From Desulfuromonas sp. (GTDB lineage Bacteria > Desulfobacterota > Desulfuromonadia > Desulfuromonadales > Desulfuromonadaceae), in assembly GCA_002869685.1 (NCBI GenBank), contig PKUE01000117.1, positions 1-57,330 of the forward strand: DNA of 57,330 bases, written 5' to 3'. The position numbers and the translations under genes are program-made. The notes beneath the pieces were generated by a model. It had not been told where the DNA came from and did not search any database. It saw only the letters and a program-made list of their open reading frames with translations. This document shows, one piece after another, positions 1 to 57,330 of the stretch. The first letter of the stretch is position 1; the number at the start of each line of letters is the position of its first letter.

Positions 1-965
1 ATGCCGTGCAACGGATTCTCGGCCTGGAGAAGCGGTTGCTGCACTGTCCGTTGAGCGAAGTGCTCGGTGGATATCCTGAAATGGCGGCCTCTGTGCCGCA
101 GGTGTTGAGCTGCCCCGAACAGGTGACCGGTTGGAGTCGTTATTATGAATGTCCCGATCACGGGCGGACCATGACCTTTCGCCTGGCCCTGTTTCCGCTG
201 GCACCCGATGGACTTAACGGCCAGATTCTGACCGTGGAGGATTTGACCGAACGGACTCAGATGCGTAGCCGAATCGCCCGGATGGATCGGCTTGCTTCTC
301 TGGGGCGGCTGGCGGCGGGATTGGCGCATGAAATTCGCAATCCGTTGACGGGAATCAGTTTATTACTGGACGACCTACACGATCGTTTGTTACATACCCC
401 CGAAGATCAGTTGTTGATCCGTCGGGCCCTTGAAGAGATGGAGCGTCTTGAGGGGTTGGTGGGAGATCTGCTTAATTTCTCACGGGTTTCTATTAGCGAT
501 TGCCGACCTGGATCGTTGCAGAGTGTTATTGAGCGGACACTGGTTTTGTTTGAGCAGACCTGTCACCGTCAGGGGATTACCATTGAGCGCCATTTCGAGC
601 CTGTCGCCCAAATTGATCTGGATGAACAGCGTTTGCAGCAGGCCGTTCTCAATCTGTGCCGTAATGCTCAAGAAGCGATGCCGGATGGCGGGGTGCTGAG
701 TTTGACCCTTGGTCAGCGAGAAGATGTCGTCTGTCTGAAAGTGGCTGACAGTGGCGTAGGGATGAACGATGAGCAGTGTCGTTTGATCTTTGAACCCTTC
801 TATACCTGTAAAAAAGAAGGCAACGGCCTGGGGTTGTCTATCGTGCACAATATTGTTGCCGAGCACCATGGCGCCATAGAGGTGTCCAGTTCTCCAGGCG
901 AAGGAAGCTGCTTTGAGATGTGCTTCCCCGTGTCGTCAGCTGAGGAAACCAACGTAAAGGACTGA
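1..965 (+). CDS. Sensor histidine kinase, C-terminal part (cut by window edge)
   Basis: The reading frame is open at the left edge, so the N-terminal sensor region is missing; the GTG at position 6 is not a convincing start. The visible part begins in what looks like the end of a PAS domain. A HisKA dimerisation helix follows, with the phospho-accepting His in LAHEIRNPL (about residue 108 counted from position 6). The HATPase_c domain shows the N box (NLCRNAQEA), G1 box (DSGVGM), F box (FEPFY) and G2 box (GNGLGLSIV). It should autophosphorylate on His and pass phosphate to a receiver. The NtrC-type regulator starts 6 bp after the stop, so the two are almost certainly a cognate pair. No transmembrane segment is visible in this part, and the signal sensed cannot be told. 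Confidence 0.93.
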   Translation, partial: AVQRILGLEKRLLHCPLSEVLGGYPEMAASVPQVLSCPEQVTGWSRYYECPDHGRTMTFRLALFPLAPDGLNGQILTVEDLTERTQMRSRIARMDRLASLGRLAAGLAHEIRNPLTGISLLLDDLHDRLLHTPEDQLLIRRALEEMERLEGLVGDLLNFSRVSISDCRPGSLQSVIERTLVLFEQTCHRQGITIERHFEPVAQIDLDEQRLQQAVLNLCRNAQEAMPDGGVLSLTLGQREDVVCLKVADSGVGMNDEQCRLIFEPFYTCKKEGNGLGLSIVHNIVAEHHGAIEVSSSPGEGSCFEMCFPVSSAEETNVKD

Positions 966-971
966 CCGGTT

Positions 972-2363
972 ATGGATCATATTCTGATTGTTGATGATGA
1001 AGCGTTTATCCGTGAAAATCTGGAGCGCATTCTCGGTGAGGACGGTTATCGACTGTCCGGGTGCGAAGACCCCGCGGGTGCCTTGCGTATCGCCGAGGAA
1101 CAGGACATTGATCTGGTTCTACTTGATCTCAACCTGGGGACCGCCAGTGGTCTGGATGTGTTGGCGCAGTTGCAGGCCATTGATCCTGATATTTTGGTGA
1201 TCATCATCACCGGATATGGAACGGTGGAAAGTGCGGTTCAGGCGCTGAAAATGGGAGCGTATGACTATATCAAAAAGCCATTTAAAGCTGACGCCATCCG
1301 TCTGATTGTCAAACTGGCGCTGGAGAAACGCAGCCTGCAGCGGGAAATTCGCCGTTTGCGCCGTCGCCCGGAGGGGGACCTGCTTGATCAGGCTAATATG
1401 GTTGGTGCCAGTGAACAACTTCTCGAAGTGGTTCGCCAAATTGAGGATGTCGCCCGCCACGAAACGGCAACGGTGTTAATCACCGGTGAGAGTGGCACCG
1501 GCAAGGAATTGATTGCCCGGGCTATCCATAACCTGTCGACCCGCAGCAAAAAACCGTTCATTGAGGTTAATTGTGGTTCCTTGCCGTTCAATCTGCTTGA
1601 AACGGAACTGTTCGGTCATGAAAAAGGTGCTTTCACCGACGCCCACAGCCGAAAAATCGGCTTGTTTGAAGAGGCGGATGGCGGCACGGTTTTTCTTGAT
1701 GAGATTGGTGAAATGGATATGGCCCTGCAGGTGAAGTTGTTGCGGGTGCTTGAAGATCGAAAGATACGTCGCCTCGGCGGTAACCGCAACATTGATATTG
1801 ATGTGCGGGTAATCGCCGCCACCAACTGTGATCTGAGTGAAGCGATCAAGGAAAAATCCTTCCGCGAAGATCTGTTTTACCGGCTGAATGTTTTTCCTAT
1901 CATGATGCCTCCATTACGAGAGCGGCGTGATGATGTTCCGCTGTTGCTTAACCATTTTTTGCGGCGTTACAGCCGCGAGTTTAACCGGCCACTGCGAGAA
2001 GTCTCCGCCCCGGCACTGGCCCTGTTAGGCCGCTATCACTGGCCGGGAAATGTCCGTGAGTTGCGTAATATGGTTGAGCGCATCTGTATTATGCACCGTG
2101 GTGAGGTGATCACTCCTGAAATGCTGCCCGTCGAAGTGCGTGGCGGCGAACCCCGCCAGGTGGCGGAACTCGACTGGCCGCTGCCGCCGCAGGGAGTGTG
2201 CCTTGAGTCGATGATTGAGGAGTTGGAAAAGAACCTGATTCGCCAGGCGTTGACGTTAACTGCCGGCAATGTGGCGAAAACAGCGCGTTTGCTCAACCTG
2301 GCGCGGGGAACCTTGCGATACAAACTCGAAAAGTATCACCTCAACGAGGATGCTGCGGGGTAA
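972..2363 (+). CDS. Sigma-54-dependent response regulator, NtrC family
   Basis: This is a complete 463-residue NtrC-type activator. The receiver has DD near residue 8, the phospho-acceptor D52 (in LLDLNLG), and KKP near 102. The AAA+ domain has Walker A GESGTGKE (172-179), the sigma-54 contact loop written GAFTDA rather than GAFTGA, and Walker B FLDEIGEM. A Fis-type helix-turn-helix ends the protein (NVAKTARLLNLARGTLR). When phosphorylated it should oligomerise and open sigma-54 promoters. It lies directly downstream of a histidine kinase with 6 bp between them. The last G of the GAFTGA loop is D here, a variant I believe occurs in working activators. The targets are unknown. Confidence 0.96.
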   Translation: MDHILIVDDEAFIRENLERILGEDGYRLSGCEDPAGALRIAEEQDIDLVLLDLNLGTASGLDVLAQLQAIDPDILVIIITGYGTVESAVQALKMGAYDYIKKPFKADAIRLIVKLALEKRSLQREIRRLRRRPEGDLLDQANMVGASEQLLEVVRQIEDVARHETATVLITGESGTGKELIARAIHNLSTRSKKPFIEVNCGSLPFNLLETELFGHEKGAFTDAHSRKIGLFEEADGGTVFLDEIGEMDMALQVKLLRVLEDRKIRRLGGNRNIDIDVRVIAATNCDLSEAIKEKSFREDLFYRLNVFPIMMPPLRERRDDVPLLLNHFLRRYSREFNRPLREVSAPALALLGRYHWPGNVRELRNMVERICIMHRGEVITPEMLPVEVRGGEPRQVAELDWPLPPQGVCLESMIEELEKNLIRQALTLTAGNVAKTARLLNLARGTLRYKLEKYHLNEDAAG

Positions 2364-2420
2364 GTATTGCGGTGATATTAAGCGGTAATAAAAAAATTTA
2401 GGCTTGCTGAATTTTTAAGC

Positions 2421-2449
2421 TTGCTGAAACTTTTCTTTGTGGCTATAGT
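2421..2449 (+). promoter_or_regulatory. Sigma-70-type promoter for the structured RNA
   Basis: TTGCTG (2421-2426) and TATAGT (2444-2449) are separated by 17 bp, a near-consensus vegetative promoter. The decamer GCTTGCTGAA also occurs just upstream (2402-2411), so the -35 region is duplicated. Transcription would start near 2456 and run into the hairpins and terminator ending at 2601. Confidence 0.6.
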
Positions 2450-2455
2450 AACGTC

Positions 2456-2601
2456 GTCTTTCTAGTAGCCGTTATGACGGTGAAGCAAAGTACGCTTCAG
2501 TGTTGCTAAGCCATGACAGGAAACTGTCAGCAACAAGCCGACCCCTTCCCCTTGGGGTCACCGCCCTGTTCCATCCCTCCTCCGGAACAGGGCATTTTTT
2601 T
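2456..2601 (+). ncRNA. Putative structured small RNA or leader RNA
   Basis: The stretch between a good promoter and a strong terminator has no credible ORF but folds well by eye. CGGTG (from 2488) can pair with CACCG (2559-2563) as a closing helix around three hairpins. These are GAAGC/GCTTC, TGTTGC/GCAACA extended by TGACAG-GAAA-CTGTCA with a GAAA tetraloop and a 7-nt bulge TAAGCCA, and GACCCC/GGGGTC. A terminator follows. It could be a stand-alone sRNA of about 146 nt or an attenuator for the protease genes that begin 171 bp later. I compared it with the c-di-GMP (GEMM), cobalamin, TPP and SAM riboswitch cores from memory and found no match. No function is assigned. Confidence 0.45.
2563..2601 (+). 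terminator. Rho-independent terminator
   Basis: A perfect 10-bp stem, GCCCTGTTCC (2563-2572) and GGAACAGGGC (2584-2593), with an 11-nt loop, is followed by ATTTTTTT. It ends the putative structured RNA and insulates the M16 genes from the kinase/regulator operon. Confidence 0.8.
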
Positions 2602-2772
2602 GCCTTTTTTCTGCCATCTATTTCCCATCTTAAGCGATCCAGTGGTGTAACCGTCGTAGGCAAAGTGTGCTGATGGCGGTTCTCTTGTCTGCCGGGACTG
2701 TGATAAGCTTCCGCCATCACATTCTGTGATGTATTGGCTACTCAACCTGAAATTAACGGATGGAGAAATGTG

Positions 2773-4290
2773 TTGACCGCAATCATTCACAATCCTTTCA
2801 GATTCTTTCTGCTTGTAGGTGCATTGCTGGGCGGGCTGGTCGTAGCAGGACCGAACGCGGCGTGGGCGACGGACGATGCGCTGCAGAATAAAGTGCAGCA
2901 ATTTACCCTGGACAACGGCCTGACCCTGCTGGTTGCCGAGCGCCACGACTCGCCCACCTTTACTGCGTATATGACCATCGGTGTGGGTTCTGTTGATGAA
3001 GTGGCGGATAACCGCGGTGTTGCCCACCTGCTTGAGCATATGCGCTTCAAAGGAACCCGGCGCATCGGCACACGTGACTTTACCGCCGAACAGCCCCTGC
3101 TGGACCAAATTGGCCAGACGGCCCGCATCCTCGATCAGTTGCGCCATGATCCTCACGCTGATCCGGCTCAACAGGCCCGGTTACAAGAACAGCTGAAGAC
3201 GTTGCAGCACCAGCAACGGGCTTTAGTGGTCAAAGATGAATTTTCCCAGATTTATGCCCGTAACGGTGGCGTTGGCTTCAATGCCTTTACCGGCAAAGAT
3301 CTGACCAGCTATTTGATCTCGCTGCCTGCCAATAAGCTGGAGCTGTGGATGTCGCTTGAGGCGGATCGCATGCAGAACACGGTGCTGCGTGAATTCTACA
3401 CTGAGCGTGACGTTGTTCAGGAAGAGCGGCGTCGCTCCTATGAAAGTCGTCCCAGTGGTATGATGTACGAAGCGTTGCTGTCCACGGCATTTCGTGTTCA
3501 TCCCTATCGCCATCCGGTCATTGGCTGGAGCTCCGATATCGAAAATTTGACTCGGGAGCAGACCGCTGATTTCCTCCATCGCTATTATGCGCCAGTTAAC
3601 ACGGTGATCGCCATTGTCGGCGATGTCGACACCCAACAGACCCTGGATTATGTTCAGCAGTATTTCGGTTCCATCCCGGCGGGGGATAAAATTCCGCCGG
3701 TGACCGCTGTTGAACCTCAACAACGTGGTGAGCGCCGATGCAATGTACGGTTTGATGCCGAGCCTCAATTACTGGTGGCTTTCCATAAACCGACATTGCC
3801 CAGTCGGGATGATTATGCTTTTGACCTGATCAGCCAGATGCTCACCGAAGGACCCACCTCGCAGTTGTACCGGTCGTTGGTGCTCGATCAGCAATTGGCG
3901 ACCCACGTCAGCAGTTATTCTGCTCCCGGAGCACGGTACGATAATCTGTTCATTCTCAGTCTGACGCCCCGGTCTCCCCATACGACAGCCGAGCTGGAGC
4001 AGGCGCTGTATCAGGAGTTGGAGCAACTGAAACAACAACCGATTGCGCCTCAGGAGTTGACGCGAATCGCCAAACGGTTGCGCGCCGAGCGGTTGCGCTA
4101 CCTGCGCACCAATGATGGATTGGCCAACATGCTGACCCGTTTTCAGGTGGTTGCCGGAGATTGGCGCTATCTGGTCGATTATGACCAGCAGATCGCTACC
4201 CTGACGGGTGAGGATCTGCAGCAGGCGGCCAAACGCTGGTTCAATGAAGAGAATCGGACCGTGATTACTCTGGTACAGGAGAAACCGTGA
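2773..4290 (+). CDS. M16 family zinc peptidase, catalytic subunit
   Basis: This is a periplasmic insulinase/pitrilysin-like protease. The inverted zinc motif HLLEH lies at about residues 85-89. The family's two-lobe M16 fold spans the rest. I place the start at TTG 2773 because GGAG (2762-2765) sits 7 nt upstream; an in-frame TTG at 2734 would add 13 residues without a ribosome site. From 2773 the protein begins with a hydrophobic signal peptide ending near NAAWA. A long charged, Gln-rich stretch (residues about 115-160) interrupts the usual first lobe. The stop codon overlaps the start of the second M16 gene, so the two are translationally coupled and probably form a heterodimer, as in known two-chain M16 proteases. 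The substrate is unknown. Confidence 0.9.
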   Translation: MTAIIHNPFRFFLLVGALLGGLVVAGPNAAWATDDALQNKVQQFTLDNGLTLLVAERHDSPTFTAYMTIGVGSVDEVADNRGVAHLLEHMRFKGTRRIGTRDFTAEQPLLDQIGQTARILDQLRHDPHADPAQQARLQEQLKTLQHQQRALVVKDEFSQIYARNGGVGFNAFTGKDLTSYLISLPANKLELWMSLEADRMQNTVLREFYTERDVVQEERRRSYESRPSGMMYEALLSTAFRVHPYRHPVIGWSSDIENLTREQTADFLHRYYAPVNTVIAIVGDVDTQQTLDYVQQYFGSIPAGDKIPPVTAVEPQQRGERRCNVRFDAEPQLLVAFHKPTLPSRDDYAFDLISQMLTEGPTSQLYRSLVLDQQLATHVSSYSAPGARYDNLFILSLTPRSPHTTAELEQALYQELEQLKQQPIAPQELTRIAKRLRAERLRYLRTNDGLANMLTRFQVVAGDWRYLVDYDQQIATLTGEDLQQAAKRWFNEENRTVITLVQEKP

Positions 4291-5705
4291 TGATACGCGT
4301 ATTGGCGTGGTGTGTATGGCTGGTCGTAATTCTGAGCGCGCCAGTGATGGCGGAGCAGAAGCGGCCCGATGATCTGAACCTTCCCGAACTCAATTTTACC
4401 ATCGAATATCCCCAGACCTTTACCCTGTCCAACGGGATCAAGGTGTATTACCGTTCCGATGCCGAATTGCCTCTTCTTGATGTAACCGTGGTAGTCGAAT
4501 CGGGAAATGTGACCGATCCCGAGGGCAAAGCGGGGCTGGCCAAACTCCTGGCGGAAAACCTGAAGAGCGGGGGTGCCGGGGAGCGCGACGCTGCGGCCTT
4601 CGATGCGGCACTGGATGACTTGGCCGCACCGCTGAAAGTTGAAGCTGGCACCTATACCACGCGCTGTTCCATCTCCTTATTGCAGGAGGATGCCGCTGCC
4701 GGGCTGGAGTTGCTGGCCGCGATGCTTCGACAGCCCCGTTTTGATAGGGAACGCTTTGAGGTCAGTCGTCACCAGATGCTTGAAGGGATTCGCCGGCTGG
4801 CCGACCATAGCGCAGCATTGTCGCGCCAAATCCTTATGGGACGTCTTTACGCCGGGCACCCGCTCGCCGTGTTTCCAACCCTTGCCAGTGTTTCAGCTGT
4901 CGAGCGTGATGATCTGCTGCGCATGTATCAGCGCTATTTCGGTCCAGCCAACACCCGAATCGTCCTGACCGGAGCGATTGATCGCGCTCAGGCGCAAAAC
5001 CTGCTCGAACTGGCCTTTGGTGATTGGCAGGCCGCTGTGGAAGCGGTATCGGTCCCGGCCTTGCCGCAACAGTCGCACGGTGGGATTGTTCTGGTAGATC
5101 GGCCGGTGCCGCAGACCACGATCCTGCTGGGAGAGGTGGCCATCGAAAAAAACAATCCTGATCTCTACGCGGTTCAAGTGATGAACTACCTGCTCGGTGG
5201 CGGTGGTTTCAGTTCACGGCTGATGCGTGAGATCCGTTCGAACCGCGGTCTGGCTTACTCGGTTTATTCCTACTTTTCGGTGGGGCGACGCCTGCCGGGA
5301 GTTTTTATCGCCGGAGGGGAAACGAAAAACGCCTCGGTGGCCGAAGTCGTCGGTTTGATGCGCAAGGAGATGACACGGATGTGTTGCGAACCGGTGTCGG
5401 CAGACGAACTGAACCAGGCCAAGCAAAGTCTGATCAACTCGTTTGTCTTCGCCTTCGACAATCGCCATGCTTTGGCCACCCGGATTCTTGATCAGGACCT
5501 GTTCGGTTATCCTGAAAACTATCTTGATGACTACCGTCAGCACATTGCCGAAGTCAGCGTTGCCGACGTTCAGCGGGTGGCGCAACGGTATCTCCATCCC
5601 GCACAGCAGGTGGTGGTGTTGATCGGGGATCGGCAGGCGCTTCAACCGTCACTGGAGCAGTTGAATCAGACGGTTGAGGTCGTATCTCTCGAAGATCTGT
5701 TATAA
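4290..5705 (+). CDS. M16 family protein lacking the zinc site
   Basis: This is the second M16 gene of the pair. ATG 4290 overlaps the previous stop (TGATG), with AGGAGAA upstream; a GTG at 4287 is also possible. A signal peptide ends near APVMA. The sequence aligns with M16 proteins from the FTLSNGIKVYY strand onward, but where HXXEH is expected it reads LAKLLAENL, so the zinc ligands are missing. By analogy with other paired M16 proteases it is the non-catalytic partner that builds the closed chamber. Conserved late-domain features (LLGGGGFSSRLMREIR, LAYSVYS) are intact, so this is a degenerate subunit rather than a decaying gene. Confidence 0.9.
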   Translation: MIRVLAWCVWLVVILSAPVMAEQKRPDDLNLPELNFTIEYPQTFTLSNGIKVYYRSDAELPLLDVTVVVESGNVTDPEGKAGLAKLLAENLKSGGAGERDAAAFDAALDDLAAPLKVEAGTYTTRCSISLLQEDAAAGLELLAAMLRQPRFDRERFEVSRHQMLEGIRRLADHSAALSRQILMGRLYAGHPLAVFPTLASVSAVERDDLLRMYQRYFGPANTRIVLTGAIDRAQAQNLLELAFGDWQAAVEAVSVPALPQQSHGGIVLVDRPVPQTTILLGEVAIEKNNPDLYAVQVMNYLLGGGGFSSRLMREIRSNRGLAYSVYSYFSVGRRLPGVFIAGGETKNASVAEVVGLMRKEMTRMCCEPVSADELNQAKQSLINSFVFAFDNRHALATRILDQDLFGYPENYLDDYRQHIAEVSVADVQRVAQRYLHPAQQVVVLIGDRQALQPSLEQLNQTVEVVSLEDLL

Positions 5706-6449
5706 TGATGTGTCAGCAGGAGCGGCACTGGTCGGGGTGTAGCATTCCAGGCTGAACTGGCCGTCACGCAGTTGGCCATAATGGCAGGTTTGCCCCCAAT
5801 TGCCGATGATGGCGATGGGTTTGCCCTGATGCTGCCAGCATTTTGGCTGATGGAAATGGCCACAAATGAACAGATCAGCACCCTGGTCGAGCCGCAGTCG
5901 GGCCTGGGAAAGAATAGCCTGTTCCGGGAGTTGGTAGCTGCGTTGCGGATGCTGGCGGCTTTTCTTCTTGCTCAGGACACCGAGGACGTCACCGATTTTC
6001 CAGGTCAGGTCGCTGGGGAGAACGCGAATTAATGTTCTGGCGATGATGCTGCGGAAAAATCGCCGTAACCACAGATAGCTGCGTGTGGGAACCAGGGTGT
6101 CGCCATGGCTCAGGGCGATTGTCTGTCCATCCAGCGTCAGGGTGCCATCATCGGGAAAGATCGTGGCCTTGAGCGTTTCAGAAAAAAACGGGCCAACATG
6201 GAAATCGTGATTGCCCTCTACCATAACAATGTGGGTTCCGGCGGCATGGAGCTGTTGCAGGGCATTCAGCAGGGGCAGGTAAGCACTGAAAACACAGTGG
6301 TTATAACCGACCCAGAATTCGAAGATATCGCCGAGCAGTACCAGAGTGCGGACGTGACCGCGCTGTTGGTCAAGAAACTCCACCAGATGGCGGTAGGCGG
6401 CTTCATCAGGATGTGTCAGGTGCGCATCGGCAATAAACAGATCTTTCAT
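5700..6449 (-). CDS. lpxH: UDP-2,3-diacylglucosamine diphosphatase (LpxH type)
   Basis: This calcineurin-like metallophosphoesterase is expected to hydrolyse UDP-2,3-diacylglucosamine to lipid X in lipid A synthesis at the inner membrane. The metal motifs are in order: DAH near residues 8-10, GDIFEFW, GNHDFH, SHGDT and CGHFHQP. The start is ATG at 6449 (MKDLFIADAH), which puts the first metal motif where the family has it; the frame extends 42 codons further upstream with no family match. The gene is convergent with the M16 operon, overlapping its 3' end by 6 bp, and divergent from queH. No ribosome site precedes the ATG, and a promoter lies so close that the message may be leaderless. Confidence 0.9.
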   Translation of the reverse strand: MKDLFIADAHLTHPDEAAYRHLVEFLDQQRGHVRTLVLLGDIFEFWVGYNHCVFSAYLPLLNALQQLHAAGTHIVMVEGNHDFHVGPFFSETLKATIFPDDGTLTLDGQTIALSHGDTLVPTRSYLWLRRFFRSIIARTLIRVLPSDLTWKIGDVLGVLSKKKSRQHPQRSYQLPEQAILSQARLRLDQGADLFICGHFHQPKCWQHQGKPIAIIGNWGQTCHYGQLRDGQFSLECYTPTSAAPADTSL

Positions 6450-6456
6450 GGCGCGT

Positions 6457-6485
6457 ACTATAGCAGTCGTCCGTAGGGGCGGCAA
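6457..6485 (-). promoter_or_regulatory. lpxH promoter, probably giving a leaderless mRNA
   Basis: Read on the minus strand, TTGCCG (6485-6480) and TATAGT (6462-6457) are spaced 17 bp apart. The -10 box ends only 7 nt before the lpxH ATG at 6449, so the expected transcription start falls at or next to the start codon. Confidence 0.6.
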
Positions 6486-6510
6486 CTGAATTGAATGTGA
6501 GAAGATAACG

Positions 6511-7146
6511 ATGACCCAGACATGTCCGAGCCAATCGGCGGTGCCCTCAAAGGCTGTCACCTTGAAGCCCCGCATGCTACTGCATGCCTGCTGTGCGCCG
6601 TGCAGCAGCTCTGTGGTGGAGCGGCTGCAGGACGACTACACTGTGACGGTTTTTTACTACAATCCCAATATCCATCCGCAGCGCGAGTATCTGTTGCGCC
6701 GTGATGAACTGGTACAGTGGTGTGGCGAACTGGGGCTGCCTCTGATTGTTGCCGAGTACGATCCGGCCAGTTGGGATCAACAGGTTGCTGGTTACGAGAA
6801 GGAACTGGAACGGGGCGAACGCTGTACGCACTGTTACCGGATGCGTCTGGAGCGCACAGCGCGTGAAGCGGTTGCCCGAGGTTTCGATTTGTTTACCACG
6901 GTGCTGTCAATTTCTCCCCATAAAGACGCCGAACGGATTAACCGACTCGGGCAGGAGGTGGCGGAACAATTTGACAGTGTCTTTTATCAGGCCGATTTCA
7001 AGAAAAAAGGCGGGTTCCAGCGTAGCCTCGAATTGTCAAAACAGTGGGGGTTCTATCGCCAGAACTATTGCGGCTGTCGTTATTCTCTGGCCGAAAGTGA
7101 ACAGCGTCGCCGGCAGCGCAATGCTGCACGCGGTGCGGCCAGCTGA
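6511..7146 (+). CDS. queH: Epoxyqueuosine reductase QueH
   Basis: This 211-residue DUF208/QueH protein performs the last step of queuosine synthesis, reducing epoxyqueuosine in tRNA; it is the non-orthologous replacement for QueG. The diagnostic cysteines are present: LLHACCAPCS (C27, C28, C31), CTHC (C105, C108) and YCGC (C187, C189), which hold iron-sulfur and iron ligands in the family. The family's TTVLSISPHKD motif is also clear. About 20 extra residues precede the core, so a slightly later start is possible, but no better ribosome site was seen than GAGAAG before ATG 6511. Its stop overlaps the start of the ClC gene (TGATG). Confidence 0.93.
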   Translation: MTQTCPSQSAVPSKAVTLKPRMLLHACCAPCSSSVVERLQDDYTVTVFYYNPNIHPQREYLLRRDELVQWCGELGLPLIVAEYDPASWDQQVAGYEKELERGERCTHCYRMRLERTAREAVARGFDLFTTVLSISPHKDAERINRLGQEVAEQFDSVFYQADFKKKGGFQRSLELSKQWGFYRQNYCGCRYSLAESEQRRRQRNAARGAAS

Positions 7147-8903
7147 TGAAGCGGCAAACCCCGGTTGCCGCGCCGGTACGCCATCCTCACGGTCATGGGC
7201 GGCGGATTGTCTTCCTGTTGCTGATTGCCGCGACCATTGGTGTGGTGACGGGCACCCTGGCGGTGGCCTTTCGCTACCTGCTGCTTGAGGCCACTAAGCT
7301 GTTCTGGGGTGAGTCGTATGATCTGGTGGCCGCTACGGCCGGCATGCCCTGGTATGTCATTGTGTTGATTCCGGTGGTGGGCGGTTTGATTCTCGGCCCC
7401 GTCATTGAACGCTTTGCACCGGAAGCGCGAGGTGCCGGTGTTCCCGAGGTGATTGAAGCGGTGGTGACCAGGGAAGGGAATATCCGTCACCGGACAACGG
7501 TTCTGAAAATGTTTTCCACGCTGTTGTCTCTGGGTTGTGGTGCCTCTGTCGGGCGGGAAGGTCCGGTGGTGCATATCGGTTCGTCCGTCGGCTCCTCTCT
7601 GGCGCAGCTGATGCACCTGTCACCGGAGTGGAAACGGGTTTTTCTCGCCTGTGGTGCCGCGTCGGGGATCGCTGCGACGTTTAATGCTCCGATGGCCGGA
7701 ATGCTGTTTGCTGCCGAAATCATTCTGGTGGATTTTCAGATCAACTATCTAAGTCAGATTGCCGTTTCCGCCGTGACGGCGACGGTTGTCTCTCATCGTT
7801 TTCTCGGTTCATTCCCCACCTTCGACGTGCCGACGTTTCAGCTGCTGAGTTATTGGGAAATCCCTCTCTATCTTGTTCTGGGAGTTCTTGCAGGGGCCCT
7901 GGCCATTGTGTTTATTCACCTGATCAATCGGGTCGAAGACGGCTGCAATTGGATTCGTCTGCCGCTGTGGTCTCGCCCCGCAGTGGGCGGCGTGCTGGTT
8001 GGAAGTTTGGCTCTGCTCTCTCCCTTTGTGCTAGGTGTCGGCTATCAGACCATCAACCAGGTTTTGACTGCCCAGTTGCTGCCGATGATGATGGTGGCGA
8101 TTCTGCTGGCTAAATTGGCGGCAACGGCGATTTCGGTGGGGGTGGGCTTCTCCGGCGGAATTTTTGCGCCGTCACTGGTTTTGGGGGGCTTGCTCGGTGG
8201 TCTGTTTGGCAGTCTGGCTCACATGGTCGCACCGAATCTGGTCGCGGGTTTTCCCGTCTATGCGCTGGTGGGAATGGCGGCGATGGTCAGTGGAACGACG
8301 CTGGCCCCGATTACGGCGATTTTTACGATTTTTGAATTAACCTACAATTTTGAGATTATTCTTCCGTTGATGACCAGCTGTATCGCCAGCCTGGTCGTGG
8401 TGCAGACTTTTTACGGCTTGTCTATTTATGAAACCCGGCTGGTACGCCGCGGGGTGAAAATCGTCCGCGGGCGTGATATCAATCTGCTGCGTTCGTTGCG
8501 CGTGGCGGATTATATGGATCAGGAGTTTGAACAGGTCGATGAGCGGACATCCCTCGGACAATTGGTCGCTCTTGCTCAAGAGAGTCCGTATCCCCACTTT
8601 GTGGTTGTCAACGAAAAGGGGCGCATGGTGGGGATGCTGTCGATGCGTGATCTCAAATCCTGCCTGAGCGAGATGGGGGAATTGTGCGAACTGGTGGTCG
8701 CCTCCGAGATCATGACCCGCAATGTGGTCAGTATCACGGCCCAACAGAATCTGGAAACCGCCTTTGAACTGTTTGAGGGACGGCCCATCTCAACATTGCC
8801 GGTCGTCGCTGATTACGATGCACAGCATGTTGTTGGTGTTTTAAAGAAAACCACCCTGATTCACGCCTATAACCAGAATATTCTTAAGATCGGAGTGTCT
8901 TGA
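7146..8903 (+). CDS. ClC family chloride channel/transporter with CBS domains
   Basis: This 585-residue inner-membrane protein has a ClC core of roughly residues 20-430 and a C-terminal CBS pair (about 445-580). ClC signatures are visible: RGAGVPEV in place of the GSGIP loop, GREGPVVHIGS containing the gating glutamate, and GFSGGIFAPSLVLGG corresponding to the GxFxP motif. The gating Glu suggests either a fast-gated channel or an H+/Cl- exchanger; sequence alone does not decide. The CBS pair probably binds adenine nucleotides and tunes transport. ATG 7146 overlaps the queH stop and the stop overlaps the next gene, so it lies in the middle of a coupled operon. Confidence 0.93.
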   Translation: MKRQTPVAAPVRHPHGHGRRIVFLLLIAATIGVVTGTLAVAFRYLLLEATKLFWGESYDLVAATAGMPWYVIVLIPVVGGLILGPVIERFAPEARGAGVPEVIEAVVTREGNIRHRTTVLKMFSTLLSLGCGASVGREGPVVHIGSSVGSSLAQLMHLSPEWKRVFLACGAASGIAATFNAPMAGMLFAAEIILVDFQINYLSQIAVSAVTATVVSHRFLGSFPTFDVPTFQLLSYWEIPLYLVLGVLAGALAIVFIHLINRVEDGCNWIRLPLWSRPAVGGVLVGSLALLSPFVLGVGYQTINQVLTAQLLPMMMVAILLAKLAATAISVGVGFSGGIFAPSLVLGGLLGGLFGSLAHMVAPNLVAGFPVYALVGMAAMVSGTTLAPITAIFTIFELTYNFEIILPLMTSCIASLVVVQTFYGLSIYETRLVRRGVKIVRGRDINLLRSLRVADYMDQEFEQVDERTSLGQLVALAQESPYPHFVVVNEKGRMVGMLSMRDLKSCLSEMGELCELVVASEIMTRNVVSITAQQNLETAFELFEGRPISTLPVVADYDAQHVVGVLKKTTLIHAYNQNILKIGVS

Positions 8904-9418
8904 TGGTCACGATTCACCCGGGTTCGGAAAAAGGCCGACGCCATCCTCTTGTTGCCGTGATTGGTGCCGCCGAGGCCAGTGAGCAACAGTATGCTCAGGC
9001 GCAAGAAATTGGTGCGCGTCTGGGCCAAGCAGGGGTCGACATTGTCTGTGGCGGACGCAGTGGGGTGATGGAGGCCGTATCCCGCGGTTGTTGTGAGGCT
9101 GGTGGTGCGGTGATTGGTCTGTTGCCGGGAACAAATCCGGCGGATGCCAACCCTTGGGTGACATATCCACTGGCAACAGGGCTGGGACATGGGCGCAATG
9201 TCCTGGTGGCCCAGGCTGCGCCAGTTGTGATTGCCATTGCTGGTGAATATGGTACTTTGTCCGAACTGGCAATTGCCCTGAAAACTGGTCGAATGGTCAT
9301 CACGCTGGGCGGGTGGGTGGATATCCCCGGTGTGGTCCCGGCGCAGGATGCCGAGCATGCCGTCGCTTTGGCACTGACCGCTTTATCGTCTGCAACGCCC
9401 GAGGTGTCGCAAGAATAA
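8903..9418 (+). CDS. TIGR00725/LOG-like Rossmann-fold protein
   Basis: This 171-residue protein has the lysine-decarboxylase-like/LOG fold: GGRSGVMEAVSRGC and GEYGTLSELAIAL resemble the GGGxxGLMG and PGGxGTxxE motifs of cytokinin riboside monophosphate hydrolases and molybdenum cofactor carrier proteins. PGGxGTxxE is altered (GEYGTLSEL), so phosphoribohydrolase activity is uncertain. It best fits the TIGR00725 group, whose function I do not know. ATG 8903 overlaps the ClC stop, with CGGAG at 8891-8895 as ribosome site. Confidence 0.75.
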   Translation: MVTIHPGSEKGRRHPLVAVIGAAEASEQQYAQAQEIGARLGQAGVDIVCGGRSGVMEAVSRGCCEAGGAVIGLLPGTNPADANPWVTYPLATGLGHGRNVLVAQAAPVVIAIAGEYGTLSELAIALKTGRMVITLGGWVDIPGVVPAQDAEHAVALALTALSSATPEVSQE

Positions 9419-9433
9419 ACAAGGAGTTTTTTG

Positions 9434-10477
9434 ATGGATTTGGAACGCTCACTGGAAATCAGTGAACGGATGATTGAGAAGGTGCGTGGCAAGCGTAATA
9501 TCCTTATTGTTGCCCATGATAATCCTGATCCCGATGCGCTGGCTGCGGCCTACGCGTTAAGTCATCTGTTCTTGATTAAAACCGGCCAGACGGCCGTCAT
9601 TGCCAGTGGTGGTATCGTTGGTCGACGCGAGAACCGAACCATGGTTGAGAAACTGGAGATCAGTGTCGTGCCGATGAACAAGATCGTTCTGGATCAGTAC
9701 GATGTGGTGTGCATGGTTGACAGCCAGCCCGGCACCGGCAACAGCAGCCTGCCGGACGATTGTCGGGTCGACATCATTATTGATCATCATCCGCAACGGA
9801 TTGAAGACACCGATGGACGACTGTTGGATATCCGCACCGATTATGGCGCCTGTGCGACAATTCTCTACGAATATCTCCTTGCCCATCAGGTCTATTTCGG
9901 GACACGATTGGCGACTGCAATGTTTTATGCGATCCGTTCTGAAACGCAGGACCTGGGGCGTGAATGGTCCTCTCCGGATCGCAGAGCTTATCAGGATCTG
10001 CTGAGTTTGAGTAATAACCGGATTCTGTTTGATATTGCCCACGCCAAGGTGCCGAGCAGCTATTTCCTTAACTTCAATCGTGCTCTGGAATCCTCGCGGA
10101 TTTTTCACGATGTCCTGGTGTTCAATCTGTTCGAGGTGGATCATCCCGACATGGTGGCTGAGCTGGCGGATTTTCTACTGCGTATGGAGGGTGTCGGCGT
10201 GGTGCTGGGAATGGGCTGTTGTGATCAGGAGGAGGTTTTGTCTCTGCGCTTGGACCGGGAGGATCTTTTTGCCGGGAAGATTATCCGTACGATCGTTGAG
10301 GGGCTTGGTTCTGCTGGAGGACACGGTATGATCGCCGGTGGCCAGATCCGTCCCATGACCGGAAACCGTGCCGTGCAAAAAGAACTGGAAAATACCCTGA
10401 TTAAGCGATTATTGAAAACTCTCGATTATGAACCCGTGAAAGGGCGTCGCTTGCTGGACTGTGAGGGGAACAATTGA
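9434..10477 (+). CDS. DHH family phosphoesterase (NrnA/RecJ-like)
   Basis: This cytoplasmic protein of about 347 residues has the DHH catalytic domain (AHDNPDPDALAAA, VDSQPG, IIDHHPQ) and a C-terminal DHHA1 domain (GSAGGHGMIAGGQ). It resembles bifunctional oligoribonuclease/pAp phosphatases and related short-RNA or cyclic-dinucleotide linear-product hydrolases. Mn2+ ligands of the DHH motifs are present. ATG 9434 follows AAGGAG by a good spacing. It closes the queH-ClC-LOG run (15 bp gap). The exact substrate is not determined; a c-di-NMP turnover role is conceivable. Confidence 0.88.
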   Translation: MDLERSLEISERMIEKVRGKRNILIVAHDNPDPDALAAAYALSHLFLIKTGQTAVIASGGIVGRRENRTMVEKLEISVVPMNKIVLDQYDVVCMVDSQPGTGNSSLPDDCRVDIIIDHHPQRIEDTDGRLLDIRTDYGACATILYEYLLAHQVYFGTRLATAMFYAIRSETQDLGREWSSPDRRAYQDLLSLSNNRILFDIAHAKVPSSYFLNFNRALESSRIFHDVLVFNLFEVDHPDMVAELADFLLRMEGVGVVLGMGCCDQEEVLSLRLDREDLFAGKIIRTIVEGLGSAGGHGMIAGGQIRPMTGNRAVQKELENTLIKRLLKTLDYEPVKGRRLLDCEGNN

Positions 10478-10502
10478 CAGCCCGTATCACGGTGTATAGT
10501 AT
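10474..10502 (+). promoter_or_regulatory. Promoter for the amidase gene
   Basis: TTGACA (10474-10479) overlaps the stop codon of the DHH gene, and TAGTAT (10497-10502) is 17 bp downstream (an overlapping TATAGT gives 15 bp). This gives the amidase its own transcript with a leader of about 100 nt. Confidence 0.5.
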
Positions 10503-10607
10503 GGCCACTTCGTGGTATAGATCCCCTTGTCCGATACAGTCAGTGATGTGCGCCTCACAGCCCTCAACCGGAGTCTGTGGCAGGTGTTTAAAATCGACGG
10601 AAACGTG

Positions 10608-11669
10608 ATGCGTTTTTTACTGTTGTTAGTAATCATGTGTGCCTGTGTGAGCCTCCCGGCCCAAGCTGCAGTGGAACTGGCTCGCCAGGGGCGAAGCCCG
10701 CAGCTGCTTGAAGAGGTCTATCACCATCAGGGCGTTCCGTATCTGGCCGTTGATGATGTCCTGCCTGCTCTCGGGTTGCGCGGTTACTGGAACTCGGTTG
10801 ATCATCGTTACACCATCACAACCCCCTCCGGCAAAGCGACTTTTTTTCCCGGTGGACAATATGTGAAAATTGGTGAACGGTTCCTGCCTTTACAGCATCG
10901 TTCCCTCTTTATTGATGGCCGGTTACGGGTGAGTGAGGATTTTGTTCTCGAAACCCTAGCGCCGTTATTGCCGTATCCGGTTTATTATCGCAACCTTGAT
11001 CCGGATGTTGCCGCTCCGGAGCCGTCAGAAGGTGCCCTGGACAGACTGTTTGCCTTTTTGCTGCAGAAGAAAAAATCGAGCACGGAACCAGCCCTGCGCG
11101 CTGTGGCGATTGATCCGGGACATGGTGGCGAAGAAACTGGCGCCATTGGCCTCAATGGGGTCAAAGAGAAGGATGTTGTTCTTGGTGTCGCCCGCCAGCT
11201 TGAAAAACAGGTCAAAATGAAACTGGGGGTTCCCGTTTACCTCAGTCGTAACGACGACTATACGCTTAGTTTTGACCAGCATCTGCAAAGTGCTCGCCAC
11301 GATAATGTAGATGCGTTTATTCTGCTGCATGCCCAAGCCGCGCTGAGCCCTCAACCGCGAGGAATTCATCTTTATGTTCGGGCCAGTGAAGAGACCTTCT
11401 CCACGACTCAACCCGGAGGCGGCAAAGCCAGCAGTATGATGCTGGCCCTGCGCCTGAGTGAAGCATTGCGCGAAGCAGGCTTTGAGGTGGTTGAAGTGAC
11501 TCAGGCTCCGTTGCTGCCTTTGGTGCGCGGGAATCTACCGACTGTCCTGATTGAATTGGGTTATTTATCCAACAATGGCGATTGCCAGCTTTTAACGGAT
11601 AATGCCGGTCAGGCCCGCCTGGCTGCGGCACTGTTTTCCGGTTTGCAGAAGTTTTCTGCCCGGCCTTAA
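10608..11669 (+). CDS. N-acetylmuramoyl-L-alanine amidase
   Basis: This periplasmic zinc amidase cleaves the bond between MurNAc and the stem peptide. The start ATG 10608 places a clean signal peptide (MRFLLLLVIMCA..PAQA) at the N terminus; the frame extends 27 codons upstream without signal character. Residues about 25-130 look like a copper-amine-oxidase-N-type/AMIN-like binding domain (VDDVLPALGL, FFPGGQYVKIG). The Amidase_3 domain follows: DPGHGG (zinc His), KEKDVVL (zinc Glu), LLHAQA (zinc His) and IELGYLSN (catalytic Glu). LLHAQA replaces the more common S-H-A-N. It probably acts in cell separation or peptidoglycan remodelling. Confidence 0.88.
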   Translation: MRFLLLLVIMCACVSLPAQAAVELARQGRSPQLLEEVYHHQGVPYLAVDDVLPALGLRGYWNSVDHRYTITTPSGKATFFPGGQYVKIGERFLPLQHRSLFIDGRLRVSEDFVLETLAPLLPYPVYYRNLDPDVAAPEPSEGALDRLFAFLLQKKKSSTEPALRAVAIDPGHGGEETGAIGLNGVKEKDVVLGVARQLEKQVKMKLGVPVYLSRNDDYTLSFDQHLQSARHDNVDAFILLHAQAALSPQPRGIHLYVRASEETFSTTQPGGGKASSMMLALRLSEALREAGFEVVEVTQAPLLPLVRGNLPTVLIELGYLSNNGDCQLLTDNAGQARLAAALFSGLQKFSARP

Positions 11670-11727
11670 GCCGGTCTGTTTCCTTTAGTCTATTTTATAT
11701 GCACCAGAGGTGCAGGGAGTTTTATAC

Positions 11728-12450
11728 ATGAGCGTTCGTTTTGATCAGCGTCAACCCGATCAACTTCGTCCAGTCACTTTTCAGCGTGGTTTTACCCGTT
11801 ATGCCGAAGGATCGGTTCTCGTTTCATTTGGTGACACTGTGGTTTTATGCAATGCCACCGTTGAAGAGGGCGTCCCTCCGTTTATGCGAGGAGAAGGACG
11901 TGGTTGGGTCACCGCTGAATATGCCATGCTGCCCCGTTCTACCCAAAGTCGCAATGGCCGTGAGTCTGCCCGTGGCAAGGTCGGTGGCCGGACCCACGAA
12001 ATTCAGCGCTTAATTGGTCGGGCGTTACGTGCCGTAATCGACTTTGAGTTACTTGGAGAACGTACCATCCGTCTCGATTGTGATGTTTTGCAGGCTGATG
12101 GGGGAACTCGTACGGCCTCGATCACCGGTGCTTATGTTGCTCTGGTTGATGCCGTGAATGGTTTGTTGGCCGATGGAGTCCTGACCACCTCTCCCATTAA
12201 AGATTCACTGGCTGCAATCAGTGTCGGCATTGTCGATGGCCAGCCGTTACTCGATCTCAATTATGTTGAAGATTCATCGGCAGACGTTGATATGAACTTT
12301 GTCATGACCGGCTCCGGAGCGTTTGTTGAAGTGCAGGGGACGGCTGAAGAGGAACCCTTCACCGCTGAGCAGTTTGATGCTTTACGCTCATTGGCAGTAC
12401 TAGGGTGTGCACAGCTGGCAAACCTGCAACGAGAGGCTCTGGAGGGCTGA
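11728..12450 (+). CDS. rph: Ribonuclease PH
   Basis: This phosphorolytic 3'-5' exoribonuclease trims tRNA 3' ends and forms a hexameric ring. The family's sequence runs the full length ([67 protein letters not shown]). ATG 11728 is preceded by CAGGGAG; an in-frame ATG 18 nt upstream has no ribosome site. The 240-residue length is normal. It is followed after 1 bp by rdgB, a common pairing. Confidence 0.96.
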
Positions 12451-12451
12451 G

Positions 12452-13039
12452 ATGCAATTGGTTGTTGCTAGCCAAAATCAGGGAAAACTCAAAGAGATTC
12501 GCCGTGTTTTGGCCGACAGCGGCATCGAGGTGATTGGGCTGGATGCCTTTGATGATCTGACCGTTGCCGAAGAAGATGGCGAGACCTTCCATGACAATGC
12601 CCGTAAGAAGGCCGTGGCGATTGCCGAGCAGACCGGACAACTGTGTCTGGCCGATGATTCCGGGTTGGAGGTTGCCGCACTGGGTGGCAAGCCTGGCGTT
12701 TATTCCGCCCGCTTCGCGGGAGAAGGGGCCAGTGATCAACAGAATAATGAATTGCTGTTAAAAAAACTGGCTGGCGTTCCTGATGCGCAGCGCCAGGGAG
12801 CGTTCTGTTGTGTGATGGCGTTATGCACTCCTGAGGGGGAATGCCAGTATTTCGAGGGCAGGATTGAGGGACGAATTCTTGCGGAATCTTTGGGAAGTCA
12901 AGGGTTTGGTTATGATCCTCTTTTCTATGTTGAATCGCATGGTTGTACTATGGCGCAACTGCCCCTAGATGAGAAAAACCGTATCAGCCATCGGGGTCAG
13001 GCACTGCAAAAGCTTGTCGTAGCAGTGAAATCACTGTAA
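12452..13039 (+). CDS. rdgB: Non-canonical purine NTP pyrophosphatase (RdgB/HAM1)
   Basis: It hydrolyses dITP, ITP and XTP to monophosphates, keeping deaminated purines out of nucleic acids. Family motifs are present: [11 protein letters not shown] at the N terminus, [34 protein letters not shown] and [11 protein letters not shown] 12452 sits 1 bp after the rph stop with GGAGGGC as ribosome site. The 195-residue length is typical. Confidence 0.95.
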
Positions 13040-13046
13040 TATCGAC

Positions 13047-13076
13047 TTGGTCTCATGTTAAAAATTGTGGTATAAG
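13047..13076 (+). promoter_or_regulatory. Extended -10 promoter upstream of the PAS-GGDEF gene
   Basis: TTGGTC (13047-13052) and TATAAG (13071-13076) are spaced 18 bp, with a TG dinucleotide one base before the -10 box. It lies about 80 bp ahead of the PAS-GGDEF start. Confidence 0.4.
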
Positions 13077-13155
13077 AAAAAGTTGCCAATAAATTGACAC
13101 CCTTCATTAACGAAATAAACTCATGTGAAAATGGGTCTGTCAGAGGGAAAAGCAA

Positions 13156-14055
13156 ATGACTATTGATTCGTCATGTTATAAGCAAATGTTGGATAGTCTG
13201 TCTGAACCTGTCTACTTTGTAAACGAGGAAAGACGGATTCTGTATTGGAATAACGCTGCCGAACAATTGACCGGATTTGCTTCCGACGATGTTGTGGGTT
13301 TTTTGTGTAAGGATGGTCCGCTCCACCATGTGGACGTGAAGAACATGCCGTTGTGCGAGAACTACTGTCCGCTGAAAACCTGTATCGAAACCGGGTTGCC
13401 ACAGGAAAAACTGGTATTTGTCGCCCATAAGGACGGACGCCGCCTGCCCATTTTTGTGAAAACCAGCGCGGTTTTTGACGAGAATGGGAAAGTGGTTGGT
13501 GCTGTTGAAGCTTTTTCCGATGCCACGGAAATGCTGGAGATGCGCGAACTCAACAGTGAGTTACGTCGGCAGACCCATCTCGATGCGTTGACCGGAATTC
13601 CGAACCGACAGGCTTTTATGGATGCCATGGATCGGGAATGGTTCCGCTTCAAACGTTACAAGACGCCGTTCTCCGTTTTAGCACTGGATGTTGACTATTT
13701 TAAACAGTTCAACGACGCCTATGGGCGGGCGACAGGAGATAAGGTTCTGCAATGGCTGGTCAAACGGCTGCGCTCCTCGTTGCGTCGTGCCGATATCCTT
13801 GGACGTATCGAAGGGGATAAGTTTATGATTCTGTTGTCTTATTCCAATCGTAAGTCAACGATGAAGGTTGCAAATATGGTGCTCGATATTATCCGTCGCG
13901 AGCCCTGTCTTGACCTGCCGATCGCCATGACTGTGAGTATTGGTGCCGTGACGATTGAGGAAAGTGAAACCATGGACCAACTGATGGATCGAGTGGAGAA
14001 AGCTCTGGAGCGCTCCAAGGAAATGGGCCGGAATCAGGTCACTTTCTGGGGGTGA
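13156..14055 (+). CDS. PAS-GGDEF protein with degenerate active site
   Basis: A 299-residue cytoplasmic signalling protein. The PAS domain (about 10-125) carries the Cys/His-rich segment FLCKDGPLHHVD...PLCENYCPLKTC seen in a PAS subgroup often attached to GGDEF domains. The GGDEF domain (about 138-299) starts with DALTGIPNR and keeps D178/D180 (LDVD). The signature loop, however, reads EGDKF (219-223): the first Gly is Glu and the second acidic residue is Lys. The allosteric I-site RxxD (R210-D213) is intact. It is therefore probably not a working diguanylate cyclase but could bind c-di-GMP as a receptor. It stands between rdgB and ndk with its own promoter. Confidence 0.9.
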   Translation: MTIDSSCYKQMLDSLSEPVYFVNEERRILYWNNAAEQLTGFASDDVVGFLCKDGPLHHVDVKNMPLCENYCPLKTCIETGLPQEKLVFVAHKDGRRLPIFVKTSAVFDENGKVVGAVEAFSDATEMLEMRELNSELRRQTHLDALTGIPNRQAFMDAMDREWFRFKRYKTPFSVLALDVDYFKQFNDAYGRATGDKVLQWLVKRLRSSLRRADILGRIEGDKFMILLSYSNRKSTMKVANMVLDIIRREPCLDLPIAMTVSIGAVTIEESETMDQLMDRVEKALERSKEMGRNQVTFWG

Positions 14056-14141
14056 TCCGTCCTTGACTTTTGTCATCAGTGATGTTAAAAGCCAGCTTCT
14101 GATGTCCACTTAACGTTTATCCATTTGGAGGATTACCTGTC

Positions 14142-14555
14142 ATGGAAAGAACTTTTGCCATTGTCAAGCCTGATGCCTTTGCGGCTGGTTCCGCTGGTCA
14201 GATTATTGCCCGCATCTATGCCGAAGGTTTTAAAATTGTCGGCCTGAAAAAACTGTACATGAGCAAGGTAGAAGCTGAAGGTTTTTACTATGTTCATAAA
14301 GAGCGCCCTTTCTTTGGCGAACTGACTGATTTTATGAGCAGCGGCCCCTGCATCGTTATGGCTCTTGAGGCTGACAATGCTATCGCCAAGTGGCGTGACC
14401 TGATGGGTGCGACCAACCCTGCCGAGGCCGCAGAAGGTACGTTGCGTCGTGAGTTCGGTTCCAGTATCGGTGAAAATGCTACCCACGGTTCTGATGCTCC
14501 TGAAACGGCAGCTTTCGAACTGTCTTACTTCTTCTCCGGTTTGGAGCTGCTGTAA
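14142..14555 (+). CDS. ndk: Nucleoside diphosphate kinase
   Basis: It transfers the gamma phosphate of ATP to nucleoside diphosphates through a phospho-histidine. The N terminus ([12 protein letters not shown]) and the catalytic His in [10 protein letters not shown] are present. The 137-residue length is standard. TTGGAGG precedes ATG 14142. A terminator follows within 40 bp. Confidence 0.97.
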
Positions 14556-14589
14556 GTCGTTTTACTTCGGCGAATGCCTTGAGTAATTG

Positions 14590-14622
14590 AAGCCCTTCGG
14601 ATACAATCCGTGGGGCTTTTTT
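14590..14622 (+). terminator. Terminator after ndk
   Basis: AAGCCC (14590-14595) pairs with GGGCTT (14613-14618). An inner stem, CGGAT/ATCCG, has an ACA loop, and a T-run follows. Confidence 0.75.
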
Positions 14623-14671
14623 ATTGGCAGTTACTGCAGAAGGTTGTACGAGTGCTACACTGAAGGACAAA

Positions 14672-15706
14672 ATGGACGTGGAACAAATTGATTTAAAAAA
14701 CCTCAGCCCTGATGAACTGCTGGAGTTCTTGTCCGGTATGGGCAAAGAGCGTTTTCGTTGTGAGCAGTTGCTGCGCTGGATCTATAAGCGCGGGGTGACG
14801 GATCTGGATGAGATGACGGATCTGTCAAAAGCGCTGCGCAGCGAACTTAAGCAGAAGGCCTTTATCTCTGACTGGCAGCCTGAAGTGGTGGAAACCAGCA
14901 CTGACGGTACGCGCAAATATCTGTTTCGTCTCGATGATGGTCACAGTATTGAAACGGTGCGCATTCCCATGGACAATGATCGTGCGACCTTGTGTATTTC
15001 ATCACAGGTGGGTTGCGCCATGGCGTGCGATTTTTGTGTGACGGGTTCATTTGGATTTACCCGCAATTTGACTGCCGCTGAGATTGTCAACCAGGTCTGC
15101 GCTGTTGCCAAAGAAGGGGCGATCAATAATATCGTTTTTATGGGAATGGGCGAACCACTGCACAATCTCGACAATGTGGTTCGGGCGCTGAAAATTTTCT
15201 ATGCCACCGCTGGTTTTGACTACAGTTCACGCAAGGTAACTCTGTCAACCTGTGGTCTTGTGCCTGAAATGAAAGAACTTGGTGAGCGGATTGTTGTCAA
15301 TCTGGCCGTATCTCTCAACGCAACGACGGATGAGGTGCGTGACAAGCTGATGCCGATCAATCGCAAATACCCTCTTGACGTTTTGATGGATGCATGTCGC
15401 CGCTATCCTCTTGCATCACATCGGCGAATCACCTTTGAATATATCCTGATTAAAGATTTGAATGATTCACTGGCCGATGCACGGCGGTTGGTAAAACTGC
15501 TGCACGGTTTGCGCGGAAAAATTAATCTGATTCCGTTTAATGAACACGAAGGGAGTCACTACCGTTGTCCCGACGAGGCAGCGATTCAAGCCTTCCAGAC
15601 CTATCTGCTCAATCGTGATGTGGTCGCAATTCGCCGGGCAAGTAAGGGGCAGGATATTTCGGCAGCATGCGGGCAGCTCAAAGGCAAACTTGATCAACAA
15701 CAGTAA
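14672..15706 (+). CDS. rlmN: Dual-specificity 23S rRNA/tRNA methyltransferase RlmN
   Basis: This radical SAM enzyme methylates C2 of A2503 in 23S rRNA and A37 in some tRNAs. The cluster motif is CAMACDFC within [15 protein letters not shown]. The [12 protein letters not shown] segment, the Cys of STCGLVPEM and the late Cys of ISAACGQL (the methyl-carrying Cys region) are all present. ATG 14672 follows GAAGGA; the frame continues 16 codons upstream without support. It begins the run that continues into mtnP. Confidence 0.95.
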
Positions 15707-15737
15707 CGATAACATGAAAATATTGAAGGAGAGTTCC

Positions 15738-16598
15738 ATGGCACAAACGGTTATTGGCGTAATTGGCGGCAGTGGCTTATACGAAATGGAAAATCTTCAG
15801 CAGGTCGAGGAAGTGCGCCTGCAAACCCCATTCGGTGAACCTTCAGATGCGTATATCACCGGAATGCTGGGTGATGTGAAGATGGTTTTTCTGCCGCGGC
15901 ATGGACGTGGCCATCGTCTGTTGCCGACGGAAGTTCCCTATCGCGCCAATATTTATGGCATGAAAATGCTCGGTGTTCAGCAGATCATTTCCGTTTCAGC
16001 TGTCGGCAGTATGAAAGAGGAGATTGTGCCGGGGCATATTGTGATTCCCGATCAGTTTTTTGATCGTACCACCAAACGAGCTTCGACGTTCTTCGGCGAA
16101 GGTATTGTCGGTCATGTGCAATTTGCCGATCCGGTTTGCCCGGCTCTCAGTGGTGTGGTGGCCGAGGCGGCGAAGAAAGCCGGAGCCACTGTCCATAAAG
16201 GGGGAACTTACATCTGCATTGAAGGCCCGAATTTCTCAACACGTGCAGAGTCGCTGGTTTTCCGTAGCTGGGGTGTTGATGTCATCGGTATGACTAATCT
16301 GCCGGAGGCACGATTGGCGCGGGAAGCGGAGATCTGTTATGCCACCGTAGCCCTCGCTACGGATTACGACTGCTGGCATCAGGATCATGACGATGTATCT
16401 GTCGAGGCAGTTCTGGAAGTGGTGCGGCAGAATGTGGCCATGGCCAAAAAGATTGTTGTTGAAGCTGCACAGCTGATCGATCAGAAACAATCCTGTCCGT
16501 GTGGCGAAGCCTTGAAATATGCGGTAATGACTGACCCCACCCAGATTCCTGAAACCACCCGCCAGCGGCTCGACCTGCTGCTTGGCCGTTATCTGTAG
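15738..16598 (+). CDS. mtnP: S-methyl-5'-thioadenosine phosphorylase
   Basis: It phosphorolyses methylthioadenosine to adenine and methylthioribose-1-phosphate. Signatures include GVIGGSGLY at the N terminus, FLPRHGRGH, IYGMKMLGVQQIIS, EGPNFSTRAES and IGMTNLPEARLAREAEICY. ATG 15738 follows AAGGAGAG. The 286-residue length is normal for MtnP. The order rlmN-mtnP-PfkB-TPR-PNP with short gaps suggests one transcript devoted in part to nucleoside salvage. Confidence 0.93.
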   Translation: MAQTVIGVIGGSGLYEMENLQQVEEVRLQTPFGEPSDAYITGMLGDVKMVFLPRHGRGHRLLPTEVPYRANIYGMKMLGVQQIISVSAVGSMKEEIVPGHIVIPDQFFDRTTKRASTFFGEGIVGHVQFADPVCPALSGVVAEAAKKAGATVHKGGTYICIEGPNFSTRAESLVFRSWGVDVIGMTNLPEARLAREAEICYATVALATDYDCWHQDHDDVSVEAVLEVVRQNVAMAKKIVVEAAQLIDQKQSCPCGEALKYAVMTDPTQIPETTRQRLDLLLGRYL

Positions 16599-16607
16599 GA
16601 GCACGAT

Positions 16608-17519
16608 ATGAGTATTCTGGTTGTTGGTTCGGTAGCCTTTGACAGTGTTGAGACGCCCTTTGGCAAGGCCGATGAGGTTCTTGGTGGTTCGGGCACCTAT
16701 TTTTCCACCTCGGCGAGCTTTTTCACCGATGTTAATCTGGTTGCCGTGGTGGGGGAGGATTTCCCTCAGGAACACGTTGACTTTCTCCACTCGCGCAATA
16801 TTGACTTAAGCGGTTTGACCACGGCAGCGGGCGAAACCTTTCGCTGGAGTGGCAGTTATGGCTACGATTTGAACGAGGCGACAACGCTGGATACCCAGCT
16901 GAACGTTTTTGCCAGTTTCAGTCCTAAGTTGCCGGAATCCTATCTGGATGCCGAGTTTGTCTTTCTGGCCAATATTGACCCTGAACTACAGCTTGATGTT
17001 CTCAAGCAGGTGGTCCGCCCCAAATTGGTGGCCTGTGATACGATGAATTTTTGGATTGAGGGCAAATGTGAGGATCTGATCAATACCCTGAAATACGTCG
17101 ATGTGTTGTTGATCAACGAAGGAGAAGTTCGCCAGCTGGCCAATGAACCCAACGTGGTCAAGGCGGCACAGAAAGTTCTGGCCATGGGGCCGAAGACACT
17201 GGTCGTCAAGCGTGGGGAGTACGGAGCACTGATGTTTACCGAGCATGGTGTGTTCTCCGCTCCGGCTTATCCGCTGGAGAATGTTTTTGACCCGACCGGA
17301 GCTGGAGATACCTTTGCCGGAGGCTTTATGGGTTACCTGGCCAGCGTCCGCGATCTCTCTGAATCCGCCATGCGGCAGGCGATTATTTTTGGCAGCGTCA
17401 TGGCCTCTTTCAATGTTGAGAAATTCAGTCTGGAGCGGATGAAAACCCTCGAATTCTCCGAAATCGAGGAACGTTATCGTAAATTTCAGCTGTTAACCCG
17501 GTTTTCCGGAATTGACTAA
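16608..17519 (+). CDS. PfkB family sugar/nucleoside kinase
   Basis: This 303-residue ribokinase-fold kinase has the N-terminal glycine motif (GGSGTYFS) and the C-terminal DPTGAGDTFAGGFMGY motif with the catalytic Asp and anion hole. The substrate lid region (residues about 15-45, 95-115) differs from ribokinase and fructokinase. It starts 9 bp after mtnP and precedes PNP, so a role in adenosine or (methylthio)ribose salvage is a reasonable inference. Some relatives of this kind sit beside mtnP in related bacteria, from memory. The substrate is not shown by sequence. Confidence 0.85.
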   Translation: MSILVVGSVAFDSVETPFGKADEVLGGSGTYFSTSASFFTDVNLVAVVGEDFPQEHVDFLHSRNIDLSGLTTAAGETFRWSGSYGYDLNEATTLDTQLNVFASFSPKLPESYLDAEFVFLANIDPELQLDVLKQVVRPKLVACDTMNFWIEGKCEDLINTLKYVDVLLINEGEVRQLANEPNVVKAAQKVLAMGPKTLVVKRGEYGALMFTEHGVFSAPAYPLENVFDPTGAGDTFAGGFMGYLASVRDLSESAMRQAIIFGSVMASFNVEKFSLERMKTLEFSEIEERYRKFQLLTRFSGID

Positions 17520-17546
17520 CGCGTGGATCACGCAGGAGACAAAAAG

Positions 17547-18302
17547 ATGATTCGAATGATTCTCTGGAGTGTTCTGCTGGTGACGTTGCTGACGTCCGGG
17601 TGTGCTCCCACGGTTAAACCGAAAGATCAGGCGCGTTCCCATTACAAGATGGGACAGTCTTATCTGGCAGGAAAAAACTACACCCAGGCACTGCATGAAT
17701 TGCTGGCGGCAGAAAAACTGGCTCCAGCTGATGCTGATATTCAGGCTGCTCTGGGAGAGGTCTATTTTGCCAAGCGTGCGTATGATCTCTCGGAAGAGCA
17801 CTACAAAGAGTCTCTTTCACTGCGGCCTGATGACCCCAATGTTGAAAACAATCTGGCTGCCCTGTATCTGGATATGCAACGGTGGCAGGATGCCGCCCGC
17901 TTGTTCCGCAAAGTGGCTGATAATCTGCTGTTCCCCTACCGGGTGCGCGCTCTGACCGGTCTCGGTGTTGCCTATCAGCGTCATGGTGATTACATTAAAG
18001 CGATTCTGGCTTTCAATGAAGCGTTGGAAGGTTCCCCCGGAAGCACCGGCATTATGGCTTTGCAGGCACAGACCTATATGCGCATGGATAAGTATGATCT
18101 GGCGCAGGAACAGCTTGAAGAGGTGGTGCGCCTTAGTCCAGAATTCTCAGCGGCTAGAATGATGCTAGGAGAGTGCTATCTGCATCTTGGTATGACTCAG
18201 GAAGCGGCAATGGAGTTTCGAGAAGTTGCCAATCGGGAAGATGGTTCAGAGCGTGCCGAGAAAGCTCGTGACTATTTGAAGATTCTTCACGATCCGTCCT
18301 GA
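17547..18302 (+). CDS. TPR-repeat lipoprotein (PilF/PilW-like)
   Basis: ATG 17547 is preceded by GGAG. The N terminus is a lipoprotein signal with lipobox LLTSGC (Cys near residue 19). Six or so tetratricopeptide repeats fill residues 30-250 (ARSHYKMGQSYLAGKNYTQAL and onward). It is organised like PilF/PilW pilotins that help assemble type IV pilus secretins at the outer membrane, and its length (251) fits. There are no pilus genes nearby, so the pilotin assignment is tentative. Its stop touches the PNP gene. Confidence 0.8.
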   Translation: MIRMILWSVLLVTLLTSGCAPTVKPKDQARSHYKMGQSYLAGKNYTQALHELLAAEKLAPADADIQAALGEVYFAKRAYDLSEEHYKESLSLRPDDPNVENNLAALYLDMQRWQDAARLFRKVADNLLFPYRVRALTGLGVAYQRHGDYIKAILAFNEALEGSPGSTGIMALQAQTYMRMDKYDLAQEQLEEVVRLSPEFSAARMMLGECYLHLGMTQEAAMEFREVANREDGSERAEKARDYLKILHDPS

Positions 18303-18313
18303 TGGAGGCATAC

Positions 18314-19120
18314 ATGGAGGAGGTGACCCGCCAGCAGTTTCGCACCCTGTTTACTCGGGTTGCCCCTTGTGACACGGCTGTTATTCTCGGTTCCGGCTGG
18401 AATGACTGGGTGGACACACTGGATGTTGAAACGTCACTGGACTACCGGGAACTCTTTGCCGCATTGCCTGGTTTTGAAGTTGTGATCCCCGGCCATGCCG
18501 GAAGGGTGTCTGTTGCGCGTTATGGTGGTCGCCGTTTGTTGGTTTTTCAGGGGCGCTTTCATCTTTATCAAGGGCTGACCGCCTGGCAGGCCGCACTGCC
18601 TGTTCGCCTGGCTGCCGATGCGGGCTGCGGAAAAATTCTGTTGACCAATGCCGTCGGCGGGATTGCCTCACACCTGACCCCAGGAGAGTTTGTCCTGATC
18701 GAAGATCATCTGAATTTTCAGGGCGATAATCCTTTACGCGGCTTGCAGCCCAGCCCGTTCATTGATTTGAGCAATCTTTATCAGACTCACTTTTATGCTG
18801 ATTTGCACCAGTGGGCCAGTCCGCACGGGATTACGCTGAAAAAAGGGGTGCTGGCTGCATTGACCGGCCCCAGTTATGAAACACCGGCGGAGATCCGCGC
18901 TCTGGAACGTTTTGGTGCCGATGTTGCCTCTATGTCCATGGTCCCAGAGGCCATTGTTGCGCGCTATCTTGGTCTTGACGTGGTCGGTCTGTCGCTGGTA
19001 ACCAATCCCGCTGCCGGTCGCAGTGAAATCCCCCTGAGCCACGATGATGTTCTGCTCTGCGCTCAACGGGCCAGTACGGCATTTCCCCAACTGTTAAAGG
19101 CGCTTCTCGAACGCTGGTGA
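18314..19120 (+). CDS. Purine nucleoside phosphorylase
   Basis: This trimeric-type PNP is expected to split inosine or guanosine with phosphate. Motifs: AVILGSGWNDW (phosphate loop), PGHAGRVS, FQGRFHLYQG, LTNAVGGI, TGPSYETPAEIRAL and GADVASMSMVPEAIVARYLG. The start is either ATG 18302, overlapping the TPR gene stop, or ATG 18314. GGAGG at 18304-18308 is placed well only for 18314. With mtnP four genes earlier, the operon holds two members of the same fold with different purine substrates. Confidence 0.9.
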   Translation: MEEVTRQQFRTLFTRVAPCDTAVILGSGWNDWVDTLDVETSLDYRELFAALPGFEVVIPGHAGRVSVARYGGRRLLVFQGRFHLYQGLTAWQAALPVRLAADAGCGKILLTNAVGGIASHLTPGEFVLIEDHLNFQGDNPLRGLQPSPFIDLSNLYQTHFYADLHQWASPHGITLKKGVLAALTGPSYETPAEIRALERFGADVASMSMVPEAIVARYLGLDVVGLSLVTNPAAGRSEIPLSHDDVLLCAQRASTAFPQLLKALLERW

Positions 19121-19308
19121 CCGCCCGGCCGTTTTCATGTTGTTAGCTCTCCCTTCTTCCTGCATTCCTGCGTTTAATACCACCCTTTTTGCGAATTTCT
19201 TTAACCGACATTTCCATCAAGACATCATTGACAATATCTTCGGAAATTTTACCGTGAGTCGAATTGTAACTTGCTGTAACAAAAGGAAAAAATCGTTTAC
19301 AGGTGCGC

Positions 19309-19336
19309 TTGACAGCCCCGTCGCCCGTGTTAGTCT
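19309..19336 (+). promoter_or_regulatory. Promoter for the receiver/Usp genes
   Basis: TTGACA (19309-19314) and TAGTCT (19331-19336), spacer 16 bp, lie 32 bp before the GTG start of the receiver gene. Confidence 0.45.
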
Positions 19337-19368
19337 TTTAAAGAACGGAATAACAAGGAGAATGGTAC

Positions 19369-19758
19369 GTGGGATTTGGTAAATATAAAATTCTGGTCGT
19401 TGATGATGAAGAAAACAGCCGGGTCTGCCTGGGTAAACTTCTCGATCAGGCTGGCTACGATGTGACCTGTGTTTCTGGCGGTCATGAGGCTTTGGCATTT
19501 CTGGCCAAGAATGCAGTGAATTTTGTTCTCAGTGATATCAGAATGCCGGATATGGATGGTTTGTCTTTGCTCAATGAAATTCACGAGCTCTATCCGCAAA
19601 CCTTTGTGGTCATGGTAACAGCGTATGGTGAGGTGGATACTTATCTGGAAGCGGTTAACCTTGGCGCATGCGATTTTGTCCATAAGCCGGTGCGTTTCAA
19701 CGAATTGAAGCTGGTGCTGGAAAAATTGTCGATTACACAGGCGTTGCAGTACTCATGA
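19369..19758 (+). CDS. Single-domain response regulator
   Basis: This 129-residue receiver has no output domain. It has the acidic pair (VVDDEE), the phospho-acceptor Asp in LSDIRMPDMDGL, Thr in MVTAYG and Lys in VHKPV. The start is GTG 19369, with AAGGAG upstream; a nearby ATG is out of frame. It could act as a CheY/Spo0F-type phosphate shuttle to one of the kinases nearby (a receiver-kinase hybrid lies 650 bp on). Its 3' end overlaps the open frame of the Usp gene. Confidence 0.9.
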   Translation: MGFGKYKILVVDDEENSRVCLGKLLDQAGYDVTCVSGGHEALAFLAKNAVNFVLSDIRMPDMDGLSLLNEIHELYPQTFVVMVTAYGEVDTYLEAVNLGACDFVHKPVRFNELKLVLEKLSITQALQYS

Positions 19759-19775
19759 TGCGACAGGAGGGAGGG

Positions 19776-20222
19776 ATGATGAAAGAGTTCAAGACGATTT
19801 TATTCGCGACGGATTTTTCGGAATGCTCAGAAGAGGCGTTTCAATATGCCTATACGCTGAGTAAAAAATGTGGCGCAACGCTGGTTCTGCTGCATGTTAT
19901 TTGTGAGCCGGTTGATCTGCGCGGTTTTTATGTCCCACACATCTCGTTTGATGTGCTTGAAAAAGAGATCGAAGATGGTGCTCAGCGGATGATGGATGAG
20001 TTCTGCCGTAAGCAACTCAAGGAAGGCGATGACTTCAAGACCGTGGTTGTTCCCGGTATTGCCTACAATGAGGTTATCAACCAGGGCAAGGAGTTGGGTG
20101 CCGATCTGATTGTGATGGGAACGCATGGCCGTTCCGGTCTGGACCATGTTCTGTTTGGCAGCACGGCAGAGAAAGTGGTGCGTAAATCACCGATCCCGGT
20201 GATGACAGTCAACAAGAGCTGA
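19776..20222 (+). CDS. Universal stress protein, UspA family
   Basis: This single-domain Usp of about 148 residues opens with TILFATDFSE. It has the ATP-binding loop G-T-H-G-R-S-G followed by FGSTAEKVV, so it belongs to the nucleotide-binding class. The start is ATG 19776 or 19779, served by the AGGAGG at 19765-19770. It is coupled to the lone receiver upstream and ends before a strong hairpin. Confidence 0.9.
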   Translation: MMKEFKTILFATDFSECSEEAFQYAYTLSKKCGATLVLLHVICEPVDLRGFYVPHISFDVLEKEIEDGAQRMMDEFCRKQLKEGDDFKTVVVPGIAYNEVINQGKELGADLIVMGTHGRSGLDHVLFGSTAEKVVRKSPIPVMTVNKS

Positions 20223-20250
20223 CGATCCGTGACGGACAGGGTATCTCAAC

Positions 20251-20276
20251 AAAAGGCGACGAAGCAGTCGCCTTTT
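20251..20276 (+). terminator. Terminator after the Usp gene
   Basis: AAAAGGCGAC (20251-20260) and GTCGCCTTTT (20267-20276) form a perfect 10-bp stem around GAAGCA. A T-rich tail follows. Confidence 0.75.
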
Positions 20277-20408
20277 GTTATTTAAACCCTTTGACGTTGG
20301 AGAACCTGTGCACTTGTCAATACGGGAGTGACACGGTATGCTCTGCGCAGTTTTTTTGCCCGCTGGTGACGGCGTGCGGCAAAAACGATTCTATCCTATG
20401 GTGAAGGT

Positions 20409-21602
20409 ATGGCAGAACAGATCCTGGTCATTGATGATGAAAAAGCGATTCTCGACTTATGTCAGATGATTCTGAGGAGTCGTGGATATGATGTCCGCAC
20501 GGCACAATCCGGTGCCGAGGGATTGGAGCAGATTCAGGCGCAGCCGCCAGCTTTGGTACTACTCGACTACATGATGCCGATGATGGATGGCATGAGCGTA
20601 TTAATGCAGATCAAGCAGAATCATCCCGATGTTTATGTCATCATGTTTACCGGTAAAGGAAGTGAGCGGGTGGCTGTCGAGGTGATGAAGGCCGGCGCAT
20701 CGGATTATGTGCTCAAGCCGTTCAATAACCACGATTTGCTCGATCGGATCGAGTCGGTCCTCAAATTTCGCCGCATAGAGATGATCAATCGCAGCCTGGA
20801 GCAGGAACGGGCTCAGTTGCAGCAGGAAATTCAGGCATGGAACCGTGAATTGGAGTTGCGTGTCGCCGAGAAAACCCGGGAGTTGGAGCAAGCGCACAAT
20901 GAGATGGTGCAAGCGGAAAAGCTGGCGACGGTCGGTCATCTTTCTGCCGGGATGGCCCATGAAATCCGCAATCCGCTCAATTCAATCGGCTTGTTTGCCC
21001 AGCTGCTGTCTGCCGGACTCGATCAAAATGATGAATTGGCGGAATATCCCGACAAAATTCTCAAAGAGATTGACCGGATTGATGACATTCTGCTCAAACT
21101 GTTGGCGGCATCCAAACAACATAAAACCGAGAGTGGCGAGATTTCTCTAGCCGATGCCTTGCATGATGTCACCGATTTGTTTCGCCCGCAATTCCGTCAG
21201 CAGGGGGTGAATGTCGATCTCTATCTGCAGCCGGTTCCCGAACTGGTGGCTGATCGTGATGAAATTGTCCAGATTTTTACCAACCTGTTTGTCAATGCCC
21301 TGCAGGCGATGCCTGAAGGTGGGCTGTTATCGGTCGAGATGGAGTCGCACGACGGGCGGATTTTTATCGAGGTCAATGACACCGGGAACGGCATTACCCA
21401 GGAGAATCTGTCCAAGGTGTTTGATCCTTTCTTTACGACGAAGAGCAAGGGAACCGGATTTGGCCTGTCTGTTGTGTTGCGGATCGTGAAGAACTATCAT
21501 GGCAGTATCCGTGTGAGCAGTGAGCCGGGGCAGGGCACATCCTTTTATCTTGAATTCCCCTTGAAATCACCAACGGAAAACACTGCTTCGGTGCTGGCGT
21601 GA
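20409..21602 (+). CDS. Receiver-histidine kinase hybrid
   Basis: This 397-residue cytoplasmic protein has the order receiver (1-120), coiled coil (about 125-175), HisKA with phospho-His in GMAHEIRNPLNS, and HATPase_c (NALQAMPEGG, NDTGNGI, FDPFFTTK, GTGFGLSVV). The receiver has DDEK, the acceptor Asp in LLDYMMP and KPF. There is no transmembrane segment, so the phosphorylated N-terminal receiver is probably the input, as in kinases placed downstream in phosphorelays. GTGA at the 3' end overlaps the next start. Confidence 0.93.
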   Translation: MAEQILVIDDEKAILDLCQMILRSRGYDVRTAQSGAEGLEQIQAQPPALVLLDYMMPMMDGMSVLMQIKQNHPDVYVIMFTGKGSERVAVEVMKAGASDYVLKPFNNHDLLDRIESVLKFRRIEMINRSLEQERAQLQQEIQAWNRELELRVAEKTRELEQAHNEMVQAEKLATVGHLSAGMAHEIRNPLNSIGLFAQLLSAGLDQNDELAEYPDKILKEIDRIDDILLKLLAASKQHKTESGEISLADALHDVTDLFRPQFRQQGVNVDLYLQPVPELVADRDEIVQIFTNLFVNALQAMPEGGLLSVEMESHDGRIFIEVNDTGNGITQENLSKVFDPFFTTKSKGTGFGLSVVLRIVKNYHGSIRVSSEPGQGTSFYLEFPLKSPTENTASVLA

Positions 21603-23233
21603 AAGACGATCCTGTTATGCCGTCCCCCTGCTATCAATTGCGAGAGATTCATCTGACTCTAGACGAAGATGAATCACAACTTGCCGAGAAAATTGCCGAT
21701 TACCTGACGATTCCCCGTTTCGCCATTGACAATATCCACATCATTCGGTGCGGTATTGATGCGCGTCGTAAGGGGCGGGTGTGGCGTGTCTATACGGTGC
21801 AATTCACCGTTGACGACGCCAGCCGAATCGCGCATTGTCAGGCTGATCCGCGCCTTGTTGTCGTTGCGCCGAGCGCTGCAGAGTCGGTGATTGTTCCGAC
21901 GACATCCCCGCAACGGGTGGTGGTGGTCGGCATGGGGCCCGCTGGATTATTTGCCGCACTGACTCTGGCGCGACATGGTCACCATGTCTGTCTGGTGGAG
22001 CGGGGAAATCCAGTCGAACAGCGCGTTGCCGATGTGAACAGGTTCTGGAGTGGTGGCGAACTGCTCGGACACAGCAATGTCCAGTTTGGTGAAGGGGGCG
22101 CTGGAACCTTCTCCGATGGAAAGCTGACGACCCGTTCAAAACACCCGCTGACCCGGACGGTTTTACAGACGCTCGTCGACTTTGGCGCTCCCGAACAGAT
22201 TCTGATCAATGCCAAACCCCATGTGGGAACGGACCGCCTGCGGCAAGTGTTGATAAACTTTCGTCGCGAATTACAGCGTCTTGGGGTAGAGTTACGCTAT
22301 GAATGTTGTCTGACTGATTTGGTTTGTCGCAACGACCGTTTGACTGGTGTGATCTTAAACGGTCAGCAAGAGCAGGCGTGTGATGCGGTGGTTCTGGCGG
22401 TTGGCCATAGTGCTCGCGATACTTATGAGCTGCTTCATCAGCGAAAGATCACTCTGGAGGCCAAACCGTTCGCCGTTGGCGTTCGGGTGGAGCATCCCGC
22501 CGAACTGATCAATCAGATCCAATACGGTCTGGCTAAACATGAACATCTGCCGACAGCGGATTATGCCCTGACCTACAATGATCGTGAAACGGGACGGGGA
22601 GTCTATTCCTTCTGCATGTGTCCCGGGGGGCAGGTGGTGCAGAGTTCCAGTGAAGCCAACGGTGTTGTCGTCAATGGTATGAGTCATTTTAAACGCGATG
22701 GTGCCATGTCGAACAGTGCCCTGGTGGTGTCGGTACGACCGGATGATTTTGCGGACTCCTCGGTCCTGGCGGGAATGTATTTTCAACGTCATTGGGAGCG
22801 GCAGGCTTTTGAGCTGGGTGGGGGCGGATACCTCCCCCCGGCGCAGAACCTCATGGCTTTTTTGGGCCAGGGGAGCGGGCCTGTTGTTTCAACCTGTCGT
22901 CCCGGCGTGGTTGAAGCCCCTTTGCGTCAGGCTCTGCCCGGTTTCGTCGTCGAAGGTCTGCTGCGGGCATTACCCCAGTTTGATCGAAAAATGCGTGGTT
23001 TTGTTACCCGCGAGGCCACTTTGGTCGGTATTGAGACCCGTACCTCCGCACCCGTGCGGATTTTGCGTGGCAGCGATGGCCAGTCGGTCAATTGTCAAGG
23101 ATTATACCCTACCGGCGAGGGTGCCGGTTATGCCGGTGGCATCATGAGTGCTGCCGTCGATGGAATGCAACAGGCGCTGGCGATCCATCGTCAGACGCAT
23201 CACCAACATGCAGGAGAGCAGTGTTTTGAGTAA
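21599..23233 (+). CDS. FAD-dependent oxidoreductase, COG2509 type
   Basis: This 544-residue flavoprotein has an N-terminal domain of about 100 residues (RNA-binding-like in some relatives) followed by a Rossmann dinucleotide fold: VVVVGMGPAGLFAAL near residue 106. FGEGGAGTFSDGKL and YPTGEGAGYAGGIMSAA near the C terminus are strongly conserved in this uncharacterised dehydrogenase family. It resembles aminoacetone/HI0933-type flavoproteins in layout only. GTG 21599 overlaps the kinase stop; ATG 21617 is an alternative start. The physiological substrate is unknown. Confidence 0.85.
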   Translation: MKDDPVMPSPCYQLREIHLTLDEDESQLAEKIADYLTIPRFAIDNIHIIRCGIDARRKGRVWRVYTVQFTVDDASRIAHCQADPRLVVVAPSAAESVIVPTTSPQRVVVVGMGPAGLFAALTLARHGHHVCLVERGNPVEQRVADVNRFWSGGELLGHSNVQFGEGGAGTFSDGKLTTRSKHPLTRTVLQTLVDFGAPEQILINAKPHVGTDRLRQVLINFRRELQRLGVELRYECCLTDLVCRNDRLTGVILNGQQEQACDAVVLAVGHSARDTYELLHQRKITLEAKPFAVGVRVEHPAELINQIQYGLAKHEHLPTADYALTYNDRETGRGVYSFCMCPGGQVVQSSSEANGVVVNGMSHFKRDGAMSNSALVVSVRPDDFADSSVLAGMYFQRHWERQAFELGGGGYLPPAQNLMAFLGQGSGPVVSTCRPGVVEAPLRQALPGFVVEGLLRALPQFDRKMRGFVTREATLVGIETRTSAPVRILRGSDGQSVNCQGLYPTGEGAGYAGGIMSAAVDGMQQALAIHRQTHHQHAGEQCFE

Positions 23234-24368
23234 AGTATTTATCGCGGATCTAAAAGAACGTGATCAGATTAACACCCCGTTTCTGGTACGGGATAAGATC
23301 ATGGCCATGGCTAAAAATGGCAAGCCATACATGACGCTGAAACTGATGGATCGCAGCGGTGAAGTGGAAGGGCGCATCTGGGATCAGGTCGATCATTTTT
23401 CCCGCCTGTTTCAGAAGGATGACTTTGTTCAGGTCACCGCCAAAGCCAGTGTGTATATGGGCAAGATGCAGCTGATTATTCAGGATCTGATCAGGGTGGA
23501 TGAATCTGCGGTATCCCTGGGCGATTTTCTTCCGGTTAGCAGTCATGACCCGCGAACCATGATGGCCCAGGCGCGTGAGTTGGTTGCCTCGTTCCAGGAT
23601 GACGATTATCGTGCCCTGATGGAGGCCTTTTTTAACGATGATTCGTTTGTTGCCCTGTACCAGAAGGCGCCGGCAGCGAAAGCGATGCATCATGTTTATT
23701 TGGGCGGGTTGCTGGAGCATTCCCTGTCTGTGGCGCAATTGGCGGTCGATGTCAGTCGCCGCTATGCCGATGTTGATCGCGATCTGCTGATCACGGGCGC
23801 GTTGCTTCACGATGTCGGTAAAGTCGCCGAGTTGCTTTTTTCCCGCAGTTTCGACTACAGTGATGAAGGTAAGTTGCTCGGACATATCGTTATCGGCGTG
23901 GAAATGGTGGAAGACAAAATCCGTCAACTCGACCAGTTTCCCCGCATGAAAGCGACCTTGATCAAACACCTGTTGTTGTCGCATCATGGTCAATACGATT
24001 ATGGTTCGCCGAAACGTCCCAAAACCCTGGAAGCTGTCATCCTGAATTTTATTGATGACATGGATTCCAAAATCAATGGCGTGCAGGCGCATATTGAAAA
24101 AGAACGGCACAATGACAGTCGCTGGACGGGCTATCATCGCCTTTATGACCGTTATTTTTTCAAAGGGGATCGCGAAGGGGCGCAGAGTGTCGCCGGTGAT
24201 GGTGATGAGATGCCTCTTCAACAAGCGCCAGTGGTGCCGCCGCCGGTCGAGACTCGTGAGAACAAGCGACCGCAGCGTTCAGCAGAAAAAGAGAAAACAC
24301 TCAGTGCCAGTCTTGGTGAACAACTGGCCGGTTTGAATATGGACCTGTTCGGGTCCAGAGAGGAATAG
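23226..24368 (+). CDS. OB-fold/HD-domain 3'-5' exoribonuclease (YhaM-like)
   Basis: An N-terminal OB-fold (residues about 10-90, with the YMTLKLMDRSGEVEGRIW strand pair) precedes an HD phosphohydrolase domain with HHVYLGGLLEHS and the metal motif LLHDVGK. This is the YhaM domain layout; YhaM degrades RNA or single-stranded DNA from the 3' end with Mn2+. The tail from about residue 320 is Pro/Gln/Glu-rich and probably disordered. I chose TTG 23226 because AGGAG (23212-23216) is 9 nt upstream; ATG 23208 in the same frame is an alternative. It overlaps the flavoprotein gene by 8 bp. Confidence 0.82.
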   Translation: MSKVFIADLKERDQINTPFLVRDKIMAMAKNGKPYMTLKLMDRSGEVEGRIWDQVDHFSRLFQKDDFVQVTAKASVYMGKMQLIIQDLIRVDESAVSLGDFLPVSSHDPRTMMAQARELVASFQDDDYRALMEAFFNDDSFVALYQKAPAAKAMHHVYLGGLLEHSLSVAQLAVDVSRRYADVDRDLLITGALLHDVGKVAELLFSRSFDYSDEGKLLGHIVIGVEMVEDKIRQLDQFPRMKATLIKHLLLSHHGQYDYGSPKRPKTLEAVILNFIDDMDSKINGVQAHIEKERHNDSRWTGYHRLYDRYFFKGDREGAQSVAGDGDEMPLQQAPVVPPPVETRENKRPQRSAEKEKTLSASLGEQLAGLNMDLFGSREE

Positions 24369-24372
24369 TCCC

Positions 24373-25005
24373 ATGATCGTTGAGACTCTGGCCGTCGGCC
24401 CTCTGCAGGTGAATTGTTATCTGGTGGTATGCTCGCGTACGAAAGATGCGCTGATTATTGATCCCGGCGACGAAGGGGACCGTATTCTTGAAAAGGTCAA
24501 CGCGTTGGGGGCTAAAGTGAAGATGGTCGTCAACACCCATGGCCATTTCGACCATGTTGGTGCTAACCATCAGGTGATTGCAGCCACGGGGGTGGAATTG
24601 TGCATGCACCGTGAAGATCTGCCCTTACTCAAAGTGGCGGCTAAACAGGCCCAGGGCTACGGTCTGCCTGGGGTGGAGTCCCCGGACCCTAAACGCTTTC
24701 TCGACAATGGCGATCTGGTTGAGGTGGGGGATCTGAGTTTTGAAGTTATCCATACGCCGGGGCATTCTCCCGGTGGAATCTGTATGTACGGTGAAGGCCA
24801 TCTGTTTTCTGGTGATACCCTGTTTGCCGGTTCTATCGGTCGCACGGATCTGCCTGGCGGCAATATGGATCAACTGCTGCGACACATCCGCTCTCAGCTG
24901 ATGGTGTTGCCGGAAGCGACCATTGTTCATCCCGGCCACGGCCCCGATTCCACCATCGGACGTGAGAAAAGCGTCAATCCCTTCATCAATGGTGATTACG
25001 AATAA
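24373..25005 (+). CDS. Metallo-beta-lactamase-fold hydrolase (glyoxalase II-like)
   Basis: This 210-residue protein has the zinc motif NTHGHFDHVG, then the later ligands in TPGHSPGG, FSGDTLF and VHPGHGPDSTIG. It resembles the short GloB-like or YcbL-type hydrolases that cleave thioesters such as S-lactoylglutathione; the C-terminal glutathione-binding domain of true GloB is absent. It sits 4 bp after the YhaM-like gene. Confidence 0.88.
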   Translation: MIVETLAVGPLQVNCYLVVCSRTKDALIIDPGDEGDRILEKVNALGAKVKMVVNTHGHFDHVGANHQVIAATGVELCMHREDLPLLKVAAKQAQGYGLPGVESPDPKRFLDNGDLVEVGDLSFEVIHTPGHSPGGICMYGEGHLFSGDTLFAGSIGRTDLPGGNMDQLLRHIRSQLMVLPEATIVHPGHGPDSTIGREKSVNPFINGDYE

Positions 25006-25040
25006 AAGGAGCCGGTGTTTTTACCCATACCGGAGCGGAT

Positions 25041-26258
25041 ATGTTTAAAAATAAGAAGGTGGTCCTCGGGGTGAGTGGTGGCATCGCGGTCTATAAGGCG
25101 GTTGAGTTGTTACGACTGTTCGTCAAGGCCGGTGCCGATGTCTCGGTTATTATGACCGCCAGCGCACAACAGTTTGTCACCCCGTTAACGTTTCAAACCT
25201 TATCCGGCAATCCTGTTCACACGGAACTGTTCAACCTCTATCAGGAAAAAGAGATTGGTCACATCTCCCTTGCGGACCGAGCTGATCTGTTTGTCGTGGC
25301 TCCCGCCACGGCCAATGTGATTGGCAAGGTAGCTGCCGGTATCGCAGATGATCTGCTGACCACGACGCTGATGGCCACTCAGGCGCCGGTACTGTTTGCC
25401 CCGGCTATGAATGTTCATATGTATGATAATCCTATCTACCAGCGCAACGAAAACAGCTTGCGTGAATTGGGTTATCACTTTATCGATCCGGCGGTTGGTG
25501 CGCTCGCCTGTGGCTATGAAGGACAGGGTAAGCTTCCTGAGCCCGAGGCGATTTTCAGTGCGGCTCTGGCCGTACTGGCCCCTCAGGACTTAAAAGGGCA
25601 ACATCTGCTGGTGACTGCGGGACCGACGCGAGAAGAACTGGATCCGGTGCGCTACATCAGTAATTACTCTTCCGGGAAAATGGGCTATGCCATCGCCCGT
25701 GCGGCACGACAGCGTGGCGCCGAAGTTGTTCTCGTCAGCGGGCCGACATTTCTGACGCCGCCCCAGGGAGTGACGCTGATTCCGGTCGTCAGTGCCGAAC
25801 AGATGCGCAAGACGGTGCTTGAAGCGTTGCCGCAGGCGACTGCTGTGGTCAAGTCTGCTGCGGTCGCCGACTACCGCCCCGCCACGATGGCAACACAGAA
25901 ACTGAAAAAAACAGCTGATGACATGACTCTGGTTCTGGAAAAGAATCCTGATATTCTTGCCGAAGTCGGGGCCAGTAAAGAGGGCCGGGTACTGGTGGGG
26001 TTTGCTGCGGAAACCCAGGATTTGCTCAAACATGCTGCAGACAAGTTGAAACGCAAGAATCTCGACCTGATCGTCGCCAATGATGTCACTCAGGCCGGTG
26101 CCGGATTTGATGTTGATACCAACATTGTCAAACTGCTTTATGCCGATGGTCACGTGGAAGAGCTGCCCCAATTGAGCAAGGATGAGGTGGCCCACCAGTT
26201 GCTGGACCGGGTGGTTGCATTACTCCGGGAACGTAACGGCGAAGATCTTCAGGGATGA
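25041..26258 (+). CDS. coaBC: Bifunctional phosphopantothenoylcysteine decarboxylase/synthase CoaBC
   Basis: It catalyses two steps of coenzyme A synthesis. The N-terminal CoaC flavoprotein half has GVSGGIAVYKA, the catalytic His in IGHISL, PAMNVHMY and the ACGYEGQGKL lid with its Cys. The C-terminal CoaB half starts near residue 187 (LLVTAGPTREELDPVRYISNYSSGKMG) and ends with FAAET and NDVTQAGAGF. The 405-residue length is normal. It converges with the phospholipase-like gene, overlapping its 3' end by 10 bp. Confidence 0.96.
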   Translation: MFKNKKVVLGVSGGIAVYKAVELLRLFVKAGADVSVIMTASAQQFVTPLTFQTLSGNPVHTELFNLYQEKEIGHISLADRADLFVVAPATANVIGKVAAGIADDLLTTTLMATQAPVLFAPAMNVHMYDNPIYQRNENSLRELGYHFIDPAVGALACGYEGQGKLPEPEAIFSAALAVLAPQDLKGQHLLVTAGPTREELDPVRYISNYSSGKMGYAIARAARQRGAEVVLVSGPTFLTPPQGVTLIPVVSAEQMRKTVLEALPQATAVVKSAAVADYRPATMATQKLKKTADDMTLVLEKNPDILAEVGASKEGRVLVGFAAETQDLLKHAADKLKRKNLDLIVANDVTQAGAGFDVDTNIVKLLYADGHVEELPQLSKDEVAHQLLDRVVALLRERNGEDLQG

Positions 26259-27205
26259 TCCGCCAACAGGGTGAGTAATTTCTCCGGTTCGGTGATCGCA
26301 TCGCGAAATTGCTGTTTGAACTCGGGAAGTAGAAGGTCACTCTGCGCGCGCGGCAGTTTAGCATCAAGCCACAGGATGTTGAGGTTGTTGCGCAGTTTTT
26401 GCGCGACAAGCAAGGCCCGTTCACCGGTGGGGTCGGCTTGCAGGTAGGGGCTGTTTTCATCGCTTAAAATACTGATGACGGCCTGAAACGCCAGATCCAG
26501 ATAGTCACGGCGTTCCTCGTCATTGACCACCCAGCTCGAACGGCGATCTATGGTTTGCAGCAACCGTTGCCAGCGCTTGATCCGGCTGACCAGCAGCATC
26601 GAATTAAACAGTCGCTTGTTGGTGCCGAAGGAGAACAGGGTGTTGACCAGAACCTGGCGCAGTAGTTGGTCGTGCTGGCGAAAATCGCGTTGGGCCAATA
26701 ACCGTGCTTCCTGCCAGACATTTTCGGAAACCTGTGACTCAAAGCGCAATTCCCAGTAGGCATGATTGAGCAGGACCGTGTTGTAACTGCGGACCATTTT
26801 GAACGGGACCATGTAGGAGTGGGCAATGGTGTCGGCCGCCAGATGGGCAAGATAGCCGTAAGCGCAGGCGCGTTGAGCATCGTTTTGTGCCGTCGCCAGG
26901 ATTTTGTGGCCCATATTCCAGCTGTGACAATGCTTGAGGTAGTGGGTATATTTTTTCCCCAGTGTGATATCGGCACTGATGGAACCGTAGAGAAAATCGG
27001 CGGGATAGTGGCTGAGTAACTGCTGCAACAGGGGAGAGAGGCGGTGGAGATTGTCCAGCAGTTGGTTGCCCAATTGCAGATGGACGCCAAAGCCCCAGGC
27101 CCAGACCGGTTGCGCCATCAGTAACACCAGAGCGCTGGTGATGATGGAGAGGACCAGCAGCGAGGTCCCTTTGCCCGTTAGATGCAGATAATCATGGATT
27201 CTCAT
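26249..27205 (-). CDS. Zinc-dependent phospholipase C-like protein
   Basis: This 318-residue protein has an N-terminal signal or anchor segment (LLVLSIITSALVLLMAQPVWA). It then matches the Zn_dep_PLPC family (PF00882): WGFGVHLQLG near the mature N terminus, HYLKHCHSWNMGHKI, and AYGYLAHLAADTIAHSYMVP, which supplies His and Asp ligands. Members are thought to act on phospholipids or other phosphoesters outside the cytoplasm, but most are uncharacterised. The C-terminal half (150-318) has no motif I recognise. It is a single minus-strand gene between coaBC and UDG. Confidence 0.8.
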   Translation of the reverse strand: MRIHDYLHLTGKGTSLLVLSIITSALVLLMAQPVWAWGFGVHLQLGNQLLDNLHRLSPLLQQLLSHYPADFLYGSISADITLGKKYTHYLKHCHSWNMGHKILATAQNDAQRACAYGYLAHLAADTIAHSYMVPFKMVRSYNTVLLNHAYWELRFESQVSENVWQEARLLAQRDFRQHDQLLRQVLVNTLFSFGTNKRLFNSMLLVSRIKRWQRLLQTIDRRSSWVVNDEERRDYLDLAFQAVISILSDENSPYLQADPTGERALLVAQKLRNNLNILWLDAKLPRAQSDLLLPEFKQQFRDAITEPEKLLTLLADHP

Positions 27206-27245
27206 ACGTTAAGAGTAATGCCAGCCCGGAAGGATGTAAAGTCGT

Positions 27246-27977
27246 ATGCCGCAGAGCTTTGATCAGACCATGCACGAAATGCTCGCCCAGACCCGGGCCG
27301 TTCTCAGTGAACTGAAAAGTTTAGGTGTCGATGAACTTTATCTCGAAAATGATTCGACTGAGCTGCCGGTGTGCCGTGAAGAGGTATCCCAGTGTCAAAC
27401 CGGTCGCTGTGATTGCCGCATGCCCTCGTTGGAAGAGATCCGCGCGGAACTGGGAGAGTGTCAACGATGTGGTCTGGCACGTGGTCGTACGAATATTGTT
27501 TTTGGCAGTGGCAACCCGCATGCCGAGTTGGTCTTCGTCGGTGAAGGCCCCGGGCGCGAAGAGGATGAAAAAGGGCTCCCCTTTGTCGGTGAAGCAGGGC
27601 GACTGCTCGAACGGATTCTGTTTGCCATGGGGTTTCAGCGCGATCAGGTTTATATCTGCAATGTCGTGAAATGTCGGCCACCGCAGAATCGTAATCCGCA
27701 AGCGGATGAAATTGCCGCCTGCGAACCCTTTCTCAAACAACAATTGGCCAGTCTTAAACCGCGAGTGATCGTTGCTTTAGGAAAGTTTGCTGCCCAGACA
27801 TTGCTGCAACAGGAGACACCGATCAGTCGTTTGCGTGGCCACTGGTCTGAATATGAGGGAATTCCGTTGATGCCAACCTATCATCCGGCTTATCTGCTGC
27901 GAAATCCCGCCGGTAAACGAGATGTCTGGGAAGATATGAAAGCCGTCATGCTTCATCTTGCAGAGGAGTCCAAATGA
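27246..27977 (+). CDS. Uracil-DNA glycosylase, family 4 (iron-sulfur type)
   Basis: It removes uracil from DNA and starts base-excision repair. The core has the Fe-S cysteines C72 and C75 (ECQRCGLARGR), C143 (NVVKCRPP) and C159 (AACEPF), motif 1 GEGPGREEDEKGLPFVG, and motif 2 with the terminal His (YHPAYLLR). An extra N-terminal region of about 60 residues holds a second cluster of four Cys (C43, C50, C55, C57), not part of the usual fold. ATG 27246 follows GGAAGG. Its stop overlaps the next start (ATGA). Confidence 0.93.
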   Translation: MPQSFDQTMHEMLAQTRAVLSELKSLGVDELYLENDSTELPVCREEVSQCQTGRCDCRMPSLEEIRAELGECQRCGLARGRTNIVFGSGNPHAELVFVGEGPGREEDEKGLPFVGEAGRLLERILFAMGFQRDQVYICNVVKCRPPQNRNPQADEIAACEPFLKQQLASLKPRVIVALGKFAAQTLLQQETPISRLRGHWSEYEGIPLMPTYHPAYLLRNPAGKRDVWEDMKAVMLHLAEESK

Positions 27978-29143
27978 TGTGGTGCCTCCGTTCTGTACTG
28001 GTGATTTTCCTGGTCAATCTGGTTCTGACAACCGTTGTCATGGCCGAGGAGCCGATCAAAGTCAGTGATGTCCACCAACAATTGGCACAGCGCCATCTTG
28101 AGGCCGGACATCCATTTTGGGCGGTGCGTTCTTATCGTCAGGCGTTGGAGTCGGGTTCCGATGATCCCAATATCCATCGCAACCTTTCCCAGGTGTTGTA
28201 TGACCTGGGATTTGTCGATCAGGCCATCGACGAACTGCAGCTGGCTCTCGCTCATGCCCCCGAAGAAGACTTCCTCCATATGGAGATGGGGATTTTCTGT
28301 CTGGCTGCCGGACGTCTTCCCGAGGCCCATCGTCAGTTCAGCCGAGTGCTGGAGTTGAATCCCGGTTTTTCCTATGGCTACTATTATCTGGGGGAGGTTC
28401 TCTATCGCCTGGGGGACTACAGTTTGGCGAGTATGGCTCTGGTGATGGCCAAGGAACTTGGGTTGCCCGGCTTTGACCTGGAGCGCAAGCTGGTGGCTTT
28501 AGGCTGGCAATTGCCGCAGACTCCCTGGCAGTACGAAGAGCATATCTACCATTTACGCCGCATCACACTTGCCACATTGAGCCAGGCCCGAGAGGTGATG
28601 CAGCGTCTTGAGGACGGCGAGTTGTTTGAAGAACTGGCACGGGAGTTTTCCACGGGTAGTGAGGCGCAGAGTGGCGGTTATGTCGGCAGTATTTCACTGG
28701 CGAGTATGCCGGAAGATTTTGCCCGCGAACTGGCTGGCCGGCCATGTTTTTCGGCGCCCATCATGTTAAAGGCAGCGGACGGTTATCATATTGTCCAGCG
28801 TATTGCTCCCTTTGATGCCGCGTTCTGGCAACAGAAGGTAAAGCAGGACAAGCAGCAACGCCAGACTCAGATGGCCGTTCATGAGCAGGAGCAACAGCAG
28901 TCGGCCAAACACTTCCTGTTACTCAGCGGAGTGTTCCGCAATCATGATTACGCGGATCAGCGGGTGGCCCGTTTGCTTAAACTGGGGATGAAAAGTTATC
29001 TGCAGGAGCGTGGCGACGGTGACCACCGGCGTTACGAGGTGATCGTCGGCCACTTTGACAGTTATGCCGAGGCGGATCGCGCCGGAAAAACCATCAAAGA
29101 GGCCGGACTGGATTATTATATCCGCCAACAGGAACAAAAATAG
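27974..29143 (+). CDS. Periplasmic TPR-rotamase-SPOR protein
   Basis: This 389-residue secreted protein has a signal peptide ending near VVMAEE and four TPR-like repeats (residues 35-160). A parvulin-type PPIase segment follows (about 178-285: FEELAREFSTGSEAQSGGYVG, with DGYHIVQR at the end). A short Gln-rich linker leads to a C-terminal SPOR domain (about 308-385) likely to bind denuded peptidoglycan. The combination suggests a cell-wall-associated folding or scaffolding factor. ATG 27974 overlaps the UDG stop. Catalytic ability of the rotamase segment is uncertain because it is short. Confidence 0.82.
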   Translation: MMWCLRSVLVIFLVNLVLTTVVMAEEPIKVSDVHQQLAQRHLEAGHPFWAVRSYRQALESGSDDPNIHRNLSQVLYDLGFVDQAIDELQLALAHAPEEDFLHMEMGIFCLAAGRLPEAHRQFSRVLELNPGFSYGYYYLGEVLYRLGDYSLASMALVMAKELGLPGFDLERKLVALGWQLPQTPWQYEEHIYHLRRITLATLSQAREVMQRLEDGELFEELAREFSTGSEAQSGGYVGSISLASMPEDFARELAGRPCFSAPIMLKAADGYHIVQRIAPFDAAFWQQKVKQDKQQRQTQMAVHEQEQQQSAKHFLLLSGVFRNHDYADQRVARLLKLGMKSYLQERGDGDHRRYEVIVGHFDSYAEADRAGKTIKEAGLDYYIRQQEQK

Positions 29144-29182
29144 CCCTATCAGGCGTATGGCGTTGGCTCTGGACCCGCAGGC

Positions 29183-29566
29183 TCAGGCCTGACTGCTGGC
29201 GATCCATTCGATTTCAATGTGGCATCCTTTCGGCAGGGCCGCAACGGCGACACACGCACGCGCCGGGGACTGTTCCGGGAAAAAACGCCCATAAATATCA
29301 TTCACCGTGGCGAAATCGTCCATTGATGTCAGATAGATGGTGGTTTTTAGCACATGGGAAAAATCAAGGTTGGCTCCGGCTAACGCCGCCTGCATGTTTT
29401 TCATGACCTGCTCCGTTTCGGCACTGATGGAACCAGTCACCAGTTCTCCCGTGTCGGGGTTGAGGGGAATCTGCCCGGAAAAGAACACCAAGTGATCCAG
29501 TTGAACGGCTTGTGAGTAAGGGCCAATGGCTGCCGGGGCGGCCGTTGTGGAAATAATTTTTTTCAT
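29183..29566 (-). CDS. RidA family enamine/imine deaminase
   Basis: This 127-residue trimeric YjgF/RidA protein hydrolyses reactive 2-aminoacrylate-type enamines to keto acids and ammonia. Signatures: APAAIGPYSQAV, FSGQIPLNPDTGEL, and ARACVAVAALPKGCHIEIE, containing the carboxylate-binding Arg. It is a single gene transcribed away from the PHP phosphatase. Confidence 0.94.
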   Translation of the reverse strand: MKKIISTTAAPAAIGPYSQAVQLDHLVFFSGQIPLNPDTGELVTGSISAETEQVMKNMQAALAGANLDFSHVLKTTIYLTSMDDFATVNDIYGRFFPEQSPARACVAVAALPKGCHIEIEWIASSQA

Positions 29567-29696
29567 CGTTGCTCCTGTGAACGGTCAGGGTCGGTTGTTG
29601 ATAGCGTTCAATCTGATATACCTTGAGCAATGAGGATTGTAAAGAAAGACCTGACGAGATTTGGTGTCGATGCGTCTGAAGTTCAACGGAGGAGTC

Positions 29697-30575
29697 ATGA
29701 ACACTGCACAGCAACCACAGCTTGTTTCGGCGCACGGAGGGCATAGTGGTGAATTCTGCCTCCATGCGCATGATCGTCTGGCTTTATTGGTTGAAGAGTA
29801 TGCACGCCAGGGGTTTGCCTGGGTGGGGGTGACCGAACATATGCCACCTTTAGAGGATGGCTATCTTTATCCCGATGAGCGTGAGGCCGGACTCAGTGCA
29901 ACGCTGTTGCAGGAGCAGTTTCAGCGCTATGTCGCAACTGCGCGGGAGTTGCAGCAGAGCTATCAGGGACGTTTGCCGCTCTTTGTCGGCATGGAGACCG
30001 AATATTATCCCGGAGCCATCGACTGGGCTAAATCATTGAGGGAAACGTATCATCTCGACTATCTGGTCGGTTCTGTCCATCATGTCGATGGGACGTGCTT
30101 CGATTTCAGTCCGGAAGATTACCAATGTGCTTTGGACCAGCAGGGTGGCTACGAACCGCTCTATTGTGCCTATTTTGATGCTCAGTTGGACATGATTGAG
30201 CAATTGAAGCCCGAGGTGGTTGGCCACTTTGATCTCATCCGGATTCATGATCCCGATTATCCTACCCGGTTGCAGTGTCCTGCTGTGATGGCACGCTTTG
30301 AACGCAATTTGCGCCGGGTGCGAGAGCTTGGCCTGATCCTCGATTATAACGCCCGAGCTCTGGTGAAGGGTGCGCCAGAGCCCTATGTCAGTGTGCCGAT
30401 TCTTGACCTGGCTCTTGATCTCGGGATTGATCTGTTACCCGGTGATGATTCACATGGTATCGATTCTGTCGGTGCCCAATTGGATACTGCTATCGAACTG
30501 CTGCAACAGGCCGGATATCATTGTCAATGGCGCTGTCCTGTCGTTGAGCGTTTAAGGGAACAACAAAAATGTTGA
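29697..30575 (+). CDS. PHP-domain histidinol-phosphatase (HisK type)
   Basis: This 292-residue PHP metallophosphatase has a metal-binding start SAHGGHSGEFCLHA, EHMPPLEDG, then FVGMETEYYPG, VGSVHHVDG, VGHFDLIRIHDP and GDDSHG. These fit the Bacillus HisJ/HisK class that removes phosphate from histidinol phosphate. The first motif reads HGGH rather than the common HxH, so a metal ligand may be shifted. ATG 29697 follows GGAGGA. It overlaps metF by 7 bp; no other his gene is near. Confidence 0.82.
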   Translation: MNTAQQPQLVSAHGGHSGEFCLHAHDRLALLVEEYARQGFAWVGVTEHMPPLEDGYLYPDEREAGLSATLLQEQFQRYVATARELQQSYQGRLPLFVGMETEYYPGAIDWAKSLRETYHLDYLVGSVHHVDGTCFDFSPEDYQCALDQQGGYEPLYCAYFDAQLDMIEQLKPEVVGHFDLIRIHDPDYPTRLQCPAVMARFERNLRRVRELGLILDYNARALVKGAPEPYVSVPILDLALDLGIDLLPGDDSHGIDSVGAQLDTAIELLQQAGYHCQWRCPVVERLREQQKC

Positions 30576-31438
30576 TGAAGGAAATCCTTGACCAGGGGCG
30601 GATCTCTTTAAGTTTTGAGTTTTTTCCACCCAAAACGCCAACAGGCTGGGAGCGTTTGTTTGAAAACATTGCCGATCTGTCTCCTTTAGCGCCATCATCG
30701 GTCAGTGTGACCTATGGTGCCGGTGGCACAACACGCTCGCAGACCCATGAGCTGGTGTTACGTATTCACAAAGAGACCGGTATTACAGTGGTACCTCATC
30801 AGACGTGTGTGGCGGCAACGCGTGGCGATGTCACCGCAATTTTGAGTGAATATGAGCAGATCGGCATTGAAAATGTGTTGGCATTGCGTGGTGATCCGCC
30901 GCAGGACGATCCCGACTGGACCCCGCCTCAGGATGGTTTCCATCACGCCATTGATCTGGTGAAATTTATCCGTGAACGCTTTCCCCGTTTTAGTATCGGT
31001 GTTGCCGGATTCCCGGAAGGGCATCCCGAAATGCCCAATCGTCTGTTGGAGATTGATTATCTTAAGCAGAAGGTGGATGCCGGAGCGGATTATATTGTCA
31101 CGCAACTGTTCTTTGACAACCGTGATTTCTATGATTTTTGTGAGCGTTGCCGTCTGGCCGGGATTACGGTGCCGATCATTGCCGGGATTATGCCGCTGCG
31201 CACGCGTCAGGGGATGCTGCGCATGGCGGAACTGGCAGCAGGAGCGCGTTTCCCGGCGGCATTGTTGAAGCGGGTAGCTGAAGCGGAGCATGATGAAGAG
31301 GTGGAGTGTATTGGTACCGAGTGGGCCATAGAGCAGGTCAAGGATCTTGTTGCTCATCAGGTGAGCGGTATTCACTTCTATACTTTGAATAGTGCGACAG
31401 CAACGTGTGAAATTTTCTCACGACTCGGTTTGTGCTGA
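30569..31438 (+). CDS. metF: Methylenetetrahydrofolate reductase
   Basis: This 289-residue FAD enzyme reduces 5,10-methylene-THF to 5-methyl-THF for methionine synthesis. Signatures: SFEFFPPKTPTGWERL, SVTYGAGGTTR, NVLALRGDPP, GVAGFPEGHPE, GADYIVTQLFFDN and a C-terminal GIHFYTLN. The start is ATG 30569 (or 30575) inside the end of the phosphatase gene. A strong terminator follows. Confidence 0.95.
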   Translation: MLMKEILDQGRISLSFEFFPPKTPTGWERLFENIADLSPLAPSSVSVTYGAGGTTRSQTHELVLRIHKETGITVVPHQTCVAATRGDVTAILSEYEQIGIENVLALRGDPPQDDPDWTPPQDGFHHAIDLVKFIRERFPRFSIGVAGFPEGHPEMPNRLLEIDYLKQKVDAGADYIVTQLFFDNRDFYDFCERCRLAGITVPIIAGIMPLRTRQGMLRMAELAAGARFPAALLKRVAEAEHDEEVECIGTEWAIEQVKDLVAHQVSGIHFYTLNSATATCEIFSRLGLC

Positions 31439-31459
31439 AGACATGTGATCCCGAAATTG

Positions 31460-31492
31460 AAAAGGGGAGTGGTTTTCCACTCCCCTTTTTTT
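31460..31492. terminator. Bidirectional terminator between metF and mop
   Basis: AAAGGGGAGTGG (31461-31472) pairs with CCACTCCCCTTT (31477-31488) around TTTT. There are T residues on the right and A residues on the left, so it can stop metF transcripts and those from the opposing mop gene. Confidence 0.85.
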
Positions 31493-31516
31493 ATCGGCAT
31501 TAGGCGATGAATTTAA

Positions 31517-31729
31517 TCAGTCATCCGTTCCAAGAACAATGGCTGATGCTTTGATGATGGCATAAGCCGTTTTTCCCGGAGCCAGCTTCAGTGCCTCGGC
31601 GGCATCTTTAGAGATGATGGAAGTGATCTCCTCGCCGCCAGGCAGGGTCAGAATGACTTCGGCATTGACTTGGCCGAGGATAATTTCTTTAACGGTTCCC
31701 TTGAGGGTGTTGCGTGCGCTGAGTTTCAT
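31517..31729 (-). CDS. Mop/TOBE-domain molybdate-binding protein
   Basis: This 70-residue single TOBE domain is a molbindin. It matches the family's SARNTLKGTVKEI start and the EITSIIS and AYAIIKASAIVLG strands. Such proteins oligomerise and hold several molybdate or tungstate anions in the cytoplasm as a store. I start at ATG 31729 because GGAG lies in the preceding 12 nt; ATG 31741 is upstream in frame. It lies 72 bp downstream of modA on the same strand, so the two may be co-transcribed. Confidence 0.92.
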   Translation of the reverse strand: MKLSARNTLKGTVKEIILGQVNAEVILTLPGGEEITSIISKDAAEALKLAPGKTAYAIIKASAIVLGTDD

Positions 31730-31813
31730 GCTGGTCTCCATCCTGAGTAGGTTAGATATTACTTTTTATTCTATTTTGTAGTGTAGCAGGACGTTATTGG
31801 TGTGCAAGTTTGG

Positions 31814-32551
31814 CTAGCGGATGACGAAGCCATATTTTTGCAGGATGCGACTCGCCTGATCCGTCGACAGAAATGAGGCAAAAGCGATCGCTTCGGGATT
31901 TTTTTCTCCCGATAGGGTCAGTGCTCGCGGATAGGTGACTTCAGTGTAAAGTTGCTGCGGAACTTCTAACAGGATTTGAGCATGTTGTGCTAGTAAAGCG
32001 TCGGTTTTGTAGACGAACGCTCCATCGACTTCTCCTCGGTCAGCGTAAAGCAGGGCCTGACGCACATCTTTGGCGAGAACCAATCGTGATTGCAGTTTTT
32101 CATAGAGTCCGGCGGCTTCGAGGGCCTGTTGCGCGTATTGACCGGCCGGAACACTCTTCGGGCTACCGATGGCCAGAGTGTTCAATGCGAGAAGGTCGTT
32201 CATCGTTGTCACGATTTTTTCCGGGTTGCCGGTGAACACCAGAGTATTATGGGCGAATGTTTGAACCTGTTCAGCGTTAATCAGGTCGTTATCAACCAGG
32301 TATCTCATCCATTTTGGGTTGGCCGAGATATAAAGTTCCGCCGGTGCACCTTGATAAATCTGCTTTGCCAGCGCCCCTGATGAGGCGTAATTGGGCAGGA
32401 TCGTGGTTTCAGGATGTTGTTCTTGGAATAGGCTGATCAACTCATTGACGGCATCAGTCATACTGGCCGCGACGGAAATATTGATGGTGCCCGCGTTAGC
32501 GGAACTGATCATAAGTAAGGTCAGTACAAGGGCAAGAACGTAACGTCGCAT
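31814..32551 (-). CDS. modA: Periplasmic molybdate-binding protein ModA
   Basis: This 245-residue protein has a signal peptide (MRRYVLALVLTLLMISSANA). The mature part is typical ModA: VAASMTDAVNELISLF, NYASSGALAKQIYQGAPAELYISAN, and GAFVYKTDAL near the C terminus, contributing oxyanion-binding Ser and Tyr positions. It should deliver molybdate (or tungstate) to a ModB permease. No modB or modC is within the window: the downstream gene is mop and the upstream gene is a divergent regulator. AAAGGA precedes ATG 32551. Confidence 0.93.
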   Translation of the reverse strand: MRRYVLALVLTLLMISSANAGTINISVAASMTDAVNELISLFQEQHPETTILPNYASSGALAKQIYQGAPAELYISANPKWMRYLVDNDLINAEQVQTFAHNTLVFTGNPEKIVTTMNDLLALNTLAIGSPKSVPAGQYAQQALEAAGLYEKLQSRLVLAKDVRQALLYADRGEVDGAFVYKTDALLAQHAQILLEVPQQLYTEVTYPRALTLSGEKNPEAIAFASFLSTDQASRILQKYGFVIR

Positions 32552-32663
32552 GACAACTTTATCCTTTCTAAAAAAAAGAGGGGAATGCTATCGTTGAGGC
32601 TGTCATAGCTTCGCTGGCCAAGCTGTCCTAGCCTGGGATTCGGGAAACGGCCGCAATTGAGCC

Positions 32664-32692
32664 TTGACCCGCTGTTGTTAATGTGTGATACA
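32664..32692 (+). promoter_or_regulatory. Promoter of the XRE-PBP regulator
   Basis: TTGACC (32664-32669) and GATACA (32687-32692) are separated by 17 bp. The -10 box is buried in the first 16-bp inverted repeat, so a protein bound there would block RNA polymerase. Confidence 0.5.
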
Positions 32693-32720
32693 ATCATGTC
32701 ATGGTGATATAGTTATGTCA
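32686..32720. promoter_or_regulatory. Tandem operator pair at the regulator start
   Basis: Two 16-bp copies of one motif are present: TGATACAATCATGTCA (32686-32701) and TGATATAGTTATGTCA (32705-32720). Starts are 19 bp apart. Each is an imperfect inverted repeat TGAYA-N6-TGTCA. The first covers the -10 box and the second covers the ATG of the regulator at 32715, as expected for autorepression. The same motif recurs upstream of the TonB receptor gene. Confidence 0.7.
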
Positions 32721-33779
32721 AAAGAAAACTTTGTACTGCAGAATACCATTCGCTCGAAACGGGAAAGTTTGGGGTGGTCGCAACAGGACCTGGCTGATCG
32801 TGCCGGGCTGTCCCGTACCGGGATCAGTGCCATTGAAGCCGGACGTTTGATCCCCTCGACGGCCGCTGCGTTGGCACTGGCGGCTGCCTTTCATTGTCGG
32901 GTTGAAGATCTGTTTGTCCTGGCGGGCAAAGATACTGCGGAATGGGCCTGGCCTCCGACAGCGAATCCCGTTCGTTACTGGCGGGCCATGGTCGGGTCAC
33001 GTCATTTGTTGTATCCTGTCGAGCATAGCCCTTTGGGAATGGTGCCTCATGACGGCGTGTGTCGCGATGGCAAGTGTATCGACCATCCTTTTGCCGAACC
33101 CGTTCGTACTCTGGTGATTGCCTGCTGTGATCCGGCGGTTGGATTGTTGGCCACGGAGTATGCCCGGCAGACTCCTTTTCGTTTGGTGGTTTTGCAACGC
33201 TCCAGTCGTGTGGCCCTGCAACTCCTTGAACAGGGGTTAGTGCATGCTGCGGGGATTCATCTGTGCAAATCCGATGAAGAGCAGGGTAACCGTACCGCAG
33301 CAGCTGAAATTCTTAATAGCGATTTCCACCTGATTCGTGTTGCCGACTGGGAAGAGGGACTGGCTTTGTCGCCGGGTTTAGCCCTCAACGGTGCCGGAGC
33401 CCTCCTGCGCTCTGATTTACGCTGGATTGCCCGTGAAGAGGGCTCCGGAGCGCGACAGGTTCTTGATGAGCTCCATGATCATAATTTCGTTCCCACCCAT
33501 ACCGTCAATGATCACAGTTCCGTTGCCCTGGCCATCCGGAGTGGTTTTGCTCAGGCCGGTGTTTCTCTCCGCCTTGTTTGTGCACAGGAGGGACTTGATT
33601 TTATTTCCGTACGGCAAGAAGCCTATGAATTCTGCATCCTCGATTCAGCGATTGGCGACCCGCGTGTCACGGCATTAATCGATGTTGTGCGCTCTGCTCA
33701 ATACCGCAAAATCCTCTCCGAACTTCCGGGCTATCAAAGCGAAAAAACCGGCGAACTCGATTCGGTAGAAAACGGTTAA
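32715..33779 (+). CDS. XRE-type regulator with molybdate-binding-protein-like domain
   Basis: This 354-residue one-component regulator carries a Cro/C1-type helix-turn-helix at residues about 5-60 (SLGWSQQDLADRAGLSRTGISAIE). The rest (about 105-335) is a PBP-like domain of the COG1910/PF12727 type: CCDPAVGLLATEYA, HAAGIHL, REEGSGARQVLDE, SVALAIRSGFAQAGV. This domain is related to periplasmic molybdate-binding proteins and is also found fused to MoeA and ModE-type proteins. I start at ATG 32715; a GTG at 32685 would add 10 residues and read through the operator. It is divergent from modA. The ligand is inferred, not shown, to be molybdate, tungstate or a cofactor intermediate. Confidence 0.85.
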   Translation: MSKENFVLQNTIRSKRESLGWSQQDLADRAGLSRTGISAIEAGRLIPSTAAALALAAAFHCRVEDLFVLAGKDTAEWAWPPTANPVRYWRAMVGSRHLLYPVEHSPLGMVPHDGVCRDGKCIDHPFAEPVRTLVIACCDPAVGLLATEYARQTPFRLVVLQRSSRVALQLLEQGLVHAAGIHLCKSDEEQGNRTAAAEILNSDFHLIRVADWEEGLALSPGLALNGAGALLRSDLRWIAREEGSGARQVLDELHDHNFVPTHTVNDHSSVALAIRSGFAQAGVSLRLVCAQEGLDFISVRQEAYEFCILDSAIGDPRVTALIDVVRSAQYRKILSELPGYQSEKTGELDSVENG

Positions 33780-33887
33780 TTCCCCCTCCTCCTCATTCTC
33801 TTAGGTTTGCGCGCGGCTTACGTCGCGCTCGTCATCCTCTGCCAACTCGTTTGAGTTGACGGGCAAGCGGAGTTGCATATTTTTCAT

Positions 33888-33922
33888 TGACACAATAGTG
33901 TCCTGATGGCACGATACTGTCA
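33888..33922. promoter_or_regulatory. Tandem operator pair upstream of the TonB receptor gene
   Basis: TGACACAATAGTGTCC (33888-33903) and TGGCACGATACTGTCA (33907-33922) match the operator at the regulator start. The start-to-start distance is the same 19 bp. The central bases differ between copies but the TG.YA...TGTC arms are kept. Confidence 0.7.
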
Positions 33923-34080
33923 CGCATTGGGTTTTCTCGCCAACGGTGTCTGTTTTCCCTGCCGAGGCTATGGCAGCCTCACCCCTTTCCAATTTATTGA
34001 TTTTTAGAACTCTTTTTTTCAGATGTCTTAGCCGGGCGAATGCGGCAAGTCGCTGTGTGGTGTCGTGATTCGACCTGTGT

Positions 34081-34096
34081 TGACACGATACTGTCA
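34081..34096. promoter_or_regulatory. Third operator copy upstream of the TonB receptor gene
   Basis: TGACACGATACTGTCA is the best-formed copy of the 16-bp motif, with arms TGACA and TGTCA. It is single and ends 52 bp before the receptor start codon. Confidence 0.65.
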
Positions 34097-34148
34097 TGGA
34101 TGGCAGCGCCGCCACGGACATGGCTTTTTCCAATCGGGAGTGGATTGA

Positions 34149-36011
34149 ATGAACGTTGCATGGATGAAAACACTGGCAATGGTGGTTCTGGCAATGATGA
34201 TGGTGTCACAAGGGTATGCTCAACAGGGTATTGTGGAAATGTCTCCTGTAGTGGTGACGGCCACCCTGGCAGAGCAGCCGCAGGATCAGGTTGCCGGAGC
34301 CGTCGAAGTGATCGATCAGCAGATGATGGTGGCGGTGGGTGCAGAGACGGTTTCAGAGGCTTTATTGTATGCGGCGGGTGTCATGCTGACCACAGCCGAA
34401 GGGCGCAATGTCGGGACCTCCATTCGTGGTCTGGGAAGAAATCACACTCTGGTGCTGGTGGATGGACGCAGGCTGGCCGCCAGTTTTAAAGCGCAAATGG
34501 ATGTGGCGCAAATTCCGCTGACCATGGTGGAACGGATTGAAATTCTGCGAGGACCGGCATCCGCACTCTATGGAAGTGATGCCATTGGTGGTGTGGTCAA
34601 CATTATCACCAGTGTGCCGACCCGCGATTTTACCGCCAGAGCGGATGTGCGGGGCGGATTTGGCCCCTCCGCCGAACATCTGGGGCAGGCGTATATCAGT
34701 GCCGGGGGTGAGACTGTTCAAGCGAATCTTGGTGTTGCCAGGTCGGTGAAGGACGACTGGGACGGTGACGGCGCTTTGCCCGATGATATTGATGAAACCT
34801 CGTTGGAAAGTGTGCTGGGTCGTGCCGCTGTACAAGTCAGTTCCCGTCAGCAACTGATATTTGGTGGGGAATTCAGTCATTTTGAACGCGATGGCGGACG
34901 CTATTATCTGAATCAAGATCGTGATTATGGAGCCGACGACCGTCGCTGGGGAGGATTTGCCGAGTACCATCTGAATCAGGGGGAACCGCTTTCTGCCATG
35001 CTGCGTGGTTATGTCAGTCAGTATAAAACCACCTCATCGTTTGACCCGCCTACATCAAAAAGTGAGGAGCGGCGGCGGTTGATTCAGGGCGATGGCCGGG
35101 TTGTATATTCGGTCAGCAATCGGCTAGTCCTCACCAGTGGCGGTGAAGTGCGTGAAGATAGTCTCAAGGGTGATGACATGGATCATGACGAGGAAAAGGT
35201 GCTCAACAGTGCATTATTTACCCAGGCACAGTGGCAGTTCACCCCGCGATTGAGTCTCGTCGCCGGACTTCGATTTGACCACTATGAGGATTTTGGCGGG
35301 CATTTTTCGCCGCGCGCAACATTGAGTTGGCAGCATGGCCATGGCCGGGTGTGGGTCGGTTATGGAGAAGGATTCAGGGCACCTAACCTCAATGAGCTTT
35401 ATGTGACATCATTGTTGAAAAAAGGGCTGGAAACCTATCAGAACAATGAGAACTTGAAGGAAGAAACTTCACAAAGTTACGAGGCCGGAGCCGGGTTTGT
35501 CCTGGGCAAAACGAGAAGCCAGCTGGTGGTTTTTCGCAGTGAAGTTGATGATCTGATCGCCAGCGAATTGCAATCCGTCAGTGGCAAATACAAAACCTAC
35601 ACCTATCAGAATATTGATGAAGTTCGTACTCAGGGCGGGGAGTTCGAATTCTCCGCCGCGCTGCCAGCAGCGGTTCGTTTCGTCAGTCAGGTTAGTTATG
35701 TTGAGAGTGAAAATCGTGAAACAGGTGAGGAACTGGCCGATGAACCACGATGGAAAGGGGGCGTCTCCGTAACATGGCGAGAGCCCTGGTGGCAGATCTC
35801 CACCCAACTGCGCTGGTTGTATTTCGGCACCTCGGAAGATGGTGAGGGCAATGCGCAGGATGGGTATCGCTTGACGCACCTCTATCTCGAAAAAACACTG
35901 ACACCGAGTGTGACTCTGTACGGCGGCGTGGATAACCTGCTGGATGAGGAACACGATGATTTTACCCTGTCACCACGCGGATATTATATCGGCATGACGT
36001 GGGAGTTTTAA
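34149..36011 (+). CDS. TonB-dependent outer membrane receptor
   Basis: This 620-residue gated outer-membrane porin has a signal peptide ending in QGYAQQ, a TonB-box-like stretch (MSPVVVTAT), and a plug domain of about residues 45-155 (SIRGLGRNHTLVLVDGRRL, VERIEILRGPASALYGSDAIGGVVNII). A 22-strand type beta barrel follows, ending in the terminal Phe (YYIGMTWEF). It is BtuB/CirA-sized. The ligand is unknown. Its coupling to a periplasmic binding protein 5 bp downstream and the shared operator with a molybdate-type regulator suggest an oxyanion or its chelate. GGGAG precedes ATG 34149. ExbBD/TonB are not in the window. Confidence 0.92.
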   Translation: MNVAWMKTLAMVVLAMMMVSQGYAQQGIVEMSPVVVTATLAEQPQDQVAGAVEVIDQQMMVAVGAETVSEALLYAAGVMLTTAEGRNVGTSIRGLGRNHTLVLVDGRRLAASFKAQMDVAQIPLTMVERIEILRGPASALYGSDAIGGVVNIITSVPTRDFTARADVRGGFGPSAEHLGQAYISAGGETVQANLGVARSVKDDWDGDGALPDDIDETSLESVLGRAAVQVSSRQQLIFGGEFSHFERDGGRYYLNQDRDYGADDRRWGGFAEYHLNQGEPLSAMLRGYVSQYKTTSSFDPPTSKSEERRRLIQGDGRVVYSVSNRLVLTSGGEVREDSLKGDDMDHDEEKVLNSALFTQAQWQFTPRLSLVAGLRFDHYEDFGGHFSPRATLSWQHGHGRVWVGYGEGFRAPNLNELYVTSLLKKGLETYQNNENLKEETSQSYEAGAGFVLGKTRSQLVVFRSEVDDLIASELQSVSGKYKTYTYQNIDEVRTQGGEFEFSAALPAAVRFVSQVSYVESENRETGEELADEPRWKGGVSVTWREPWWQISTQLRWLYFGTSEDGEGNAQDGYRLTHLYLEKTLTPSVTLYGGVDNLLDEEHDDFTLSPRGYYIGMTWEF

Positions 36012-36016
36012 CCGGG

Positions 36017-37045
36017 ATGAAAGTGATTGTGTTTATTGTCGTCGGACTCTGGCTGGCCGGGCCGGTAGACGCCCGGGAAATTGTCGATATGGCCGGGCGC
36101 ACTGTTGATGTACCGGATCATATCGAGCGAGCGGTGGGTGGTGTGGCACCGGTCAGTTGGATGATCTATGCTGTGGCACCGACGAAGTTGGCGGCGTTTA
36201 CTTCGGCGCCATCGGCAGCAGATTGGCATATTCTCGATCCAAGTCTCAAAGAACGACCTGTTATCGGCAGTTTTCTGGGGAACGGCGGAGTCAATCAGGA
36301 AACGCTTCTGGCCATCAAACCCGATGTGGTGATCTTCTGGGGCTGGGGAGCCTCAGCTGCGAGCCAGCGCTGGGTCGAACAGCTTGACCGCTGGAAGATC
36401 CCCGTGGTGTTTGTCCGCATGGAGCGGTTGGAAGATTATCCACGGACTCTCGAATTTCTCGGCAACCTTCTCGACGTACCAGAGCGGGGGCAACGTCTGG
36501 CGCAGTACGGACGAGATGTGATGACCCATGTGGCTGAACGGATCAGTGGGCTTTCAGATACTAACCGGCGGCGGGTCTATTACGCCCAGGGCTCTGATGG
36601 TTTGGAAACAGAGCCGGAGCAATCGTTTCATGCCGAACTGATCGGGCTGGCCGGAGGTGTCAATGTACACAAGGGGACGCTTAAGCAGCGTCGGGGGCGT
36701 GAACGAATTTCTCTGGAGCAGCTGATTGCGTATGATCCCACGGTCATTCTTGCTGGGCGGCGCGAATTTTATGCCCACGGTGTGCAACGCGCCGGTTGGG
36801 AGCGTGTTGATGCTGTGCGCAAGCAGCAGGTATGGTTGATTCCCGATACGCCACTCAACTGGTTTGACCGTCCCCCTTCGATGATGCGTTTTCTCGGGCT
36901 GCAGTGGCTGGCACAGCGTCTTTATCCGCAGCGGTTTGACGAGGACCTGGTGAGTGTGACGCAACATTTCTACCAGCTGTTTTTTTCTGTTGAGTTAGAT
37001 AGCACATCAGCCCAAGCGATTATTGGCGGGACGGCGGAGCTATAA
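36017..37045 (+). CDS. Class III ABC substrate-binding protein (BtuF/FepB/MolA fold)
   Basis: A periplasmic binding protein of 342 residues. ATG 36017 gives a signal peptide (MKVIVFIVVGLWLAGPVDA); the frame also opens at GTG 35999 inside the receptor gene. The mature part begins REIVDMAGRTVDVPDHIERAV, the usual start of PF01497 proteins, and has IKPDVVIFWGWG, LEQLIAYDPTVILAGR and FDRPPSMMRFLGLQWLA. This fold carries siderophores, haem, cobalamin and, in Haemophilus MolA, molybdate and tungstate. It lies 5 bp after the receptor gene, so the two work on one ligand. No permease or ATPase follows. Confidence 0.85.
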   Translation: MKVIVFIVVGLWLAGPVDAREIVDMAGRTVDVPDHIERAVGGVAPVSWMIYAVAPTKLAAFTSAPSAADWHILDPSLKERPVIGSFLGNGGVNQETLLAIKPDVVIFWGWGASAASQRWVEQLDRWKIPVVFVRMERLEDYPRTLEFLGNLLDVPERGQRLAQYGRDVMTHVAERISGLSDTNRRRVYYAQGSDGLETEPEQSFHAELIGLAGGVNVHKGTLKQRRGRERISLEQLIAYDPTVILAGRREFYAHGVQRAGWERVDAVRKQQVWLIPDTPLNWFDRPPSMMRFLGLQWLAQRLYPQRFDEDLVSVTQHFYQLFFSVELDSTSAQAIIGGTAEL

Positions 37046-37333
37046 TTGCCGGAAATGCTGCTCTCGCTGTGCACGTATGATTATCTTCTGCGTAGGGTAA
37101 GAGGGGAAGAGTATTGATCTGTCCTATCATGAACATAGAGCTGTTTTTCGCAAATGTCGCGTAGTCTGGAGCCGATGAAGATGGGCTAGTTGCCGGGAAA
37201 AATTGGTTAAAATCGTTTTCACTCATGAAAGAAACAAGAATAGTGCTTCGATGATTTAGATGATTGCCTCAGCTCGCGAGTTCTGCTAGTATCGGAATTT
37301 CCTATCAAGATATAAACAACCAGGGAGATTTGT

Positions 37334-38224
37334 GTGGATATTCGCCGACTCGAAGTTTTTTGCAAAGTTGTTGATCTCGGAAGCTTTACCCGTGCTGCTG
37401 AAGCCGCATTGCTTTCCCAGCCATCTGTCAGTGAGCATATCCGCACACTGGAGGAACACTATAACGAGAAGTTGATCGACCGACTCGGTCGTCGGGCGCA
37501 GCCGACGCACGCCGGAAAAATCCTCTATCAATACGCGCGGCGGATTATTCAGCTTAAAGACGAGGCCGATCAGGCGATCAAACAGTTCCAGGGCAATCTG
37601 TCCGGTAAATTAGCTGTGGGGGCCAGCACGATCCCCGGTGCTTACCTGTTGCCTTCTTTGATTGAAGGGTTCAAATCGAATTATTCCAGCATTGAACTGA
37701 TGCTGAAAATCTCCGGAACGACTGCGGTTGTTGAAGAGATTCTCAAAGGGACACTGGAGCTTGGCCTGATTGGAACGATGTGGAAGGATCAGCGTGTCGA
37801 GTGTGAAGAGATGTTTTCCGACGAACTGGTGTTGACCGTGCATCCCGATCACCCGTGGGCACAGCGCTCTTCCGTTTATCCTGGAGAGTTGCTGGACACA
37901 CCGTTTATTTTGCGTGAGCCCGGTTCCGGCACCCGTATTGAGATGACTCAAGGGCTGAAAAGAGCCGGTGTCGAGCCGTCCCATTTTCAGGTTGTTGCGG
38001 AAGTTGGAAGCAACGAGGCTGTGCGCCAAGGGGTGCGTTCGCGGATCGGCGTGGCGATTTTATCTTCACTGTCTGTTGCCGAGGATGTTGAACGTGGCAG
38101 CCTGGTGACCGTTCCCATTGAGGGCTTGACGATGCCGCGCTCCTTTTATCTGGTTCAGCGGCGCAATCGCCAACTCAGTCCGTTGGCCACCGCTTTTTAC
38201 AACCACCTCAAAGAATCCTGTTAA
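37334..38224 (+). CDS. LysR family regulator (selenium-metabolism-associated type)
   Basis: This 296-residue LysR protein has an N-terminal winged helix-turn-helix (FTRAAEAALLSQPSVSEHIRTLE) and a two-lobe effector domain (GKLAVGASTIPGAYLLPSLI onward). From memory it is closest to the CysB-like LysR proteins that accompany selenium genes in delta-proteobacteria and Firmicutes, though no sel gene is in view. GTG 37334 follows GGGAG. The 288 bp before it hold no recognisable gene and no copy of the 16-bp operator, so its link to the upstream uptake genes is unproven. Confidence 0.82.
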   Translation: MDIRRLEVFCKVVDLGSFTRAAEAALLSQPSVSEHIRTLEEHYNEKLIDRLGRRAQPTHAGKILYQYARRIIQLKDEADQAIKQFQGNLSGKLAVGASTIPGAYLLPSLIEGFKSNYSSIELMLKISGTTAVVEEILKGTLELGLIGTMWKDQRVECEEMFSDELVLTVHPDHPWAQRSSVYPGELLDTPFILREPGSGTRIEMTQGLKRAGVEPSHFQVVAEVGSNEAVRQGVRSRIGVAILSSLSVAEDVERGSLVTVPIEGLTMPRSFYLVQRRNRQLSPLATAFYNHLKESC

Positions 38225-38230
38225 GCAGTC

Positions 38231-38254
38231 CTCGGGCTACTGCGGTAGCCCGAG
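38231..38254. terminator. Hairpin between convergent genes
   Basis: CTCGGGCTAC and GTAGCCCGAG form a perfect 10-bp stem with a TGCG tetraloop. It overlaps the stop codon of the minus-strand regulator. There is no T-run, so termination strength is uncertain. Confidence 0.45.
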
Positions 38255-39619
38255 ACGCTTGATCTTTTCTACCAGAGTCGTGCGGTTGATGCCAAGCATG
38301 GCAGCCGCACGGGCTTTGACGCCATTACTGAATTCCAGCGCCTGAACAATCCACTGTCGCTCAATTTCCTGAATCCGTTGCGGCATATCGAGTCCCTCGA
38401 CGGGCAATCCGTAGAGATCCTGTTCCGTCAGGGGAACTGCTCGACTGCCACTGATATGCGGGGGCAGATCCTGAATCGTGATTTGCGGTCCATCGGTCAG
38501 CGCAACAGTTCGTTCAATCACATTCTCCAGTTCACGGACATTTCCGGGCCAGTCGTAACTTTCCAGGACCTGCAACGCCGCACTTTCGATCGGCATGGCC
38601 GGTCTGTTCATGTAGCGACAGCTTTTCTGCAGAAAATGGCGGACCAGTAGGGCGATATCTTCACTGCGCTGGCGCAATGGGGGTAGCGTGATAGGGATAA
38701 CATTTAACCGGTAAAACAGATCTTCGCGGAAATGGCCTTCTCTGATCATTTGCTCAAGATCAGCGTTCGTTGCGGATATGACGCGGACGTCGAGTTTAAT
38801 GTTGCGATTGCTGCCAACGGGTTGCACCTCTTGCTCCTGGAGTACCCGTAACAGTTTTAATTGCAGATGGACGGGCATGGTCCCAATTTCATCAAGAAAG
38901 ATCGTCCCGCCATTGGCCTGCTCGAATTTTCCCGATTTGTTGGCAATCGCGCCGGTAAAAGAACCGCGGATATGTCCGAACAGTTCACTTTCCAACAATT
39001 CAGCAGGGATTGCTCCACAGTTGATCGGGACAAAAGGCTGGTTTTTGCGCGGGCCGTTGAAATGAATGGCTTTAGCCACCAGTTCTTTACCGGTCCCCGA
39101 TTCGCCGAGAATCAACAGCGAAGACTCGGTATGAAGAACCTTCTGCATCCGCGAAAACACCTGCTGCATGGCCTGGCTGGTGCCGATTATGTTGTCAAAC
39201 GCGTAACGACCTCGCAGTTGCTGACGTAAAAAACGGTTCTCTGCAACCAGTTGCAGTTTCTCTTGGGCTTTGGCGAGAATGACTTTGAGTTTTTCAACGT
39301 TGAGGGGTTTGGTGACATAGTCGAAGGCACCATACTTCATGGCTGTTACAGCCGATTCCGCAGACGAATTCCCGGTAATCAGAATGACGTTGATTTCGGC
39401 GTTGTGTTCTTTGACCCGTTTGAGGATCTCCAGGCCGTCGATACCGGGCAGGCGTAAATCGGTGATGACTATATCGAAGGGAGTGCGTACCAGAAGTTCC
39501 ATCCCCTCTTCACCCGAGCTGGCTGTTGTGACCTGATAGTCGGCTTTGGTCAGCAACAGACCCAGTGTTGAACAACTTTGTTCATCATCATCAATGAGTA
39601 GAATTGAGCACTTCTTCAT
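38237..39619 (-). CDS. Sigma-54-dependent response regulator, NtrC family
   Basis: This 460-residue activator has a receiver with IDDDE, acceptor Asp in ITDLRLP and TKPL. The AAA+ domain has Walker A GESGTGKE, loop 1 reading GSFTGA, and FLDEIG. The Fis-type DNA-binding end is GVKARAAAMLGINRTTLVEKIKR. I start at ATG 39619 (MKKCSILLIDDD) after GGGGAC; the frame runs 15 codons further upstream. No kinase lies next to it, so its partner is elsewhere. The GAFTGA loop has A to S, found in some active family members. Confidence 0.94.
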   Translation of the reverse strand: MKKCSILLIDDDEQSCSTLGLLLTKADYQVTTASSGEEGMELLVRTPFDIVITDLRLPGIDGLEILKRVKEHNAEINVILITGNSSAESAVTAMKYGAFDYVTKPLNVEKLKVILAKAQEKLQLVAENRFLRQQLRGRYAFDNIIGTSQAMQQVFSRMQKVLHTESSLLILGESGTGKELVAKAIHFNGPRKNQPFVPINCGAIPAELLESELFGHIRGSFTGAIANKSGKFEQANGGTIFLDEIGTMPVHLQLKLLRVLQEQEVQPVGSNRNIKLDVRVISATNADLEQMIREGHFREDLFYRLNVIPITLPPLRQRSEDIALLVRHFLQKSCRYMNRPAMPIESAALQVLESYDWPGNVRELENVIERTVALTDGPQITIQDLPPHISGSRAVPLTEQDLYGLPVEGLDMPQRIQEIERQWIVQALEFSNGVKARAAAMLGINRTTLVEKIKRLGLPQ

Positions 39620-40070
39620 AATGTCCCCGGCAAGAGCGTCATTTTTTTGACTAAAGACTACCATGAGCCGGAAATCTTTGGCAAGTCGTCAGGTGAATCC
39701 CCTGTTTTTTTTGCTTTAGGGCAGGGGAGATGCATGACGGGCAAAGTTTAGTACACTTTATGGCTGGATGAGTGACTTTCGACTTAAATCTGCGCTGCTG
39801 GTTTTACACTGTTCTGCGTTATGGTAGTCGGAATAAGTGTTGTGATATCTGGTATCTTCGGAGGCTTCGGGTAATCTCCCACCATTATTGATAAAAATAG
39901 AACGATATTATGCCTTGACAAAACAAACGGTATTCTGTTTAGATGTGCGTTGATGTGAACTTGTAAGTATTCGAAATAACAACGTTTTTTAAGTATGGCT
40001 AAAAAATATCACGAAATTTTGTTCGTGAATAAAATTGGAATTGAACTCCGAATTCTATCAGGAGGAGAGT
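39620..40070. other. Intergenic region between NtrC-type regulator and pyruvate carboxylase
   Basis: This is a 451-bp region without a supported gene. It contains a stem CCCCTG/CAGGGG (39699-39727), the pyruvate carboxylase promoter, and an inverted repeat CACGAA-N6-TTCGTG (40010-40027) in the likely 5' leader. An ORF at 39995-40213 has no ribosome site and runs into the carboxylase in another frame; I do not count it. Confidence 0.6.
39915..39943 (+). promoter_or_regulatory. Pyruvate carboxylase promoter
   Basis: TTGACA (39915-39920), 17 bp, TTTAGA (39938-39943): a near-consensus sigma-70 promoter. It would give a leader of about 120 nt containing the CACGAA/TTCGTG inverted repeat, a possible control site. 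Confidence 0.6.
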
Positions 40071-43000
40071 ATGGCAGTAAAACAGTTCAAGAAAATTATG
40101 GCCGCCAACCGCGGCGAGATTGCGATCCGGATTTTCCGTGCTTGTACCGAACTGGGGATCAGCACGCTCGCGATCTATTCAGAAGAAGACAAATTGTCTC
40201 TGCATCGCTATAAGGCGGATGAGGCGTATCAGATTGGTAAAGGTAAAGGACCTATCGATGCCTATCTCGGCATTGAGGAAATTGTTGAATTGGCACGCCA
40301 GAAAGGCGTTGATGCTATTCACCCCGGCTATGGTTTTTTATCTGAAAACCCTGAGTTCGCCGAGGCTTGTGAGCGTGCCGGAATTACTTTTATCGGGCCC
40401 ACTGCTGATATCCAACGGCGTCTTGGCAATAAGGTTGCGGCACGTCACGTGGCGATCGAAGCCGGTGTTCCTGTTGTGCCGGGAACAGACGATCCGGTAA
40501 AGACCGAAGAGGAAGCCCTGCTGTTCGCCAAGGATTGCGGCTATCCGATTATGGTCAAAGCAGCATCCGGCGGTGGTGGTCGCGGTATGCGGGTGGCCCG
40601 CAACAAAGAAGAACTGCTTGAGGGACTGAAGTCAGCTGCTTCGGAGGCTAAAGCGGCCTTTGGCGACGGTACCGTATTCCTCGAGAAGTTTATCGAAAAT
40701 CCCAAGCATATCGAAGTTCAGATCATGGGCGACACCCATGGCAATATCGTCCATTACTTTGAGCGCGATTGCTCGATTCAGCGGCGTCACCAGAAGGTGA
40801 TCGAACTGGCTCCCTCACCCTCACTGACTCAGGAAAAACGTGAGGAAGTGTGCGCACACGCCATGAAGATTGCCAATGAAGTTGGCTATGTGAATGCTGG
40901 TACCGTTGAATTCCTTATGGACAATGAAGGCAAGTTTTACTTCATTGAAACCAACCCGCGGATTCAGGTGGAGCACACTGTGACCGAGCTGGTCACCATG
41001 CGGAATCTGGTGCAAACCCAGATTCGTGTCGCCGAAGGTCACAAACTCTCTGATCCAGAAATCGGCGTTACCAAGCAGGAAGATATCGAGCTGCGCGGCT
41101 ATGCAATTCAGTGCCGTGTAACCACCGAGGATCCGGCTAATAACTTTGCCCCGGATTTCGGCACCATCAAAGCGTACCGCACGGCGGTTGGTTTTGGTGT
41201 GCGTCTGGATGCGGCAAACGGTTATTCCGGTTCCCGTATCACCCCGCATTACGATTCTCTGCTGGTCAAGGTATCGACCTGGGGGCTGTCGTTTAAAGAT
41301 GCCTGCCGTACCATGAATCGTGCCCTGCAGGAATTCCGTGTGCGTGGCGTGAAAACCAATATCGGCTTCCTCGAAAATGTCGTTAATCACGAGCCGTTTC
41401 TGTCGGGTCAGTGCGACACCTCGTATCTGGACAAGCATCCGGAGTTGTTTGATATTCGCGAGAAGAAGGACCGCGCGAACAAACTGCTACACTACATCGG
41501 CCACGTGTCGGTGAATGGTTATCCCAACATCAAGAAGCGTCTGCATTTCCGTGATCTGCATGATGCGGAGATTCCTCATATCAAGCCGGAAGCGATTCGT
41601 CCGCGCGGAACGCGTGACATCCTGATGGCGAAAGGTCCGAAAGGCCTGGCAGACTGGGCGCTGAACGAAAAGCGTCTGCTGCTGACCGACACCACCATGC
41701 GTGACGCACACCAGTCGCTGCTGGCGACCCGTGTGCGGACCTACGACCTGGATAAAATTGCCGAGGCGACCAGTCACTTAGCTGGCGGCCTGTTCTCTTT
41801 GGAGATGTGGGGCGGTGCGACGTATGACGTGTCGATGCGCTTTTTGACTGAGGACCCCTGGGAGCGTCTGGATCGTCTGCGGAGTAAAATTCCCAACCTG
41901 TTGTTCCAGATGTTGCTGCGTGGTTCCAATGCGGTTGGCTATACCAACTATGCGGACAATGTCGTTGAGGATTTCGTTGAAAAGGCTGCTGCTGGCGGCA
42001 TTGATGTCTTCCGTATTTTCGACTCCCTGAACTGGACCAAGGGGATGCGCGTGGCTATGGAAGCGGTGCAGAAGAACAACGCCATCTGCGAAGCGGCCAT
42101 GTGCTACACCGGTGATATTACCGATCCGAAACGCGATAAGTATCCTCTTGAGTACTATGTCAATATGGCGAAAGAGCTCGAGAAAATGGGCGCCCACATC
42201 CTCGGCATCAAGGATATGGCCGGTCTACTCAAGCCGTTTGCCGCTGAGAAACTGATTAAGGCATTGAAGAACGAGATCGGTATTCCCGTTCACCTGCACA
42301 CCCATGATACGTCGGGTAACGGTGGCACCATGCTGCTGATGGCCGCTCAGGCTGGAGTCGATATTGTCGATACCGCGCTGTCTTCCATTTCCGGGCTGAC
42401 CTCGCAGCCGAGTATGAACGGCCTGCTGTCGACTCTCGAAGGTACCATCTGGGATCCGGCCGTTGATAACGAAGGGATGCAAACCCTGGCCAACTACTGG
42501 GAGACGGTCCGCACCTACTACGAGCCGTTCGAGTCGGAACTGCGTTCCAGCACCGCCCAGGTTTACTACCATGAGATTCCCGGTGGTCAGTACTCCAACT
42601 ACAAGCCGCAGGTCGAAGGTCTTGGTCTCGGCCATCGCTGGGAAGAGTGCAAGCAGATGTATCGTGAGGTCAACGACATGTTCGGTGATCTGGTCAAGGT
42701 GACCCCGTCGTCGAAAATCGTTGGCGACATGGCCATGTTCATGGTTCAGAACAACCTCAAACCGCAGGATGTTATGGAACGCGGCCACGAGTTGACCTTC
42801 CCGCAGGGCGTTGTCGACTTCTTTAAGGGGATGCTCGGTCAGCCCTACGGCGGCTTCCCGGAAGAGTTGCAGAAAATCATCCTCAAGGATGAGCAGCCGT
42901 TTACCCACCGTCCTGGTGAGTTCCTTGAACCGGTGGATTTTGCCGCGAAAAAAGTGGAGCTGGAGAAGAAAGTCGGTCATCCGGTCCTCGACCGCGATGT

Positions 43001-43517
43001 GTCTTCGGCGGTTCTGTATCCCGGTGTGTTTGAAGAGTTTGATCGCCATCGCCAGGAGTACAGTGACACCTCAGTATTGCCGACGCCGGTCTACTTCTAC
43101 GGCCTGGATGTCGGTGATGAGGTAAGCATCGAAATTCAACCGGGTAAAACCCTGATTGTTACTCTGACCGCCATCAGCAAAGTGCATTCAGATGGTACTC
43201 GCAATATCTACTTCGAGCTCAATGGCGAACCGCGTCAGATCAAGGTCAAGGACCTGTCGGTGGAGAGCGATGAGAGCGAACACGTCAAGGCTGAAAAAGG
43301 CAATGACCGTGAAGTTGGCGCACCGATGCCGGGTAAAATCTTCAAACTGAATGTCGGTGTGGGTGATGAAGTTAAAGAGGGCGATACCCTGATCGTCACC
43401 GAAGCCATGAAGATGGAGACCAACATCAAGGCCAAGATTGACGGTATCGTTAAAGAAGTGTTGTACAAAGAGGGTGATCAGGTGCAGCAGGACGATCTGC
43501 TCATCGTCATCGAATAG
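40071..43517 (+). CDS. pyc: Pyruvate carboxylase
   Basis: This 1148-residue single-chain biotin enzyme makes oxaloacetate from pyruvate, bicarbonate and ATP. The biotin carboxylase domain (1-450) has AANRGEIAIRIFRAC, KAASGGGGRGMRV and ETNPRIQVEHTVTE. The carboxyltransferase domain (about 525-800) has LLTDTTMRDAHQSLLATR, FSLEMWGGATYDV and HLHTHDTSGNG. A PC-type allosteric region follows, then the biotinyl domain with EAMKMET (Lys near 1114). AGGAGGAG precedes ATG 40071. In Geobacter-like anaerobes it fills the TCA cycle during growth on acetate-derived pyruvate. It has its own promoter and terminator. Confidence 0.97.
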   Translation: MAVKQFKKIMAANRGEIAIRIFRACTELGISTLAIYSEEDKLSLHRYKADEAYQIGKGKGPIDAYLGIEEIVELARQKGVDAIHPGYGFLSENPEFAEACERAGITFIGPTADIQRRLGNKVAARHVAIEAGVPVVPGTDDPVKTEEEALLFAKDCGYPIMVKAASGGGGRGMRVARNKEELLEGLKSAASEAKAAFGDGTVFLEKFIENPKHIEVQIMGDTHGNIVHYFERDCSIQRRHQKVIELAPSPSLTQEKREEVCAHAMKIANEVGYVNAGTVEFLMDNEGKFYFIETNPRIQVEHTVTELVTMRNLVQTQIRVAEGHKLSDPEIGVTKQEDIELRGYAIQCRVTTEDPANNFAPDFGTIKAYRTAVGFGVRLDAANGYSGSRITPHYDSLLVKVSTWGLSFKDACRTMNRALQEFRVRGVKTNIGFLENVVNHEPFLSGQCDTSYLDKHPELFDIREKKDRANKLLHYIGHVSVNGYPNIKKRLHFRDLHDAEIPHIKPEAIRPRGTRDILMAKGPKGLADWALNEKRLLLTDTTMRDAHQSLLATRVRTYDLDKIAEATSHLAGGLFSLEMWGGATYDVSMRFLTEDPWERLDRLRSKIPNLLFQMLLRGSNAVGYTNYADNVVEDFVEKAAAGGIDVFRIFDSLNWTKGMRVAMEAVQKNNAICEAAMCYTGDITDPKRDKYPLEYYVNMAKELEKMGAHILGIKDMAGLLKPFAAEKLIKALKNEIGIPVHLHTHDTSGNGGTMLLMAAQAGVDIVDTALSSISGLTSQPSMNGLLSTLEGTIWDPAVDNEGMQTLANYWETVRTYYEPFESELRSSTAQVYYHEIPGGQYSNYKPQVEGLGLGHRWEECKQMYREVNDMFGDLVKVTPSSKIVGDMAMFMVQNNLKPQDVMERGHELTFPQGVVDFFKGMLGQPYGGFPEELQKIILKDEQPFTHRPGEFLEPVDFAAKKVELEKKVGHPVLDRDVSSAVLYPGVFEEFDRHRQEYSDTSVLPTPVYFYGLDVGDEVSIEIQPGKTLIVTLTAISKVHSDGTRNIYFELNGEPRQIKVKDLSVESDESEHVKAEKGNDREVGAPMPGKIFKLNVGVGDEVKEGDTLIVTEAMKMETNIKAKIDGIVKEVLYKEGDQVQQDDLLIVIE

Positions 43518-43544
43518 TTTTACTCCACATTCATATCTGATTCA

Positions 43545-43576
43545 GGCCGGGTTTTCTTTAACCCGGCCTTTTTTTT
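43545..43576 (+). terminator. Terminator after pyruvate carboxylase
   Basis: GGCCGGGTT (43545-43553) and AACCCGGCC (43560-43568) form a 9-bp stem with a 6-nt loop, followed by eight T. Confidence 0.88.
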
Positions 43577-43664
43577 ATGGTATGACAGACGCATATAATT
43601 TTTTGATTTTTCACTCTGGGATTCGACATGGTTGATATCAACATCCTAAAAAGGAACCACGTTT

Positions 43665-44309
43665 ATGGTGATTTATTCACATGACACTGCCAGTTTCGAT
43701 GTCGATCCGCAATGCGGCTTTACGCCGCTGTGTCCCAATGAACTGCCCGTCGCCGATGGTGACGCCATTGTTGCCGAATTGAATGGTCAGGCTGGCTTTG
43801 CCCGATTAAGGGTGGTGAGCAAAGATTGCCACCCGGCCCAGGCACCCTGGATTGCCGAGTGTGGCGAAGAAATTCTGCAGCCGGTGGCAGGCGACTATCC
43901 CGATCTGGATGTCAAATGGCCGTCGCACTGTGTGGTGGGAACCAAAGGCAACCAGTTGATCCCCGGTTTGCCGCAAGAGCAGGACTATGATCTGGTGGTG
44001 GAAAAAGGGCAGGACCCGCACATGCATCCCTATGGCGCCTGCTTTCATGACCTGGGTGAGAAAAAGACCACCGGCGCTATTGAATGGCTGCGAGACAACG
44101 GTATCGCCACGATTCTGGTTGGCGGACTGGCCACCGATTATTGTGTCAAGACCACGGCGCTGCAGTTGGTGCGCAACGGTTTCAAGGTGGTGGTTAACCT
44201 GGCCGCCTGTCGTGGGGTGGCGGCGCAGACCACTGAAGCGGCAATTGTCGAGATGCGACAGGCCGGAATTGTTGTGATTGCCGACAGTCGCGAACTGGAG
44301 GCGGCATGA
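43665..44309 (+). CDS. pncA: Nicotinamidase
   Basis: This isochorismatase-fold hydrolase converts nicotinamide to nicotinate in NAD salvage. The catalytic triad is visible: Asp in FDVDPQCGF, Lys in VVEKGQDP and Cys in ATDYCVKTTAL. Metal ligands are in the KDCHPAQAPW and HMHPYG regions. AAGGA precedes ATG 43665. Its 3' end overlaps pncB by 4 bp (ATGA), so enzyme and consumer are coupled. Confidence 0.93.
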   Translation: MVIYSHDTASFDVDPQCGFTPLCPNELPVADGDAIVAELNGQAGFARLRVVSKDCHPAQAPWIAECGEEILQPVAGDYPDLDVKWPSHCVVGTKGNQLIPGLPQEQDYDLVVEKGQDPHMHPYGACFHDLGEKKTTGAIEWLRDNGIATILVGGLATDYCVKTTALQLVRNGFKVVVNLAACRGVAAQTTEAAIVEMRQAGIVVIADSRELEAA

Positions 44310-45511
44310 CGACACAGGTTACGGACCGCCCACTGATTCACAGCCTGCTCGATACCGATCTGTACAAAATCACCATGCTGCAGGCCTTCTTTCATGCGCC
44401 GGAATTTCGTACGGTCTCAGTCGAGTGGAAATTCGCCTGCCGAAATGATAACGGGTTTGATCTGACCACCTTGCGCGACGATGTGGTGTGGCAGTTGGAG
44501 CAGGTGTGTTTACTCCATTTCAGTGAAGAGGAACTGGATTATCTCGACCATTTTCCCTTCTTTACCCATGATTTCATTGAGTTTTTGCGGATTTTTCATC
44601 TCGATATGCGTTTTGTGACTCTGACGGTTGTCGATGACGTGTTGGATATTCGCTTCCGCGGTCCGTTGTTGCATGTCACGTTGCTGGAAATCTGCACCCT
44701 GGCAATCATCAGCGAGTTACACACACTGGCCCATTATGGTGGGATTGATTTGGATCAGGCCCGTCAACGGTTGGAGGAGAAAATAGCGCTGCTCAAAGCG
44801 GCCGGGCCGATGCCCGGTTTTCATTTTGCCGATTTTGGCACCCGTCGGCGTGCCAGTCGTGCCTGGCAGGAAGAAGCCGTCTGTCGCCTCCACGAAGCGC
44901 TTCCCGACTATTTTGCCGGCACCAGCAATCTTGATCTGGCCCGGCGTTATCATCTGATGCCCATCGGCACCATGGCTCATGAGTGGTTTCAGGCCTGGCA
45001 GGCGGTAACCCGGCTTGCGGATGCACAGAAAGCGGCGCTGGAAGGCTGGGTGCGGGAATACCGGGGCCGCCTTGGAATTGCCTTGACCGATTGTTACAAT
45101 ATGGACGCGTTTATGCGCGATTTTTCCGATCCCTATTTTGGCAAATTGTACGACGGCCTGCGCCACGACAGTGGCCCGCCAATCGTATGGGGTGAGAAAG
45201 CCATCGCCATGTATGAGGCGATGGAGGTTGATCCCCGTTCCAAAACCCTGGTGTTCAGCGACAGCCTGACTTTTGAGCGCATGATTGAGATTTATCAGTA
45301 CTTTAAAGACCGGGTTCAGGTGTCGTTCGGTATCGGCACCATGCTGACCAATGATGTCGGCGGGGCACCGCTGAATATCGTGATTAAATTGGTGGCTGCC
45401 AATGGTAGGCCGGTGGCCAAGATTTCCGACGAGCCGGGTAAGAGCATGTGCGAAGATGAAGGCTATCTTCACTATATGGCATCGGTCTACGGAATCGATC
45501 TGGGAATGTAA
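44306..45511 (+). CDS. pncB: Nicotinate phosphoribosyltransferase
   Basis: This 401-residue enzyme makes nicotinate mononucleotide from nicotinate and PRPP with ATP. Family motifs: LDTDLYKITMLQAFF at the N terminus, FADFGTRRRAS, GTSNLDLARRY, PIGTMAHEW (phospho-His region), LTDCYNMDAFMRDF and FGIGTMLTNDVGG. It completes the Preiss-Handler entry from pncA. Confidence 0.95.
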   Translation: MTTQVTDRPLIHSLLDTDLYKITMLQAFFHAPEFRTVSVEWKFACRNDNGFDLTTLRDDVVWQLEQVCLLHFSEEELDYLDHFPFFTHDFIEFLRIFHLDMRFVTLTVVDDVLDIRFRGPLLHVTLLEICTLAIISELHTLAHYGGIDLDQARQRLEEKIALLKAAGPMPGFHFADFGTRRRASRAWQEEAVCRLHEALPDYFAGTSNLDLARRYHLMPIGTMAHEWFQAWQAVTRLADAQKAALEGWVREYRGRLGIALTDCYNMDAFMRDFSDPYFGKLYDGLRHDSGPPIVWGEKAIAMYEAMEVDPRSKTLVFSDSLTFERMIEIYQYFKDRVQVSFGIGTMLTNDVGGAPLNIVIKLVAANGRPVAKISDEPGKSMCEDEGYLHYMASVYGIDLGM

Positions 45512-45541
45512 CAGACCTCTTCGGGAAGACGAATAACTCAT

Positions 45542-46219
45542 ATGAGCGAGAATCGATTACGAAAAATATCCTTGTATTCCTTCGGCCTTTTTCTGGCAGT
45601 CAGTGCTCTGTTTGCCATTTATACGGTTGTGACAGGATCGTTTGGCGCTTTTGAAATTCGTGTCCTGGTGACTACAACGGTGATCGCCGCTGCCAGCATC
45701 TGTTCCTTGTGCTGCAGCGCTTATATTGCCGCAACACGCCAGCGTTGGCCCGGAGTGACCGGCATCGCTCTGGCCGGTATCGCGGCGGTTTTGGCGATTT
45801 GCGGGGCCTGGATTGATCCACATGGCGATACCTTCTGGCGGACTGTGGCGGTGTTTACCGTCTGGGCCATTGCGTTCGCCCATGCGCTGGCGTTACTGAT
45901 GGTGCGTCTGGAGGCACGGTTTAACGGGTTGCGTCTGGCAACGGCAGTGACCATCGGTGCCAATGCCTTGGTGTTTACCACCATGATCGTGACCGGCTAT
46001 GACGATGATGCCATCTTTAAATTGATTGCCGTCCTTTCCATTCTCGCTGCGCTGGAAACACTGTTGGTTCCGATGATGGCAAAAATCTCCGCTCGTGAGC
46101 AGAGCCGCAGTGGACACCCTGATCTGGTGTTGTTTCGGGATGACTCCGACGGGTATTACGATCGTCGCGGCCATCGTTATCTGGTGCAGCGTGTTGAAGA
46201 AGACCATTCGCCGCGATGA
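45542..46219 (+). CDS. Membrane protein of unknown function, six helices
   Basis: I do not recognise this 225-residue protein. It has about six hydrophobic segments (near residues 10-30, 40-62, 72-90, 100-120, 135-152, 160-178). A polar C-terminal tail (180-225) has YYDRRGHRYLVQRV. There is no signal peptide and no catalytic motif. It follows pncB by 30 bp and overlaps the radical SAM gene (ATGA), so it is co-transcribed with both. Confidence 0.75.
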   Translation: MSENRLRKISLYSFGLFLAVSALFAIYTVVTGSFGAFEIRVLVTTTVIAAASICSLCCSAYIAATRQRWPGVTGIALAGIAAVLAICGAWIDPHGDTFWRTVAVFTVWAIAFAHALALLMVRLEARFNGLRLATAVTIGANALVFTTMIVTGYDDDAIFKLIAVLSILAALETLLVPMMAKISAREQSRSGHPDLVLFRDDSDGYYDRRGHRYLVQRVEEDHSPR

Positions 46220-47244
46220 CGGATTGGTATTGCAGCCGCCCTTTTAACTGGCTGGAGATCCATACCGACGGATCGGCTTTTGTCTGCTGCCCGGCCTGGT
46301 TGCGTCGTCCCGTTGGTAATCTGCTCACGTCATCCTGGCAGGAGGTCTGGAACAGCCCCACCGCCATTGAATTACGCAAGACCATCCTCAATGGCAGCTT
46401 TCATTATTGCAGCGTCAAGCGTTGCCCGTTTCTGGCCCAAAAACAACCGCCGGTGTGTGCTGCCGGACAGGTTGTGGATGGTGACGTTGGTGTGGCCTTT
46501 ACGCAGGGGCTCAGTAGCTTGCCGTCTCCGCCGCGTATTCTCAACCTGAGTTATGATCCGCGCTGTAATCTTCACTGTCCGAGCTGTCGTCAACAGCCTG
46601 TAGTTCTCACCGCCGAGCAGCGTGAGCGGATTGATGTTCTGACCACGCTGGTGATGGGCGAGCTGGCGCCCCATATCGAAGAGTTGCGCATCAGTGGCCA
46701 TGGTGATCCTTTCGCCGCCGCAGCCTACCGTCAGGTGCTGGTGAGTATTGATGGGGTTCGTTTCCCCCGGCTGAAACGGCTGCATCTGCACAGCAATGGG
46801 CTGCTGTGGACGGCTGCAACCTGGCACACTCTGGCGAATATCCATCCCTATGTTCATTCTGCCGAGATCTCGGTTGATGCAGCTGATGCCCCGGTGTATC
46901 AACGCAATCGCGGGGGGGATTTCTCCCGCCTGCTCGACAATCTGGCTTTTATTCACCAGCTGAATCTTGATCTGGAGCTCAGCTGTGTGGTCCAACACAA
47001 CAACTATCACCAGATGAGCGATTTTGTTGCATTGTCACGCCGCTTCGGTGCGCGCAGCTATTTCAGCCCCCTGATCAACTGGGGAACCTGGAGTCGCGAC
47101 GAGTATCGACGCCGGGCTGTTCATCGCGCCGATCATCCCGACCACGATGCTTTTCTGTGGCAGCTGAATCAGGTGGCGCTATTGCCGGATGTTTCCGTCG
47201 GCCACCTTGCCCCGTTGCTATCGCGTCATGTGCCGCGTGGGTAA
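46216..47244 (+). CDS. Radical SAM protein with N-terminal SPASM-like cluster
   Basis: This 342-residue protein has the radical SAM triad CNLHCPSC (C117, C121, C124) unusually far from the N terminus. Ahead of it are six cysteines (C6, C24, C25, C65, C70, C81) in a SPASM-like context: VCCPAWL, GNLLTSSWQEVWNSP, YCSVKRCPF. In most SPASM proteins this auxiliary-cluster module follows the radical SAM barrel. The middle of the protein (LRISGHGDPFAA, LHLHSNG, AEISVDAADAPVYQRNR) fits the barrel's GGEP, later strands and SAM contacts. It probably modifies a peptide or protein. The substrate is unknown, and no precursor peptide was identified with confidence. Confidence 0.82.
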   Translation: MTDWYCSRPFNWLEIHTDGSAFVCCPAWLRRPVGNLLTSSWQEVWNSPTAIELRKTILNGSFHYCSVKRCPFLAQKQPPVCAAGQVVDGDVGVAFTQGLSSLPSPPRILNLSYDPRCNLHCPSCRQQPVVLTAEQRERIDVLTTLVMGELAPHIEELRISGHGDPFAAAAYRQVLVSIDGVRFPRLKRLHLHSNGLLWTAATWHTLANIHPYVHSAEISVDAADAPVYQRNRGGDFSRLLDNLAFIHQLNLDLELSCVVQHNNYHQMSDFVALSRRFGARSYFSPLINWGTWSRDEYRRRAVHRADHPDHDAFLWQLNQVALLPDVSVGHLAPLLSRHVPRG

Positions 47245-47264
47245 AAAAATTTTTCCTTTTTTCG

Positions 47265-47293
47265 TGTAACTCCTGTTTCCCTATCGGCGAACT
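47265..47293 (+). promoter_or_regulatory. Candidate ECF sigma promoter of the stress cassette
   Basis: TGTAACT (47265-47271), 16 bp, CGAACT (47288-47293). The GTAAC-N16-CGAA layout resembles, from memory, promoters reported for SigF-like ECF factors in Caulobacter. It is about 67 bp before a cassette that encodes its own ECF sigma factor, which suggests autoregulation. Confidence 0.5.
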
Positions 47294-47359
47294 CTTAGTT
47301 ACCGCCGCTTTTGGATCGGGGCGGTCGAGAGATCGAACTTATTTTGGACAGGAGTTGTT

Positions 47360-47830
47360 ATGAAACAGATCAAGCGAAATTCAGTTGATCGTCCCGCGCG
47401 GATGGTCATGGCAGTGATGGTGGTGCTGGCGGTGTGCTGGGTGACGGACGTCGCCGCTTTTCAACGCCAGGTTACCCGGACTGGAGCGAACGGTAACAGC
47501 GCTTCACGCAACACTACGGTGACGCGCAGCGATGACGGTTATCAACGTGATGTCGTACGGCAGGGACCGCAGGGCAATACCCGGACCAAAAGCTCGCAAG
47601 GGCAGTGGGACGCCGACAGCGGCACCTGGACCCGCCAGACCACGGCAACCAATGCCAATGGCCAAAGTACCTCAGCATCGAGCAGCGTCACCGGCAATGA
47701 CCAGGGTTACGGTAAGACCACCACCGTAACCGGTCCCCAGGGTTCTACGGCAACACGAACCGTTGATGGACACTGGGATGCCAATACCAACACCTGGACG
47801 AAAAGTGTCAGCACGGAGGTGAACCAATGA
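47360..47830 (+). CDS. Secreted protein with two tandem 57-residue repeats
   Basis: This 156-residue protein has a signal peptide (hydrophobic 15-30, cleavage near VAAFQ). Its mature part is two copies of one unit, residues 42-97 and 98-154. Each unit runs ANGxSxS...VT..D.GY......GPQG.T.T....G.WDA.T.TWT. The repeats are rich in Thr, Ser, Gly, Asn and Gln and have no Cys, suggesting a beta-rich exported or cell-surface protein. I do not recognise the family. GGACAGGAG precedes ATG 47360. It is the first gene of the ECF cassette, and the EF-hand gene overlaps its stop. Confidence 0.82.
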   Translation: MKQIKRNSVDRPARMVMAVMVVLAVCWVTDVAAFQRQVTRTGANGNSASRNTTVTRSDDGYQRDVVRQGPQGNTRTKSSQGQWDADSGTWTRQTTATNANGQSTSASSSVTGNDQGYGKTTTVTGPQGSTATRTVDGHWDANTNTWTKSVSTEVNQ

Positions 47831-48147
47831 TGGCGCGTGTATGGCGTCCGTTCTCTAGCGTTGAGCGGCTGGTGCTGGTACTTATAGTCACTGCGGTGCT
47901 TTCGTCTTGCCTCCTTTATGGTCGGGCTTATGCTCTGGGGACTCAGCAGAAGCCGCTAGATATGTTGTACAACGCCGCCGACAGTGATGGGAATGGCTTG
48001 ATCAGCGAATCGGAATGGCATACGGTGATGCAAAGGCGTTTTGAGGAAATTGATACCAATGACGACGGTCAGGTTTCTCTCGACGAGATGGCTGCCAGTC
48101 GTGAAACTACCCGGGAACGGTTCCGGGCCATGCGTCAGGCGCGTTGA
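47827..48147 (+). CDS. EF-hand calcium-binding protein, exported or anchored
   Basis: This 106-residue protein has an N-terminal hydrophobic segment (residues 14-30) with a possible lipobox (VLSSC, Cys 28). Two canonical EF-hand loops follow: DSDGNGLISESE (52-63) and DTNDDGQVSLDE (76-87), both with the full set of Asp/Asn/Ser/Glu ligands. It should bind two Ca2+ in the periplasm. GGAGG precedes ATG 47827, which overlaps the repeat-protein stop. The next gene is the sigma factor. Confidence 0.87.
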   Translation: MMARVWRPFSSVERLVLVLIVTAVLSSCLLYGRAYALGTQQKPLDMLYNAADSDGNGLISESEWHTVMQRRFEEIDTNDDGQVSLDEMAASRETTRERFRAMRQAR

Positions 48148-48207
48148 CCGGTGTGCACCATGGCAACAAGGTTGGCCATGACGACACCGGCGGCAGGAAG
48201 CCCGGTT

Positions 48208-48828
48208 ATGACACGTAGCGCTGCAAATATCCACTGGCAGAATGAAGACGATCTGAACATTGTTCAGCGCGTTCTCAACGGCAATCGCAATGACTTTGAG
48301 CTGTTGATGACGCGCTACCAGAACTATGTGTTCAAAATCATCTCCGGAATTCTGCCCAACGAGGTCGTTGAAGAGATGGCCCAGGATGTGTTTATCGAGG
48401 TCTACCGCTCCTTGTCGAAATTCAATGACCAGATGTCGTTCAAAAAATGGCTGGCAGGGATCACGGTACACCGCAGCTACGATTATTGGCGCCGTTACTA
48501 TCGCAATCGCGAAGTTCCGCTGAGTGCTCTGACGCCCTCGCATCAGGAGTGGATTGACGGCATCATTTCACATCATGCCACGGAGCAGTTTGAGCGTGAT
48601 GAAGCACGTCAGGAGGCCAGTGAGCTGCTTGATTATGCTCTGGCCGATTTGTCGGAGAAGGACCGCATCGCTTTGACTCTGGTGTATCTCGAAGGTTTGA
48701 CAGTCAAAGAGGCGGCGAAAGTTCTGGGGTGGAGTGCCATCAATGTTCGGGTGCGGGCACATCGTTCCAGAGAAAAAATGAGGCAGAAAATTGCACCATT
48801 GTTGCAGAAGGAGGGAGCCCATGTCTGA
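48208..48828 (+). CDS. ECF (RpoE-like) RNA polymerase sigma factor
   Basis: This 206-residue sigma-70 family protein has only regions 2 and 4. Region 2 (about 20-90) has DFELLMTRYQNYVFKI, EEMAQDVFIEVYRSL and FKKWLAGITVHRSYDYWRR. Region 4 (about 140-195) has LSEKDRIALTLVYLEGLTVKEAA and the recognition helix INVRVRAHRSREKMR. I prefer ATG 48208, preceded by AGGAAG; the frame extends to 48151. The next gene overlaps its end, as is usual for an anti-sigma factor. Confidence 0.9.
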   Translation: MTRSAANIHWQNEDDLNIVQRVLNGNRNDFELLMTRYQNYVFKIISGILPNEVVEEMAQDVFIEVYRSLSKFNDQMSFKKWLAGITVHRSYDYWRRYYRNREVPLSALTPSHQEWIDGIISHHATEQFERDEARQEASELLDYALADLSEKDRIALTLVYLEGLTVKEAAKVLGWSAINVRVRAHRSREKMRQKIAPLLQKEGAHV

Positions 48829-49183
48829 TGACAACATGAACAAAATCGAACAGGCATTGCGCACGGCTTACCAACAGTCCGAATCCCCTGTTCAGCCGGG
48901 CGAGCACTGGCGGCGCCAGGTGATGGAACGGATTAGTGCAGCGGAGGAAACCGTTCAGCTTCCCCAGGCGGAACCCTTTTCCGTCCCGACTCTTTTTTCC
49001 GGAGCGACCCGTATCCTTGAGGTCTCGCCAGCAATGGTGTGGGGCTTTGCAACAGCGTGCAGCCTGTGTGCAATTGTTGTCGGGGCCGTGGCATTTTATT
49101 CTTCCAGCGGGATGGACCCGTATATGTTCTCCATGATCGTTGATGATCCGGTGTTTGAAACACTGGCATTGCTGGCGCTGTGA
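48821..49183 (+). CDS. Putative membrane anti-sigma factor
   Basis: This 120-residue protein has a polar N-terminal domain (1-65) with MNKIEQALRTAYQ and EHWRRQVMERI helices. One transmembrane helix spans about 68-90, and a short tail follows. ATG 48821 lies inside the end of the sigma gene after GGAGG. Size, topology and position are those of small ECF anti-sigma factors such as CnrY. The zinc anti-sigma motif HxxxCxxC is absent. The assignment rests on context rather than sequence similarity. Confidence 0.65.
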   Translation: MSDDNMNKIEQALRTAYQQSESPVQPGEHWRRQVMERISAAEETVQLPQAEPFSVPTLFSGATRILEVSPAMVWGFATACSLCAIVVGAVAFYSSSGMDPYMFSMIVDDPVFETLALLAL

Positions 49184-49216
49184 AGGGGCTGAGATGGAGA
49201 GAGGATGTGAACAGTG

Positions 49217-49624
49217 ATGACTAAATGGAAACTGTGGATCGTCATGGTGGTTATTTTTGCCGCCGGAATCGGTGTGGGTATTGGTGGCACGGGCTTATGT
49301 ATTCGTCACAAAATTAATAGCGTGGTGGAGGAAGGGGCGCCAGCCATTTCCCGCCTGCTCACCGAGCGTCTCAGCAATCGCCTGGACTTGACGGCCGATC
49401 AGCAACGCGATGTGACCGAAACCCTCAACCGGACCCAACAACAGTTGGCGCAGTTGCGAAAGCAGATTCGTCCGCAGGTGCAGACATTGGTCCGCCAGAC
49501 GGTTCTGGATATCCGTGCCGGGCTGACGCCGAAACAACAGCAGGAATTTGATACATTTATTCAACCCTTTCGCGAGCGCTGGCAAGATCATCTGCGCCAG
49601 CAGGATAATGCCGACACAATATAG
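49217..49624 (+). CDS. Periplasmic CnrX/CpxP-like sensor protein
   Basis: This 135-residue protein has an N-terminal membrane anchor (residues 5-27, glycine-rich) and a periplasmic four-helix-type domain: LLTERLSNRLDLTADQQRDVTETLN, then LTPKQQQEFDTFIQPFRERW. The paired L-T-x-x-Q helices are typical of the CpxP/ZraP/CnrX heavy-metal-sensor superfamily. Next to a sigma/anti-sigma pair it would be the signal receptor, as CnrX is for CnrYH. There is no His- or Met-rich metal site, so the stimulus may be envelope damage rather than metal. Confidence 0.78.
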   Translation: MTKWKLWIVMVVIFAAGIGVGIGGTGLCIRHKINSVVEEGAPAISRLLTERLSNRLDLTADQQRDVTETLNRTQQQLAQLRKQIRPQVQTLVRQTVLDIRAGLTPKQQQEFDTFIQPFRERWQDHLRQQDNADTI

Positions 49625-49656
49625 TTGTCTGCTGCTGGTGCGCGGATAATCTCCTG

Positions 49657-49694
49657 AAGGCCGAACTGTCATGGACAGTCCGGCCTTTTTTTTT
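49657..49694 (+). terminator. Terminator closing the ECF cassette
   Basis: AAGGCCG-AACTGTC (49657-49670) pairs with GACAGTC-CGGCCTT (49674-49687), with an ATG loop and nine T. One unpaired base interrupts the 13-14-bp stem. Confidence 0.85.
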
Positions 49695-49817
49695 AACGTG
49701 TGATTTCTCGTCGGCTCGGCCAGCCTGCTGTGTCCTGGCCACAGCGCCATTGCTTTGTTACCCTTATGGTCAGTTCGGCTAAAACTCTCACGGGCTGATT
49801 TATTGTGAAAGGTTCCT

Positions 49818-51128
49818 ATGACGACCAGTAGCTGGGTACAACGTCTCTATCAGCGCCTTATTACCTCATCCGATCGGGACTGTCCGGAATTGTCCGCTGA
49901 AGCACTCCCGCATGTGGCAGGTAATTTCGTTTTGATCCTGCTCAGTCGGTTTTTATCCAAATTGGCAGACGCGCTATCAAATCCGAAGATTGTTTTGCCC
50001 TGGGTGATGGAAACCGTTCATGCCCCATTGTATCTGTTGGGATTTCTGGTTCCCATCCGTGAGGCTGGATCGTTAATTCCACAAGTTGTGATTGCCAGCT
50101 ATGTTCAGCGTCTGGCCATACGCAAAGGGGTATGGGTGGCCGGTAAAATGGTGGAAGTGGGTGCCATGACGGCTATTGCCCTGGTGGCCTGGCTGGGAAA
50201 CGGTGCCGTGGCTGGCTGGAGTATTGTACTGCTGCTGATTATTTTCAGTCTGGCACGCGGTTTTTGTTCCGTGGCATCAAAAGATGTCACCGGGAAAACG
50301 ATTGCCAAGAGTGTGCGCGGTCAGGCGAATGGGTGGGCGGCAAGCAGTGCCGGGCTGCTGACCCTGGTGCTGGGTGGCGGTTTTGTCCTCGGAGGCGGCG
50401 ATGATTTAACGGTTGCCGCCGTTGCCGGGTTGCTGGGGGCGGCCGTGGTGTTATGGTCGTTGGCGGCGTTGGCTTTTTCGCGGTTGCAGGAATTTCCCGG
50501 CGAGATCGAAACCGCAGAAACCCATCCGATTAAAGAATCCTGGCAACGTCTGGCCTTGTTGCGGCATGACCGCTCGTTTCGCCATTTTGTCATCACCCGG
50601 GCGCTGTTGTTGTGCTCGGCGCTGACGGCGCCCTATTACGTTATTCTGGCCCAGAAGGTTTATGGTTCTCAGCCGCAGTTGCTCGGCTTGTTTATTCTCG
50701 CCAGTGGTGCAGCCAGTCTGGTGTCGTCACCCGTGTGGGGACGTTTTTCCGATCGCTCCAGTCGGCTGGTGATGATGGCCGGAGCCTGCCTTACCCTGGT
50801 ATTGGGCGTCGTGGTCTTTTTGTTGGACCAGCTGGCTCCGCAGTTATTGGCAACGGCATGGTTGCTGCCGGGCTGTTATTTTCTGCTCAGTATCGCCCAC
50901 CAGGGCGTGCGTATTGGCCGGAAAACCTATGTGGTCAATCTGGGTAAAGGCAATCAACGGACCGAATATGTCGCGGTCAGCAACAGCCTGATTGGCGTCA
51001 TTCTGCTGGTGCTTGGTTTTACTGGAGCGCTGGCCTCGTTCATCGGTCTGAGCACCCTGATTTTGCTGCTGTCACTGATGGGTGGTGTCGGAATGATCAT
51101 GGCTCACCGCTTGCCTGATGTCGAATAG
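49818..51128 (+). CDS. Major facilitator superfamily transporter
   Basis: This 436-residue inner-membrane protein has about 12 hydrophobic segments in two halves, separated by a polar loop near residues 225-245 (FSRLQEFPGEIETAETHP). SPVWGRFSDRSSRLVMM matches the loop 8-9 copy of the MFS G-x-x-x-D-R motif. In the first half, REAGSLIPQVVIASYVQRLAIRKGVW occupies the loop 2-3 position. A soluble N-terminal stretch of about 35 residues precedes helix 1. The substrate is not evident. It stands alone between the cassette terminator and a convergent permease. Confidence 0.85.
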   Translation: MTTSSWVQRLYQRLITSSDRDCPELSAEALPHVAGNFVLILLSRFLSKLADALSNPKIVLPWVMETVHAPLYLLGFLVPIREAGSLIPQVVIASYVQRLAIRKGVWVAGKMVEVGAMTAIALVAWLGNGAVAGWSIVLLLIIFSLARGFCSVASKDVTGKTIAKSVRGQANGWAASSAGLLTLVLGGGFVLGGGDDLTVAAVAGLLGAAVVLWSLAALAFSRLQEFPGEIETAETHPIKESWQRLALLRHDRSFRHFVITRALLLCSALTAPYYVILAQKVYGSQPQLLGLFILASGAASLVSSPVWGRFSDRSSRLVMMAGACLTLVLGVVVFLLDQLAPQLLATAWLLPGCYFLLSIAHQGVRIGRKTYVVNLGKGNQRTEYVAVSNSLIGVILLVLGFTGALASFIGLSTLILLLSLMGGVGMIMAHRLPDVE

Positions 51129-51134
51129 CCGTGT

Positions 51135-52463
51135 CTAGAACCACTGTAAGACATAATAGCGCAGATAGATGTAAAGCATCGACAGAACGATGGTCAGAAA
51201 CATGGTTGGCAAACCGTATTTAAGAAACTGGCCAAAGCTGATATTGTGGCCAGCTTTTTCACTGAGCCCAATCACAATCACATTGGCTGAGGCGCCGATG
51301 GGCGAACCGTTGCCGCCGAGACAGGCCCCCAGAGATAAGGCCCACCACACCGGATCGATGGTGCGGGCTTGAGCCGCCGTTGTTGCTGCGGAGCCGAATA
51401 CCTGGTTGGACAGGTCAATCAGGATGGGGTTCATGGTGGCGACAAACGGAATGTTGTCAACGATAGCCGAGCAGATCGCCGAAAACCACAGCATCACCAT
51501 GGCCAGAACGGTCATGTCATCCGGTTGGGGATGGGTGACGGCGATCATGGCACGGGACAGATCTTCCACCAATCCCACTTTGACGATACCTCCAATAATG
51601 ATAAACAGGCCGATGAAAAAGAAGATGGTTGGCCACTCCACTTCGGCGAGGATTTCCGCTGGTTCCTCATCCGAAAGCATAAACAGGGTCATGGCGCCCA
51701 TCAGGGCAACAGTCGCTGGTTCATAATGGAAAAAGCCGTGCAGCATAAAGCCGAGAATAGTCAGCCCCAGAATCAACAGGGACTTTTTCAACAGAGCTGG
51801 GTCACGGATCTGTTCGCGCTCATTCATGGTCATGATGCGGCGCTTTAATTCGTCCCGAACCGTCAGGCGTTTGCCGAAAACGATTTTCCACGCCAGCATC
51901 CAGAACAGAAAAATGATGATGATGGCTGGTGTCAGGTGGACGATGAAGTCCATGAAGTTGAGACCGGCCTTGGAGGCGATCATGATATTTGGTGGATCGC
52001 CGATCAGGGTGGCGGTGCCACCGATGTTGGACGCCAGTGCTTCGGTGATCAGGTAGGGGATCGGGTTGATCTCCAGTTGTTCAGCGATCAACAGGGTGAC
52101 CGGAGCGAGCAGCAACACGGTGGTAACATTGTCGAGAAAGGCAGAACCCAGAGCTGTAATCACGGCAAACAGGGCCATGATGCGAAACGGTTCCCCTTTG
52201 GCAATCTTGGCACATTTGATGGCGACATATTGAAACACACCGGTTTTGGTCATGATGTTGATCATCACCATCATGGAGATCAGCAGGAAGATAACATTCC
52301 AGTCGACGCCCAGGTCGATGTCATGAAACGCCTCCTGCTGGTCAAGGATCTTGCCGATCAGGGTGACAGCGGCGCCAAACAGAGCGACCTTGGTTTTGTG
52401 GATTTTTTCAGAGATGATCAGGGCATAAGCAACAATGAAAATGCCGGTGGCAAACCAATACAT
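51135..52463 (-). CDS. ArsB/NhaD-type ion permease (SLC13/IT superfamily)
   Basis: This 442-residue membrane protein has 11-12 hydrophobic segments. It carries the paired hairpin-loop motifs of the ion-transporter superfamily: ALGSAFLDNVTTVLLLAPV with NIGGTATLIGDPPN in the first half, and ICSAIVDNIPFVATMNP with LGGNGSPIGASANVI in the second. The family includes arsenite exporters, NhaD Na+/H+ antiporters and anion symporters; sequence by eye does not settle which. GGAG precedes ATG 52463. It is the second gene after a CBS protein, 45 bp apart, so the CBS protein probably regulates it. Confidence 0.9.
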   Translation of the reverse strand: MYWFATGIFIVAYALIISEKIHKTKVALFGAAVTLIGKILDQQEAFHDIDLGVDWNVIFLLISMMVMINIMTKTGVFQYVAIKCAKIAKGEPFRIMALFAVITALGSAFLDNVTTVLLLAPVTLLIAEQLEINPIPYLITEALASNIGGTATLIGDPPNIMIASKAGLNFMDFIVHLTPAIIIIFLFWMLAWKIVFGKRLTVRDELKRRIMTMNEREQIRDPALLKKSLLILGLTILGFMLHGFFHYEPATVALMGAMTLFMLSDEEPAEILAEVEWPTIFFFIGLFIIIGGIVKVGLVEDLSRAMIAVTHPQPDDMTVLAMVMLWFSAICSAIVDNIPFVATMNPILIDLSNQVFGSAATTAAQARTIDPVWWALSLGACLGGNGSPIGASANVIVIGLSEKAGHNISFGQFLKYGLPTMFLTIVLSMLYIYLRYYVLQWF

Positions 52464-52508
52464 ATAAAATACTCCGAAAGATGGCTCAGCAATGGAGCCG
52501 TACTCAGG

Positions 52509-52991
52509 TTATTGCGAAAGGTCCATAACGCCGTCGTAGTTGTAGGTAAACGGATCACCGATAAGGTGAACCAGAATGTCGACCCGGGTAATTTCGCCGA
52601 TGATTTTGTTGTCCACATCGACGACAGGCAGGGTATTGAAACCACGCTCGGCGAAAATGGCATCGGCCTGCAGCAGTTGATGGTGAGGATGCAGGGAGAT
52701 CACTTTTTTCACCATAATGTCGCGGGCACAGCGGTGACGGGCCTTTTCGGCTTGGCGTTTGAGGTAATCGGCGCCGTCACTGATTGATCGCGCCAGATGA
52801 GCGTTCATGTAAGAGGGCATCACCTCTTTAAGCAGATCACGGGCCGAAACCACGCCAATCAGAGTGCGATCTTTATTAACGATGTAGGCCAGGCGGGGTG
52901 TTGGTGCGGCAATTTTATGCAGCAGGCAGACAAAGTCGCAATCCGGTTCAGCAAGAACGACGGTTTTGCGCATACAGGTGGAAACATCCAT
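52509..52991 (-). CDS. CBS-domain pair protein
   Basis: This 160-residue soluble protein is built from two CBS domains. The first covers about 1-55 (VSTCMRKTVVLAEP, LIGVVSARDLL). The second covers about 88-150 (ARDIMVKKVISLHP, FNTLPVVDVDNKIIGEITRVDIL). CBS pairs bind AMP, ATP or other adenine ligands. GGAGG precedes ATG 52991. Being co-transcribed with and upstream of the ion permease, it is probably its nucleotide-sensing regulator acting in trans, compared with the ClC gene at 7146-8903 where CBS domains are fused. Confidence 0.9.
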   Translation of the reverse strand: MDVSTCMRKTVVLAEPDCDFVCLLHKIAAPTPRLAYIVNKDRTLIGVVSARDLLKEVMPSYMNAHLARSISDGADYLKRQAEKARHRCARDIMVKKVISLHPHHQLLQADAIFAERGFNTLPVVDVDNKIIGEITRVDILVHLIGDPFTYNYDGVMDLSQ

Positions 52992-53068
52992 GGTGAACCT
53001 CCATTGATATAAAATACCTTATCGCGTTTATAGTGGCGGGGAAAGGGCTTTTTCTGTAAGCATGACCT

Positions 53069-53518
53069 ATGAACCGGCCACTGGCAAATGTCGGGAGTAT
53101 TTTAACGTTGTTTAAACGTAAGGACCGCGCGCTTATTTTTCGCTGTATTCTGGTGTGTTCCGTGATGGTAACGGTCGCGGTCGGGAATGGTCTGTTGCGC
53201 TAACACTGGTTGGGGCCAACCTTGAGCGCTTCTGTTGCTTTGCCGGTCAGCGGCGTGCTGCTGTGTCTGTGTGTTCTGAGCGTGATGCTGTTTCCCTGGA
53301 TGGCGGGCAGGCATCCAGGCAGTCACTGACCGGGCGGTGTTTTGTGGGGTGCGGAAACCCTTGTTTTTGAAATCATCTTCGGACATTGGTTGCTGGAGAA
53401 AGCATGGCATGAAGTCTTCCGAGGACTGGCTTTCTGGAGCGGAGATCTGTTCATGCTTGTCGTGTTAATGCCTCTGCTTTTACCACGGGCCTGTGCTCAT
53501 TGGTATCATCTCGATTGA
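53069..53518 (+). pseudogene. Membrane-protein gene with two nonsense codons
   Basis: One reading frame stays coherent from ATG 53069 to TGA 53516-53518 (149 codons before the stop) except for a TAA at 53201-53203 and a TGA at 53327-53329. The three pieces together give a small Trp-rich membrane protein with about three or four helices: ALIFRCILVCSVMVTVAVG, VALPVSGVLLCLCVLSVMLF, TLVFEIIFGHWLL and DLFMLVVLMPLLL. No frameshift is needed, so the gene looks recently inactivated. I recognise the style of an uncharacterised membrane family but no name. Sequencing error cannot be excluded. It fills most of the 621-bp gap between the CBS and YitT genes; the remainder shows nothing else. Confidence 0.7.
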
Positions 53519-53612
53519 TCCTGGGGGAACTTGCACCACCGCTGTAGGCAATGTTAGGCTGCTCCCCAGTTATTTGTTTGTTTTTACACCCTGATTTTTA
53601 AAGGAGGAATTT

Positions 53613-54473
53613 TTGTCTTCTACCCGAGAATACAGTTACACCGTTCCCTGGAATTTGATGCTGATTATCGTCGGTTCCGTGATTCAGGCTGTTGGCTTTA
53701 AATCCATTGCCACTGTGCATGGTTTTGTCCCCAGCGGTTTATTCGGTTTAGCGACACTGATTGAGTACAAGACGGCATTTCTCGATGCTGGTATCTGGTA
53801 TCTGCTACTCAATGTACCGATGTTTATCCTCGGTTATCTGTTTATCAGTCGTCGTTTTCTCGCCTACAGTTTTGTCGCCATGATCACGGTCTCCCTGGCC
53901 TACAGTAATCTCGACCTGGTGGTGACCATCCAGAATCAATTGTATGCCGCCGTGTGTTTTGGTGTTATCAGCGGCGGTGGTGCCGGACTGGTGCTGCGTA
54001 CCCTGGGCTCCAATGGTGGCCTCGATGTCGTGGCGGTGATCGCGAACCAACGCTTCAATATCGGCATCGGTAAAACCTACTTCATGTTTAATCTGGCCCT
54101 GTATGCGATCAGCTTTATCAGTTTGGATAACGATCTGGTCATTGCCTCGCTGATTGCCGCTTTTGTTGCCTCGGTGTGTATGGAGTACAGTCTGTCGATG
54201 TTCAGTCAGCGCAAGCTGTGCCTGATTATTTCCAAACATAACGAAGAGATCGCGCAGAAGGTGATGCATAGTATGAAGATCGGTGCTACGTTTCTTGAAG
54301 GTGTCGGTGCCTATAAAAATGAAACTCGCCGGGTGCTGATGGTAGTGACCAACAATATTCAGCTCAAACGGCTCGAAGAGGTGGCATTTACCATCGATCC
54401 GCATAGTTTGTTTATTGTCGAGAACACCTTTAACGTCATCGGTTCGACCTTTTCGCGGCGGAAAATTTACTGA
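53613..54473 (+). CDS. YitT family membrane protein (DUF161/DUF2179)
   Basis: This 286-residue protein has five or six hydrophobic segments in the first 200 residues, including GFVPSGLFGLATLI and ISGGGAGLVLRTLGSNGGLDVVAV. The last is the glycine signature of YitT proteins. A C-terminal DUF2179 domain (about 205-286) is likely cytosolic and ligand-binding. The family's function is unknown in general. TTG 53613 follows AAAGGAGG. The next gene, a peptidase, starts 27 bp later. Confidence 0.88.
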   Translation: MSSTREYSYTVPWNLMLIIVGSVIQAVGFKSIATVHGFVPSGLFGLATLIEYKTAFLDAGIWYLLLNVPMFILGYLFISRRFLAYSFVAMITVSLAYSNLDLVVTIQNQLYAAVCFGVISGGGAGLVLRTLGSNGGLDVVAVIANQRFNIGIGKTYFMFNLALYAISFISLDNDLVIASLIAAFVASVCMEYSLSMFSQRKLCLIISKHNEEIAQKVMHSMKIGATFLEGVGAYKNETRRVLMVVTNNIQLKRLEEVAFTIDPHSLFIVENTFNVIGSTFSRRKIY

Positions 54474-54500
54474 TCCGTCCGCTTGGAGACTTTTTCAACC

Positions 54501-55553
54501 GTGCAACAGCGTGAAGCCTTTATCGATCTGCTTAAAACTCTGGTGCGTCATCCCAGTGTCGTTGGTGCTGAGCACTCGTTTTTTCGCGTTCTTCAGCGCG
54601 AACTCGAAGAACGTGGCGCCCGTGTTACCTGGTATCAAGGGGTGCTGGTGGCTCAGGGCAACGCTCCGGAGAGTGGTTTTTTTTCCGCCCATATTGATCG
54701 CAACGGTCTGGTCTGTACTGGCCCCAATGAATTTCAGTACGCCGCCTTTGTTGCCGGTAACCGCTCCGATCTGCTGGGCAACTCGGTGTCGGAAGGGTTG
54801 ATGATGAAAATTGTCGACCGCTTTCGTGCCACACCGGTGATGGCTTATGAGCCGTGGTCCGGTGGTTATCTCGGCCAGGGGCGGATTATCGATACCTATG
54901 TCTGCCCGTATCGTAACAACCTGATTTTTGAGGTGGAAGGATTGGAATCACTGGTGGCGGGAACGCCAGTGGCCTTCAACGACCATCTACTCGTCGCCGA
55001 CGGCCTGTTGACCGGCCAACTCGATAACGTGCTCAGTGCCGCCCATCTGATCCACCTGTTTGCGCTCGGTTTTCAGGGCACGGCGTTGTTCACAGCCGAG
55101 GAAGAGGCGGGCAAAAGCTGGCGTTATCTGCTCGAATGGTTCCGCCGTTTTAACGGTTCCACCGACCAACTGGTGGTGCTGGATACCAGTCCGTTTCCGG
55201 ATCGGGCGGCGGCCGACTGTCAACAGCTGGTGTTGCGCCGTCGTGATGCCAACGCGCCGTTCAGCCCGCGCATGACCGATCGTTTGGAAGACTTGTGTCG
55301 AGAACATGGGATCAGCTATCGGTTTAAAGACGATTATGTCCAGCAACTCGCCGAACAGGTCGCGCAACCGACGTTACCCTTATCGCTGGGCAGTACCGAA
55401 TTGGGGCGGATTGTTGCCGCCTCGGACGGCTTCGTGCAAGGCACTACCCTGCAGTTGCCGACCACCGGGTATCACACCATGGAAGAATCGTGTTCGCAGG
55501 AAGCCTGTCAGGCGTTTCATCGTATTCTCACCCGTCTGGCCGGTATCGACTGA
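54501..55553 (+). CDS. M20/M42-like zinc metallopeptidase
   Basis: This 350-residue cytoplasmic protein has the co-catalytic di-metal layout of M20/M28/M42 peptidases: His-Asp in FFSAHIDRNG, the bridging Asp in TGQLDNVLSAA, the Glu pair in TAEEEAGKS, Asp in VLDTSPFPD and the last His in TGYHTMEE. The central insert (75-165) suits the M42-type dimerisation or lid domain. It probably cleaves peptides or N-acyl amino acids. GTG 54501 is 12-13 nt from GGAG; TTG 54483 is an alternative. It follows the YitT-type gene closely, so the two may be co-transcribed. Confidence 0.82.
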   Translation: MQQREAFIDLLKTLVRHPSVVGAEHSFFRVLQRELEERGARVTWYQGVLVAQGNAPESGFFSAHIDRNGLVCTGPNEFQYAAFVAGNRSDLLGNSVSEGLMMKIVDRFRATPVMAYEPWSGGYLGQGRIIDTYVCPYRNNLIFEVEGLESLVAGTPVAFNDHLLVADGLLTGQLDNVLSAAHLIHLFALGFQGTALFTAEEEAGKSWRYLLEWFRRFNGSTDQLVVLDTSPFPDRAAADCQQLVLRRRDANAPFSPRMTDRLEDLCREHGISYRFKDDYVQQLAEQVAQPTLPLSLGSTELGRIVAASDGFVQGTTLQLPTTGYHTMEESCSQEACQAFHRILTRLAGID

Positions 55554-55571
55554 ATCTAACAACGCTTAGCG

Positions 55572-55585
55572 CATGTCATGACATG
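55572..55585. repeat. Perfect 14-bp palindrome upstream of the aldo-keto reductase
   Basis: CATGTCATGACATG is its own reverse complement. It ends 23 bp before ATG 55609, in the place of an operator or promoter-proximal binding site. No regulator is assigned. Confidence 0.4.
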
Positions 55586-55608
55586 ACGAGCAGAAAGGTG
55601 TGTTTGAA

Positions 55609-56610
55609 ATGACTTCAGCAAAAATCGCAACGACTAAACTCGGCACCACGGATATCGACGTCAGCCAGGTGTGTCTGGGCACCTGGGCCATCGGCGGCTG
55701 GTTGTGGGGTGGCAGTGATGACAACCAGTGTGTTGCCACCATTCGAGCTGCTCTAGATCAGGGTATTACGTTTATTGATACCGCCGCAGTGTATGGCTTT
55801 GGTCATTCTGAATCCCTGGTGGGACAGGCATGGAACGGTCATGTGGCACGGGATAACGTGGTCCTGGCTACCAAGGCGGGATTACAGTGGGATGATAAAG
55901 GGCGGGTGTCACGCAATTGTACCCGTGAGCGGTTGTTACAGGAGATTGACGATTCATTGCAGCGCCTGCAGACCGATTACATCGATCTTTACCAGATTCA
56001 TTGGCCGGACCCGCTGGTGCCCATTGAAGAGACGGCCGAAGTGATGGCCGAGCTGCTCGCCAGCGGCAAGATTCGCGCGATTGGCGTTAGCAACTACAAT
56101 CCGGAGCAGATGGACCGCTTCCGCAGTGTGGCCCCGCTGCACAGTGTCCAGCCGCCCTACAATTTGTTTGAGCGGCAGATTGATGTCGATGTACGGCCTT
56201 ACGCGCAACAGCATGGGCTGGCGATTTTGGCCTATGGGGCCATTTGTCGTGGATTGCTGTCTGGTAAGATGGCGGCTGAGCCAACGTTTGAGGGCGATGA
56301 TATTCGCCAGTATGATCCCAAGTTTAAAGCGCCGCGTTATGCCGCCTATCTTGACGCAGTGGCCAAGCTGGATGCGTTTGCTCAGGAACGTTTTCAGCGT
56401 GGCGTGCTGGAGTTGGCGGTGCGTTGGGTGATTGATCAGGGGGCGATTGCTTTGTGGGGGGCGCGCCATCCGCAGCAGTTGGATCGGGTGAAGCAGGTAT
56501 TTGGTTGGTCGCTGTCGGAGGCGGATCGTGAGGAAATTGCCGCCATTGTCAATGCGACGATTACTGATCCGGTTGGACCGGAGTTTATGGCGCCACCGGC
56601 GCGGAAATAG
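55609..56610 (+). CDS. Aldo/keto reductase
   Basis: This 333-residue NADPH-dependent oxidoreductase has a TIM barrel. The catalytic tetrad regions are present: Asp and Tyr in FIDTAAVYGFGHSE, Lys in VLATKAGL, His in LYQIHWPDP. It also has the cofactor strand GVSNYNPEQM and the C-terminal ALWGARHPQQLDRV loop that holds the phosphate. It is closest to the AKR11/YdbC-like general stress group; the substrate is unknown. ATG 55609 follows AAAGG; the frame also opens at GTG 55600. Confidence 0.92.
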   Translation: MTSAKIATTKLGTTDIDVSQVCLGTWAIGGWLWGGSDDNQCVATIRAALDQGITFIDTAAVYGFGHSESLVGQAWNGHVARDNVVLATKAGLQWDDKGRVSRNCTRERLLQEIDDSLQRLQTDYIDLYQIHWPDPLVPIEETAEVMAELLASGKIRAIGVSNYNPEQMDRFRSVAPLHSVQPPYNLFERQIDVDVRPYAQQHGLAILAYGAICRGLLSGKMAAEPTFEGDDIRQYDPKFKAPRYAAYLDAVAKLDAFAQERFQRGVLELAVRWVIDQGAIALWGARHPQQLDRVKQVFGWSLSEADREEIAAIVNATITDPVGPEFMAPPARK

Positions 56611-56611
56611 A

Positions 56612-56750
56612 AACGGATGTGGTTCGTGCAAGGGGCTTTTCTCCCCTTGTGCGAACCTCGGAAGTTTGAGATCAAAGTCAAGGTCGCCGGGACTCGCCCC
56701 GGCAGGCGACATCCTTTTGACTGGCCGCTCAAAAGGATGCAAAAAACGGC
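56612..56750. repeat. Three-hairpin dispersed repeat, copy 1
   Basis: The core 56679-56745 is 67 bp long and differs from copy 2 at only three positions. It forms two hairpins, GTCGCCGGG...CCCCGGCaGGCGAC and CATCCTTTTGA-N8-TCAAAAGGATG. A third hairpin precedes them, GGTTCGTGCAAGGGG...CCCCTTGTGCGAACC, which is conserved in shape more than in sequence. Confidence 0.8.
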
Positions 56751-56921
56751 TGAACTTCTCCTGGACCTAGCTTAACCTACACTGTGTCAGTTTCCGATGT
56801 GCGTCGCGGGTTCGGCTCGCCGCCCTTTAGGTCGGCGAATTGTGCTTCTCATCGGCTTTGGCGTAAAACCTTGATAGCAATCCTTTGTCTCTCTCTACCT
56901 TTTGTGTGGCACCGACCTAAC

Positions 56922-56941
56922 GGGTGGGACGGAGCCCACCC
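56922..56941. repeat. Hairpin GGGTGGG/CCCACCC
   Basis: GGGTGGG (56922-56928) pairs with CCCACCC (56935-56941). This is the compact inverted repeat common in intergenic repeat mosaics. Confidence 0.5.
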
Positions 56942-57120
56942 TACAGTAATCTTTTCTTTGCACCTAAGCCCTCCCGTTCAGCAGCGCCGAACGTAAAGAG
57001 CGTTGCTGTGATGGTCGTCGGCAAACTGTTTGAGCGGGAGCGAGTTTTTGCCGACATCACAGCGTAAGCGAATGGAGTGAGGGAACCCGATAGGGCGCAA
57101 TGGTCGGGAGTCGATTTTGT

Positions 57121-57146
57121 GTTACTTTTGTCGACGCAAAAGTAAC
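57121..57146. repeat. Hairpin GTTACTTTTG/CAAAAGTAAC
   Basis: Perfect 10-bp arms (57121-57130, 57137-57146) flank TCGACG. Similar GTTACTTTT inverted repeats end long intergenic elements in many proteobacteria (from memory). Confidence 0.6.
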
Positions 57147-57191
57147 CCGACGTGTGGGCGCGGAAGCCCACGTCACGTGGGCACCAACTAT

Positions 57192-57330
57192 GAGAACGGA
57201 TGAGGTTCGCCGGAGCAATTTGTTTCATTGTGTGAACCACGGCACAACTAAAACCAAGATCAAGGTCGCCGGGTTTCGCCCCGGCAGGCGACATCCTTTT
57301 GACTTGCCGCTCAAAAGGATGCAAAAACCG
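57192..57330. repeat. Three-hairpin dispersed repeat, copy 2 (reaches window end)
   Basis: Direct copy of the unit at 56612-56750, 582 bp further on. The core 57261-57327 is the near-identical part. The leading hairpin reads GGTTCGCCGGAGCAAT...ATTGTGTGAACC: the outer GGTTC/GAACC arms are kept while the inner stem has changed on both sides. Confidence 0.8.

Follow-up and report, generated by a model that had tools for sequence, protein, structure and literature searches.

We analysed a 57,330-nt stretch of Desulfuromonas sp. DNA (contig PKUE01000117.1, assembly GCA_002869685.1), hereafter the window, and concentrated on the locus at 31517-37045. The preliminary description had placed mop, modA, a COG1910-type regulator, a TonB receptor and a BtuF-fold protein together here, and all five were found at their positions. 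We refer to the XRE plus PBP_like (COG1910-type) regulator as REG, to the TonB-dependent receptor as TBDT and to the class-III binding protein as SBP. The features of the locus are:

31517..31741, minus strand: mop, a molbindin with a single Mop/TOBE domain (TIGR00638, 81.5 bits, cut-off 55)
31814..32551, minus strand: modA, molybdate ABC transporter binding protein (TIGR01256, 209 bits, cut-off 62.5)
32685..32702, no strand: operator 1, GTGATACAATCATGTCAT, holding the -10-like CATGAT of the modA-facing promoter
32704..32721, no strand: operator 2, overlapping the REG start codon and holding the -35-like TTGACA of the modA-facing promoter
32715..33779, plus strand: REG, XRE-type HTH plus PBP_like, COG1910-type (PF01381 (HTH_3), PF12727)
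33887..33904, no strand: operator 3, TTGACACAATAGTGTCCT, holding the -35-like TTGACA of the TBDT promoter
33906..33923, no strand: operator 4, ATGGCACGATACTGTCAC, holding the -10-like CACGAT of the TBDT promoter (spacer 17 nt)
33926..33982, plus strand: leader block of 57 nt, a candidate 5'UTR RNA element common to modA operons
34080..34097, no strand: operator 5, TTGACACGATACTGTCAT, 174 bp downstream of operator 4
34149..36011, plus strand: TBDT, plug plus beta-barrel (PF07715, 92 bits; PF00593, 158 bits)
36017..37045, plus strand: SBP, class-III (BtuF/MolA-fold) periplasmic binding protein (PF01497, Peripla_BP_2)

The N-terminal MSKEN of REG, read from its ATG start, is kept in every orthologue aligned. 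SBP was listed from a GTG at 35999, but the ATG at 36017, which sits right behind the TBDT stop, is the likelier start. TBDT has the plug and beta-barrel of a TonB-dependent receptor and, read from the sequence only, a TonB-box-like SPVVVTA behind its signal peptide; energised transport is predicted. A LysR gene neighbouring SBP (37334-38224) scores above NCBIfam NF040786 (selenium metabolism-associated LysR) and is kept in this place across the genus at 93-95% identity.

One palindrome, TGACAYGATNNTGTCA, occurs in five copies over the divergent REG/modA promoters and the TBDT promoter, arranged as two tandem pairs of 18-mers (32685/32704 and 33887/33906, each 19 bp apart) and a single copy at 34080. 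Operator 5 has a like layout in four genus relatives, and the pair over the REG start was seen at nearly all REG loci scanned. The first pair covers two divergent promoter-like sequences, TTGACA-17-CATGAT toward modA and GTGATA-17-TATAGT toward REG, and the promoter-like sequence of TBDT reads TTGACA-17-CACGAT. Because the operator pairs sit on the promoter-like sequences of modA, REG and TBDT, the same operators can gate all three.

Given that the seed pattern was derived from the window's own sites, a matrix trained only on sites from outside the genus and a strict-pattern search provided the fairer tests. With the genus-excluded matrix, four of the five operators were the top four sites of the window (18.9-23.3 bits), compared to a mean best site of 13.3 bits in simulated sequence of the same composition; operator 2 (32704), at 11.9 bits, is weak on its own and is the conserved partner of 32685. 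The strict 16-mer, TGRCAYRATNNTGYCA, matched the window's own genome at 33907 and 34081 only, was confined to this locus in the genus relatives G027, G033 and G034 and to two receptor loci in genome G112, and gave stray matches in G035, G116 and G117. Operators were additionally observed upstream of TBDTs in trans, with REG on another contig in G126 and ~2 Mb away in G112. The earlier suggestion that a five-copy operator ties the regulator to the receptor is borne out, both by the copies at the REG/modA and TBDT promoters and by those at TBDTs distant from REG. Absence of the operator from other genomes with the same pair had been named as a ground for rejecting the regulon; the opposite was observed, the operator being present in every other examined genome with an orthologous receptor or SBP. 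Operator-like sites on four further contigs of the own genome (C19, C51, C115 and C129) adjoin no metal genes and were taken as chance.

Rodionov and co-workers saw none of the known ModE sites at Desulfuromonas mod operons and raised the possibility of an unidentified signal there (PMC545781), for which TGACAYGATNNTGTCA is a candidate. The locus resembles ModE-regulated modABC in the presence of modA and mop and in a similar regulon logic, and a true ModE adjoins the related receptor module of G490. REG, however, consists of HTH_3 and PBP_like domains without TOBE domains, as opposed to the HTH_1 plus TOBE/Mop of ModE, and its operator is unlike the ModE consensus given in PMC545781.

Among 136 genomes of the order, 14 carry an orthologue of REG (63-88% identity) and 12 a member of the SBP family; 11 have both (hypergeometric P 9e-13, shared ancestry ignored). 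The SBP family and the regulator do co-occur across Desulfuromonadales, which is part of the comparison that the preliminary description had proposed. Where REG has no TBDT beside it, it mostly adjoins modA or modABC (G106, G109, G126 and G131, and also the MAG locus L090); G043 is not among the clear cases. In planctomycete relatives of ~50% identity the start of REG still carries a near-perfect operator (L093 2701-3776; L094 1526-2592), and the neighbours are modA- or MoaE-like, one of these relatives lying near MoaE. The predicted structure of REG (pLDDT 59.6) was too poor for use. A second XRE plus PBP_like family, REG2, is ~30% identical to REG (L035 5504-6622; L201 4847-5959; L209 9566-10678) and stands between modABC and the receptor module in another family.

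Closer inspection of the TBDT promoter revealed a feature overlooked in the preliminary description, the leader block at 33926-33982. In an alignment of the REG-TBDT intergenic region from five genomes of the genus the block is nearly invariant and lies right behind the operator pair. It reappears behind the operator pairs of modA operons (G106, G126 and G131) and behind those of receptor operons (G126 and G116). Outside the window, copies of the block lie at L076 8980-9038, L226 7571-7626, L228 7915-7972 and L229 4292-4344. A sequence-only model (R2), built from seven TBDT and three modA leaders with the operator left out, gave 15 matches when run on 136 genomes, namely the 10 training leaders and five untrained ones. 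Of the latter, one is the leader that precedes the G113 orthologue of SBP (40 bits), and the other four each lie directly upstream of modA (G105, 43.7; G113, 28.7; G039, 28.1; G090, 25.6 bits), with modBC following at three of these four sites. Searches at E 1e-25 found no REG in G105, G039 or G090; operator-like pairs lie upstream in G090 and at the modA site of G113.

The block had no match in Rfam, and the Moco-II RNA motif (RF01713) did not match at the window leader. We consider the block a candidate for a new cis-regulatory RNA linked to molybdenum or tungsten (Mo/W). It is possible, though in our judgement the lesser prospect, that it is instead a DNA feature of the promoter or operator, a reading that competes with the RNA and leaves the regulon untouched. 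RNAalifold supported one hairpin of four pairs, in which the changes are G-U only with no double-sided compensatory change, and the block usually lies close behind the operator pair, both of which fit a DNA feature. Conversely, the block begins ~10 nt past the -10 box, it precedes modA in two genomes that yielded no REG (G105 and G039), and in G113 it lies ~360 nt downstream of the operator pair and behind a Moco-II RNA, which favours a transcript element.

Moco-II RNAs occupy a comparable position in a sister family, where RF01713 matches (44-61 bits) immediately precede the G113 orthologue of SBP and also stand ahead of methyltransferase-TBDT operons in G109, G113, G116 and G117. The window leader shares with them its place upstream of orthologous SBP or module operons but is a different, unlisted sequence block, and no Moco-II RNA was found in the window, its own genome or the genus. 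Elsewhere in the order, most Moco-II copies either lead into a gene for a molybdopterin-binding-domain protein, with a xanthine-dehydrogenase-type molybdoenzyme gene next in line, or lie close to formate-dehydrogenase-like genes. A few G112 copies adjoin genes without an assignment. One family of the order has these RNAs, commonly two or three at a locus, in front of a cluster of a MoCF_biosynth protein and a xanthine-dehydrogenase-type molybdoenzyme (L126-L136).

When SBP was compared to solved chains, the closest were 4pag (221 bits) and 4ovk, neither with an assigned function, and the closest characterised chain was MolA (3psa, 77 bits, ~26% identity), with BtuF at ~40 bits. The AlphaFold2 model of SBP (pLDDT 88.8) likewise matched 4pag, MolA (TM 0.72-0.77) and 4ovk best and BtuF far lower. 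By sequence and modelled fold, SBP thus appears to be of the MolA type, with MolA 3psa as its best characterised match, and binding of molybdate or tungstate is predicted. MolA had been put forward as the precedent for this fold, and the comparison upholds it over BtuF. The expectation that the nearest relatives of the pair would lie outside cobalamin, haem and siderophore systems held for SBP; the receptor itself is closest to catecholate-siderophore receptors, and its nearest solved relatives are the Colicin I receptor (131 bits), FepA-type receptors and BtuB. Other module loci use other receptor families, so receptor homology leaves the cargo unfixed.

MolA binds molybdate and tungstate, and the Haemophilus MolBC-A system to which it belongs is a low-affinity molybdate system (PMC4031551); the fold alone is therefore no argument for scavenging. 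MolBC-A of Haemophilus influenzae (HI1470-1472; PDB 3psa/3psh) resembles the present case in its class-III/BtuF-fold SBP and in the FecCD-type permease of module relatives. It differs in that the Haemophilus system as described is without a TonB receptor (PMC4031551), whereas here TBDT shares the SBP operon, and in that no permease or ATPase gene adjoins SBP in the window genome; the cognate FecCD permease and ATPase are found in the operon at module loci of other families. Genus relatives, two of them with single-contig genomes, encode a FecCD importer at a locus with REG2 and a radical-SAM gene, and we infer that this importer serves SBP. In the window's own assembly the contig with REG2 stops just past the radical-SAM gene, and the missing importer may accordingly be a gap. 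The single good FecCD of the assembly, in an ABC-SBP-FecCD cluster on C139, was not adopted as the partner, one of the four cobalamin riboswitches of the own genome lying ahead of that gene run. A radical-SAM protein whose C-terminal domain resembles Peripla_BP_2 is encoded next to methyltransferases and the module (L035 6714-8567, contig C86 of the own genome; L044 17903-19750).

The receptor and binding protein recur well outside the order. At E 1e-40 the SBP profile matched 30 of 395 genomes sampled from the phylum, and among the 20 module loci that we read a TBDT was present in all and a FecCD permease with ATPase in nearly all, often together with TonB, FmdE, one or two methyltransferases and a radical-SAM protein. 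This TBDT-SBP-FecCD-ABC-FmdE-methyltransferase module recurs beside ModE-modABC across Desulfobacterota. G490 carries TBDT-FmdE-TonB-SBP-FecCD-ABC followed on the same strand by ModE (two TOBE domains) and modABC; G341 and G384 have a REG2-type XRE-PBP_like regulator between modABC and the module; and modABC is divergent from the module in G239. These four of 20 genomes, with modA no more than 10 kb from the module, compare to 0.16 expected (P ~2e-5, or 6e-4 with the congeners G341 and G384 counted once). Most copies of the module at phylum level have no mod gene nearby, and the cargo may thus vary. G287 carries ModE-modABC and nitrogenase-iron-protein-like genes (L210 10465-16040) at a distance of ~15 kb from its receptor module.

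The reading that we favour, and hold to be probable, is that the locus is a Mo/W acquisition regulon with TonB-energised uptake, and its regulation by Mo/W status is almost certain as judged from the DNA. It draws on gene content, on the operators and leader common to the modA and TBDT-SBP operons, on conservation and on linkage to mod genes, and from these we infer the direction of control, the REG ligand, the cargo and the partner importer. The preliminary description had proposed a TonB-dependent molybdate/tungstate uptake regulon, to which the shared modA/TBDT leader, the Moco-II RNAs and the ModE-modABC adjacency elsewhere lend support, with Mo/W transport itself as the presumed activity. 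The cargo would be a Mo/W oxyanion, thiometallate or chelate. On chemical grounds, thiomolybdates or chelates are plausible forms of Mo in sulfidic sediments.

In this regulon REG, an XRE protein of repressor type whose ligand domain resembles periplasmic binding proteins, would sense cytoplasmic Mo/W status. It would bind the tandem operators, which cover the -35 and -10 boxes at the promoters of modA(-mop), REG and TBDT-SBP, repressing these promoters when Mo/W is plentiful and leaving them open when it is short. The leader behind the operators may add a second control, common with modABC. With TonB energy, TBDT would bring the scarce Mo/W species, be it an oxyanion, thiomolybdate or a chelate, through the outer membrane. 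SBP would then pass it on to an importer of FecCD type (MolBC-like) whose genes lie elsewhere; for genus relatives the REG2/radical-SAM locus is the most plausible place.

A special case of this reading, somewhat unlikely in its specifics, is an organic Mo/W cargo (a complex with a molybdophore, or a species bound to a pterin or otherwise ligated) made or dismantled by the associated methyltransferases, FmdE and radical-SAM protein. Several families encode these enzymes, the last with its C-terminal SBP-like domain, together with TBDT-SBP-FecCD-ABC, and different receptor families fill the same slot, as expected if chelates vary; the window locus, however, is without the enzymes, which in the genus sit at the REG2 locus. 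We regard as improbable the import of a ferric (catecholate) siderophore or other iron chelate whose uptake simply shares its regulation with that of molybdate, for example for joint production of iron-rich molybdoenzymes or nitrogenase. The nearest solved structures of TBDT, the Colicin I and FepA-type receptors, point toward iron, and Azotobacter has TonB-dependent siderophore receptors under metal-dependent regulators of alternative nitrogenases (PMC9542535), yet the operators and leader are the same as those of modA, SBP is closer to MolA than to siderophore SBPs, and the module stands beside ModE-modABC in other families. A cobalamin/corrinoid uptake pair (BtuB/BtuF) lying beside the mod genes by chance is very improbable and was dropped. 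The receptor and SBP superfamilies are those of that system and the top NCBIfam names are TonB-B12 (199 of 599.7 bits) and BtuF (58.7 of 234 bits), but both scores fall far under the equivalog cut-offs, and the operator and leader are common with modA. A scan of module loci from 24 genomes or records, like that of the window locus, found no cobalamin riboswitch upstream, although the own genome has four elsewhere.

The usual assumption is that molybdate diffuses across the outer membrane through porins. Due to the receptor and SBP sharing the DNA and leader signals of the molybdate pump, this anaerobe probably takes up Mo or W actively at the outer membrane and not by pore leakage. An energised gate of this kind had been said to be new if it existed. 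Our search of the open literature for TonB with molybdate or tungstate returned no paper that directly describes a TonB receptor as part of a molybdate regulon, and to that extent the claim stands; receptor-mediated entry of Mo-siderophore complexes has already been proposed for nitrogen fixers (PMC10780190), which gives the idea some precedent. That proposal, for azotochelin and protochelin, shares the energised outer-membrane receptor and a proposed Mo cargo (PMC10780190), but there the metal is said to pass to ModA after entry, whereas here the receptor has its own class-III SBP and the operator and leader of modA.

More broadly, and only tentatively, there may be a dedicated TonB-energised Mo/W route whose module (receptor, MolA-like SBP, FecCD importer, FmdE, methyltransferases and radical-SAM/SBP fusion) is conserved across Desulfobacterota and which in this lineage would be controlled by a new XRE-PBP regulator and an undescribed leader RNA common with modABC. 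With a receptor placed under the switch of the molybdate pump itself, some anaerobes from settings that are sulfidic and poor in Mo would seem to spend energy on capturing Mo/W outside the cell. The locus gives testable roles to the orphan FmdE, radical-SAM/SBP fusion and COG1910-type regulator families, and offers a candidate new leader RNA as well as a basis for re-annotating many so-called iron or B12 receptors. On an Azospirillum brasilense plasmid, an SBP-permease-ATPase relative annotated as an iron transporter (L231 8965-13406) has as its neighbour msrPQ, which encodes a molybdoenzyme as catalytic subunit, and is possibly a MolABC-like system.
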